From Prochlorococcus sp. AG-409-J03 (GTDB lineage Bacteria; Cyanobacteriota; Cyanobacteriia; PCC-6307; Cyanobiaceae): 47,147 nucleotides of DNA. The stretch covers positions 1 through 47,147 of the forward strand of contig QCJZ01000003.1 in the NCBI GenBank assembly GCA_003215695.1. The letters are read 5' to 3'. A model generated the notes under the pieces. It saw only the letters and a program-made list of their open reading frames with translations. It was not told the DNA's origin and made no database searches. Positions 1-47,147 of this stretch are shown piece by piece. Position numbers and translations under genes: made by a program. The first letter of the stretch is position 1. Each line of letters begins with the position of its first letter.

Positions 1-80
1 TTAGGAGTCACAGCACCTTCTGTGGGTCAAAGTTAAACAAAGAATGGAAATTTAGTTCAGTCAGTTGAGTGCTTGACTCA

Positions 81-114
81 AAGGGAGCGACCAAAATCTC
101 GCTCCCTTCTTTAT
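81..114 (+). terminator. Hairpin, probable weak intrinsic terminator
   Basis: A perfect 10-bp stem (aagggagcga at 81-90 pairing with 99-108) has an 8-base loop and is followed by ctttat. The stem is strong and GC-richer than its surroundings. The T-tract is short, so termination is plausible but not certain. It would end a transcript entering from the left edge. Confidence 0.45.
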
Positions 115-135
115 GGAAAAAATAGGTGACTTGAC

Positions 136-166
136 CTAATAGACAAATATAGTACGTTTGTATTAG
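136..166. promoter_or_regulatory. Imperfect inverted repeat with a LexA-like half-site pair upstream of the gene at 248
   Basis: CTAATAgACAAA and TTTGTATTAG form an inverted repeat around a 9-base centre. Inside it, AGTACGTTTGTATT (151-164) differs at one position from the cyanobacterial LexA consensus RGTACNNNDGTWCB. It lies about 85 bp before the ATG at 248, so it could be an operator. This is inference from a degenerate motif. Confidence 0.25.
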
Positions 167-247
167 TATTGTCCCCATAACTAAGCCGGCAAAGGAAGCA
201 CGAAGTAAGCATCGTACTTTTTGCCTCTTCTCACAAGGAGAACCAAG

Positions 248-532
248 ATGGGTCGAATTAAAACACCAAAAGTTGTTGCTCAAGTTGAAGCACTTGAGCA
301 TCCAGAAGAGTGGAGTTATTTCACTAATCTGGAACTGGTGAAGTACAAAGGAAGTTCTGTTTGCCTTACGTGTCAACACTTCACTTATACGTGCGATAAA
401 TCATGCATAACTCTTTTGACTTGTCCTCTTCACCAACGTCTTATCTCTCAAGGTGAACATCTCACAAAGCATTTCCTGAACTGGCACAAGAAGAGGGTAT
501 TACACATTGGATGGTGTCCAGAAGTTACCTAA
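248..532 (+). CDS. Small Cys/His-rich hypothetical protein (94 aa)
   Basis: I do not recognise this family by name. The ATG at 248 is preferred over an upstream in-frame TTG at 221 because AAGGAG (235-240) sits 7 bases before it, one of the clearest Shine-Dalgarno sites in the island. The basic N-terminus (MGRIKTPKVV) is followed by a soluble chain. The centre has CLTC, then CDKSC, TCPLH and HLTKHFLNWH, a spacing that could bind zinc, although no named zinc finger fits. There is no signal peptide or membrane segment. It is followed after 28 bp by another small gene in the same direction. A hairpin and a LexA-like inverted repeat lie upstream. Function is unknown. Confidence 0.6.
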   Translation: MGRIKTPKVVAQVEALEHPEEWSYFTNLELVKYKGSSVCLTCQHFTYTCDKSCITLLTCPLHQRLISQGEHLTKHFLNWHKKRVLHIGWCPEVT

Positions 533-560
533 CTAACCAAAAATTATTTCCTCAAAACCA

Positions 561-806
561 ATGAATTTAACTACCACTGCTGATTCTGTGATGATGTTTT
601 GCATCATCGCTTCAATGGCAATTTTTAGTGCCTTCTCAACTCTTCTTTCGATCCTAAAGAAAGGTATATTTGTTGATCAGAAATCGGTACTGATGCAAAA
701 GACCAATAGCGAATTGAGGGCAATGCTTGTTGGTATAGACAAAATTTCCAAACTCAATAAAAAACAATTAGTCGATTTAGTAATAGAAAAAAATGAACTT
801 TTTTGA
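561..806 (+). CDS. Small membrane protein with C-terminal SAP/Rho-N-like helix pair (81 aa)
   Basis: The ATG at 561 starts a short polar segment, then one hydrophobic helix at about residues 10-31. A charged C-terminal half (residues 45-79) follows, with the pattern KTNSELRAML...LNKKQLVDLV. That pattern resembles the SAP / Rho N-terminal helix-loop-helix seen in many small picocyanobacterial proteins of unknown role. I infer a single-pass membrane protein with its charged tail in the cytoplasm. There is no obvious Shine-Dalgarno site. It stands alone before a 600-bp repeat-rich spacer. Real gene likely, function unknown. Confidence 0.6.
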   Translation: MNLTTTADSVMMFCIIASMAIFSAFSTLLSILKKGIFVDQKSVLMQKTNSELRAMLVGIDKISKLNKKQLVDLVIEKNELF

Positions 807-822
807 CACTAAGAATTTCTCA

Positions 823-885
823 ATGCGTAGAGAACTCGTAAAAAGATTCTTGAAACTGGTCCATCAAAACAAACCACGAGTGTAG
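823..885 (+). CDS. Possible 20-aa basic micro-ORF
   Basis: ATG at 823 to TAG at 883 encodes MRRELVKRFLKLVHQNKPRV, which is strongly basic and helix-forming. It lies 16 bp after the small membrane protein gene and its stop codon is inside the following hairpin repeat. It could be a real micro-protein, the remnant of a longer gene cut by an island rearrangement, or chance. No Shine-Dalgarno site is clear. Confidence 0.2.
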   Translation: MRRELVKRFLKLVHQNKPRV

Positions 886-903
886 AGAAAACAAACTTTC
901 TAC
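882..903 (+). repeat. Island hairpin repeat, copy A
   Basis: GTAGAGAAA pairs imperfectly with a TTTCTAC end across a short loop. It is followed by GAGAAGGTGACAAGGGGACACG, a stretch that recurs near-identically after copy D at 8751. Four copies occur, all in spacers of the island. Confidence 0.55.
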
Positions 904-1023
904 GATGTCTTTACGGAGAAGGTGACAAGGGGACACGTAGAAGTCACGTTGAACACGTCTACCAAAACCTTTGGAACTAGATTCGTCAATTTTCACTTTG
1001 GACTCACGTGGAACTACAATTTT

Positions 1024-1070
1024 TACTCTATAACTACATTTTAGTAGTTATATTCACTCCCACTCAATAG
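1024..1070 (-). repeat. guaA-3'-end-like repeat, copy 1 (putative att remnant, flank type I)
   Basis: Plus-strand ttcactcccactcaatag (1053-1070) read on the minus strand gives the codons I-E-W-E-stop (ATT GAG TGG GAG TGA), the same as the guaA end but with a synonymous Glu codon and a different stop. Next to it a perfect 7-bp inverted repeat, TAACTAC-atttta-GTAGTTA (1031-1050), has the spacing of a tyrosine-recombinase core site. The flank recurs at copy 3 (4852-4870). Confidence 0.6.
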
Positions 1071-1165
1071 CCAATCACAAAAGGGTGCTCTCAAACCCCA
1101 GTAATACCAACGGGTTTCATCTTTATTATAGCACGTAAAACTCACCTGAAACCCTGTCATACCAT

Positions 1166-1209
1166 TGGATTACAAGGAAAAATATACTCAATGATGCTTT
1201 TGTAGAGAA
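1166..1209 (+). repeat. 44-bp direct repeat, left copy, flanking the TPR/SGNH gene
   Basis: This 44-bp block recurs at 3242-3285 with a single mismatch (T/C). Both copies contain TACTCAATGATGCTTTTG and end in GTAGAGAA. Together they bracket the gene at 1407-2993. Confidence 0.8.
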
Positions 1210-1256
1210 ATGCTAGAGTATCCGATTGCTATGTCACCTGCTATGCGTCTCTCACC

Positions 1257-1406
1257 TTGTCACCTGCTCTCTACTTAGAGAAACAATCTACAGACCCGTT
1301 TTTGATTCTTGCTCTACCAGTTCCAAGATAATTTTAAAAAGAATTAATCAGGATTGAAATTAGTAGTAAAATTGGAAGAACCAAAAGAGAGAAAAAACAA
1401 GAGAAG
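1257..1406 (+). promoter_or_regulatory. Shared leader upstream of TPR gene 1
   Basis: It contains a TCTCTA/TAGAGA hairpin (1268-1281), a CAGACCCGTTTTTGATTC segment, then AAAGAATTAATCAGGATT and TTAGTAGTAAAAT just before the ATG at 1407. Equivalent blocks, in the same order or partly so, precede the other two TPR genes. It probably carries the promoter and ribosome site (AGAGAAG before the ATG). No -35/-10 pair can be assigned with confidence. Confidence 0.45.
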
Positions 1407-2993
1407 ATGGATAATTCTAGTCAAGATGGAGAAGGAAAGAAAAAAATCACTAAAATAAAAACATTCCCAGTGCCATTTGCGTTAGGAGCAATTCAAGAAA
1501 ATATCAATATTGCTACTAAGACTCCTTCCAAACCATCTAAAGAACAAATAATTAATAAAGCATTTCAATTTCATTCACAAGGAAACATTTCAGAAGCAGC
1601 CAAATATTATCAATTTCTAATCAATCAAGGCGTTGAAGATTCCAGAATTTATACTAATTATGGAGTCATATTAGGAGCATATGGCAAATTAAAAGAAGCT
1701 GAGTTGTATCAACGAAAAGCAATTAAACTTAATCCTAATTTCACTGAAGCTCATTCCAATCTTGGGAACATATTAATAGATCTTGGTAAATTAAAAGAAG
1801 CTGAGTTATATCAACGAAAAGCAATTAAACTTAATCCTAATCTCGCTGAAGCTCATTCTACTCTGGGAGACATATTAAAAAATCTTGGGAAACTAGAAGA
1901 AGCAGAACTATCCACTCGCAAAGCAATTAAACTTAATCCTAATTTCGCTGAAGCTTATTCTAATCTGGGAAGCATATTAAAGAATATTGGTAAATTAATA
2001 GAAGCAGAAGTGTTTACTCGAAAAGCAATTAAACTTAATCCTAATCTCGCTGAAGCTCATTCTAATCTGGGAAACATTTTACAAGATCTTGGCAAGTCAA
2101 ACGAGTTGCTTCTATTATCTAAATCAACACTTGAATCAAAATCTATAAATCAAGGATATAAATTATTAGCTTTATTAAGGATTATAATCACACATTTACT
2201 TAAAAAAGATTTTGAAAAAACCCTATTAAATATAAACAAAACCAACGATCTAATAAGTAAAGGTGCAGTCAATAACATTAAAAATGATCAGAATAAAAGG
2301 AATTTTTTGAATTTTTTTCTATTCATTACTTCACTATTTCCTCAACTTGAGAAGAAGGATAACAATCCTAATCTAAAAAAGGTACCTCATTTAGGAGAAA
2401 GTCATTGTCTTTCTTTTGCTCATCAAAATCTATCTATATGCTCACAAATCAAAAAGATTCAACCAGTTTTAATCGTAGGTGGGAAAGCATGGCATTTTGC
2501 TAATAACAAAAATAATCGATGGAAAGATTCTCTAGCTCAACAGATAAAACAACATAATTATAATGATGAAATATTGATTTCTTTTGGAGAGATAGATTGT
2601 AGAAAAGATGAAGGAATACTCAACTACGCAATTAAAAATAACAAAAATATTTCAGACGTGTGTGTAAAAACAGTGAAAGGTTATCTTGATTATATGGAGA
2701 GAATTCTATCTCAAGATTACTCAAAAAGATATTATTTTGGTGTTCCCGCACCATTAAGACAAAACGAATTGCTTGATGACTTAGATATAAAGAGAATTGA
2801 GACTATCAAAATATACAATTCCCTTTTAAAACAAGAAGTTTTATCTAGGAATTCTTATTTCGTAGATGTTTATGCTTTGACATCTAATGATGCTGGAGAA
2901 AATAATAATCTTCACATGTGTGACGACACTCACCTTTCCCCTGATTGTCTGTCTATTTTATTTGAAGATTATCTATGCAAAAGTGAAATTTGA
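1407..2993 (+). CDS. TPR protein with C-terminal SGNH/GDSL-like hydrolase domain (528 aa)
   Basis: Residues 1-45 form a conserved head (KIKTFPVPF..., KPSKEQI) shared with the genes at 5220 and 7128. Residues about 48-235 are tandem 34-residue tetratricopeptide repeats (GKLKEAELYQRKAIKLNPN type). After a helical linker, the C-terminal about 200 residues are different. GESHCLSF near residue 330 resembles the Ser block of SGNH esterases/GSCFA proteins, FGEIDCR near 393 the middle block, and DDTHLS near 506 the Asp-x-x-His catalytic block. I infer a hydrolase or acyl-esterase acting on a surface carbohydrate or protein held by the TPR. No signal peptide is present. It lies between 44-bp direct repeats. 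The TPR call is strong, the SGNH call is moderate and the substrate is unknown. Confidence 0.8.
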   Translation: MDNSSQDGEGKKKITKIKTFPVPFALGAIQENINIATKTPSKPSKEQIINKAFQFHSQGNISEAAKYYQFLINQGVEDSRIYTNYGVILGAYGKLKEAELYQRKAIKLNPNFTEAHSNLGNILIDLGKLKEAELYQRKAIKLNPNLAEAHSTLGDILKNLGKLEEAELSTRKAIKLNPNFAEAYSNLGSILKNIGKLIEAEVFTRKAIKLNPNLAEAHSNLGNILQDLGKSNELLLLSKSTLESKSINQGYKLLALLRIIITHLLKKDFEKTLLNINKTNDLISKGAVNNIKNDQNKRNFLNFFLFITSLFPQLEKKDNNPNLKKVPHLGESHCLSFAHQNLSICSQIKKIQPVLIVGGKAWHFANNKNNRWKDSLAQQIKQHNYNDEILISFGEIDCRKDEGILNYAIKNNKNISDVCVKTVKGYLDYMERILSQDYSKRYYFGVPAPLRQNELLDDLDIKRIETIKIYNSLLKQEVLSRNSYFVDVYALTSNDAGENNNLHMCDDTHLSPDCLSILFEDYLCKSEI

Positions 2994-3030
2994 TCAAAAT
3001 AAATTTCTCTATGAAAAATATTTCTAAAAA

Positions 3031-3129
3031 GATCAAAAGCAAGCAAACTTACAAAACTGGGCAAAATATGAAGAGAAGCATCCGAACACATTCAAAGCAA
3101 TGTATCAATTCTGGGTTTGTAAAGCGTAA
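3031..3129 (+). pseudogene. Relic of a small gene, C-terminal fragment copy 1
   Basis: After an in-frame TAA, an open frame reads ...NWAKYEEKHPNTFKAMYQF... and ends at TAA 3127-3129. It has no start codon before an internal ATG, so it is only the end of a gene. A second copy at 8460-8540 keeps the same peptide pattern with conservative changes and two internal stops, which indicates a coding origin. Both copies follow a TPR gene stop codon. The parent family was not recognised. Confidence 0.5.
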
Positions 3130-3165
3130 ACCTCACTAATTTAAGAGCATTAAAATATTTGATTG

Positions 3166-3189
3166 TGTAGAGAAAACTATCTATCTACA
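3166..3189 (+). repeat. Island hairpin repeat, copy B
   Basis: TGTAGAGAAAAC...ATCTACA is an inverted repeat followed by GAGACGGTAAAAATGTG and CCACGTGAAACCC. The downstream part matches copy C at 4574 (GAGACGGTAAAAGTGTGACA). Confidence 0.55.
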
Positions 3190-3241
3190 ACTTCGACATA
3201 GAGACGGTAAAAATGTGCCACGTGAAACCCTTTCTTGCCAA

Positions 3242-3285
3242 TGGATTACAAGGAAAAACATACTCAATGATGCTTTTGTAGAGAA
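3242..3285 (+). repeat. 44-bp direct repeat, right copy
   Basis: It matches 1166-1209 at 43 of 44 positions. The sequence diverges immediately after GTAGAGAA, so the boundary is sharp. The pair delimits a roughly 2.1-kb segment carrying the TPR/SGNH gene. Confidence 0.8.
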
Positions 3286-3360
3286 GTCGCTGTGACATAA
3301 AGCACATAAAGTTGGGGTATATAAGGATTTACAATCTAGATATCTAATACTGTCATAAGG

Positions 3361-4533
3361 TTGACTGGATTCGTGAATATTGCGACCAAAATAGTAACTG
3401 TAAACTCTAAAAGTTCATCTCACCCATATTTTGGTCAAGGATCATCAAAAGGATATTTTATTGATGGAAAAGAATCCCCTTCATTAACTCTAAGACAAAA
3501 TATTGTATATAGATTTGATCAATCAGACAGCAGTAACAGCAATCATCGAATCCTATTCTTTACTGACGCAAATAGAATAAATTCTTATCAAACAAATATT
3601 TCTGAAGTTGGTATCTCAGGTTCAACGGGTGCATATACAGATATCACTTTAACCAGTGAGACACCAGTAGAAATATTTTACCAATGTCAAAATCATCCCT
3701 TAATGGGTAACAATCTAAAATTCTCAACGTCAGGGAATGACACAGTAACAAGTAATTCAAATAATGAACTAATCGATGGTGGTGCAGGACTAGATACCGT
3801 TTCTTTTACTGGTAACTTCTCGAGTTATTCCTTTACACGTGGCACAGACACACTAGAAATCGCTGATCAAAGAACAACAGGAATAACCGATGGAACAGAT
3901 ACTTTAAAAAACATCGAATACATTCAATTTACTGATCAAACCGTAGAAGAATCCAAAGTAGACGTTGTTAAAACCTATAGCGGTGAGTTTAGTGATTACA
4001 AGTTCTACAACAAAGGCAATGGGATTTATCAAATCAAAACTGACTCCGATTATGACGATATAACAGGTCTTCCTTTATTAACTTTTACAGGAGAAGCAAC
4101 AACAAGTTCTTTTAGAGACATCAGTGCCATTGCTGACATCAAAGGAACATTTGATCAAGTCACTGGTTTAAATACTGATGATGCAAAAATGTTCCGTTTA
4201 TATAACGCTTCTTTCAAACGACTTCCTGATCCTAATGGATTGAAGTATTGGATCGGTAAATATAGTTCTGGAGAAAATGATTCACGAGCAGTAGCATCTT
4301 CTTTTCTTGTCTCAGATGAATTTAAAGAGCGTTATGGAGCAAATGTCTCTGACACCACTTACGTCAATAATCTCTATCAAAATGTACTAGGGAGATCACC
4401 TGATAGCAGTGGATTGAACTATTGGTTAGGTCAATTAAATAGCGGTGCAGAAACAAGATATGAAGTTCTTCTTGGATTTGCAGAGTCAGCAGAAAACAAA
4501 GCACTCTTTACAGAAATGACTGGATTTGGTTGA
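3361..4533 (+). CDS. Cupredoxin-like / RTX-like / DUF4214 multidomain protein (390 aa)
   Basis: Residues about 8-120 match the marine phage/bacterial cupredoxin-like module: GQGSSKGYFIDG, YRFDQSDSSNSNH, then YQCQNHPLMG, where Cys-x2-His-x2-Met with the earlier His gives a type I copper ligand set. Residues about 125-200 have an RTX-type calcium-binding look (NNELIDGGAGLDTVSF, DGTDTLKNIEYIQF). Residues about 265-385 contain two DUF4214 repeats (LYNASFKRLPDPNGLKYW and LYQNVLGRSPDSSGLNYW), common in secreted or surface proteins. There is no classical signal peptide, which fits type I secretion through a C-terminal signal. The start is uncertain: TTG at 3361 touches the AAGG, and GTG at 3373 has better spacing. 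No transporter genes are adjacent. I infer a cell-surface or exported protein. Confidence 0.75.
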   Translation: MTGFVNIATKIVTVNSKSSSHPYFGQGSSKGYFIDGKESPSLTLRQNIVYRFDQSDSSNSNHRILFFTDANRINSYQTNISEVGISGSTGAYTDITLTSETPVEIFYQCQNHPLMGNNLKFSTSGNDTVTSNSNNELIDGGAGLDTVSFTGNFSSYSFTRGTDTLEIADQRTTGITDGTDTLKNIEYIQFTDQTVEESKVDVVKTYSGEFSDYKFYNKGNGIYQIKTDSDYDDITGLPLLTFTGEATTSSFRDISAIADIKGTFDQVTGLNTDDAKMFRLYNASFKRLPDPNGLKYWIGKYSSGENDSRAVASSFLVSDEFKERYGANVSDTTYVNNLYQNVLGRSPDSSGLNYWLGQLNSGAETRYEVLLGFAESAENKALFTEMTGFG

Positions 4534-4573
4534 TCTGGAAAATTTAGATTGTTAGTAAAACAAAAATTAGGAC

Positions 4574-4648
4574 TGTAGAAAAAACCATCTTTCTACGTTT
4601 TCTCCATGGAGACGGTAAAAGTGTGACACGTGAAACCTACGTGAAACC
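4574..4648 (+). repeat. Island hairpin repeat, copy C with GTGAAAC doublet
   Basis: GTAGAAAAAAC...TTTCTAC (4574-4595) is followed by GAGACGGTAAAAGTGTGACA and then CACGTGAAACCTACGTGAAACC (4627-4648, given as two adjacent GTGAAAC words). Related doublets occur at 6915-6936 and 8803-8824. Confidence 0.55.
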
Positions 4649-4661
4649 ATATAAATCAAAT

Positions 4662-4707
4662 TATCACTGGAAAGTAGACATCTCTGCGACTCCTACTCAA
4701 TAGGTCC
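4662..4707 (-). repeat. guaA-3'-end-like repeat, copy 2 (flank type II)
   Basis: gactcctactcaatag (4688-4703) followed by GTCCT reads on the minus strand GGA CCT ATT GAG TAG. The true guaA end reads GGA ACT ATT GAG TGG. The upstream flank ATTATCACTGGAAAGTAGAC matches that of copy 4 (ATTATCAACAAGAAGTAGAC). Confidence 0.55.
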
Positions 4708-4804
4708 TACCATAGTTGGGGCGCCAAAACGCAGTCAGAGACTGAGTTTATTGCTTTAACAATAGCACCGTGACGTGCCTGTTTAAGATCCCTTGTCACT
4801 CTAT

Positions 4805-4845
4805 CACTTCACACTTAAAAGTTTCTACGGTGAAGTGTCTTTTTT
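4805..4845 (+). terminator. Intrinsic terminator inside the island
   Basis: A perfect 8-bp stem, CACTTCAC (4805-4812) with GTGAAGTG (4830-4837), has a 17-base loop and is followed by TCTTTTTT. It lies 270 bp after the cupredoxin-like gene and just before guaA-end repeat copy 3. It would isolate the next TPR gene from upstream transcription. Confidence 0.6.
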
Positions 4846-4848
4846 AGA

Positions 4849-4896
4849 GTATAACTACATTTTAGTAGTCAATGCTATTCCAACTCAGTAGTTCTT
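4849..4896 (-). repeat. guaA-3'-end-like repeat, copy 3 (flank type I)
   Basis: attccaactcagtagttctt (4877-4896) aligns with the guaA end attcccactcaatagttcct with three mismatches, and extends a few bases into guaA coding sequence. Its flank TATAACTACATTTTAGTAGT (4851-4870) is shared with copy 1 and contains the same inverted repeat (TAACTAC-atttta-GTAGT). Confidence 0.55.
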
Positions 4897-5081
4897 GCTC
4901 AAAATATTCCCTGTAATCCCAGTCCCTTACTCAACTAATTTTTTCCCAATTCTCGTGGGAAACTAGGAGAAACATGTAGGAGACATACTTGCCCTCTTAT
5001 ATTTCCGTTTTAGACATTCATATAGAGATTGCGTAAATCATATTACATCCTTTTTTCATTAGGTATTTTGTGTCCCCTTGT

Positions 5082-5219
5082 CCTAGTTCTCTAAGTGGAG
5101 AAATAATATATAGACCTGTTTTGTATTCTCCCTCTATAAGCTCAAAATTGTTTGATACAAAGTGATTTAGAATTAAAATTAGTAGTAAAATAATTCGAAT
5201 CAAAAGACAGAACGGAAAA
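5082..5219 (+). promoter_or_regulatory. Shared leader upstream of TPR gene 2
   Basis: TTCTC-taagtg-GAGAA (5087-5102), then TATAGACCTGTTTTGTATTC, CTCTATAAG, GAATTAAAATTAGTAGTAAA and CAAAAGACAG precede the ATG at 5220. The order and spacing parallel the leader at 1257-1406. CGGAA before the ATG may serve as the ribosome site. Confidence 0.45.
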
Positions 5220-6776
5220 ATGGAGGCGTCAGATAAACGAAAGCAAGAAAAAAAGAAAGTCAATAAAATAAAAATATTCCCGGTTCCATTTGCGATAGAA
5301 GAAATTGAAAAGAGTATTTCTTTTTCTAATAATGAAGAGCATAAGCCCTCTAAAGAACAAATACTTAACCAAGCATTTAAATTTCATTCACAGGGAAACA
5401 TTCAAGAAGCCGCGAAATATTATCAACTTTTAATCAATCAAGGATTTGAAGATCAAAGAGTTTTTTGTAATTTTGGTGTGATTTTAAAAAATCTTGGCAA
5501 ACTTCAAGAAGCAGAATTCTATAACCGCAAAGCAATTAAACTCAATCCTAATTTCGTTGAGGCTCACTCTAATTTAGGTAGCATATTGAAAGATCTTGGC
5601 AAATTAAAAGAAGCAGAAAGATCCTATCGAAAAGCTATTGAACTCAATCCTGATTTCACTATGGCGCATTTAAATCTTGGAAATATTTTTAAAGATCTTG
5701 GCAATTTAAAAGAAGCAGAAAGATCCTATCGAAAAGCTATTGAACTCAATCCTGATTTCGTTGAGGCTTACTCTAATTTAGGTAGCACATTAAAAGATCT
5801 TGGCAATTTAAAAGAAGCAGAAAGATCCTATCGAAAAGCTATTGAACTTAACCCTAATTTTGTGAAAGCCAAAATAAATTTAGACTTTATTACTAAGCAA
5901 CAAGTTCCTCTATGGCATATTCCTATGATGAACGACGATAAAAGAAATAACGCTTATTTAACAGCTATAAAGAGTGCCATTAAGAACAATGAATATGTAT
6001 TAGAAATTGGAACTGGATCAGGATTACTTTCGATGATGGCTATTGATGCGGGAGCAAAAAAAGTCATTACTTGTGAAGTCTCAGAACCTATTGCTGAAGC
6101 AGCAAAAAAAATAATCAAAAAAAATGGGTATTCAAATAGAATTGAAGTTATAAACAAAAAATCTACTGAGTTAAATATTAATGCAGATTTAGAAAAGAAA
6201 CCCGATCTAATTATTTCTGAAATTTTATCTTCTGAGTTTGTTGGAGAAGGAGTTCAAAGATCGTTATCAGATGCTAATCAAAGATTAATCAAAGAAAATG
6301 GACGAATGATACCTGAAGCTGGAGAAATTAAAGTTGCTTTACTTGAAAGCAGTCCAGAGATAGAAAAAGAGATGTTTGTTGAAAGAGTAAATGGATATGA
6401 TCTTTCAGAATTCAATAATATCATTGGGAAAAGATTGAATGTCCAATATCTTGGCAGAAAAACAACAACTTCTTTTTTAAGCGAAACCAAAGTTCCTTTT
6501 TCTTTTGACTTATATAGCAAAGAGATAATTAAAAGAAAAGAAATAATATTAGAAATAAAAGCTTGTAAAAGCGGAATATGTCTAGGTTTAATATCGTGGC
6601 TCAAACTTAAGCTTTATGAAAATATTGAGTTCGAAAATAACCCTAGTGAAAACTGTACATCAGGATGGGTAAACCCAATTTATAAGCTTAATCAGCCATT
6701 AAAAATTATAAAAGGTCAATTAATCAAAGTCAAAGCTACTCTTCTTGACGATAGTGTATGGTATGAATTTATATAG
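5220..6776 (+). CDS. TPR protein with C-terminal PRMT7/9-like methyltransferase domain (518 aa)
   Basis: The head (KIKIFPVPF, KPSKEQI; residues 1-50) and TPR array (about 52-225) match the neighbouring paralogs. From about residue 230 the chain becomes a protein arginine methyltransferase-like fold. WHIPMMNDDKRNNAY resembles the substrate-loop start of PRMT7/9. VLEIGTGSGLLSMMA near 260 is SAM motif I, CEVSEP follows as post-I acid, and SEILSSEFVGEG near 340 matches the PRMT double-E hairpin. SGICLGLISWLKLKL near 458 sits where the THW-loop region lies. Human PRMT9 also has TPRs before its PRMT domain. I infer an SAM-dependent methyltransferase, possibly for arginine or a protein-like substrate. 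It is soluble, with no signal peptide. Domain call strong, target unknown. Confidence 0.82.
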   Translation: MEASDKRKQEKKKVNKIKIFPVPFAIEEIEKSISFSNNEEHKPSKEQILNQAFKFHSQGNIQEAAKYYQLLINQGFEDQRVFCNFGVILKNLGKLQEAEFYNRKAIKLNPNFVEAHSNLGSILKDLGKLKEAERSYRKAIELNPDFTMAHLNLGNIFKDLGNLKEAERSYRKAIELNPDFVEAYSNLGSTLKDLGNLKEAERSYRKAIELNPNFVKAKINLDFITKQQVPLWHIPMMNDDKRNNAYLTAIKSAIKNNEYVLEIGTGSGLLSMMAIDAGAKKVITCEVSEPIAEAAKKIIKKNGYSNRIEVINKKSTELNINADLEKKPDLIISEILSSEFVGEGVQRSLSDANQRLIKENGRMIPEAGEIKVALLESSPEIEKEMFVERVNGYDLSEFNNIIGKRLNVQYLGRKTTTSFLSETKVPFSFDLYSKEIIKRKEIILEIKACKSGICLGLISWLKLKLYENIEFENNPSENCTSGWVNPIYKLNQPLKIIKGQLIKVKATLLDDSVWYEFI

Positions 6777-6792
6777 TTGCAAAAACCAGAAT

Positions 6793-6839
6793 AACATTAT
6801 CAACAAGAAGTAGACGTATACTTCACTCCCACTCAATAG
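6793..6839 (-). repeat. guaA-3'-end-like repeat, copy 4 (flank type II)
   Basis: ttcactcccactcaatag (6822-6839) is identical to copy 1 over 18 bases and shares 13 contiguous bases with the true guaA end. On the minus strand it reads ATT GAG TGG GAG TGA. The flank has an inverted repeat GAAGTA-gacgta-TACTTC (6807-6824), and ATTATCA...GTAGAC is shared with copy 2. Confidence 0.6.
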
Positions 6840-7039
6840 AACCTCTAAAAATACCAAGTTCAGGATCCCTTATTACAACTGAATAAAGCATAGCATTTAA
6901 TAATAAGTAACTTCCAAGTGAAACTTTTGTGAAACTAATAAGAGACGATAATAAACTAAAAACTCCTCACAGACGACTTTAACTTAGAGATATAGTAGGG
7001 AATTATTCTAAGAACATACTACTTTATGGCACTCAAAAT

Positions 7040-7127
7040 GAAACAACAATAATTTGAGAAAGAATTAATAAGGATTCAAATGAGTAGTAAAATAGGAATC
7101 ACCAAAAGAGAGAAAAGATAAGAGAAA
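7040..7127 (+). promoter_or_regulatory. Shared leader upstream of TPR gene 3
   Basis: GAAAGAATTAATAAGGATTC, GAGTAGTAAAATAGGAATC and ACCAAAAGAGAGAAAAGATA precede the ATG at 7128. This part is nearly the same as the last 75 bases of the leader at 1407 (AAAGAATTAATCAGGATTG, TTAGTAGTAAAATTGGAAG, ACCAAAAGAGAG). The conserved GAGAA before the ATG is a weak ribosome site. Confidence 0.5.
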
Positions 7128-8438
7128 ATGCATAGTTCTAGTCAAGAAGGAGAAGAAAACAAGAAAATTACTGAGGTAAAAACATTCCCAGTTCCATTTC
7201 CTTCAAGAGAAAATCAAGAAAACCTCACTGTTACTACTAACACTCCTTCTAAACCTTCTAAAGAACAAATAATTAAGCAAGCAGTTCAGTATCATCTAAA
7301 AGGAAACATTACAAAAGCAGTAAATTATTATCAAGATTTCATCAATCAAGGGTTCAAAGACCACAGGGTTTTTTCTAATTATGGAGGGATTTTAAAAGGT
7401 CTTGGCAAGTTACAAGAAGCAGAAAAGTTCTATCGCAAAGCAATTGAACTTAATCCTAATTACGCTTTAGCACATTCTAATCTAGGAAATCTATTGAGTG
7501 ATCTTGGCAAGTTACAAGAAGCAGAATTATCCATACGCAAAGCAATTGAAATCAAACCTGATTATCCAGAGGTGCATTACAATCTGGGCAATATATTGAG
7601 TGATCTTGGCAAGTTACAAGAAGCAGAAAAGTTCTATCGCAAAGCAATTGAACTTAATCATAATTTCACAAGTGCTTATTATAATTTATCTGGATTAGCA
7701 AATACTATTGAGGAAGCAGAAGCAAGGATTAATCAATGCTTAAAAATAGATGAGAATCATTTAAAAGCAAAACTCAATCTCAGTGCTCTAAAATTACATC
7801 AAGGTGATCAATCCTCATTTGAAAAGTTAATTAAATCTCCTCACAAAGATCATCCTTATATGCGCTCCTTTAAATGGGTTTCTACTTTACCAAAATTACC
7901 TGAATTATTTTTCCATAGATGGGCATTATTTGACAGTATGATTAATAAAAGTAAAAAAGATAGACCTTTCTATGAATTTGGTGTTTGGCGAGGTGAATCC
8001 TTTAAGTATCTAATTAATACTTTCAAAAAAGGTTATGGATTTGATACTTTTGAAGGATTACCAGAAGATTGGCATCAAACAAAACAAGGCAGTTATTCAG
8101 CAGAAAGAATCATTCCTAATATTGATGGCGGAACATTTATAGCAGGTAAATTTGAAGACACACTTCCAACTTTCTTTGCCGAATCAAGACCTATGGCATC
8201 AATTATAAATTTTGATGCTGACCTTTATTCTTCTACTCTCTGTGCTTTAAATTATTCAAAACCTGTTATAAATAAGGATACAATTTTAATATTTGATGAG
8301 TTTATTATCAATGAAAATTGGGAGCAGGATGAATATAAAGCACTCAATGAATTTTGCTCTAATAATAATTTAACTTATGAAGTTTTGGCGATCTCCTATA
8401 TGACAAAGCAAGTTGCAGTGAAATTAATAGGAGTTTAA
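7128..8438 (+). CDS. TPR protein with C-terminal TylF-like methyltransferase domain (436 aa)
   Basis: The head (EVKTFPVPF, KPSKEQI) and TPRs (about residues 48-225) match the genes at 1407 and 5220. The last 190 residues match the TylF/macrocin O-methyltransferase-like class I SAM fold. FYEFGVWRGESFKYL near 283 is the SAM-binding motif I, GFDTFEGLPEDW follows as the acidic post-I/cap segment, and NFDADLYSST near 365 resembles the metal-binding DxDxY region. ILIFDEFI near 387 is the next acid site. I infer an O-methyltransferase acting on a sugar or glycan-like substrate. Such TPR-TylF fusions are common in low-light Prochlorococcus, as far as I recall. The natural substrate cannot be read from the sequence. 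Confidence 0.82.
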   Translation: MHSSSQEGEENKKITEVKTFPVPFPSRENQENLTVTTNTPSKPSKEQIIKQAVQYHLKGNITKAVNYYQDFINQGFKDHRVFSNYGGILKGLGKLQEAEKFYRKAIELNPNYALAHSNLGNLLSDLGKLQEAELSIRKAIEIKPDYPEVHYNLGNILSDLGKLQEAEKFYRKAIELNHNFTSAYYNLSGLANTIEEAEARINQCLKIDENHLKAKLNLSALKLHQGDQSSFEKLIKSPHKDHPYMRSFKWVSTLPKLPELFFHRWALFDSMINKSKKDRPFYEFGVWRGESFKYLINTFKKGYGFDTFEGLPEDWHQTKQGSYSAERIIPNIDGGTFIAGKFEDTLPTFFAESRPMASIINFDADLYSSTLCALNYSKPVINKDTILIFDEFIINENWEQDEYKALNEFCSNNNLTYEVLAISYMTKQVAVKLIGV

Positions 8439-8459
8439 CTAAAAAGAAAGATACAAACG

Positions 8460-8540
8460 AACTTATAAAACTGGGCAAGATTTGCAGAAAGGCATCCAAA
8501 TACTTTCAGAAGTATCTATCAATTCTAGGTTTCTAAAATT
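8460..8540 (+). pseudogene. Relic of a small gene, C-terminal fragment copy 2
   Basis: In frame it reads NL-stop-NWARFAERHPNTFRSIYQF-stop-VSKI. This parallels the fragment at 3031-3129 (NWAKYEEKHPNTFKAMYQF), with K/R, Y/F and A/S type changes typical of decayed coding DNA. It starts 21 bp after the TPR/TylF stop codon, like copy 1 after the TPR/SGNH gene. Confidence 0.55.
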
Positions 8541-8621
8541 TCTATCTGAATACTCAAAAGCATCTAAGTTTCATAGTTTGTTTAGAAACTAGATAAGTAA
8601 TTTAGTTGCAGAGTATACCTA

Positions 8622-8741
8622 TCATTTGTAGATGTATGAAGGTTGTTCAGCATAAGGATCAACACGCAAACGCCCTTCTAACTGTTCATACAACGCATAT
8701 GAATTATCATTTTGTCCCCCTGTTACTACCCATAGTTCAGG
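8622..8741 (-). pseudogene. Minus-strand coding relic or micro-gene (about 39-41 aa)
   Basis: Read on the minus strand, the frame gives PELWVVTGGQNDNSYALYEQ then LEGRLRVDPYAEQPSYIYK and TGA at 8622-8624. The composition looks like real protein. There is no ATG: a TTG at about 8747 is the only start candidate, and an in-frame stop lies just beyond it in the hairpin repeat. Most likely it is the 3' end of a gene truncated at the repeat. The family was not recognised. Confidence 0.4.
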
Positions 8742-8750
8742 AAACAAAGT

Positions 8751-8824
8751 GTAGAGAAATCAATTCTTCTACGACTTTTCTACAGAGAAGGTGACAAGGT
8801 GACAAGTGAAACTTTGGTGAAACT
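8751..8824 (+). repeat. Island hairpin repeat, copy D with GTGACA/GTGAAAC elements
   Basis: GTAGAGAAAtcaattcTTCTAC (8751-8771, an inverted repeat) is followed by GAGAAGGTGACAAGGTGACA and then CAAGTGAAACTTTGGTGAAA (8803-8822). The first part matches copy A (882) and the second matches 6915-6936. This copy lies 40 bp before the guaA stop, at the junction of island and core. Confidence 0.55.
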
Positions 8825-8862
8825 CAAGTATTGAGTCTATGACTGGGGTTCTCATCCCACCC

Positions 8863-8882
8863 TTATTCCCACTCAATAGTTC
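8863..8882 (-). repeat. guaA 3' end, reference copy of the island repeat (putative attachment site)
   Basis: On the minus strand the codons ACT ATT GAG TGG GAA TAA end guaA. Partial matches at 1053, 4688, 4877 and 6822 are all in the same orientation. Confidence 0.6.
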
Positions 8883-10449
8883 CTGGAGGTTTACTTGTTA
8901 TATCCAAAACAACTCTATTAACACCTGCAACTTCATTGACTATTCTATTAGAAATTTTTTCTAGAACTTCATACGGTAAGCGAGACCAATCAGCGGTCAT
9001 TCCATCTTCACTCGAAACACAACGAACAACAATTGGCCAGGCATAGGTTCTTTGATCTCCCATTACTCCAACTGAATAAACAGGCAACAAGACAGCGAAA
9101 GCTTGCCAAATTTCATTATACAAACCAGCATTATTGACTTCCTCTCGCACAATTAAATCTGCATCCCTTAAACAATTTAATTTTTCATGAGTAACCTCTC
9201 CTAAAATTCGTATTGCCAATCCTGGACCTGGAAATGGATGTCTTCGAACAATTTCATCAGGTAAACCCAATGATTTTCCAACTTTTCTAACTTCATCTTT
9301 AAATAAACGTCTCAATGGTTCGACCAATTTAAATTGTAAATCTTTTGGTAAGCCTCCTACATTGTGATGACTTTTGATTTTAACCGCTATTCGCTCACCA
9401 GTTTTAGGATCAACATTAGTTCCAGAACTTTCTATTACATCTGGATAAAGCGTACCTTGAGCTAAATAATCAAAAGGGCCCAATCTAAGACTCTCCTCTT
9501 CAAAAACCCTAATAAATTCTCTACCTATTATTTTACGCTTTTGCTCAGGATCAGTAACTCCTTTTAATTGAGAAATAAATCTTTCTCTAGCATTGATGTA
9601 TTCAACTTTAATATTAAATTTTTCATGGAAAAAAGACATTAAAAATTCCGGCTCCCCTTTTCTCATAAACCCTTGATCAATAAACATGCACGTCAACTGA
9701 GAGCCTATGGCTTTATTTAATAAAAATGCAAGAGTTGATGAATCAACACCACCAGATAAAGCCAATAAAACTTTTTTATCGCCTACTTGTTCTTTAACTT
9801 GAGCAACAGCTTCATCGATGAATAAATTTGTTGTCCAATCTTGCTCACATGAACAAATATGACATACAAAATTTCTTATTAAAACCATTCCATAAGTGGA
9901 ATGAACAACTTCGGGATGAAATTGCACTCCATAAAAGCTCTTTTCATGCAAAGCAATAGCCGCTTCTGAAGTATTTGAAGTATGAGCTAATCGGACAAAT
10001 CCTTTAGGTAATTCCTGAACGGAATCGCCGTGGCTCATCCACATTGTTGATCCACTAATAACATTGGTTAATAAAGCTGTTGAATCATCAACTTCTAAAG
10101 GAGCCTTTCCGTATTCTGCTTTCCCAATAGCAGGTTTGACTGATCCTCCTAATTGATGAACCATTAATTGCATGCCATAGCAAACACCAAGTACAGGAAC
10201 ACCTAATTTAAAAATGTCAGGATCACAATAAGGAGCACCTTCTTCATAAACAGATCCAGGTCCTCCACTTAGAATGATTCCTTTAGGATTAAGAGAGCGT
10301 AATTGAGCTACAGATGTTGTATAGCTCATGACTAATGAGTAAACCTCTGTCTCTCTAATTCTTCGAGCAATTAATTCTGAGTATTGAGAACCAAAATCGA
10401 GAATTACGATTGCTGGGTTTCGTTTTTCTTCTGAAATCATTGAAGCCAT
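8863..10449 (-). CDS. guaA: GMP synthase, glutamine-hydrolysing (528 aa)
   Basis: Converts XMP to GMP using glutamine and ATP, the last step of guanine nucleotide synthesis. The N-terminal class I amidotransferase domain has GVCYGMQ with nucleophile Cys90 and QFHPE with His178/Glu180. The ATP-pyrophosphatase domain has the PP-loop SGGVDSS at 232-238. The C-terminal dimerisation domain ends in PPGTIEWE, the usual GuaA end. Full family length. Its last codons are the sequence repeated four times in the neighbouring island, which fits the known use of the guaA 3' end as an integration site in other bacteria. The gene itself is intact. Confidence 0.98.
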
Positions 10450-10521
10450 ATCAACCTGAGGAATCCTTGTAAAACATTCTTATCAAATAGAATAATTAAG
10501 CGCATTGAAATATGGTGCCTA

Positions 10522-11664
10522 TCACTGAAGAATTAACCCTAAAGAATTTATTTGTTTTACACCATCCAAGCCCGCCCAACGAATTTGCCTTTGACGATCA
10601 AATAAAAGCGATCCAATTTCCATTGATGAAGATAAATAACGATTTACGTAACTACGGCTTTTAATTTCAATTTCTTTGGCCATCCTTCCCCAAATCAAAG
10701 ACACAGCCTCCGGATTACTTGCTTGAAGTGTTAATAAAGCATTTTCCACCGACGTTGATTGACTTATTAACTCAATCAAATCAAATGAAATACCCTCTTT
10801 AACTGCAAGTGAAGTGAGTATTTCAAGTCTTCCATCGGCTAAATGATGATGGGTATGAAAAATACCTCCAGAGAGTTTTACAAGCTTTCCATGATATCCA
10901 AACAATAAAAGTTTTCTCACACCGCATTCAGCAGCAGCAACAAGAAGAGGCCCTAACCAATTACCAGTTTTAATAATTTGATGAGCTGGAAGTCCATATT
11001 TAAGTGCTAAATCCATTCCATTTTCACCAATCACATAAGTCAGGAAGCCATCAAATAATGAGTTAGAGCATTTGCCCTTAAGAATCTCTTTGCAATTTTT
11101 CAACTGATCAGGAGAAGCACTGATTTGAGCTTCAGCCTGTGTCCCAATGAGGGACAATCCATCTACGACTCCAAATGCTTCGTTACTCGTCTTTAGAGCA
11201 CGATCTTTCCCTTCAGGTAAAACAATTTCTAATTTAATTAAATTACCTTTGGGTAAAAGCGGATGAAGATTTATACATAACAAATCACGTGCAAACTTAG
11301 ATATACAAGGCTGATCAGATGATTGGAATTTACCTACTCCATAACCCGCATGGAAATCAAGCCAATTAGGAAAGCCATCTTCAACCAACTGTCCAGATTG
11401 AAAACTAAGTTGACGAAACTGTATATATGCCCAAATCTCTAGTCCTCTTGTTACGTCAAGAGGCAATCCAGACTGACAATGACAAACTGCTAAAGATCTC
11501 TCACCATTATCAAGTAATGCAGATGAACAAACAGGAACCCTGATTGATTCTTTTTTATTTGGTAAATCAATTATCTCAATGTCTTTAAATTTATTACCCA
11601 TAAGAATGTTTGTTGCAGACTTTGCAGCAGCAACTACCCAAACTGGCAGAGTAAATTTATTCAA
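10522..11664 (-). CDS. cbiD: Cobalt-precorrin-5B C1-methyltransferase (380 aa)
   Basis: CbiD adds the C-1 methyl group with SAM in the anaerobic (cobalt-early) route to the corrin ring of pseudocobalamin. The opening LPVWVVAAAKSATNILMG, the central GFLTYVIGENGMDLALKYG and GCVxKLLLFGYHGKLVKLSGG-type block with FHTHHH, and the 380-residue length fit the family. The start is a TTG; the nearest ATG is out of frame and stops at once. It lies 72 bp from guaA on the same strand and may be transcribed with it. Cobalamin synthesis genes are scattered in Prochlorococcus, so isolation is normal. Confidence 0.93.
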   Translation of the reverse strand: MNKFTLPVWVVAAAKSATNILMGNKFKDIEIIDLPNKKESIRVPVCSSALLDNGERSLAVCHCQSGLPLDVTRGLEIWAYIQFRQLSFQSGQLVEDGFPNWLDFHAGYGVGKFQSSDQPCISKFARDLLCINLHPLLPKGNLIKLEIVLPEGKDRALKTSNEAFGVVDGLSLIGTQAEAQISASPDQLKNCKEILKGKCSNSLFDGFLTYVIGENGMDLALKYGLPAHQIIKTGNWLGPLLVAAAECGVRKLLLFGYHGKLVKLSGGIFHTHHHLADGRLEILTSLAVKEGISFDLIELISQSTSVENALLTLQASNPEAVSLIWGRMAKEIEIKSRSYVNRYLSSSMEIGSLLFDRQRQIRWAGLDGVKQINSLGLILQ

Positions 11665-11743
11665 ATCATTCGAAGAGCTAACGATAAAAGAAATTCCCTC
11701 AATAATTTTTTAAAATAATAATAATCTAGATTTAAATAATTAA

Positions 11744-12898
11744 ATGCAAGACAAACTCAATCTAATGATCCCTGGACCAACACCGGTCCCAGAAAATGTT
11801 TTGAGTTGCATGAGTAAGCACCCCATCGGACATAGGAGTGAAGATTTTCAAAAAATTGTTCAAAAAACAACTGAGCAACTTAAATGGCTTCACCAAACAA
11901 CTGCTGATGTCCTAACAATTACAGGAAGTGGAACAGCCGCGATGGAGGCAGGAATTATCAATACCTTAAGCAAAGGTGATCGTGTCATCTGTGGTGATAA
12001 TGGTAAATTTGGTGAAAGATGGGTAAAAGTTGCGAAAGCATATGGGTTAGATGTAACTGTCGTAAAAGCTGATTGGGGAAAACCTCTTGATCCAAATCAA
12101 TTCAAAAGGATTCTGGAAGAAGACACTAATAAAAAAATTAACGCAGTAATTTTAACTCATTCAGAAACTTCAACAGGAGTGATTAATGATCTTAAAGCAA
12201 TTACTAACGAAGTAAAAAACCATGGTAAAGCTATTACTATTGCTGATTGTGTAACAAGTCTTGGTGCCTGCAATATTCCAATGGATCAATGGGGAATTGA
12301 TGTAATAGCTTCAGGTTCTCAAAAAGGTTATATGATTCCTCCTGGTCTTAGTTTTGTTGCTATGGGCAAAAGAGCGTGGGAAGCAAATAATCAATCAAAT
12401 TTACCTAAATTTTATTTAGATTTAAAACCATACTTGAAGACAGTTAATAAAAATAGTAATCCTTTTACACCTGCAATCAATTTATACTTCGCTTTAGAAG
12501 CATCACTAACAATGATGGAAAAAGAAGGATTAAATAATATTTTCAAACGTCACGCTCGTCATCAAAAAGCAACACAAGAAGGAATAAAAGCAATGGGTTT
12601 AAAATTATTTACAGAAGAAAAGTATGGAAGTCCAGCGATAACAGCTGTCGAACCTGAGAATATAGATGCAGAACAGATAAGAAAAGTATTAAAGACTGAT
12701 TTCGATATACTTCTTGCTGGTGGACAAGATCACTTAAAAGGAAAAATCTTTAGAATTGGTCATTTAGGGTTTGTAAATGATCGCGATATTATTAGTGTGA
12801 TATCAGCATTAGAAAGCACTCTTTATAAAATGGGAAAACTAAATGTCCCAATTGGGCAGGGTATTGCAAAAACAATTTCTATACTAAATAAAGAATAG
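11744..12898 (+). CDS. Class V aminotransferase, serine:pyruvate / alanine:glyoxylate type (384 aa)
   Basis: PLP-dependent fold-type I enzyme. MIPGPTPVP opens the protein, ITGSGTAAMEAG (59-70) forms the phosphate-binding turn, and ASGSQKGYMIPPG contains the PLP lysine at about 194. It belongs to the archaeal/cyanobacterial SPT/AGT family, which moves amino groups between serine or alanine and glyoxylate or pyruvate. A photorespiratory role (glycolate-derived glyoxylate to glycine) is likely, but the exact donor cannot be told from the sequence. ATG start, divergent from cbiD across 79 bp of AT-rich DNA, and convergent with the small gene that follows. Confidence 0.92.
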   Translation: MQDKLNLMIPGPTPVPENVLSCMSKHPIGHRSEDFQKIVQKTTEQLKWLHQTTADVLTITGSGTAAMEAGIINTLSKGDRVICGDNGKFGERWVKVAKAYGLDVTVVKADWGKPLDPNQFKRILEEDTNKKINAVILTHSETSTGVINDLKAITNEVKNHGKAITIADCVTSLGACNIPMDQWGIDVIASGSQKGYMIPPGLSFVAMGKRAWEANNQSNLPKFYLDLKPYLKTVNKNSNPFTPAINLYFALEASLTMMEKEGLNNIFKRHARHQKATQEGIKAMGLKLFTEEKYGSPAITAVEPENIDAEQIRKVLKTDFDILLAGGQDHLKGKIFRIGHLGFVNDRDIISVISALESTLYKMGKLNVPIGQGIAKTISILNKE

Positions 12899-12920
12899 TT
12901 TATAAGAATCTATGAAAAAA

Positions 12921-13109
12921 CTATCTAGTTTTAATTAGATGAAGCACTTGAGGTCCAACTCCTCTAGCTCTTCTTTCTTTGTCGAGTGCTTTTAAAATCA
13001 AACCAGCAGATGATTGTAAATCTCCTTCATCAGCTTGTACTGATGCATTCTGAAAGAAATAACCAGCCTCTTTTAAAAATGCTTGCTTTTTGACTTGTAT
13101 TGCATCCAT
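12921..13109 (-). CDS. Small conserved hypothetical protein (62 aa)
   Basis: It is a soluble, mostly helical protein (VKKQAFLKEAGYFFQNAS, SSAGLILKALDKERRARGVG) without a signal peptide or known motif. I believe similar short proteins are conserved at this site in marine picocyanobacteria, but cannot verify that here. Its stop is 22 bp from the convergent aminotransferase gene. Function unknown. Confidence 0.65.
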   Translation of the reverse strand: MDAIQVKKQAFLKEAGYFFQNASVQADEGDLQSSAGLILKALDKERRARGVGPQVLHLIKTR

Positions 13110-13354
13110 ATTTAAATTTGTAGATTCAATTATTTTTTGTTGAGTTACTATATCAAAAGATAGATAATTTATTCATATTAAAAAAATAATTGAGAGCAAA
13201 ATTAAAACATTTAATTCAAAAATTTCTAAATACGATTTGTTTTCAAGTCAAACATCACACAAGTCACGTAATAAAACAAAAACACTAATGCATGCTAAAG
13301 CTAGACAGAAGAAAGAAAAATAGATAATTTAAAATTGATATTTCTCTTAAAATC

Positions 13355-13777
13355 ATGCCAATTGAGATAAAGCGAAACTTCTTACCTATTTCAATAATTT
13401 ATTTAGTCTGCAGTTCCACTTTAGGATTAAATGTTAATGCAGCGATCACCAATGGAGCAGACATATATTGCTTTATGAGGAATGGTGGCAATACTCATGA
13501 ACCTAGCTGGGAAGCAGCTTATGAATTTATAAAAAATAAAAAGCAAGGTTTATTCAAAACCTCTCCAAAACAAGCTGCTTCTTTAATTGTTGAAGAAGTG
13601 GTACAAGATCCTACAAAATATGCAGATTGCATTAATTATTTAGGCGATCTATATTCTGACAACTCAAATTCAATAACAATTAATGAAGAAAAAAAATTAG
13701 ATAATGAAATAAATTCACAAATCGAAAATACAGAAAAAAGTCCTAAAGGCAAATATATAGATCGTTATAATTATTAA
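13355..13777 (+). CDS. Secreted/periplasmic cyanobacterial small protein, DUF6554-like (140 aa)
   Basis: An N-terminal signal peptide (basic IKRN, hydrophobic core about 11-28, cleavage likely after VNA near residue 29) precedes a conserved core: GADIYCFMRNGGNTHEPSWEAAYEFIK and SPKQAASLIVEEVV...CINYLGDLY (two parts of one domain). This matches my memory of the cyanobacterial DUF6554 family. Two cysteines could form a disulfide outside the cytoplasm. The last 35 residues are polar and likely disordered. A monocistronic gene with 245 bp upstream of AT-rich DNA that holds no clear motif. Function unknown. Confidence 0.7.
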   Translation: MPIEIKRNFLPISIIYLVCSSTLGLNVNAAITNGADIYCFMRNGGNTHEPSWEAAYEFIKNKKQGLFKTSPKQAASLIVEEVVQDPTKYADCINYLGDLYSDNSNSITINEEKKLDNEINSQIENTEKSPKGKYIDRYNY

Positions 13778-13923
13778 TTTAATTCAGTTTAGGTAACAAA
13801 GAAAAAGCTTTATTCTAGTTCCACATCAATTAAAAATAAATCTTAAAAAATCTAAAAATGCAATATTCGATACATTGACTTATTTTACTATCAAGGCAAA
13901 ATCGAACTATTAACTTAATAAGT

Positions 13924-14334
13924 ATGCACAATAGGGACGCGGTTTTCTTAGAAGATCTCTGCCCAAAGCTACGTGACCGAAGATGGCGCAAATCATTACA
14001 TGAATACACCGGTAAATGCTGCATATATTGTGGAAAAAATTCAGAATCAATTGACCATGTCTTACCAAGAAGCAAAGGGGGATTAAGCATAACTGAAAAT
14101 TGTGTACCTGCCTGTCTCTCATGCAATGGAAGTAAAACGGACAATGATGCTTTTGAATGGTATAGAAAACAACGTTTTTACGACCCAAGACGCTCTATGG
14201 CTATACGAGCATGGACAGAAGGAGATATACGTTTAGCTCTAAGACTTCTCAAATGGGCCCAGCCTAATAAGAGTGAAAGTTTTAGAGACCCAAAAACCCA
14301 ATCAAATGATGATTTTTCTTGGCAAGCAGCATAA
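13924..14334 (+). CDS. HNH endonuclease domain protein (136 aa)
   Basis: The HNH core is complete: CIYC (Cys33/36), IDHVLPRSKGG with the catalytic Asp44-His45, an Asn about 59, and CLSCN (Cys64/67, Asn68), giving a zinc-bound beta-beta-alpha metal nuclease. A conserved tail (RKQRFYDPRRSMAIRAWTEG) follows. Small stand-alone HNH proteins of this type are conserved in cyanobacteria, including lineages with few mobile elements, so it is probably a housekeeping nuclease rather than a homing enzyme. ATG start; 147 bp after the preceding gene. Target unknown. Two longer minus-strand frames over it lack the HNH signal and are shadows. Confidence 0.88.
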   Translation: MHNRDAVFLEDLCPKLRDRRWRKSLHEYTGKCCIYCGKNSESIDHVLPRSKGGLSITENCVPACLSCNGSKTDNDAFEWYRKQRFYDPRRSMAIRAWTEGDIRLALRLLKWAQPNKSESFRDPKTQSNDDFSWQAA

Positions 14335-14338
14335 GATT

Positions 14339-14563
14339 CTACCAAACCTGACAAGCATAAGAAGAATTATATTTTTCACAAATAGAAGCTATATTAGAAG
14401 GCTTTTCTGGCACTACAATCATACAAAGAAGAAATAAACTTGAAGCAAACAAAGGCTTGATTATGTTTTGATTTTTTTTGGCTAGATACAATCTTTTATG
14501 TTTACTTAAATTGCTAGCTCCATTGATGGAATTCAGACTAGGCTTTAAAGAAGTAGCAATCAT
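14339..14563 (-). CDS. Small single-pass membrane hypothetical protein (74 aa)
   Basis: The ATG at 14563 is preferred over an upstream TTG at 14569. A polar, basic N-terminus (KHKRLYLAKKNQN) precedes one hydrophobic helix at about 36-52, then a short tail with ICEKYNSSYACQVW. The C-x(9)-C spacing suggests a disulfide if the tail is outside. I recall similar tails (C...AC.VW) in other picocyanobacteria. It is divergent from the epimerase gene and its stop is 5 bp from the HNH gene stop. Function unknown. Confidence 0.6.
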   Translation of the reverse strand: MIATSLKPSLNSINGASNLSKHKRLYLAKKNQNIIKPLFASSLFLLCMIVVPEKPSNIASICEKYNSSYACQVW

Positions 14564-14595
14564 TGCCAAATAATCAACTTAATACATTTGTACTA

Positions 14596-15495
14596 ATGAA
14601 TGAAGTTTTTGTCAAGCGATTGAACCCTCTACCGCCTAAATCAAAATTAATAATATTTGGCGGTGGATTTAGTGGTCAAAGAATTGCAAGTGTAGGAAGA
14701 AATTTAGGAACAAAAGTTTTGTGCAGCAGGAGGAAAGAAAATAGCGAAGGAGCTGATTTCATATTTAACACCGATAACGAAATTCCTAATGAAATTCTTG
14801 ATGGAGCAACACACGTTTTAAGTTGCATACCTCCCCTAAGAAATGGAGAAGACCCCGTCTTAAGTAAACTCAAACCTCAATTACTAAACTCAAAGAATTT
14901 AAAGTGGGTTGGTTACTTGTCGACTACTGGTGTATATGGAGATACAAAAGGAGAGTGGGTAAATGAAAATACATCTCCTAAACCGCAACAAGAAAGGAGC
15001 GTTCGCAGATATTCCTGTGAGAAACAATGGTTAGAAACAAAACTCCCTGTTCAAATACTGCGATTACCAGGTATTTATGGACCAGGCAGATCTGCATTTG
15101 AAAGCATAATGACAGGCAAAGTGAAAATGATCGACAAACCTGGTCAAGTCTTCTCAAGAATTCATGTAGATGATATTGCTGGAGCTGTCTTATTTTTAAT
15201 TAATCTCTATTCACAAGGAAAGAATCCATCTGTTGTTAACATTGCTGATAACTTACCTACAAATAATCTTGAAGTTATTTCTTTCGCAGCAAAAATAGCT
15301 AAAAAATCGCTGCCATCAAAGATTCCTTATGAGATTGCAAAAAACACAATGAGCCCAATGGCACTATCTTTTTGGCAAGAGAATCGAAAAGTTGATAATA
15401 GATTACTATGTAAAACACTTGGCTATTCTCTTATTTATCCTGATTTTAAATCTGGATTGAAAAATTGTTTCTCAAACCTAAAAATGAATTGCTGA
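14596..15495 (+). CDS. NAD(P)-binding SDR-type epimerase/dehydratase family protein (about 300 aa)
   Basis: An extended short-chain dehydrogenase fold. LIIFGGGFSGQRIA is the dinucleotide-binding glycine motif, and YLSTTGVYG resembles the Ser-Thr-Gly-x-Tyr-Gly block of UDP-sugar epimerase-like proteins. YSCEKQWLE supplies the YxxxK-like site with the lysine shifted (YSCEK). FSRIHVDDIAGAVLF is the conserved HVDD motif. It is annotated in related genomes as a nucleoside-diphosphate-sugar epimerase, but the substrate is not evident. I prefer the ATG at 14596; a TTG at 14563 would give 11 more residues and touch the divergent gene. Likely monocistronic. Confidence 0.8.
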   Translation: MNEVFVKRLNPLPPKSKLIIFGGGFSGQRIASVGRNLGTKVLCSRRKENSEGADFIFNTDNEIPNEILDGATHVLSCIPPLRNGEDPVLSKLKPQLLNSKNLKWVGYLSTTGVYGDTKGEWVNENTSPKPQQERSVRRYSCEKQWLETKLPVQILRLPGIYGPGRSAFESIMTGKVKMIDKPGQVFSRIHVDDIAGAVLFLINLYSQGKNPSVVNIADNLPTNNLEVISFAAKIAKKSLPSKIPYEIAKNTMSPMALSFWQENRKVDNRLLCKTLGYSLIYPDFKSGLKNCFSNLKMNC

Positions 15496-15620
15496 TTTAT
15501 TGTTCATATTCTGTTTATACTCTTTATCTTTTAACAAACTTAATCAAATTAATTTAAATAGCGCTTCATAAATATTTAATTTAGTCTAAGCAAATCAAAA
15601 TCACAACAAACACATCGCAA

Positions 15621-16646
15621 ATGAAAGAATTGAAAACAGAAAAAGATAATAAAAATAAACTTATTATTTCATTAGGAGATCCTGCAGGAATAGGGACTGA
15701 AATAACCCTAAAAGCTCTAGGTTCTAAGAACTTAAATAAAAAAATACAGCCTTTACTTGTAGGTTGCAAAAAAAATATTTATTCAACATGCTCTAATTTA
15801 ATCAAACATGGTATAAAAAATATTCCCGATCCAATTAATCTTGATATATTTGATATTCCTTTAGAAAAGAGAGTGATTCCAGGAGTCGTTGACGAATATT
15901 CCGGTTCAGCAAGCTTTAAATGGTTATTGAAAGCAACTAATTTACTTCTAGAAGGTAAAGGTGATGCTCTCGTGACAGCACCTATCTCAAAAATTGCCTG
16001 GCATAAAGCTGGGCATCAATTTGCGGGACAAACTGAATTACTAGGTAAGTTAAGTAATAAAAAAACATCTATGCTTTTTACAGCAATATCACCAAATAAT
16101 GAATGGAGATTTAATACTTTATTAGCTACAACACATATACCTCTTAACAAAATAAATAAGACTTTAACAAAAAAATTGATTCGATTTAAATTAGATACTT
16201 TATTGAAGTTCTGTCAAAAGTTCAAAGAGAAACCATTCATACAAGTAGCCGGATTAAATCCACATGCAGGAGAAGAAGGAAAAATTGGAATAGATGAACA
16301 AAACTTAATTATTCCTATTTTAAATGAATGGAAATTAGATAATCCGACTATCAAAATTACTGGTCCTATACCTCCAGATACATGCTGGATTTCAGCTCTA
16401 AATGCATGGGGTAGTACCTCAAATGAAAATAATGCGCCTGATGGAATACTTGCTTTGTATCACGATCAAGGTCTCATACCCGTAAAGCTGATTGCCTTTG
16501 ATGAAGCTGTGAACACAACTCTAGGACTGCCTTTTGTAAGAACATCACCTGATCATGGAACTGCACTTGATATTGCAGGCAAGTTCAAGGCTAGAGAGAA
16601 AAGTATGATTGCTGCAATGAATAATGCCTGGCTTCTTTCTCAATAA
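15621..16646 (+). CDS. pdxA: 4-hydroxythreonine-4-phosphate dehydrogenase (341 aa)
   Basis: PdxA oxidises 4-phosphohydroxy-L-threonine with NAD in the DXP-dependent route to pyridoxal phosphate. The start ISLGDPAGIGTEITLKAL, the metal-site histidine in TAPISKIAWHKAGHQFAGQTE, GLNPHAGEEGKIG, LYHDQGLIP and SPDHGTALDIAGKFKA are all family motifs. Length is normal. A single-gene unit ending 9 bp from the convergent accB. AT-rich upstream DNA has no clear promoter. Confidence 0.96.
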   Translation: MKELKTEKDNKNKLIISLGDPAGIGTEITLKALGSKNLNKKIQPLLVGCKKNIYSTCSNLIKHGIKNIPDPINLDIFDIPLEKRVIPGVVDEYSGSASFKWLLKATNLLLEGKGDALVTAPISKIAWHKAGHQFAGQTELLGKLSNKKTSMLFTAISPNNEWRFNTLLATTHIPLNKINKTLTKKLIRFKLDTLLKFCQKFKEKPFIQVAGLNPHAGEEGKIGIDEQNLIIPILNEWKLDNPTIKITGPIPPDTCWISALNAWGSTSNENNAPDGILALYHDQGLIPVKLIAFDEAVNTTLGLPFVRTSPDHGTALDIAGKFKAREKSMIAAMNNAWLLSQ

Positions 16647-16655
16647 CTCAAACTT

Positions 16656-17153
16656 TTACACAGGTTTTAATCTCATTAAAACTTGCCCAAACTCAACTGG
16701 TGTTCCATTCTCAACAAGAATTTCAATTACTTCACCACTTACCTCTGACTCTAACTCGTTCATTAATTTCATTGCCTCAAGGATACAAACAGTTTGGCCT
16801 GTAGTAATTCTCGATCCAATTTCCACAAAAGGGGGCTCTTCGGGGCCTGGTGCGCGATAAAAGGTCCCAACCATAGGAGCGGTTACTTCGACCAGGTCAG
16901 AGCGTGATCCAGGCACCGAAGGAGGCGGTGTACTTAGTAATGGAGTGGCCTCAATTTTACGTTGAGGTGGTGACGAATCAATCTCTTCTGAGGTGATTTT
17001 CTTGTGACCAGCTGATGAGTCTGAAGAAGTTCCAAGATTACGTTTAACTTCCAAGCAAAAGTCTTCCCCCTCAAGTCTAAACTCTTGAATATCGCTCTCA
17101 GCTAAAGTTGCCAACAAGCGATGAAGCTCTTCGTGATCAAGATTCATAGTCAT
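16656..17153 (-). CDS. accB: Biotin carboxyl carrier protein of acetyl-CoA carboxylase (165 aa)
   Basis: Carries CO2 on biotin between biotin carboxylase and carboxyltransferase in the first step of fatty acid synthesis. The N-terminal helical segment ([20 protein letters not shown]) binds the carboxylase, a Pro/Ser-rich linker (about 45-85) follows, and the biotinyl domain has [11 protein letters not shown] with the biotin lysine at about 129. Its ATG overlaps the efp stop codon by 4 bases (ATGA), so the two are translationally coupled, an arrangement common in cyanobacteria. Confidence 0.97.
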
Positions 17154-17713
17154 TGTGTTTCTCGGCCTAGATAACTGTCATTTCGAGTATCAACTCGAAT
17201 TTTCTCACCAATTGAAATAAATAAAGGGACCATTACCTGAGCACCTGTTTCCAAGATTGCAGGCTTTGTCCCTCCTGAAGCAGTGTCACCTTTTACGCCA
17301 GGATCAGTTTCTTTTATTTCTAAAACAACTGAATTGGGCAATTCAACTTCAAGAGGTTTTTCATTCCAAGTCACTACATTAACCTCCATCCCTTCCTTTA
17401 GATATTTCCTACTTTCACCAATTTGTTTTGCTGTTAGGCGTGTTTCTTCATAAGAAGTCATATCCATAAATACAAAATCATCTCCGTCCATGTATGTATG
17501 TTGCAATTTTGATTTCTCTAAAAGAGCTTGTGGAACCATTTCACCAGCTCTAAAAGTCTTCTCTACAACGCTACCGTTCACAACAGCTTTTAATTTTGTC
17601 CTGACAAACGCAGAACCCTTACCAGGCTTGACATGTAGAAATTCGATAACACGCCAAACTGCACCGTCTAACTCGATAGTAGTGCCAGTGCGAAAGTCGT
17701 TACTTGAAATCAT
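17150..17713 (-). CDS. efp: Translation elongation factor P (187 aa)
   Basis: EF-P rescues ribosomes stalled at polyproline. The N-terminal KOW-like domain has the loop [16 protein letters not shown] with a lysine at the tip, where some bacteria modify the residue; no modifying enzyme is visible nearby. Two OB domains follow, with the conserved C-terminus [16 protein letters not shown]. Normal length. First gene of the efp-accB pair, divergent from the cyclophilin gene over 63 bp that must hold both promoters. Confidence 0.97.
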
Positions 17714-17776
17714 TCACACAAAAGATACCTAACGATCATAAGTCTGTGCCAAAGTCATGCAAAACATAGAATTAAC

Positions 17777-18853
17777 ATGACAAAAAAGATTTGCATTCTT
17801 GCCCTGATTTCAATCCTATTTTCTTTAAGCTCTCCATGGATTGAACCTGCAGTTGCAAGCCTTCCAAATGGTAATCGACTAAAAGATCCCTACGCAATCT
17901 TAAGAAACTCTTTACCGATTGACCAAAAAGAATTACGTGAATTACAAAACAAACTGGAAAATACCAGCGAAGATCTTCGAGGAAGTAGATGGTCAGCTAT
18001 CGCCAAAGCCACCTCAAGAACTCAGTTCTTAGTAAGTAACAAAAAAAATCAAATTCTTAGCTCAATACCAGAGGAAAACAAAGAAAAAGCAGTTAATCTA
18101 CTTTCCAATTTAAAAGAAGAGCTTAATGAATTAGGGCAAATCGTGAACGAAAAAAATAAAGTCTCATTTATTAAGGTCAGACGTCAAAGTTTAAAAACAA
18201 TTGATAATTTAGAATCTTTGTTAATCACTAATAACTTTCCATATAAAATCCCTAGTGAATATGACACTTTACCAAGACTTCTAGGTAGAGCAACTGTAGA
18301 GATAAAAACATCAAAAGGAAATATGAGTGCAATTATTGACGGTTATAATGCTCCTTTAACAGCTGGTGCATTTATAGATCTTTCATTGAAAGGTTTTTAC
18401 GATGGTTTACCAATTAACAGAGCCGAAGAATTTTTTATTCTTCAAACTGGAGATCCCAAAGGTGAAGAAATAGGATACGTAGATCCTGATAGTAATCAAA
18501 TGAGAAAAGTTCCATTAGAAATAAGAACTCCAAGTTTTGAAGATACACTTTATGGTGAAACTTTTGAAGATGTTGGTCTCTATACAGAAACACCTACTCT
18601 GCCATTTGCTACCTTAGGAACTCTTGGTTGGGCTCATTCTGATTATGATTTAAATGATGGTTCATCGCAATTTTTCTTCTTCTTATATGAAGCTGAATTA
18701 AATCCTGCTGGACGTAATCTTATAGATGGAAGGAACGCAGCATTTGGTTATGTCATAGAAGGTTCTGAAATATTAAATCAATTAGGAGTAGAAGATAAAA
18801 TTATTGAAATTAAAGTATTAAATGGTTCAGAAAATCTAAAAACTCAAGCTTAA
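17777..18853 (+). CDS. Cyclophilin-type peptidyl-prolyl isomerase, TLP40/CYP38-like lumenal protein (358 aa)
   Basis: An N-terminal signal peptide (ICILALISILFSLSSP, cleavage after VAS near residue 28) targets the periplasm or thylakoid lumen. Residues about 45-150 form a helical bundle, as in plant CYP38. LPRLLGRATVEIKTSKGN opens the cyclophilin domain, which continues with APLTAGAFIDLSLKGFYDG, LQTGDPKGE and DGSSQFFFFLYE. Several cyclophilin active-site residues are replaced, as in CYP38, so a photosystem II assembly chaperone role is more likely than strong isomerase activity. thiL follows after 13 bp and is probably co-transcribed. Confidence 0.88.
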   Translation: MTKKICILALISILFSLSSPWIEPAVASLPNGNRLKDPYAILRNSLPIDQKELRELQNKLENTSEDLRGSRWSAIAKATSRTQFLVSNKKNQILSSIPEENKEKAVNLLSNLKEELNELGQIVNEKNKVSFIKVRRQSLKTIDNLESLLITNNFPYKIPSEYDTLPRLLGRATVEIKTSKGNMSAIIDGYNAPLTAGAFIDLSLKGFYDGLPINRAEEFFILQTGDPKGEEIGYVDPDSNQMRKVPLEIRTPSFEDTLYGETFEDVGLYTETPTLPFATLGTLGWAHSDYDLNDGSSQFFFFLYEAELNPAGRNLIDGRNAAFGYVIEGSEILNQLGVEDKIIEIKVLNGSENLKTQA

Positions 18854-18866
18854 AGTTTAAAAAATA

Positions 18867-19850
18867 GTGACCACTACTATAAAAGATATTGGAGAAATAG
18901 AATTACTCAATCGCATAAAAAAGTTTGTGCGTAATGGTCAGATAGATGATGATGTTGCTGAAATAAAATCAAGAAGAAAAAATATACTTATAAATAACGA
19001 TTTACTTGTAGAAAAAATTCATTTTTGTGAAAGTATTTCGGATGCTAAAGATATTGGATGGAAATGTATTGCGACAAATGTTTCTGATCTGATTTGCAGC
19101 GGTTCAGTAAAAATAATCTCCTTCAATGTAGGGCTTGTTTTACCACCTACTACAAATTGGGAATGGGTAGAAGAACTATATGAAGGAATGTTCGAAGCAA
19201 TTCAGGAATTTGGTGGAGAGATAATTGGTGGAGATTGCACTTCCGGAAAAATAAAAATGATCTCAATTACCGCAATTGGGGAAATGAACAAGCCCAGGCT
19301 TCATAGAGGAAATGCTTTACCAGGCGATTTCATCGTTAGCACTGGATATCATGGATTAAGTCGCTTAGGTTTAGCTCTCTTAAGGTCAGAAGAATTACCA
19401 AGTACAGACAAAATAAGTCCTGAGCTAATCAATAAAGCTATACAAGCTCACAAGCGGCCTTATCCCGCCTTAAAAGAGCTAAAAGCGCTAATTAAATCCA
19501 AACCTTTTCTAACGAGCTGGAGAGCCGCAGGGACTGATAGCAGCGATGGACTCATTGAAGCAATTAGAGGTATTTGCCAAAGCAGTAATTGTCAAGCAGT
19601 TTTGTCACAATCTTCTTTGCTAAAAGACCCTGATTGGCCAAAAAGTCCAAATTGGAATGAATGGATTCTCTACGGAGGCGAAGATTATGAATTAATACTA
19701 TGTCTCCCTAAAAAATGGGCTGAAACATTATCAAAAAAATTAAAAACTGCCAGAATAATTGGATTTACAAGAAAGGGTAAACCCAAAATTTTCTGGGATA
19801 ACCTAGAAGAAATTAATATTGACCAATCAAGCCTATTTCAACACTTCTAA
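18867..19850 (+). CDS. thiL: Thiamine-monophosphate kinase (327 aa)
   Basis: Phosphorylates thiamine monophosphate to thiamine diphosphate with ATP. The GTG start at 18867 is close after the cyclophilin gene. DDDVAEIK, NNDLLVEKIHF, CIATNVSDLICSGS, GGDCTSGK, GTDSSDGL and the C-terminal YGGEDYELIL follow the AIR synthase/ThiL superfamily plan. The usual TTD-x-LVE-x-VHF motif appears as NND...KIHF, a deviation at the first metal-binding threonines that seems to be lineage drift because the other motifs are intact. Convergent with gap2, 16 bp apart. Confidence 0.92.
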   Translation: MTTTIKDIGEIELLNRIKKFVRNGQIDDDVAEIKSRRKNILINNDLLVEKIHFCESISDAKDIGWKCIATNVSDLICSGSVKIISFNVGLVLPPTTNWEWVEELYEGMFEAIQEFGGEIIGGDCTSGKIKMISITAIGEMNKPRLHRGNALPGDFIVSTGYHGLSRLGLALLRSEELPSTDKISPELINKAIQAHKRPYPALKELKALIKSKPFLTSWRAAGTDSSDGLIEAIRGICQSSNCQAVLSQSSLLKDPDWPKSPNWNEWILYGGEDYELILCLPKKWAETLSKKLKTARIIGFTRKGKPKIFWDNLEEINIDQSSLFQHF

Positions 19851-19866
19851 GAATTGAAAATAAATT

Positions 19867-20889
19867 TTATTGCCATTTTTGAGCAACAATTTCAGCTAAA
19901 TCAACAACCCTCTGGCTATAACCCCACTCGTTGTCATACCAAGCTAAAACTTTGACCATATTGTCATCTATGCACATTGTTAATGCTTCATCAACAATGG
20001 TTGATTCATTAGTGCCAGCATAATCAGAGGAGACTAGAGGCAAATCTCCATATTTGATTATTCCTTTCATTTCACCCTCCGAAGCAGTTTTCAACAATGC
20101 ATTTACTTCTTCAGCACTGGTTTTGCGACTTGATTCAAAAACTAAATCAACTGCGGAAACGTTCGGAGTTGGTACCCGCATAGCAATACCAGTAAGCTTT
20201 CCTTTCATTTCTGGATATACAAGAGCTACAGCTTTGGCTGCTCCTGTTGAAGTAGGAACCAAATTCATTGCAGCAGCTCTTGCTCTACGCAAGTCACGAT
20301 GAGCATTATCCAATATTCTTTGATCTCCTGTATAGCTGTGAATTGTGGTCATTAAACCTTTATTTATTCCTAACTTTTGATCTAAAACTTTCACAATTGG
20401 AGCTAGACAGTTGGTGGTACAACTTGCATTGCTAAGAATATCAAAATCCCCATGAGAATATTGATCAGCATTAACACCAACCACATATGTTCCAACACCG
20501 TCACCTTTTCCAGGTGCAGTAAGAATGACTTTCTTAGCGCCAACCTGTAAGTGCTTACTAGCGCCAACATCTGTATTAAATACACCTGTTGACTCAATAA
20601 CTAGATCAATACCCCACTCTTTCCAAGGAAGATTTAATGGATTTCTATCCGAATAACATTTAATAGTTTTTCCATTAATTTCAAATGTATCGTCGGTATG
20701 TGAAATTTCAGCATCATTTATTGCACCGAGAATCGAGTCGTATTTAAGTAAGTGGGCACAGGTCTTTGGATCAGAGGTAACGTTGATGCCTACCACCTCA
20801 ATATTTGTATTTGCACCCCTACTGAGCCAACAACGCATAAAATTGCGTCCAATTCTTCCGAATCCATTAATCGCAACACGCAAAGTCAT
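19867..20889 (-). CDS. gap2: Glyceraldehyde-3-phosphate dehydrogenase, photosynthetic NAD(P) type (340 aa)
   Basis: Reduces 1,3-bisphosphoglycerate in the Calvin cycle and can run in glycolysis. The Rossmann start [17 protein letters not shown], the catalytic [12 protein letters not shown] with Cys157, the [21 protein letters not shown] block and [17 protein letters not shown] are characteristic of GapA/B-like cyanobacterial Gap2. Length is normal. It is divergent from murC across 138 bp. The longer plus-strand and internal minus frames over it are shadows. Confidence 0.97.
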
Positions 20890-21027
20890 TTCTAAAACGG
20901 TTAAACCGGATAAGCTACTGGCCGCTGATCATACAGAACGATGAGCATTTTGAAAAAAAAATAATGTCTTCAGCAAATAAAAAAGTACAAAACACTCGAA
21001 TTCTTTAAAAAATGTGCCTTTTGAAAG

Positions 21028-22506
21028 ATGAAGAGTTATCTTTCACTCGACACCAAATTGAAATTGAAGAAGTTACTACTCTTACCTTCACATATCCACT
21101 TTATTGGAATTGGAGGCATTGGTATGTCTGCCCTAGCAATGATTCTCGCTAAAAATGGATATTCCATATCTGGTTCTGACATAAAAAATAGCCCTATTTT
21201 AGAAGATTTAGCTAATAATCATGTAAATATATTTAACACTCAAAAAGAATCAAATATTGATAAAATTCTTGATAAACAAAATAAAAATATTTTAGTTGTA
21301 ATCAGCTCTGCAATACGTGCTGACAATGTCGAATTAAAAAAAGCTAAAAAATGTAATTTGCAAATAATACATCGCTCAGAAATACTACAATCCTTAATTA
21401 ATCAAAAGAAATCTATAGTTATTTCAGGTTCACACGGTAAAACAACTACAAGTACTTACATAACATCTATTCTTTCAATTTTAAAGAAAGACCCAAATGC
21501 TGTAATTGGTGGTATTGTTCCTCTCTACAAAAAAAATTACAACGTTAGTAATAGTGACATATTAGTAGCAGAAGCAGATGAATCGGATGGTTCGTTAGTA
21601 ACATTTCATCCAAATATTGGAATTATTACAAATATAGAACTCGAACATATTGATCATTATAAAAATCTAGAAGATATAATAAAAGTAATGAAAGAATTTG
21701 CAGGAAATTCTGATTACTTAATTGCAAATTATGATTGTCAAAACCTCAAAAATAATATAGAAGCTTCTAAATGGTTTTCAATTCAAAAAACTAGTGGTAT
21801 AGATTTTGCACTAATTCCAAAAGAATCTAATGGATGTGAAATTATTGCAGAATATTATGAAAAAGAAAAATTTATTGATCTCATCAGTATACCAATTCCT
21901 GGAATACACAATTTAAGTAATGCAGTAGCTGCTATAGCAGCTTGTAGAGTAGCTGGAATTCTTTTTAAAGATATAAAAAAAGTAATTAAATATTTACAAC
22001 TCCCTTCACGAAGATTTGACTATAGAGGTTTATGGAAAAACAGATTAATAGTGGAAGATTATGCTCATCACCCTAGTGAAATTGATGCTGCAATATCAAT
22101 TGCTTCTACTATAAAAAATACAAAAAATAATCTTTCCGAAATATTACCTGATAGAATAGTATCAATATTTCAACCTCATAGGTATAGCAGAACTAAAAAA
22201 TTTCAAAAAGAATTTGCAAAAAGTCTAAGTAAATCTGATTTAGTATTCATAACTCCTATTTACTCTGCTGGAGAAGATGAAATAGAAGGAATAACTAATA
22301 AGTCTATTGGTAATCAGCTAAAAAATTTAAAACCTAGTCTAGAAGTATATACTCCGGATAATAATCAAGATCTAATAAAACTAATAAAAGAAAATACAAT
22401 GGAAAAAGATTTGATTTTAATTATGGGTGCAGGAGATATTAATATGATATGTGCAAATCTATTTTTGGAATTAATCAATAATAAAATAAATAATATAGCT
22501 GCTTAA
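21028..22506 (+). CDS. murC: UDP-N-acetylmuramate-L-alanine ligase (492 aa)
   Basis: Adds L-alanine to UDP-MurNAc with ATP, the first cytoplasmic peptide step of peptidoglycan. [14 protein letters not shown] binds the nucleotide-sugar, SGSHGKTTT (133-140) is the ATP P-loop, and [27 protein letters not shown] and DYAHHPSEI are Mur ligase motifs. The ATG at 21028 is chosen; the preceding 27 bases lack an obvious Shine-Dalgarno site. murB begins 3 bp after its stop, so they are an operon. Confidence 0.97.
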
Positions 22507-22509
22507 TAA

Positions 22510-23385
22510 ATGAATTACATTCAATTAGAAAAAAATATTTCCTTATCAAATTTTACTACTTGGAGAATAGGTGGTCCTGCAGAATGGATTGCTCAACCAA
22601 AAAATATTGAAGAAATTCAATATTTAATTAATTGGGTAAATAAGAAAAAAATTCCATGCAATATTCTTGGTGCTGGATCAAATCTTTTAATCAATGACAA
22701 AGGAATTAAAGGTTTAAGCATATGTATGCGTAATTTCAAAGGCATACATATTGATAAAAATAGTGGAATTATCGAAGTCCTGAGCGGTGAAATGCTTCCA
22801 ACTTTGGCCAGAAAAGCTGCTGCGAATGGACTTCATGGTCTTGAATGGGCTGTTGGTATACCAGGAACAATTGGTGGAGCAGTAGTTATGAATGCAGGAG
22901 CACAAGAACATTGCATATCTGGCTCTCTCGAAAGCATTACAACACTATCTTTGAAAGGAGAATACAAAACAATCAAAGGAAAGGATCTCAATTTTGGATA
23001 CCGACAAAGTCTTCTTCAAAATGAGAAGCTAATTGTCTTATCTGCTCGACTCAAGCTGGTATCAGGTCATGCAGCAAAAATTCGACAGGCTACTAATGAA
23101 AACCTAAATCATCGATTAAGAACACAACCTTATAAATCCCAAACCTGCGGAAGTGTTTTTCGAAATCCAGACCCTTTAAAAGCTGCAAAATTAATTGAAG
23201 AACTTGGTTTAAAAGGATTTCGTTGTGGTGGAGCTGAAATATCCAAAATACATTCAAATTTTATAATTAATGCAAATAAAGCCTCCTCTTCTGACGTCAT
23301 AGAGTTGATTAAATATATCCAAAAAAAAGTTTTTAGTTCTTATGGAATCTTGTTAGAAACAGAAGTCAAACAATGTGGCTTTTAA
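22510..23385 (+). CDS. murB: UDP-N-acetylenolpyruvoylglucosamine reductase (291 aa)
   Basis: FAD/NADPH enzyme making UDP-MurNAc, the substrate for MurC. TTWRIGGPAEWIAQPK and LGAGSNLLINDKGIKGL form the FAD domain, GLEWAVGIPGTIGGAVVMNAGA the central block, and TCGSVFRNPDP the active-site loop with the proton-donor serine. The short form lacking the Tyr loop (type II-like) matches the 291-residue length. Placed right after murC. Confidence 0.97.
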   Translation: MNYIQLEKNISLSNFTTWRIGGPAEWIAQPKNIEEIQYLINWVNKKKIPCNILGAGSNLLINDKGIKGLSICMRNFKGIHIDKNSGIIEVLSGEMLPTLARKAAANGLHGLEWAVGIPGTIGGAVVMNAGAQEHCISGSLESITTLSLKGEYKTIKGKDLNFGYRQSLLQNEKLIVLSARLKLVSGHAAKIRQATNENLNHRLRTQPYKSQTCGSVFRNPDPLKAAKLIEELGLKGFRCGGAEISKIHSNFIINANKASSSDVIELIKYIQKKVFSSYGILLETEVKQCGF

Positions 23386-23422
23386 ATTTAAACCCTAAAA
23401 TCAATAACAATAGGAAATTCTC

Positions 23423-23770
23423 ATGGCTGGATTCGGACTACCAAATTTTGGACAACTAACTGAAGCTTTTAAAAAAGCACAACAAATTCAGCAGAATGCT
23501 CAAAAACTTCAAGAAGAACTTGAAATCATGGAAATAGAGGGAACAAATAATGACAACCGGGCAAAAATATGGATGTCCGGCAATCAAAAACCTTTACGGG
23601 TTGAAATTGACACATCTCTTCTCTCTGAAGAAAAAGCAATAATCGAAGAAGCCATACTAGAAGCGATGCAATCCGCTCATGAAGTTTCAACTTCGACTAT
23701 GAAAGAGCGCATGGAAGATTTAACAGGAGGATTCAAACTTAACCTGCCTGGTATGGGAGATGAGAACTAA
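23423..23770 (+). CDS. YbaB/EbfC family nucleoid-associated protein (115 aa)
   Basis: Small DNA-binding dimer. [29 protein letters not shown] is the long N-terminal helix, and the C-terminal sheet and helix include [15 protein letters not shown]-like and [12 protein letters not shown]. It is 37 bp after murB, with AGGAAATTCTC ahead of its ATG. Its last 32 bases overlap the end of the convergent rsgA, so both coding ends read through the same DNA. Confidence 0.93.
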
Positions 23771-24677
23771 TAATTTCCTCTAGATTGTTACGATAAAAGG
23801 GATATCGTTCAAGATCTTTATTAATTACACAACTAGGCTCATCTCTATGCAAACAATTGCGGAACTTACATGTTGACTTACTTAACTGACTTCTGAATTC
23901 AGGAAACAAATAAGCAAATTCAGATGGTCCACATACTATTTCTGGACGATTAAACCCAGGTGTATCAGCCAAAAGAGATCCATTTCCAATCTCAAAAAGT
24001 TCGACATGTCTGGTTGTATGAGTACCTCTCCTTAATTTTTTTGAAACAGATGATGTAGGTAGTGAAACAGTTGGTATTAAATGATTAATTAAGCTTGTCT
24101 TTCCTACTCCAGAAGGACCAGCGAGGACAGTTAGTTTTGTCTTTCTAAATCGTTCTATTAATGAATCAATACCTTTAGAGTTTTGTATAGATACTGGTAT
24201 ACAATCGTAACCCCAAGATTTGAATTTATTTATATATGAAATCACATCATTCTTAGTAACTAAATCTATTTTAGTTAAAACTATTAAAGGCTTTATCTTT
24301 GCGCATTCAACTGTTAATAAAAAACGGCTTGCTTGCTCCATATCAAATAAAGGCTCATCAACTGAGATACAAATAGAAGCTAATGTAACATTTGCCACAG
24401 CTGGACGTTTTAAAAAACTAATTCGCGGCTCCACTTCAGCAATTACAGCTCTTTTGTTTTTATAATCTATAGATTCAACGAAAACTATATCGCCTACATC
24501 TATAAATAAACCTTGATAATCTAACTTGCTTCTTCGTGTGCATAGAAGTCTAATTTTTTCATAAAATTGATCCAACGAATCATCTTTAAAATCTTTATAG
24601 TCAATCTCTACAATTAAAAAATTTGCCTTAAGTGCTACAACAACACCTTTTAAGTTCTTAAATTTATTTTTCTTCAC
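23739..24677 (-). CDS. rsgA: Ribosome small-subunit GTPase RsgA (312 aa)
   Basis: Circularly permuted GTPase that checks 30S maturation. An OB-fold N-terminus, G4 TKIDL before G1 ([14 protein letters not shown]), G2/G3 (TRHVELF, DTPGF), and a C-terminal zinc motif with [14 protein letters not shown] give the order expected for RsgA. The start is GTG at 24677, inside the end of the upstream TusA-like gene, so the two are coupled. Its 3' end overlaps ybaB. Confidence 0.95.
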
Positions 24678-24909
24678 TCGATATTAACAAAGTTACTTTT
24701 TTAGAATCTTTATTAAGTATTTTTACTTGATAACCCTTTTCTTTTAAACCATCCATAACACTAATTTCGGCTTCCCCTATATCAAGATCTACTTGTAAAA
24801 ATTGATTTGAAGATAAATTTTCTAAAACCAAGCAACATTTAACAAAATTGAACGGGCAAGTAACTCCACACAAATTTAAATAATGATCAATCAAGACATT
24901 TTTCTCCAC
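24664..24909 (-). CDS. TusA/SirA-like small protein with altered CPxP motif (81 aa)
   Basis: A beta-alpha-beta-alpha-beta-beta fold is suggested by LNLCGVTCPFNFVKCCLVLENL and GYQVKILNKDSKKVTLLI. The classic TusA motif is C-P-x-P; here it is CPFN, so the second proline is missing, while the sulfur-carrying Cys (C18, in TCPF) remains. It lies between dnaJ and rsgA, overlapping rsgA by 14 bases and ending 2 bp from dnaJ. Sulfur transfer is inferred from the fold. Other members of this family act in tRNA thiolation or redox, so the role is open. Confidence 0.75.
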   Translation of the reverse strand: MEKNVLIDHYLNLCGVTCPFNFVKCCLVLENLSSNQFLQVDLDIGEAEISVMDGLKEKGYQVKILNKDSKKVTLLISSEEK

Positions 24910-24911
24910 TA

Positions 24912-26042
24912 TTATTTACCAAATAACCTACTAAATAAGCCACTTTTGTGATAATGATATTGAGGCCCACGTGCAGAGTAATGGCCAGCTAACTTCTCTA
25001 ATAAATTTCTTTCAGAATCTGATAATTTTGTAGGTAATTTAATCTTTATAGAAACTTGGTGATTACCTCTAGCAACAGGGTTGCCTAGTTTTGGTACTCC
25101 TTTATTTTCTAAATTCAAAATAGAGTTAGGTTGAGTTCCTGCTGGAATTTGTAACTTAGTAGGTCCATCTACAGTATCTATTTCAATAGTATCTCCTAAA
25201 ATTGCCTGAAGATAACTAATATTCACCTCAGATAAAATTGTCAATCCATCTCTCTTTAAATTAGGGTGATTTTTAACTTTTAAGAAAACATATAGATCTC
25301 CAGAAGGACCACCCTTTAATCCGGCATTACCCTCACCTGAAACTCTTAATCGTGTTCCACTATCAACTCCAGCAGGAATATTGATTTTTAATTTTTTTCT
25401 TACTTGTTTAACTCCTTTCCCTCCACAAGAATTACAAGGATCTTTAATCACTTGTCCAGTACCACCACAAGTTGGACATTCAGCAACTTGGGTAAAACTT
25501 CCAAAAGGTGTGCGAGTAGCTCTGCGTACTTGACCTGCTCCACTACATGTTGAACAAGTAACAGGACCAGTACCTTTCTTAGCCCCCGTCCCTCTACAAA
25601 CATCACAAGTTTCTAAATGGGGAACCGTGATTTCTTTTTCTTGTCCAAAAATAGCTTTATCAAAATCAATCGTTAGGTCATAACGCAAATCATCTCCCTG
25701 CTGTGGTCCGCGTCTTTGAGGACGAGAACCTCCTGGCGAACCAGAACCACCAAAGCCATTAAAAAAGGTCTCAAACAAATCTGCAAAGCCACCCATATCG
25801 CCCATATCAGGCATACCAGCAGCCCCACCTACTCCAGCTTCTCCAAATTGATCGTAACGAGCCCGCTTTTGAGAATCACTTAAAACTTCATATGCTTTAC
25901 CTATTTCTTTGAATTTATCCTCTGCACCTGCTTCCTTATTCACATCAGGGTGATATTTCCGAGCTTGCTGTCTGTAAGCTCTCTTTAAAGTGTCAGCGTC
26001 AGCATCTCTACTGACTCCCAATAGTTCGTAAAAATCAGCCAT
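24912..26042 (-). CDS. dnaJ: Chaperone DnaJ, type I (376 aa)
   Basis: Hsp70 co-chaperone. The J-domain has HPD at 31-33, then a Gly/Met-rich segment ([15 protein letters not shown]), a zinc finger region with four CxxCxGxG-like repeats ([32 protein letters not shown]), and the C-terminal peptide-binding domain. All four repeats are intact. It follows grpE in the same operon, 44 bp apart, so it supplies DnaK with both partners. dnaK is not in this window. Confidence 0.97.
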
Positions 26043-26086
26043 TAGTTCATTTAAACAAATTCACTTCCATTTCGATCATCGTGAAG

Positions 26087-26866
26087 TTAATTCTCATCTT
26101 TTGTTGAAACGTCTGAGGATTCACTTTGTTCTTGATTAATAGCACTTTGATCAGGAATCTCTTCATTAGAACTTTTCTGTCCTGGTCCCATAGAAACTTT
26201 GACCAAAGCATGCCTTAAAACACGACCATTCAAGTGATAGCCCCTTTGTAATTCTTCAATCACAATATCCTCAGCCTTCTCATCACTGGGTTCTCTCATA
26301 ACAGCTTCATGCAAAGAAGGATCAAAAGTCTGATCAACAACACGCATTGGAGCAACACCTAGTTGTTTCAAAACTTCAACTAATTGCTTATAAAGTCCTT
26401 GGTAACTTCGATGTAATGCTTGTGCTTCTTCTCCCTCAGGGTTTAATTGCTGTCTTGCTCTTTCAAAATTATCGACAACAGGAAGTATTTCACTAAGCGT
26501 AGAACAAGTAAGTTGAATTTTTAGATCATCTTGATCTCGCGTCTGACGCTTACGGAAGTTATCAAAGTCAGCAGCTATTCGCATATATTGACTGTTTAGA
26601 GTTTCATGTTCTTTTTCTAATTGCTGCAATCTTGCTTCAGTATTTGGGACTTTAATATTTGAATCAGAGCTAGTTGAAGATTTTTCGTTTGCTGTATTTA
26701 CTGAAACGTTGTTCAATTCAGTATCTACTTCTGGATTATCAGAAAGCTCAGCTTGTTTAGATGATTCATGACTTGTATCAGAACTTAGAGTGTTTTCATT
26801 AGAATCATCGTGTGAGGGACCATCCTGAGATAATTCATGATCTGAGGAGGAAACTTCTGAATTCAT
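26087..26866 (-). CDS. grpE: Nucleotide exchange factor GrpE (about 259 aa)
   Basis: Nucleotide exchange factor for DnaK. An acidic, Ser-rich disordered N-terminus (about 85 residues) precedes the coiled coil ([28 protein letters not shown]) and the C-terminal beta wing ([19 protein letters not shown]). The ATG at 26866 ([12 protein letters not shown]) is preferred to a GTG at 26935, because the extra 23 residues do not fit the family. First gene of grpE-dnaJ-tusA-like-rsgA. Confidence 0.93.
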
Positions 26867-26958
26867 ATAATTTGAACAGCTATTAGACCATGTTGATAGC
26901 AAAGGGTTTTTTATACAAGCTGCGGAAGCCCACACCTTTTGAATAGAGAAAAAGTCAT

Positions 26959-27444
26959 TTAGGAATCAACTTCAAACAAAAGAGCGACACCATTATTGCA
27001 ATACCGTTTACCAGTTGGCCTTGGACCATCATTAAAAACATGCCCTTGATGCCCACCACAACGTAGACAATGATATTCAGTTCTAGGGACAATTAGTTTA
27101 AAGTCTGTTTTTGTCTCAATTGCATCAGGTAAATGATCGAAAAAACTTGGCCAGCCTGTTCCACTATCAAACTTTGTTTTTGAAGAAAATAAAGCAAGCC
27201 CGCATCCTGCACAACGAAAAACTCCTTTCCTTTTTTCATCATTCAGAGGACTTGAAAAAGGTCTCTCTGTTCCTTCCTTACGTAAAACGTAAAAAGCGTC
27301 TTGGGCTAAACGATTTTCCCATTCTTTATCCGTTAAAGTTTTATAATTTTCCATAAGTTTAGTTGCAGCAAAAGCGCTTTTTGGTTTGATAATAAAACCA
27401 AAAAGAGTATTCAAGAATCCAATCATTAAAAATCTACGCTTCAA
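26959..27444 (-). CDS. msrB: Peptide-methionine (R)-S-oxide reductase, exported form (161 aa)
   Basis: MsrB reduces the R form of methionine sulfoxide. The zinc cysteines are CAGC (78/81) and CLRC (126/129), the catalytic Cys is 149 in [13 protein letters not shown], and WPSFF and HVFNDGP are conserved. Unusually, the first 27 residues ([10 protein letters not shown]..., hydrophobic core, AFA) look like a signal peptide, possibly Tat-like because of the RR, so the enzyme may act in the periplasm or thylakoid lumen. Divergent from dus. It lies upstream of grpE on the same strand. Confidence 0.93.
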
Positions 27445-27516
27445 AGAAATCTCTCAATCCAATCAATATTAATAAAATTTACCCCCTATAGGTTGAAAAA
27501 AATTAATTCATAAACA

Positions 27517-28524
27517 ATGATTTCCAATTCCCCCAAAACAAAGGAAATAGCTAATCACAGATTAAGTATTGCTCCAATGATGGATTGCACAGATAGGCAT
27601 TTTCGTGTCCTTATGCGTCAAATCACCAAAAAATCTCTTTTATATACAGAAATGGTTGTCGCGCAAGCACTCCATTACAGCAAAAATAGAAATAAATTAT
27701 TAGATTTTGATGAAATTGAACATCCAATTTCCATACAACTTGGTGGAGACAATCCGAAACTTTTAGCTGAAGCAGCTCAAATGGCTGAAGATTGGGGTTA
27801 TGACGAAATTAATTTAAATATTGGTTGCCCAAGCCCAAAAGTAAAATCTGGAAACTTTGGAGCTTGCCTAATGGGAAAACCAAAGACAGTGGCAAATTGT
27901 ATAGAAAAAATGAAACAATCATGCAATATCCCAATAACAGTGAAACACAGACTAGGAATTGATAATCTCGATAGTGATGATCACCTTATGGAATTTGTTG
28001 ATAATTGTTCATTAGCAGGAGCAGATAGATTTATTGTTCACGCAAGAAAAGCTTGGCTAAATGGATTAAATCCTAAACAAAATCGAACAATCCCACCTCT
28101 TCAATATGAAAGAGTTCAAAAATTGAAGAATAATAGACCTGAGTTGATTATCGAACTTAATGGTGGAATAAATTCAATAGATGATTGTATTAAAACCCTA
28201 AAAATTTTGGATGGGGCCATGGTTGGTAGAGCTGCATACGCACATCCCTTCCTTTGGACAAAAATAGACTCGATGATTTACGGACAACAAGAGAGAGTAT
28301 TATCTAGATCTAAAATAATCGAAAAAATTATTCCTTTTGCTCAAAAACATTTAGAAAATGAAGGACGTCTCTGGCAAATTTCTAAACACATTATAAATCT
28401 GATAGAAAATATCCCTAATGCAAAAATATTAAGACAAGAGTTAAGTGAAAAATCTCAAACTCAAAAAGCCGACATTTCAATTTTAAAAAAAATTGCCCAA
28501 CAACTTAAAGATGCTGGGCATTAA
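27517..28524 (+). CDS. tRNA-dihydrouridine synthase, DusA-like (335 aa)
   Basis: FMN-dependent reduction of uridine in tRNA D-loop. RLSIAPMMDCTDRHFR, EMVVAQALHY, the catalytic Cys in NIGCPSPKVKSGNFGACLM (Cys104), VKHRLGID, and ELNGGINS and GAMVGRAAY are Dus motifs; MMDxTDRHFRxLMR is the DusA subfamily form. Full length, ATG start at 27517. Convergent with the RNA-binding protein gene, 17 bp apart. Confidence 0.94.
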   Translation: MISNSPKTKEIANHRLSIAPMMDCTDRHFRVLMRQITKKSLLYTEMVVAQALHYSKNRNKLLDFDEIEHPISIQLGGDNPKLLAEAAQMAEDWGYDEINLNIGCPSPKVKSGNFGACLMGKPKTVANCIEKMKQSCNIPITVKHRLGIDNLDSDDHLMEFVDNCSLAGADRFIVHARKAWLNGLNPKQNRTIPPLQYERVQKLKNNRPELIIELNGGINSIDDCIKTLKILDGAMVGRAAYAHPFLWTKIDSMIYGQQERVLSRSKIIEKIIPFAQKHLENEGRLWQISKHIINLIENIPNAKILRQELSEKSQTQKADISILKKIAQQLKDAGH

Positions 28525-28541
28525 CAAAGAGCAGTCAATCT

Positions 28542-28991
28542 CTAAGATTCTGCGCCTCCATAATCTGCAGTAGTGTCGTCACCCCCTTCAGGCGAAGCAC
28601 CTCTTCTTCTTCTGCTACGACCTTGATCAAAGCCACTTGCATCTTGCGAGGCATTTCCATGACTGCGATCTTCCCAACCTTTAGCTCCAGAAGGTCTATC
28701 TTGGACTGATTGATCGCCGTAACCGCCACCGCCTCTTCTAGGGGCACTGCCTCTTGGTTCAGCTTTGTTAATTCTTAAGGGACGACCCATAAGTTCAGCT
28801 CCTTGAAGAGATTCAATTGCTGAAGCTTCAACTGCTTCATCAGCCATCTCAACAAAAGCAAAACCTCTTTTGCGTCCTGTGTCTCGTTCTAAAGGTAAAG
28901 AACAATTTGCCACCTCCCCAAAGGGAGAAAACAATTCAATGACATCTTCCTGCTCAGCGCGGAAGGGTAAGTTGCCGACAAAAATACTCAC
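28542..28991 (-). CDS. RRM-type RNA-binding protein with Gly/Arg-rich tail (about 150 aa)
   Basis: One RNA recognition motif: SIFVGNLPF (RNP2), the KRGFAFVEM block (RNP1) and the GRPLRINKA end, residues about 1-80. An RGG/charged low-complexity tail follows (RRGGGGYGDQ, SRRRRG). Cyanobacterial Rbp proteins have this plan. A GTG at 28991 gives MSIFVGNLPF, the usual start, whereas the ATG at 29042 adds 17 hydrophobic residues that do not fit. Function is likely RNA chaperone or cold/dark acclimation. Confidence 0.88.
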   Translation of the reverse strand: MSIFVGNLPFRAEQEDVIELFSPFGEVANCSLPLERDTGRKRGFAFVEMADEAVEASAIESLQGAELMGRPLRINKAEPRGSAPRRGGGGYGDQSVQDRPSGAKGWEDRSHGNASQDASGFDQGRSRRRRGASPEGGDDTTADYGGAES

Positions 28992-29117
28992 TTGAAAATT
29001 GGACTGAAAATAAAATGTAACTAATAGGCTAAGAATAGCCAAAATTAATAACTCTAAATTGAGTTATCAACTAACACTTTAATACCGAAAGCCCTCAAAA
29101 AGATTTAAAAAAAATTT

Positions 29118-30509
29118 TTACTTAAATAATTCCTCGCGCCAAAAAACAAGCTGCTCTTCAACTCTCTCAAATCCAGTACCACCATCACTTAAACGCGAAG
29201 CAACCACACTTGAAGGCAAAAGCTTTTCATAAATATCTTTTTCAAAAAATTTATGAAATTTTTTCCATCTTTCCAAAGGAATATCTTTTAACAAAACACC
29301 TTCCTCCAAAGAAGTTTTCACAATTCGACCAACTAATTGATAAGCCTCTCGAAATGGTATGTTTTTGGCCACTAAATAATCGGCAACATCAGTCGCATTT
29401 GAAAAGTCAGAAGAAACAGCATGCTTGAGTCTTTCTTTTCTAAAAATCAAACCTTCTTCAAACAATATTGACATTGCAACTAATGAATTCTTAACGGTTT
29501 TGACACTATCAAAAATTGCTTCTTTATCTTCTTGAAAATCTTTATTGTAAGCCAAAGGTAATCCCTTGATCATGGTCAACATAGCTTGCAAATGTCCAAA
29601 TACTCTCCCTGACTTACCTCTAACTAATTCTGGAACATCAGGATTCTTTTTTTGAGGCATAAGACTACTTCCAGTAGCGCATCGATCAGTTAATTGAATA
29701 AATGCAAATTCTTCCGATGCCCACAAAATAACTTCTTCAGATAATCTACTCAAATGAGCCATAATTAACGATGACGCTCCTAAAAATTCCACAACAAAAT
29801 CTCTATCACTCACAGCATCTAAGCTATTAGAATATATATCTTGAAACTTCAATTCAGAAGAGGTAATACTTCTGTTTATAGAAATAGAAGTCCCTGCTAA
29901 AGCAGCTGCTCCAAGTGGAGAAATATTAACCCGTTTTCTTACATCTTTTAACCTATTTCTATCTCTTTGCATCATCTCAACATATGCCAATAAATGATGC
30001 GCTAGAGATAAAGGCTGTGCTCTTTGTAAATGTGTATAACCTGGAATAAGTGTATGCAAATTTTTCTCTGCTAATAAAAAAAGAGATTTTTGAAAACGCT
30101 CCAAATCCATATCAATTTCATCAACACGCTTTCTGAGCCATAACCTTAAATCTGTTCCAACTTGATCATTTCGACTACGGCCAGTATGTAGTTTTTTCCC
30201 TAAAGGACCTATCAAGGCTATTAATTTTTTTTCAACAGCAAAATGCACATCTTCATCTGAAATAACTGGCTGAAATAGGCCATCAGAAGCCTCTTTCCGA
30301 ATCTGTTGAAGACCATTTTCTAATTTAATAGCCTCTTCCTTAGTAATAATCCCTTGAATGCCAAGCATACGAGCATGGGCAATAGATCCATCCAAATCCT
30401 CTTCTAATAAACAAATATCAAATTCAATTGAAGCATTAAATTGTTCGATAAAAGGATGAAGTCCTTTATCAAATCTATCGCTCCAAGTTTTACTCAATGA
30501 ATTTTCCAA
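29118..30509 (-). CDS. argH: Argininosuccinate lyase (463 aa)
   Basis: Splits argininosuccinate to arginine and fumarate. [12 protein letters not shown] opens the protein, [18 protein letters not shown] contains the substrate site, [10 protein letters not shown] is conserved, and the superfamily signature [12 protein letters not shown] (about 280-291) has the catalytic serine. The listed start is TTG with no clear Shine-Dalgarno site; a later start would lose no known motif. Monocistronic by spacing: 75 bp downstream and 46 bp upstream. Confidence 0.96.
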
Positions 30510-30555
30510 ACTACTAATACAAATAAAGCAAGAGTATTAGCAATTGTCAGGAAAT

Positions 30556-31959
30556 TTACTGAGTTAATTCAGGAAGCGTTAATTCTTCATTCACTTTTAA
30601 AACCACCATTGTTGCATCATCTTCAAGATGTTGATGACTCACACCAACAAAAGCATCTAATCTCTCAAACAGTTTTTTCAATATTTGTTTAGCCCCTAAG
30701 CCTTCCCTAGCAAATTTGTCTAAAAAAATTATTAAACGATTTTCATCAAAACGTTCACCTGAAATACCAGGCGCCTCAGTCACTCCATCTGTGTAGTAAA
30801 GAAGCACATCACCAGGCTGAAGCATTGTCTCTCCGCATCCATATTCAGCTTCAGGTTGAAGACCTATCAACAAACCAGGAGCATCTAATCTATTAATTGA
30901 TTTTGACTTAGCACTCCAAAGCAAAGGAGGGTTATGGGCTGCATTAGCAAAACGCAATTTCTTTGATTGCGCGTCAAAGTCAGAATAAAATAAAGTTACA
31001 AAACGATGTGATTGCGTCAAATCTTCAAGAGCTAATTGATTCAAGTCATGTAAAATAGAATCAGGAGCTAATCCTGTTAAGACTTCTGCTCTAAGCATGC
31101 CTCGCAACATAGTCATCAACAATCCAGCAGGAACACCTTTACCCATAACGTCACCAATCACAAAAGCCCAACGTCCACTAGCTTTTGCTGTGTCATCTAA
31201 ATCTGGACGAGTAGGCATAAAATCGTAATAATCACCACCTACTTGAAAAGCTGGTCTACAGCAAGCAGCCAGCTCAACTCCTTCAATTATTGGACATTGA
31301 TCAGGTAATAATTGTGATTGAATTTCAGCGCCAATACTTATTTGTCTATCAACTTTTTCATGATTACGAAGCACCTGAAATATAGCATCGTTTTCTATAG
31401 CTACTCCAGTGAGATCCGCAACTATTTGAAAGTGTTTTCGATGAATATTGCTTCCAAAAACAATCTCTTTTTTGTCAAAAGCATATAATCGTCCTCTTTG
31501 TCTTCCTCGCGAAACTATCGATGTAACAATTACATTAAACGAATCAAAGTATCTTTGAACTAAACTATCTAACATAGCAATACTCTTTTCCTCCATCCCA
31601 AAACCCGTTTTCTTTCCTTCCTCTAAAAGAAATAATTGTCTAAAGAGTTCCTGGTCTTCATCATTAGGGATCATTTGTAATTGATCGAACCAAAGACTTC
31701 CATCATCTTGAAATGGAATTAACAACGATCCTTTAACGTCAACTAATTGAGTGACAAGAAGTGGAATAAGTTCTAGAAAACGCTGCAAATTAGTAAAACT
31801 TCTCAAAGCAAAGCTCAATGAAAGCAAAATATCTTGATTAACGATTTGCTCTTGAGAAATACTATGAATCAAATCTCTAAGTGACTTAGAAGCATCACTT
31901 GATAAGAGATTAGCTGGATATTGATTTTGTTGTTTTGAAATAGGAGAATTTTCTTTCAC
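30556..31959 (-). CDS. SpoIIE/RsbU-type PP2C serine phosphatase with N-terminal sensor-like region (467 aa)
   Basis: Residues about 1-210 resemble a GAF-like sensor (LLIPFQDDGSLWFDQL, GRQRGRLYAFDKKEIVFG, HFQIVADLTGVAIENDAIF). Residues about 220-460 form the PP2C domain, with metal ligands in FQVGGDYYDFMPT, VIGDVMGKGVPAGLLMT, YYTDGVTEAPG and HLEDDATMVVL. These enzymes dephosphorylate anti-sigma antagonists in partner-switch systems, but no kinase/antagonist gene is adjacent, so the target is unknown. Located between argH and ftsY on the same strand. Confidence 0.88.
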   Translation of the reverse strand: MKENSPISKQQNQYPANLLSSDASKSLRDLIHSISQEQIVNQDILLSLSFALRSFTNLQRFLELIPLLVTQLVDVKGSLLIPFQDDGSLWFDQLQMIPNDEDQELFRQLFLLEEGKKTGFGMEEKSIAMLDSLVQRYFDSFNVIVTSIVSRGRQRGRLYAFDKKEIVFGSNIHRKHFQIVADLTGVAIENDAIFQVLRNHEKVDRQISIGAEIQSQLLPDQCPIIEGVELAACCRPAFQVGGDYYDFMPTRPDLDDTAKASGRWAFVIGDVMGKGVPAGLLMTMLRGMLRAEVLTGLAPDSILHDLNQLALEDLTQSHRFVTLFYSDFDAQSKKLRFANAAHNPPLLWSAKSKSINRLDAPGLLIGLQPEAEYGCGETMLQPGDVLLYYTDGVTEAPGISGERFDENRLIIFLDKFAREGLGAKQILKKLFERLDAFVGVSHQHLEDDATMVVLKVNEELTLPELTQ

Positions 31960-32017
31960 AGTTCTCCAAGAATAAAGAAATCAAAACCAAGGAATATATA
32001 CAAAAAATTTCTAAAAA

Positions 32018-33313
32018 TCATCGATTAGCTAGAAGTGCCTCAATAAATTCAAAACTATTAAATGGTCGCAAGTCTCTAAGTTGCTCACCAGCTCCAATAA
32101 ATCTAACTGGAAGTTTTGCTTCTGAAGCAACAGCCATAGCAACACCTCCCCTAGAAGATCCATCAAGTTTTGTAAGTATTACACCAGTTAATTCTGCGCT
32201 GTCAGCAAAGGCTAAAGCCTGCCTAAGCCCATTTTGACCTTGACTAGAATCAAGCACTAATAAAGATTCTACGTTTGCTGTAGGAGCAAGTTTATCGATA
32301 ATTTTTCTAATTTTTTTCAATTCCTCCATTAAATTATTTTTTGTTTGTAATCTTCCTGCAGTATCTACCAATAGCAAATCAATATTTTTTGATTTACTTG
32401 CACCAATAGCATCAAAAACTATCGATGCTGGATCAGCATTCTTAGATTCATTTGCAATAACTTCAACACCAGTTCTATTTCCCCATACTTTAACTTGTTG
32501 CACAGCGGCAGCTCTAAAAGTATCTGCTGCTGCAATCATTGCAGAGAAACCACTTCTTTTCGCAACACTTGCCAATTTACCTAGAGTCGTCGTTTTTCCA
32601 ACTCCATTAACACCTACTAACATCCAAATATTTAAGCAACCTTTTTTTGGAGAAAGCAAATCAACACCGCTATCTTTTATTGGCTTTTCTAAAATATTAA
32701 CTAATTGTTCTTTTAAAAAACGCAAGCCTTCTGAAGCTTCAACAACTTCCTCGTTTAACTTGGTTCTTAAAGATTCTAAAATTTGATCAGTAGCAAAAAC
32801 TCCCGCATCAGCTCTCAACAAAAGATTCTCTAAATCATCAAGAACCTCAGGCGTAAGTGGATCGTCACCTAATTTATTTAGTAAATCAGTAACAAAGCCT
32901 TTACGAGTTTTTTCTAATCCTTGTTTTAGTCTGCTTAGCCAATCAATTTCATCTAATGAAAATTGTTCAATTTTTTTGCCTTGAGCAGCTAAAACTTCCG
33001 CTGACCATGTAAAAGTATCATCAAAATCACCTAGTTGAGGGTCATCTTCTACTTGTAAATCATAACTAGTTTGCAGTGTATTTTCAATTGAAATATTTGA
33101 TTTAAAATCCTCATTTTCGTTATTTTTAGAGTTTAAAAACTCTTTTTCTTCAATTTCTTTTTGAAGTAATTCTTTTTCCTCATTTTGCTTTTGCTTTAAT
33201 TTCAAATAAGCTTGTTTTGCCCAATCTAAAGAGTCACCATTGAAAGATGTGGAATTCTCACTGTTTTGGGCCATTGAAGAATTTTTTTTATGCTGAGGAA
33301 AATCGTCTTTCAT
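32018..33313 (-). CDS. ftsY: Signal recognition particle receptor FtsY (431 aa)
   Basis: SRP-receptor GTPase for membrane protein insertion. An acidic, coiled N-terminal A domain of about 130 residues is followed by the N domain (LSRLKQGLEKTRKGFVTDL) and the G domain: GVNGVGKTTTLGKLA (G1), DTFRAAAVQQ, LVDTAGRLQTKNNLMEEL and TKLDGSSRGG (G4). The ATG overlaps the nusB stop (TCAT region 33310-33313), so they are coupled. Confidence 0.96.
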   Translation of the reverse strand: MKDDFPQHKKNSSMAQNSENSTSFNGDSLDWAKQAYLKLKQKQNEEKELLQKEIEEKEFLNSKNNENEDFKSNISIENTLQTSYDLQVEDDPQLGDFDDTFTWSAEVLAAQGKKIEQFSLDEIDWLSRLKQGLEKTRKGFVTDLLNKLGDDPLTPEVLDDLENLLLRADAGVFATDQILESLRTKLNEEVVEASEGLRFLKEQLVNILEKPIKDSGVDLLSPKKGCLNIWMLVGVNGVGKTTTLGKLASVAKRSGFSAMIAAADTFRAAAVQQVKVWGNRTGVEVIANESKNADPASIVFDAIGASKSKNIDLLLVDTAGRLQTKNNLMEELKKIRKIIDKLAPTANVESLLVLDSSQGQNGLRQALAFADSAELTGVILTKLDGSSRGGVAMAVASEAKLPVRFIGAGEQLRDLRPFNSFEFIEALLANR

Positions 33314-33936
33314 TTCAAATTTAGTATTAAAGCAGAACTTTGAAGTTTCCTTAAAACTCCATTAATCATTCTGCGTCCTTGTTCATCGCTATAACGATTA
33401 GCTAAATTTACAGCTTCATTACAAGTAACAGCAGTAGGAGTATTAAAATCAATTAAATCAACTAATGCCAATCTCAAAATATCTCTATCAATTCTAGGTA
33501 ATCTTTTTAAACGCCAACCTTCCATAACGCTATCAAGATTCTTATCAATCTCGTCTTGTTTTTCAATGACTAAATTAACCCTCTTCAAAGCTAATTCACG
33601 TATTTCCTTTTGATCTACTAATGCTAATAATCTTGGTAATTCTAGACTTTCAGATAAGCAATTAAGTATATTCTCAGAATCAATCAAACAAGTTTTTAAA
33701 TGATTACGAGATTTTTTTAATAATCCAGCATCTTCTTGCAATTCACTGTCTAACAATTGCTGATTGGCTTTTTCTACTATTGATGCACAGGAATCTAATT
33801 GTTCTCGCCAATGTTGAGTTAAAGATTCAATCGCTTTACTAAGCAAACTTTCTATATTGATTTTATTAAGATGTCGTTTGTTAATCTGTCCTAAAAGTAA
33901 AAGAGCTAATTCTCTAGAAATTGATTTTAATTGCAT
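33310..33936 (-). CDS. nusB: Transcription antitermination factor NusB (208 aa)
   Basis: rRNA antitermination factor. The RNA-binding helices are at the start (SRELALLLLGQI) and the conserved C-terminal part has PRIDRDILRLALVDLIDFNTPTAVTCNEAVNLANRY and GRRMINGVLRKL. At 208 residues it is longer than the ~140-residue E. coli form, with an inserted helical region at about 25-120, as in other cyanobacteria. The overlap with ftsY indicates one transcript. Confidence 0.95.
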   Translation of the reverse strand: MQLKSISRELALLLLGQINKRHLNKINIESLLSKAIESLTQHWREQLDSCASIVEKANQQLLDSELQEDAGLLKKSRNHLKTCLIDSENILNCLSESLELPRLLALVDQKEIRELALKRVNLVIEKQDEIDKNLDSVMEGWRLKRLPRIDRDILRLALVDLIDFNTPTAVTCNEAVNLANRYSDEQGRRMINGVLRKLQSSALILNLK

Positions 33937-33956
33937 AACTATAGTTCAAAAATACT

Positions 33957-34682
33957 TTAAGAAGATGAGGCTCTTAATTGAGAAAATAAACTAGAAAAAG
34001 AAGTGTTGGTTGAGTTACTCCTATCATCAGGATTTACAATTCCAGCAGAAATAATTGTTCTAAACGCATCCTCAACAGATATATCCAAGTCTTTAACAGA
34101 ATCTTCTGGTACTAAGGTATACCAACCAGTTGTAGGATTTGGTGCTGTAGGTATAAAAACGCTTAATAATGGTTTTTCTGGTTCAGTTTGAAGAGATGGA
34201 CCAACAATACCAGTCACAAAACCTACACTGAACAAACCCTCTCTCGGATATTCAACTAAAACAACTCGTCGAAATCTAGTTGAATTGTCTCTAAGAAAAG
34301 TTTCTAAAAGTTGTTTAAGGGTTTTATAAACTGATCCGGCAAGAGGTATACGTGATAGTGTTCCCTCCCCAAATTCAAGCAACCATCTCCCTACAAAATT
34401 TCTAGCCATAAGCCCTATCAATAAAATCCCAAGGAGTGGAACAGTTAAACCCAAAGCAAGATTGATAAGGTCCTGCAGTAGAGGATTAAGAGTAATAAAG
34501 GGATTTAATTGTTTTGGAATTGAAGTTAATATTGCCAGAACAAAGCGGCTGACAATTGTAGACAACCAAATAGTGGTAGCTAAGGGAATAACCACCAACA
34601 GACCAGCTATAAGGTCATTTTTAAGATCCTGCTGAAGCCTTGCGCCAAGAGTCAGGTCTTCCTTGGGAGAGGACTGCACCAA
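33957..34682 (-). CDS. DUF502 membrane protein (about 241 aa)
   Basis: LGARLQQDLKNDLIAGLLVVIPLATTIWL begins the DUF502 domain, a family of two-helix membrane proteins. A second hydrophobic span is at LGLTVPLLGILLIGLM. FPFSVGFVTG-like and FIPTAPNPTTGWYTLVPEDSVKDLDISVEDAFRTIISAG are conserved. I prefer a TTG at 34682 (MVQSSPKEDLTLG) to the ATG at 34736, since the extra 18 residues are not family-like. Directly upstream of nusB (20 bp). Function unknown. Confidence 0.88.
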   Translation of the reverse strand: MVQSSPKEDLTLGARLQQDLKNDLIAGLLVVIPLATTIWLSTIVSRFVLAILTSIPKQLNPFITLNPLLQDLINLALGLTVPLLGILLIGLMARNFVGRWLLEFGEGTLSRIPLAGSVYKTLKQLLETFLRDNSTRFRRVVLVEYPREGLFSVGFVTGIVGPSLQTEPEKPLLSVFIPTAPNPTTGWYTLVPEDSVKDLDISVEDAFRTIISAGIVNPDDRSNSTNTSFSSLFSQLRASSS

Positions 34683-34870
34683 ATAAAGAGAGTCCGAAAA
34701 ATGTATATATACACAATCTAACCAAATTAAGTGCATTAATTAAATAATTTAAGCTATTAATAGAAATAAAACATTAAAAGAAAGCATTTAAATCCTTAAT
34801 AAAGTCTGGATTGACTAAAGAAGCTTTTAATTAAAGGCAAACAATTTTTCATGAGAAACTACCTCCCATT

Positions 34871-35809
34871 TTGAAAAAATCTATTGATCTAACAAAAAAA
34901 ATCAAAGAAAAAGCTTTTGAAGAAGGCTTCGATACAGTAGGAATTGCAAAGGTTCCAGGATCTTCGAGAATCAAACTTCGAACCGCTTCATTGGAAAGAT
35001 GGTTACAAGCTGGCCATCAAGCAAAAATGGAATGGATGCAAAACTCAAAAAGGAAAAACATAGAAAACATGCTTCAAGGTGTTCAAAGTGTTATTGCAGT
35101 TGGATTAAATTACTATGTAGACATGGACAGAACATCGAAAGATATGTCCATTGCCAGATATGGATGGGGAAATGATTATCACAAGGTTGTTGAAAAAAAA
35201 TTAAAAAAAATTGCTCAATTTTTAGAAACAGAAAGACCAAACTCAAGATGGAAAATATGTGTTGACACAAGCGCATTTTTAGACAAAGCCTGGGCCGAAG
35301 AAGCTGGAATTGGATGGATTGGAAAACATAGCAACATAATTAATCCTGAAATAGGTTCATGGATGTTTTTAGGTCATCTTTTATCTACTGAGGCTTTAGA
35401 ACCTGATGAGCCATCTAAACCAATATGTGGTGAATGTGAAAAATGTATTTATGCATGCCCAACAAAAGCAATAGAAGAACCATTTGTTATAAATTCAAAC
35501 AAATGTTTGGCATATCACACATTAGAAAATAGGGATCAAAAATTACCTCACAATATTATAAAAAAAATGGGTAATTGGATTGCAGGTTGTGATATTTGCC
35601 AAGAAGTATGTCCTTGGAATCATAAAAACCTAGCAAACACCTCTGAACCCGATCTACAACCATCTGAATGGATATTAAATATAACTAAAAAAGATGCGTT
35701 ATCATGGAGTGACTCGAAATGGAAAGAAAATTTAAGCAAGTCAGCTCTTAAAAGAATTAAACCATGGATGTGGCGTAGAAACATAAATTCAATACAAAAT
35801 AATAAATAA
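34871..35809 (+). CDS. queG: Epoxyqueuosine reductase (312 aa)
   Basis: Cobalamin and [4Fe-4S] enzyme that makes queuosine in tRNA from epoxyqueuosine. GFDTVGIAKV and WLQAGHQAKMEWM open the fold, ARYGWGNDYHKVV and DTSAFLDKAWAEEAGIGWIGKH form the cobalamin-side region, and two ferredoxin-like clusters are CGECEKCIYACPTKAI and CDICQEVCPWN. The TTG start at 34871 is used because the nearby ATG (34851) is out of frame. The TPR gene follows after 2 bp. Confidence 0.94.
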   Translation: MKKSIDLTKKIKEKAFEEGFDTVGIAKVPGSSRIKLRTASLERWLQAGHQAKMEWMQNSKRKNIENMLQGVQSVIAVGLNYYVDMDRTSKDMSIARYGWGNDYHKVVEKKLKKIAQFLETERPNSRWKICVDTSAFLDKAWAEEAGIGWIGKHSNIINPEIGSWMFLGHLLSTEALEPDEPSKPICGECEKCIYACPTKAIEEPFVINSNKCLAYHTLENRDQKLPHNIIKKMGNWIAGCDICQEVCPWNHKNLANTSEPDLQPSEWILNITKKDALSWSDSKWKENLSKSALKRIKPWMWRRNINSIQNNK

Positions 35810-35811
35810 AA

Positions 35812-36663
35812 ATGAAAAAAATTTATAAAATAATACTTTATCTAAGTTTATTTGAATATTTTCTTATCAATCAATCATCAGCCTTTTTTCCTAGAATTAA
35901 TGAACCCAATCAACAAGAATTACAGTCAACTTCCATACAAATTGGGAAAACAGCTTTACAACTAATTCAATTTAATCAAAATAAAGAAGCAATCAAACTT
36001 TTAAAACTTGCTATTAAATTAAATCCTAATGAATTTGATCTTTGGACCACACTTGCAGAAGCTCAGATTAGATTAAATAAAAATTATCAAGCTTTATCTT
36101 CTTTAGATAAAGCTATAATGTTAAGACCAGATAAACAAAGCATATATTTACGTCAAGGCTCTATATATCTGAATATAAATGACCCAAGTAAAGCCAAAAT
36201 TTCTATCAATAAAGGATTATCAATTAATAAAAATAATGAAAGAGGATATTTTCAGCTAGGTAACGCTGAAATAATGTTAAATAATTATAAATCAGCACTA
36301 ATTGCTTTTAAAAAATCCTCAAAAATTAATTCCAATTTCTGGCAATCTATTAATAATGAAGGTCTAGTTTTATATGAATTAAATAATTCCCAAGAAGCCA
36401 TCTCAAGGTTTAGGGCTGCACTTAAACTTAGCAATGATGCTGAACCAATGCTAGCTCTAGCAGTAGTGTTATATTCTTCAAATAATAAATCTATTGAATC
36501 ATTAAAATTAGCAAAAAAAGCTTTAGAATCTAATCCAAAATATGCTTTGCAAGAATACCAAATACAGCAATTATGGGGAAAGAAATTACAAAAATCAGCA
36601 CAACTTTTATTTAAAAATAAAGAAATGAAAAAAGTAGTTAAAGAAGCGAAAGAAAACAGTTAA
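35812..36663 (+). CDS. Exported TPR-repeat protein (283 aa)
   Basis: A signal-type N-terminus (KKIYKIILYLSLFEYFLI, cleavage likely after SSA near residue 24) precedes about six tetratricopeptide repeats (KAIMLRPDKQSIYLRQGSIY, ALLKLNPN style) and a basic C-terminal tail. It is not related to the island TPR proteins, which lack a signal and carry the KPSKEQI head. It is 2 bp after queG and sits before gyrA in the usual Prochlorococcus origin-proximal order. Probably a periplasmic scaffold; partner unknown. Confidence 0.82.
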   Translation: MKKIYKIILYLSLFEYFLINQSSAFFPRINEPNQQELQSTSIQIGKTALQLIQFNQNKEAIKLLKLAIKLNPNEFDLWTTLAEAQIRLNKNYQALSSLDKAIMLRPDKQSIYLRQGSIYLNINDPSKAKISINKGLSINKNNERGYFQLGNAEIMLNNYKSALIAFKKSSKINSNFWQSINNEGLVLYELNNSQEAISRFRAALKLSNDAEPMLALAVVLYSSNNKSIESLKLAKKALESNPKYALQEYQIQQLWGKKLQKSAQLLFKNKEMKKVVKEAKENS

Positions 36664-36749
36664 TGAATTAATGTTTAACAAAAAGCTGGTTTTTAACAGA
36701 TTAGTTAGTAGCCTAAATAAAGAAATTTAGGCCTCTTAAAAAATCAAAG

Positions 36750-39236
36750 ATGGCCAAAGAACGGCTGAAACCAATATCGTTGCATCAGGAAATGCAACGT
36801 TCTTATCTCGAGTACGCAATGAGCGTAATCGTTGGGAGAGCATTGCCAGACGCAAGAGATGGATTGAAACCAGTGCAAAGAAGGATTCTGTTTGCAATGC
36901 ATGAATTAGGACTTACACCTGATAGGCCTTATAGAAAATGTGCTCGTGTTGTAGGAGATGTTCTTGGCAAATATCATCCCCATGGAGATCAAGCTGTTTA
37001 CGATGCACTTGTAAGACAAGTACAAAATTTTAGTTCAAGATATCCAATTCTTGATGGCCATGGAAACTTTGGATCTATTGACGATGATCCCCCCGCAGCA
37101 ATGAGATATACAGAAACTCGACTAGCACCGATCTCTAAAGATGCAATTTTAAGTGAAATAGATCAAGAAACTGTTGATTTCTCACCAAATTTTGATGGCT
37201 CACAACAAGAACCAGATGTCTTACCAGCTCAACTACCTTTCCTCATCTTAAATGGAAGTGCAGGAATTGCCGTTGGGATGGCAACAAGTATCCCTCCTCA
37301 TAATTTAAACGAAGTCGTAGATGCTCTAATAGCAATACTAAAAAAACCTACCTTAAGCGAAGAAAAATTATTAGAGCTAATCCCTGGACCAGATTTCCCA
37401 ACAGGAGGAGAGATTTTAAAAAGTAATGGAATTAGAGAAACATACACGAAAGGGAGAGGAAGTATAACAATGAGAGGAATAGCTCACATAGAGGAAATTA
37501 ATCCTGGGAAAGGTAAACACAAAAGAAGCGGGATAATTATTTCCGAATTGCCATATCAATTAAACAAAGCTAATTGGATTGAAAAATTAGCTGAGCTAGT
37601 AAACAATGGAAAAGTTTCTGGAATAGCGGATATTAGAGATGAAAGTGATCGAGATGGAATGCGAATTCTTGTTGAAATTAAAAGAGATTCTGATCCTAAA
37701 AAAGTTCTAGATTTTTTATATCAAAAAACTTCTCTACAAAATAATTTTGGTGCTATTTTACTAGCATTAGTCAATGGTCAACCAGTTCAACTTACATTAA
37801 GACAATTATTAGATAATTTTTTAGAATTTAGAGAAAATACTATTTTGCTAAGAAGTAATTACTTATTAAAAAGAATTAAAAATAGGCAAGAAATAGTTGA
37901 TGCTTTAATCCAAGCAATAAATAATCTTAGAGAGATAATTAATCTAATTGAAAAATCAAAAGATACAGCTGAAGCAAAAAATAATTTAATTAATAGCTTA
38001 AAGATAAATGAAAGACAAGCAGATGGAATTCTAGGCATGCCTTTAAAAAAAATTACCAGTCTTGAAAAAGATTCGCTTAAAAATGAAATAAAAGAGTTAA
38101 AAAGTAAAAGAACAGAACTCGAGTTAGTGATTAACGATAGAGAAAAATTGATCAAAATGATGATTAGAGAGTTAAGAGACCTTAAAAAAAGGTTTAATAG
38201 TAAAAGAAGAACAAAATTAATAGAAGGTGGTGATGAACTTATTGCCGAAAGGATTGCAAATCAGAGACCTAATAAAGAGCTTCAAAGAATTAATGCTCTA
38301 AAACAATTATCAACAGATTCTGAGATTGTTATTCAATCAAATAATGAAATCAAAATAATCCCTTCAACAACAGTCAAAAAACTGAAGCTTAAAGAAATAA
38401 ATCAGGAAAGAAAAAATATACTACCTACAAAACTAATATGGCCAATCAAAGATGAACCAAAAATATTAGCCATTAGTGAAGAAGGTAAAATAGGTCTCCT
38501 TAAATGGGAATTTGCTGGACAAAAACCTGGTCCTCTAGAACAATTTTTACCAGCAGGTTTAGAAAACAACAAAGTAATTAATCTCATTCCATTAACAGAA
38601 GTAAAAGATATAAGTTTAGGCTTAATAAGCAGTGATGGCAAATTTAAAAGAATTTTAATCAATGAAATTAATGACATTTCTAATAGATCAGCATCAATTT
38701 TAAAATTAAAAGATAATATAAAGCTTAAGTCTTGTATTCTTTGCAAGGAGAATAGCTATTTATATGTAATAAGTGATATTGGGAGAATTATTAAACTTAA
38801 AATAACAGAAAAAAATTTCCCTTTTATGGGTAAATCAGCTCAAGGCACAACTATAATAAAGCTCTTCCCTAGTGAAAATATCGTTGAAGCGTTAACTTTA
38901 CAAGAAAAAGAGAAAAATAAAGATTTAATTATTATAACTAATAAAGGTTCTTTCGTAAAACATTCATCCCAAAAAATAGCTAGATCAAACAAAGGAGAAT
39001 TAGGAACAATAGCAATCGATTTGAAAGATAATCAAAAAATTAAAGACAGAGTAATTAATTGTTTTATAAATAATAAATACGTTTTTATTAAAACTGATAA
39101 AGGTAGATATAAAAAACTACCAACCGATCAAATTGATAATAGTTTATATAATAAACAAAAACAACTCAATATAGACTTAAATAATGACGAATTTATAAAA
39201 TCTACTTTTTCAATAAAAAGACCGGAAAAAGATTAA
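36750..39236 (+). CDS. DNA gyrase/topoisomerase IV subunit A (828 aa)
   Basis: Type IIA topoisomerase cleavage subunit. The catalytic tyrosine is Tyr120 in [28 protein letters not shown] and [15 protein letters not shown] are conserved, and the C-terminal beta-pinwheel has degraded repeats ([26 protein letters not shown]). The GyrA box QRRGGKG is not evident, so it may be a ParC-like or a generalist subunit; picocyanobacterial genomes annotate it as gyrA/parC. It overlaps the convergent purF end by 4 bases (TTAA). Confidence 0.93.
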
Positions 39237-40690
39237 GATAAAGATGTTTGCTCAACCCAATTTAAATAATCATTAGTGACTTTTCCAGTCACATATTTAC
39301 CTGTAAAACAAGATAAATCCAATTGCTGAATTTTAGATCCTTTAATGATAGCTTTCGTAAGATCTTCTACTTCTTGATATATCATTTTATCGATGAATAG
39401 TTTTTCTTCTATTTCATTTATATTTCTATCGTAAGCAATCAATTCATTCCTACTTGGCATGTTAATACCATAAACATGTGGATATCTAATTGGTGGAGCA
39501 GCAGATGTAAAAGTAACTTTATTAGCTCCTGCACTTCTTGCCATTTGAACTATTTGCTGAGATGTTGTTCCACGAACAACTGAATCATCAACTATTAATA
39601 CATTTTTATTTTTAAATTCAGTACTCATTGCATTTAACTTCTGACGTACTGAACGTTTTCTTAAAGATTGTCCTGGCATTATAAATGTTCTACCAACATA
39701 ACGATTTTTGAAAAATCCCTCCCTATATTCAATACCTAACTGTCTTGCTACTTGCATAGCAGCAGGTCTAGAAGAATCAGGAATTGGCATTACTACATCT
39801 ATATCACCAAGAGAAATTTGTTTTTTTATAGTTTCCGCTAATAAATCTCCCATTCTTAGCCTTGACTCATAAACAGAAATCCCATTCATTATTGAGTCAG
39901 GTCTAGCTAAATAAACATATTCAAATGAACAAGGAAAAAGTTGAGGATTTTTTGAACATTGTTTAGAAAAAAACTCGCCATCTGAAGTTATAAAAATCGC
40001 TTCGCCAGGTTCCACATCTCTAACGATTTCATAATCATTGTTTTCAATAACTAATGATTCACTAGCAATTACCCACTCAATTTTGTTGTTCCCTGTTACC
40101 CTTTTACCGATAACCAAAGGGCGAATTCCAAAAGGATCTCTAAAAGCTAAAAGACCGTGCCCAGCTATTAAAGCGATTGAAGCATAAGATCCTTCTACTC
40201 TTTCGTGAAGTGTACTAACAGCATTAAAAAGATCATCTGGATTTATATCTTGGCCTTTAATTGCACTATGTAATTCCGTAGCTAGAACATTTAATAACAT
40301 TTCAGTATCGCTTGAGGTATTTGTATGTCTTTTATCAACTTTAAAAAGTTCTTTTTCTAGTTCTCTTGTATTAGTTAAATTACCATTATGTACAAGAATA
40401 ATACCGTAAGGAGCATTAACATAAAATGGTTGTGCTTCTTCTTCTCTATGAGCAGCTCCCTTAGTTGCATATCGTACATGACCTAAACCAGACTTTCCAA
40501 TTAAGGCTCTCATATCTCTAGTTCTATAAGCTTCTCGAACTTGGCCTTTAGACTTATTAATATGAAAAACACTACCATCCATCGTGGCTATACCAGTAGA
40601 GTCTTGGCCTCTATGCTGTAGTAATAACAAACTATCGTAAATTTGTTGATTACATTGATCTGTTGAAACTACGCCGACAATTCCACACAT
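39233..40690 (-). CDS. purF: Amidophosphoribosyltransferase (485 aa)
   Basis: First committed step of purine synthesis: PRPP plus glutamine to phosphoribosylamine. MCGIVGVVS puts the nucleophile Cys at position 2 (after Met removal, position 1). GHVRYATKG and NGNLTN follow in the glutaminase, and [14 protein letters not shown] is the PRPP loop. The C-terminus CFTGKYVTG is typical. It is 61 bp after purL and probably shares its transcript. Confidence 0.97.
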
Positions 40691-40751
40691 ACTTATATTC
40701 CTGGGTTATGAAAACTATATTTAATTTTAAAATTATAAATCATAGAAGATT

Positions 40752-43163
40752 TTATTTAGTTATTTTTTTATAGATAGTATCTTTATAAGTCTCTTTCAAG
40801 TCTGATATATCAACATCTAAAATTAAATTATTTGATTGATATACTAATAATTTTTTTTGATTATTTACAGTACCTAAATTAGAAATTGAAAAAACATTAG
40901 TTTCTGATGAAGACATATTTTTATAATATTTTTTCAACTCTAAACTTTGATCAATTGAACAACTAACTAAAACTCTTGCACCACCTTCAGCAAAAAGAAG
41001 TCGATCCAATCTTACTTTACTTGAAGGGAGTAGAATATTTGCTCCATATCCAGAAGAAATACAACATTCAGATACAGCCACTGCTAAACCACCATCACCT
41101 AAATCATGAGCTGAGTTAATAATCCTTTTGTTTATTATTTTTCTTAAAAACATGGTTACTTGTTTTTCTAAATACAAGTCTATTTCTGGTGGTCTTCCTG
41201 TTTTTAAACCATGAATATATTCCAAAAAAGATGAAGCAGCTAATGAAATTCTATTATCTTGATTTGTATTAGTTTCTATAGGTAAACCAATCATCCATAT
41301 TTGATCTCCAACATTAATCCAAGATTTTTTACAAACTTTATGAATATCTTCAATTAATCCGACCATTCCAATTACGGGTGTTGGATGTATTGGGATAACT
41401 GTATTATTTGACAATTTTGTATCATTATACAAGGATACATTCCCTCCTGTTACTGGAGTATTTAATACCTTACAAGCATTAGTTATACCTTCACATGACT
41501 TTGCTAATTGCCAAAAACCTTCTGGTTTATCTGGAGAAGAAAAATTTAAATTATTTGTAACTGCTATAGGTTCAGCTCCAACACAACTTAAATTCCTAGC
41601 CGCTTCTGCAACAGCAAACATACTTCCTCTTTGAGGGTCTAAATAAACCCATCTATCATTACAATCAACCACTGATGCTATTCCTCTGTTTTGATTTGAT
41701 GAAGTTATAAAATCATTTTGAGGACGAATCCTAATAACAGCTGCATCAGCTTCTCCAGGAGATACAACCGTATTAGATTGCACTTGATAATCATATTGTT
41801 TATATATCCAATTTTTTGAAGCAATTGAAGGCGTACTTAATAAATCTAATAAAACATTATTCCAACTAATAAATAGATTATTTTTTTTACTAATTATTCC
41901 ATCATTCAAATTTTTAGGTAATAAATCTTCTGTCCATTTCCAATGTTCTTGTATATATTTTGGGGTTGAATTTATTAATATATGCTTTTCTATAGGAGTA
42001 TCATCCGCAAGTGCAGAAGCTGGTAAATTCGCAACAACTTCTCCTTTATGGAGCACTCTAACAACTTTTTCTTTTAAAACTTTTCCCACAACTTCAACAT
42101 ATAATCCCCATCTCATAAATAATTGTCTCAATTTTTTTTCTGAGCCTGGTTTCACCACAAATAACATACGTTCTTGTGACTCTGATAACAAGAATTCATA
42201 AGCAGTCATTCCCTTTTCTCTCGCTGGAACAAGATCAAGGTTTAATTCAATTCCTACCTGACCTTTTGAAGCCATTTCAGAACAACTACACGTCAAACCT
42301 GCAGCTCCCATATCCTGAGCAGCAACTACATAGCCTGTTTTAAATGCTTCCAAACAAGCTTCTATTAATCCTTTTTCAAGAAAAGGATCCCCTACCTGAA
42401 CTGCAGGTCGATCATCTATTGAAGTTTTAGATAATTCAGAACTAGCAAAACTTGCTCCTCCCATACCATCTCTACCTGTTGTGTTGCCCACGTAAAGAAC
42501 TGGAAAATTAATTCCACTAGCACCTGAACAAACTATTTCTTCTGTCTCCATCAAACCCAATGCCATTGCATTGACTAGAGGATTGCCTGAATAACTACTA
42601 TCAAAACCGACTTCTCCTCCAACAGTAGGCACACCTACAGAATTTCCATAATGAGAAATACCTCCGACAACACCTTCCAACAAACTTATATTTTTTTGAT
42701 CATCTAATGGTCCAAATCTTAAAGCATTTAATAAAGCTATTGGCCTGGCTCCCATAGTAAAAATATCTCTCAGTATTCCACCTACACCAGTAGCTGCTCC
42801 TTGAAAAGGCTCTACAGCTGAGGGGTGATTATGACTTTCAATTTTAAAAACTAATTTTTGACCTAAACCTATATCTACAACACCAGCATTTTCTCCTGGT
42901 CCTACAAGAATTCGTGTACCTGTTGTAGGAAAGTTTTTTAGTAACGGACGAGAATTTCGATAACAACAATGCTCAGACCACATGACCCCAAACATTCCTA
43001 ATTCATTTCTATTTGGAGCTCGCTGAAGTCTTTTACAAATTTCCACATAATCCGATTGTTTTAAACCTTCTTGATTAAGAGAAGATAAGACATCGTATTC
43101 AACAAAAAATTTTGTTGAATTAATCAATTGATTAAAATCATTGATCTCAGCAGAAGATGTCAT
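40752..43163 (-). CDS. purL: Phosphoribosylformylglycinamidine synthase subunit PurL (803 aa)
   Basis: ATP-dependent amidation of FGAR, with PurS/PurQ encoded elsewhere. [63 protein letters not shown] and the second ATP-grasp-like half ([29 protein letters not shown]) mark the small PurL type. The length is normal. Upstream by 3 bp is the PRC-barrel gene, so transcription is likely joined. Confidence 0.96.
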
Positions 43164-43166
43164 TTA

Positions 43167-43949
43167 TTAAATCCAAGGATCAAGATCTCTATCATTAGTT
43201 GAATTTGTATTTCCTTTACGCTCATTCATTCTATTAAATTCTTCGGAACTATCTATGCCTAAATTATCAATCCAATCATCATATGAATCATAATCATTAG
43301 GCATTTCATAAGAACTATCAAAATATTCATCTTCATTTTCGCTAATTTGATCATCAATCCATCCCTCAAGCCTATCAGAAGCGTTATTAGTCAAATTTTC
43401 AAATTGACTTTTCCATTTTCTACTCTTACTAAAAAATTCTTCTTTTAAACTTGATTTCTGTATTGGTAAATCCTCAAAATTATCAATATCACAAGAAATA
43501 GAACCTGGTTGCTTATCTCTTATTTGAGCAATAGATAACCTCCACCGACTTGTTCCTGGAATTCTTGGATTAGAGCGACTAACTAAATAATATTCTATAT
43601 TCCCTTTCTTAGACTCAAAAACGAAATCTGCTATTAAACCTAATTTTTTACCACTTCGATTAAAAACATTTGCATTTATCAAAGTAGGAAAACGATCCAA
43701 AGTTTGTTCGTCAGAAAGAGAACAACGTCCTTTTACGTAAATTTCTTGTTGATTTATTCCTTTTAATTGATCTAATCTCCAAACCTCTCTTTGAAGTTTC
43801 AAAGTAGAAGGACGACTTACAAACCCTAAAATCCTGTGAACAGGAGGATGCATCCATGGTCTTATAATTGGACCATGGTTAATTCCATCTTCACACCGTA
43901 CGCTGTGTTTTAATAAATCACTTAATAATAATTTTGTTGGAACAGCCAA
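43167..43949 (-). CDS. PRC-barrel domain protein (260 aa)
   Basis: Two PRC-barrel-like halves are visible: LSDLLKHSVRCEDG...HRILGFVSRPS and LINANVFNRSGKKLGLIADFVFESKKGNIEYYLVSRS, typical of photosynthetic-reaction-centre H-subunit-like beta barrels used in RNA processing and membrane interactions. The C-terminal 90 residues are acidic and repetitive (DYDSYDDWIDNLG). It lies between dnaN and purL in nearly every Prochlorococcus, as far as I recall. Soluble; role unknown. Confidence 0.8.
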   Translation of the reverse strand: MAVPTKLLLSDLLKHSVRCEDGINHGPIIRPWMHPPVHRILGFVSRPSTLKLQREVWRLDQLKGINQQEIYVKGRCSLSDEQTLDRFPTLINANVFNRSGKKLGLIADFVFESKKGNIEYYLVSRSNPRIPGTSRWRLSIAQIRDKQPGSISCDIDNFEDLPIQKSSLKEEFFSKSRKWKSQFENLTNNASDRLEGWIDDQISENEDEYFDSSYEMPNDYDSYDDWIDNLGIDSSEEFNRMNERKGNTNSTNDRDLDPWI

Positions 43950-43951
43950 AA

Positions 43952-45112
43952 TTAATTTCGTATTTGTATAGGCATTACTAAGTAAGTAAAATTAATATCA
44001 CTGTTAATAGGAGAAAAAACAGCAGGTGTCGTAGGGGAATTACAACTTAATTTTATAAAATTTGAATCTATAACTTTAAGTCCATCTAATAAATATCTAA
44101 CATTGAATGCTATTTGAAAGGATTCACCTTTAAAAGAAACAGGTAAAGACTCATGACCCATTCCTATGTCTTGCGCGTCAGTACTAATTTTAATCAAATT
44201 TGCAGAAGTATCGGTAGATACTTTAATAACATTGTTATGTTGATCAGCTAAAACTGCGATTCTTTCTAATGAAGAAATAAATTCTTTTCTATCAAATTCC
44301 AATACATTTTGAAAAGTATCCGGCAATAATTGAGAATAGTTTGGATAATTACCTTCTAAAGCTCTTATTGTTATAATCTCATCACCAGATATGAAAACTA
44401 CTTGTCCTTTATCAATAAAAAAGTTAATAGGCTGACTAATATCAGAAGTACTTAAAAATTTTTCTACTTCTCTCAAAGATTTAGAAGGTAATGTGATAGA
44501 AAATTTATCTATATTATTAATACTATCTATATTTTTTGAATCTGATAAAATATTATTTAAATTTAAAACAGCTAATCTATGTCCATCAGTAGCTGCTGAT
44601 TCAATACCATATCCATCAAATGTAAAGTTTATACCAGTAAGTAATTGTTTTGCATCATCAGAGCTACTTGCAAATAAAGTAGATTTAATTGCATTTGATA
44701 ATAATAATGGATTTAGTTTTAAAGAAGTACCACTTTCAACTAAAGGTAACTCAGGAAAATCATCAGCAAGCATTCCTCTTACTTGATATGTACCGCTTTT
44801 ACTAGTTAACTCAACTTGTTGACTAACATCATCAGAAATTAAAACCAAAGGAGAATCATTAGATAATTTTGAAATAATTTCACCAAACAACTTTGCAGGC
44901 AAAGTTATCGCACCACTACTCTCTATAGAAGCAGATATTGAAGTTTGTATTCCTAAGCTTAAATCAAAACCCGTTAAACGTAGTTTTCCTGTTACTTCAT
45001 CAGCAGCTAGCAAAACATTAGCTAGTACAGGATGTGTTGGTCGATTAGAAACAGCTCGACTAACTAATTGTAGAGCAGTATTTAATTCAGATTGAGAACA
45101 ACTTAATTTCAT
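43952..45112 (-). CDS. dnaN: DNA polymerase III beta sliding clamp (386 aa)
   Basis: Ring clamp with three repeated domains, each with two alpha helices and beta sheet edges. MKLSCSQSELNTALQLVSRAV, RPTHPVLANVLL, TDGHRLAVL and the C-terminal PTTPAVFSPINSDINFTYLVMPIQI match. ATG at 45112. First gene leftward of the putative origin, and its position next to the DnaA boxes identifies the start of the chromosome. dnaA is not here; in Prochlorococcus it is elsewhere. Confidence 0.97.
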   Translation of the reverse strand: MKLSCSQSELNTALQLVSRAVSNRPTHPVLANVLLAADEVTGKLRLTGFDLSLGIQTSISASIESSGAITLPAKLFGEIISKLSNDSPLVLISDDVSQQVELTSKSGTYQVRGMLADDFPELPLVESGTSLKLNPLLLSNAIKSTLFASSSDDAKQLLTGINFTFDGYGIESAATDGHRLAVLNLNNILSDSKNIDSINNIDKFSITLPSKSLREVEKFLSTSDISQPINFFIDKGQVVFISGDEIITIRALEGNYPNYSQLLPDTFQNVLEFDRKEFISSLERIAVLADQHNNVIKVSTDTSANLIKISTDAQDIGMGHESLPVSFKGESFQIAFNVRYLLDGLKVIDSNFIKLSCNSPTTPAVFSPINSDINFTYLVMPIQIRN

Positions 45113-45489
45113 CCTGCTATTTCAAATAAAAATCCATTGATACAAGAATTTCATAGCTATTTCAAAAAAGCAATACCGTTAAAAAAAATAAAATTTTTTT
45201 CTCAATTACTCTAATTCTTTTTCTTAATATGAAATTGAATTAGTAGTAGTAGTTCTTGTGGTTTCTGGGGGTAATTCAAAATATGTAGTCCTGGAGCTGA
45301 AAAATTTATTTTTTGTATGTGGAAAAGTTTTTAGTAGGGTGGATAAAAATGCTGTTATCCACAGGAATTGGTTTTTGTGGAAAAGAACAAACGTTTATAT
45401 CTTGTTTTTAAATGGTTTTTCCACATCATATAGTAATGAAAAATCAATGAAATTAACAGACAGTTTTTTTTTTGGATAATTTTTATGTT
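45113..45489. other. Probable chromosome replication origin (oriC), dnaN-thrC spacer
   Basis: A 377-bp AT-rich spacer holds a cluster of DnaA-box matches to TTWTNCACA or its close variants: 45318-45326 (TGTGGAAAA, minus), 45338-45346 (GGTGGATAA, minus, one mismatch), 45355-45363 (TTATCCACA, plus, perfect), 45376-45384 (TGTGGAAAA, minus) and 45417-45425 (TTTTCCACA, plus). A TAG-TAG-TAG-TAG run (45241-45252) and a G-rich TTTCTGGGGG lie about 65 bp away, where a DnaA-trio-like element could be. It lies next to dnaN, the usual position. The 73-codon frame at 45258 is taken as spurious. Confidence 0.75.
45355..45363 (+). promoter_or_regulatory. Perfect DnaA box TTATCCACA
   Basis: Exact consensus match, centred in a 110-bp cluster of five near-consensus sites on both strands, upstream of dnaN. 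Confidence 0.8.
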
Positions 45490-46596
45490 TTAAAACCCCA
45501 TTATTTTTGCTATTGAATTCATCTCTGCATCTATACCTGTATGAAAAATTGAATCATTATTATTTATTGCGCAATCAGGATCTTTTAAACCATTTCCAGT
45601 TAAGACACAAACAATAGTTGCGTTTTTAGGAACTTCACTTTTAATTTTTAACAAACCTGCAATAGAAGCTGCACTTGCAGGTTCGCAAAAAATACCTTCT
45701 TCTTTTCCAAGAATTTTATATGCATCAACTATTTCTGTATCTGTGACTGAATTAAATTTACCATTACTAGATTCTTTTGCTAAAAGAGCTTTTTCTTTAT
45801 TTACGGGATTACCAATTCTTATTGCAGTAGCAATTGTTTCTGGATTGCTTATGGTTTTACCCTCGATTAAAGGCGCAGAGCCACTTGCTTGAAAACCCAT
45901 CATTCGAGGGAGTTGTTTGGATTTTTTAGCGTGAAAAAATTCTTGAAACCCCATCCAGTAAGCACTTATATTTCCTGCATTTCCCACTGGAATACACAAC
46001 CAATCAGGAGCATTTCCAAGATATTCTATTATTTCGAAAGCAGCTGTTTTTTGTCCTTGTAATCTATAAGGATTAACTGAGTTAACTAGTGTTATTGGAT
46101 ATTTATCAGATAATTCTCTAACAATGTCTAATGCTTTATCAAAATTTCCTTTAATTGCTAATACTTCTGCTCCATAAACTAAAGCTTGAGCTAATTTTCC
46201 TTGAGCTACATATCCGTCTGGAATAATAACAAATGACTTCATTCCACCTTTGCTCGCATAAGCAGCTGCAGATGCTGAAGTATTACCTGTGCTTGCGCAT
46301 ATTACGGCTTCACAGCCAGCTTCTTTCGCTTTGCTGATCGCCATTGTCATTCCTCTATCTTTGAATGAGCCTGTTGGATTTAGACCGTCATATTTGACAT
46401 ATACTTTCACACCTTTTCCAATTCGATCTCCAATAGATTTCACTTCTATGAGAGGAGTTGCACCTTCTTTTAAAGTAATGATTGGTGTTTTTTTTGTTAC
46501 AGGTAACCAGGGTTTATATGCTTCTATAAGTCCGTTCCAATTATTTTTATGTGGTACAGAATTAAACAGTTTTTTTAATTTTTTAGAGAATGCCAC
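45490..46596 (-). CDS. thrC: Threonine synthase (368 aa)
   Basis: PLP enzyme making threonine from O-phosphohomoserine. [17 protein letters not shown] carries the PLP lysine (K79), [16 protein letters not shown] binds the phosphate, [31 protein letters not shown], and the C-terminal [11 protein letters not shown] and [11 protein letters not shown] are conserved. Full length, ATG start. It lies on the far side of the origin from dnaN, both on the minus strand. Confidence 0.96.
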
Positions 46597-46622
46597 TGCT
46601 GAGCTAATTAATTTTAATCAAT

Positions 46623-47147
46623 CTAAGTGCTAGACCTTCCATCTTTCAGTTTTTTTAAAGGCGAATTTGAATAGAATTCGATTAATTCTTTTAATGATTC
46701 TACTTTTTTAAGAGTTTGACTCAGTGCGTTTAGATCTATAGCAACATTTTTGTTTGGATATGCTCTTAAAAAATCTATCAGGTTGATTTTTTCGTTGTTA
46801 TTGTAAGAACTAATTAAAAGCCCCGATCTTATTGCTTTCATACTTAACTCATTATTTGATATTTTATTTGGGTAAATAATTTTAGATAGTCTGCTTAAAA
46901 AAATTTCTCCTATTTTACTGTTCATTAATTTGCTGCTTGTTTTTAATGGTACTTCTATTTTAAAGGATAGAATTTTATGAAGTTCTTTTTCTTTTTGATT
47001 GGTAATTTTCATTAAATTTTTTAATTTATTACTAGGTTTTTTTGTTACTTTGAATTTGTGTATTTCTTCAATATTAATAGTTCTACTAAATGTTCCCTTA
47101 TAAAGAAAAATGTTTTCAGCTCCTTTTACACTTGGACTGAAAAATAA
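46623..47147 (-). CDS. DUF1400 (alpha/beta-hydrolase-associated) protein, 5' part beyond the window
   Basis: The frame stays open for 45 codons upstream of the first internal ATG at 47012 to the window edge, and that stretch (AENIFLYKGTFSRTINIEEI) matches the start of the cyanobacterial DUF1400 domain. It continues with a helical FLSRLSKIIYP...AIRSGLLISSYNN and IDFLRAYPNKNVAIDL (the RAYP motif). So the real gene is longer than the ATG suggests and its start is outside. DUF1400 is often fused to or precedes a secreted esterase. The last 15 residues here are basic and Ser-rich. Function unknown. Confidence 0.75.
   Translation of the reverse strand, partial: LFFSPSVKGAENIFLYKGTFSRTINIEEIHKFKVTKKPSNKLKNLMKITNQKEKELHKILSFKIEVPLKTSSKLMNSKIGEIFLSRLSKIIYPNKISNNELSMKAIRSGLLISSYNNNEKINLIDFLRAYPNKNVAIDLNALSQTLKKVESLKELIEFYSNSPLKKLKDGRSST

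Follow-up and report, generated by a model that had tools for sequence, protein, structure and literature searches.

The island downstream of guaA in Prochlorococcus sp. AG-409-J03 is very probably an accretion array (an additive flexible island) that a tyrosine integrase associated with guaA has built, and it is one case of a genus-wide pattern. The window, meaning the whole stretch of DNA analysed here, is 47,147 nucleotides long and constitutes an entire contig. As far as sequence can show such things, the array, the pairing of its arms, an integrase at guaA in related genomes, a relic of that integrase in the window and, around the first unit, both ends of an integrase-bearing element can all be made out directly.

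Organisation of the guaA array

A previous sequence-only reading of this DNA had listed five loci resembling the end of guaA, all in guaA orientation, and we find all five where it placed them. From guaA outwards, the window contains the following features.

8863..10449 (-): guaA (GMP synthase), the host target gene, whose last codons form the putative attachment core
8865..8879 (-): core at guaA, CTATTGAGTGGGAAT, a 7-nt spacer (GAGTGGG) flanked by short inverted repeats
8803..8864 (-): downstream arm type E, with a tandem repeat of about 10 nt (GTTTCACCAAAGTTTCACTTG)
8622..8720 (-): N-terminal relic of the guaA integrase, interrupted by a stop and a frameshift; 81% identical to residues 5-36
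6840..8864: unit 1, arms E...f, a probable non-autonomous L128-type derivative; cargo TPR-TylF ORF at 7128-8438 (+)
6819..6936 (-): unit 1 distal end (core and upstream arm type f), 86% identical over 118 nt to the matching end of the L128 element
6825..6839 (-): core copy CTATTGAGTGGGAGT, without mismatch
4892..6824: unit 2, arms B...e; cargo TPR-methyltransferase ORF at 5220-6776 (+), in which PrmA passes its cut-off and PRMT5_C falls slightly under
4877..4891 (-): core copy, 2 mismatches
4704..4876: unit 3, "empty", arms only (C...a), 188 nt from core to core
4689..4703 (-): core copy, 1 mismatch, which turns the Trp codon into a stop
1071..4688: unit 4, arms B...b; TPR ORF at 1407-2993 (+) and DUF4214 ORF at 3361-4533 (+)
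1056..1070 (-): core copy, 0 mismatches
1..1055: unit 5, arm C, left side lost at the contig start; ORF at 561-806 (+)

Units 1-4 are att-flanked and lack a working integrase (there is only the relic), while unit 5 is visible only from the contig start rightward. Over 71 residues, its ORF shares 54% identity with a 77-aa ORF of L128, an integrase-bearing element described below, and its DNA at 689-788 is 71% identical to the same element. The labels "SGNH" and "cupredoxin" previously given to the unit 4 genes were not recovered by Pfam at E<=0.001, which gave TPR for one ORF and DUF4214 for the other. The Trp-to-stop change noted in the copy at 4688-4707 is real, and is the single mismatch of that core. 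The copy at 4877-4896, on the other hand, does not reach into guaA coding sequence as had been thought; outside the core, it consists of a recurrent non-guaA arm (upstream cluster 6). Changes to the last codon and stop are not random drift either, but track the downstream arm type; at guaA the link is strict for types A and B, and it is loose for C to E.

The core recurs on one strand

The commonest form of the guaA 3'-end core is ACTATT-GAGTGGG-AATAGT. In 43 same-genus sequences (511,525 bases), the guaA strand carries 132 core copies and the opposite strand 2; the sequences comprise 32 guaA loci and 11 further contigs, the latter picked for matches in an earlier motif search, and four loci with 1.5 kb downstream each (G060-G063) were excluded from the counts. 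Five arm types adjoin guaA among the 32 loci. Six of these loci have no further core copy; five of the six stop within 1.8 kb of guaA, and the sixth (G022) has none in 36.9 kb. In six complete genomes, the distance from guaA to the same border gene ranges from 5.5 to 47.8 kb, with content and length varying by strain, and no core copies lie past this conserved right border.

In the 910-kb assembly (54.8% complete), CCCACTCAATAG occurs exactly three times, always within the island, and neither the other strand nor a reversed-pattern control gave any match. Allowing up to 2 mismatches, TCCCACTCAATAG occurs five times in the window, all on a single strand, against a mean of 1.0 in shuffled sequence (1 of 100 shuffles reached five). 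When the 3' ends of 39 window ORFs were searched in the same way (15 nt, <=2 mismatches), only guaA (4) and one A/T-rich end (6) had more than one extra copy. The sequence-only reading had named a motif common away from guaA as evidence against its proposal. This search did not refute it: at <=1 mismatch in the six complete genomes, 27 of 28 matches fell inside the guaA array on the guaA strand (a reversed control pattern gave 4 matches). The best-kept cores adjoin guaA, and mismatches increase with rank from it (rho 0.52, n=96, counting only copies with <=2 mismatches and treating related units as independent).

Arms are paired within units

The units have a median length of 2.5 kb, and their two arms are paired (mutual information 0.681 vs 0.152 when shuffled, p<=0.0002, n=107 of 121 units), whereas the two arms across one core are independent (mutual information 0.176, p=0.23, n=110 of 164 sites). 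The arm clusters behind these counts were set by a distance threshold of our choosing, with small clusters removed before counting. Inner tandem repeats also agree between unit ends beyond what the upstream-arm type accounts for (p=1.6e-5, n=104 of 107 units longer than 600 nt). As with the decay of the core, these tests treat related units as independent. The pairing is not strict: each of the six upstream types is found with B, with C and with D in one unit or more, and no clear preference stands out for C.

By eye, some arms look hairpin-like (CTACTAAAAAGTAG). This appearance, and the recurrence of inner motifs (family D5), would suit arms that are repeated regulatory or terminator sequences, their likeness to guaA arising by chance or by terminator selection. 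We consider this scarcely credible; the core is coding sequence, strand-locked and not seen past the island's right border, whole units are bounded by cores and arms, and arms from the window, L128, L041 and L059 matched no Rfam family at gathering score.

We found 10 whole-unit matches (a collinear count), and genomes that are 82.1% identical in their guaA DNA share one unit at 96-97% identity, which fits movement of units. In the unit shared by G018 and G027, a further departure from strict arm pairing, the guaA-side arms differ while most of the remainder is nearly identical.

Cargo is dominated by TPR proteins

TPR repeats were found in 68 of the 83 cassette proteins scanned, some with sulfotransferase or methyltransferase domains, and some cargo genes are restriction-like. 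Many island genes are likely to be surface-modifying or defensive, and the cargo suggests phage-host conflict.

The 5' parts of the TPR genes resemble each other between units. Together with the abundance of TPR proteins, and with the possibility of exchanging a guaA-side arm while the cargo stays unchanged, this could point to tandem duplication and homologous recombination among similar TPR genes, the cores being passengers of one founding insertion. Such a history would presumably produce equal correlation across a core and within a unit, which is not observed, so it is weakened by both mutual-information tests. TPR-free cargo (a methyltransferase-helicase pair, an AAA/nuclease gene and small genes) also sits within the same frame of cores, and a single integrase family is found at guaA in relatives. 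We therefore regard duplication as very unlikely, and prefer accretion by the integrase.

An integrase family at guaA

A search of 299 genomes of the order gave 20 integrase matches. Every one of the 10 strongest lies downstream of guaA on the guaA strand: nine are 200-353 nt away, and the remaining one about 1.0 kb. Two of these ten contain a stop and one is a fragment. Open integrase frames adjoin guaA in 3 of 80 loci, 191-222 nt past the stop. Within the genus, none of 41 genomes (17 of them >=90% complete) contains a full-length guaA-type integrase. There are only relics, the longest of 184 residues, and these occur within arrays, that of the window included. The mover of the units in this genus today is consequently unseen, and the assembled part of the AG-409-J03 genome has no intact guaA-type partner. 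The previous statement that the window holds no recombinase gene has to be qualified in view of the frameshifted relic. The same reading's proposal that insertions followed one another at a specific site, the guaA 3' end, has good support in the arm pairing, the strand bias, the decay of the core and the guaA-associated integrase family.

Integrase-bearing elements encode the integrase, an HUH-type replication protein, a large putative helicase and a resolvase; the one in AG-409-O23 measures 8.8 kb. In unit 1, the TPR-TylF gene is enclosed by the two ends of the 8.8-kb L128 element; besides the distal end, window DNA at 8622-8824 is 91% identical to the element over 203 nt. Judged by its sequence, unit 1 is best read as a degraded integrase-bearing element, a non-autonomous derivative.

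Other recombinases were considered as candidates and set aside. Resident tyrosine recombinases (PF00589) occur in 37 of the 41 genomes, but the one that most of them share is chromosomal, and 13 of 23 genomes from other genera of the same class have relatives 46-49% identical to it. The two tyrosine-recombinase genes of G022 are separated from guaA by conserved chromosomal genes, at distances of 24.6 and 29.4 kb, and that of G033 is 55 kb distant. Serine recombinases were found in 5 of 9 genomes searched, none of them in the array stretches examined. Phages gave one distant record for the L128 integrase, and plasmids gave one. Two arm patterns had 0 matches in viral contigs; by this search no circular attP form was found, and a phage source was rejected.

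The array could instead be integron-like, a reservoir into which an integrase captures free circular cassettes in trans, as opposed to a fossil stack of degraded elements. Many of the small units hold a single large gene, 100 of 115 ORFs of >=250 aa are directed toward guaA, the best-kept cores lie beside guaA, and 14 of 121 units are gene-free (128-212 nt). However, the guaA-type integrase exists in the genus only as relics, the L128 integrase scores 19.2 bits against the integron-integrase model TIGR02249 (cut-off 265) with no match for L140 at E<=0.001, and unit 1 reads as a degraded element. On balance, the integron-like alternative seems unlikely.

Comparison with known systems

An integron holds small units in an array next to a fixed site, most of them facing the same way. 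The guaA array shares these traits, but its core is copied from a host gene with arm repeats, and its integrase is not of the IntI type by TIGR02249. CIMEs (cis-mobilizable elements), known from ICE/IME accretion, are integrase-free att-flanked units that arise from autonomous elements by deletion. Units 1-4 are likewise att-flanked without a working integrase, although no conjugative partner was seen, and scale and arm diversity differ. PRE1 is reportedly a Prochlorococcus repeat, attributed to Coleman et al. (2006), and tycheposons of Prochlorococcus are said to have been presented by Hackl et al. (2023).

Tycheposons are described as Prochlorococcus integrative elements with a tyrosine recombinase and cargo, bordered by one of seven tRNA genes (PMC10872708). 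The array resembles them in being integrative and in carrying cargo within the same genus; a tyrosine recombinase is present in related elements, and as a relic in the window. No tRNA gene is present within the window, and the target is guaA. Additive flexible islands grow by repeated insertion at one site; those of 'Ca. Methylopumilus' carry repeats of the last 20 nt of tRNA-Lys (PMC10872708), and those of Alteromonas use a tRNA as gene-cassette target (PMC4119200). The guaA array similarly occupies the same site with strain-variable content and length, and direct repeats of the target's end separate its units, but its target is a protein gene, its units are small, and its arms and integrase family are resolved. 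Closest in target is GIsul2, which inserts at the guaA 3' end with a proposed core GAGTGGGA and has an integrase active in recA- E. coli (PMC9376610). GIsul2 and guaA islands of other bacteria share with the array the guaA 3'-end target, the proposed GAGTGGGA core, the presence of an integrase and an internal third att site. Prochlorococcus differs in having many small, stacked, integrase-free units genus-wide, with cargo of mostly TPR-fused proteins and some defence-like genes. Titles and abstract openings in the literature on guaA and Prochlorococcus contain no prior account of the island; subscription papers were outside this scope, and an earlier description is possible.

A model for the island

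We propose that integrase-bearing elements recombine with guaA at the GAGTGGG of its final codons, probably with strand exchange inside this 7-nt spacer and with the tandem repeats as integrase arm sites. Every insertion would bring guaA's last bases, a stop and a new downstream arm, and GuaA would be kept intact because these last bases and stop are supplied. Older elements would be pushed outward behind a core copy each time. The units seen in the genus are mostly non-autonomous, having lost the integrase while keeping both ends and the matched arm repeats, and commonly hold one large cargo gene, most often for a TPR-fused protein. Such units may be mobilised in trans, and may still be mobile today. 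More tentatively, the guaA end might be a standing cassette-exchange locus, where integrases borne by passing satellite elements act in trans on integrase-free units, arm repeats have diverged into something like distinct lock types, and populations reshuffle defence genes and TPR-fused surface enzymes from a common pool via an unharmed essential gene.

Small mobile gene units appear to have piled up successively where an essential gene ends. Each leaves a copy of the gene's last letters behind, and the site would therefore act as a strain-specific gene store. Prochlorococcus is a very abundant phototroph of the ocean, and for one of its hypervariable islands this offers a precise and testable mechanism in terms of site, core, arms and recombinase family. 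Since the arm types are built-in boundary marks, the gain and loss of units should be readable from single cells and metagenomes.

Copies of the guaA end

The sequence-only reading held that the 3' end of guaA is repeated in the adjacent island in a single orientation, and every place it named is real in the window sequence. In the AG-409-J03 genome (910 kb searched, 54.8% complete; the window is one entire contig of it), the 12-mer CCCACTCAATAG has three exact matches, always in the window island, with no match on the other strand or to a reversed control in these 910 kb. When 39 ORF ends of the window were compared, just guaA and one A/T-rich end had two or more extra near-copies. This guaA has its closest named relatives among Prochlorococcus single cells.

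Our wider sample comprised the window, the DNA downstream of guaA in 31 further genomes of the genus, and 11 other contigs chosen for matches listed in an earlier core-pattern search rather than at random (43 sequences, 511,525 bases). Allowing two mismatches, CTATTGAGTGGGA[AG]T occurred 132 times on the guaA strand, excluding guaA's own ends, vs 2 on the opposite strand. At least one further copy was found in 26 of 32 guaA loci; five of the remaining six stop within 1.8 kb of guaA, and genome G022 has no further copy in 36.9 kb beyond it. Where the genome is a single contig (six cases), the array stops short of a conserved gene (242-260 aa) located 5.5 to 47.8 kb past guaA, and no core copies lie beyond this border gene in 138 kb. 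Over these six whole genomes, 27 of 28 matches (up to one mismatch) fall within the array on the guaA strand, a count using a slightly different pattern from the 132-copy search and including guaA's own ends. The reversed control gave 4 matches against these 28.

Core and arms

The commonest core, ACTATT-GAGTGGG-AATAGT, has a 7-nt spacer flanked by short inverted repeats. Tyrosine-recombinase cores have short inverted repeats around a spacer of such length. Beside the core on the guaA-stop side, five main types of downstream arm (A-E) cover 146 of 164 sites, while six upstream types plus guaA itself cover 159 of 164 on the far side, with clusters that depend on our chosen threshold. The arm adjoining guaA is type A in 14 of 32 loci, B in 10, C in 4, D in 3 and E in 1. 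The gene's last bases and stop track this arm, being AATAG in 14/14 type-A loci and AGTA(A/G) in 10/10 type-B loci (mixed beside types C to E); insertion therefore appears to rewrite the end of guaA while leaving the protein unchanged. A 64-nt motif, TGTAGAGAAA...GAGAAGGTGAC, lies at window 881-944, 3166-3229, 4574-4637 and 8750-8813, in some cases just inside arm repeats.

A guaA-associated integrase

A profile search found integrase ORFs directly past guaA in 3 of 80 loci; some of the 80 contain little DNA beyond guaA. The integrases and the related stretches of the window are:

L128 (AG-409-O23), L140 (Synechococcus AG-679-A04) and L192 (AG-321-E21): integrases starting 191-222 nt past the guaA stop
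L128:11571-20524: element spanning the 8.8 kb between the guaA core and the following core
Window 8622-8720: integrase relic, 81% identity to residues 5-36, with a frameshift and a stop
Window 8622-8824: L128-like guaA-side end of unit 1, 91% identical over 203 nt
Window 6819-6936: L128-like distal end of unit 1, 86% identical over 118 nt

All three score above the PF00589 cut-off, L192 by a narrow margin, and all match PHROG integrases. Searched against the order (299 genomes), their joint profile hit 20 genomes at E<=1e-20. Each of the ten top-scoring matches is on the guaA strand and downstream of the gene's stop, nine at 200-353 nt and the tenth (L202) at about 1.0 kb; L206 is a fragment, and stops interrupt L198 and L206. 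None of the ten weaker matches has guaA in its 1.5-kb flanks, and one of them (G009) is an integrase relic adjoining an array core. By eye, similarly designed tandem repeats separate guaA from several integrases. A different tyrosine recombinase (385 aa, L097:1759-2916 and orthologues) is encoded by a conserved chromosomal gene in the genus, and other cyanobacteria have relatives of it at 46-49% identity.

The L128 element encodes the tyrosine integrase, an HUH-type replication protein (PF23343), a serine resolvase and a large putative helicase (DUF5906 match below cut-off; PHROG 28855, of unknown function). With both L128 ends kept, unit 1 of the window, next to guaA, is best read from its sequence as an L128-type derivative carrying a TPR-TylF gene in place of the replication genes. 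An ORF in unit 5, at the contig start, shares 54% identity with a small ORF of the L128 element. The 'short block' noted between modules exists as unit 3 and is empty; such units number 14 among 121 (128-212 nt).

Behaviour of the units

The guaA-side arm of a unit predicts its far-end arm (mutual information 0.681, p<=0.0002; 107 of 121 units, both arms in main clusters), vs a mean of 0.152 and a maximum of 0.379 for shuffled pairs. Arms flanking a single core, however, vary independently of each other (mutual information 0.176, p=0.23). This second test, on the 110 of 164 sites whose arms both belong to main clusters and excluding guaA's own ends, serves as a control because it is drawn from the same related sequences. 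Pairing is loose: types B, C and D each pair at least once with all six upstream types, C being the loosest. Inner tandem repeats (e.g. GTTCCCCGTATGTTCCCCGT) also match across unit ends beyond the expectation from upstream-arm type (p=1.6e-5; the 104 of 107 units longer than 600 nt). The farther a copy ranks from guaA, the more mismatches its core has (rho 0.52; n=96, all with up to two mismatches), a trend that entry of new units at guaA would produce.

Whole units match collinearly in only ten cases overall (80% identity over 75% of both units). One 3.2-kb unit is 96-97% identical between two genomes whose guaA DNA is 82.1% identical, and its neighbours differ; its guaA-side arms differ too, suggesting that arms are exchangeable. 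The units thus behave as mobile units. Several points count against this reading: a search of 41 same-genus genomes (many incomplete) found no full-length guaA-type integrase, circular forms were not seen, neither of two arm patterns matched any viral contig, arm pairing is loose, and the array statistics carry no phylogeny correction. We therefore infer, and no more, that the units are currently mobile in the genus.

Relation to known systems

This kind of system is already known from additive islands, the guaA target and Prochlorococcus tycheposons. For GIsul2, GAGTGGGA is the proposed recombination core at guaA in Shigella, and its integrase was shown to be active in recA- E. coli (PMC9376610); the Prochlorococcus array shares both target and GAGTGGGA core. 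Additive islands with repeated gene ends are of the same kind (PMC10872708, PMC4119200), whereas tycheposons, in the same organism, occupy tRNAs rather than a protein gene (PMC10872708). The searchable literature yielded no account of an array at a protein gene that combines small units, integrase-free and with arms that match, with a guaA-associated family of integrases whose relic lies in the window.

More distant Prochlorococcus loci (L182-L196, 74-77% GuaA identity) have their own guaA-end copies downstream in 9 of 15 cases, and tandem arm repeats accompany some of these copies; the habit may therefore be older than this genus. A Synechococcus single cell (L152) has one copy at 12125, 1.6 kb downstream of guaA; the site may thus be used there too.

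Cargo

Most ORFs of at least 250 aa (100/115) are directed toward guaA. We scanned 83 cassette proteins (80 of the 94 minus-strand ORFs that we located in relatives and three from the window) at E<=1e-5, of which 68 match TPR models, 20 Sulfotransfer_3 and 14 Methyltransf_25. Their alignment consensus has a common N-terminal stretch around KTFPVPF ahead of the TPR repeats, with varying later parts; this shared region may help domain swapping. The small RNA Cyano-1 (RF01701) lies inside two array units as apparent cargo (L041:8273-8337, L059:12609-12673). Other units carry defence-like genes:

L050:1817-8354: type I methyltransferase and helicase
L042:5475-8018: AAA/nuclease gene resembling a PADLOC family

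Their gene content suggests that the array also stores anti-phage systems. The cargo may have roles in surface change and defence.
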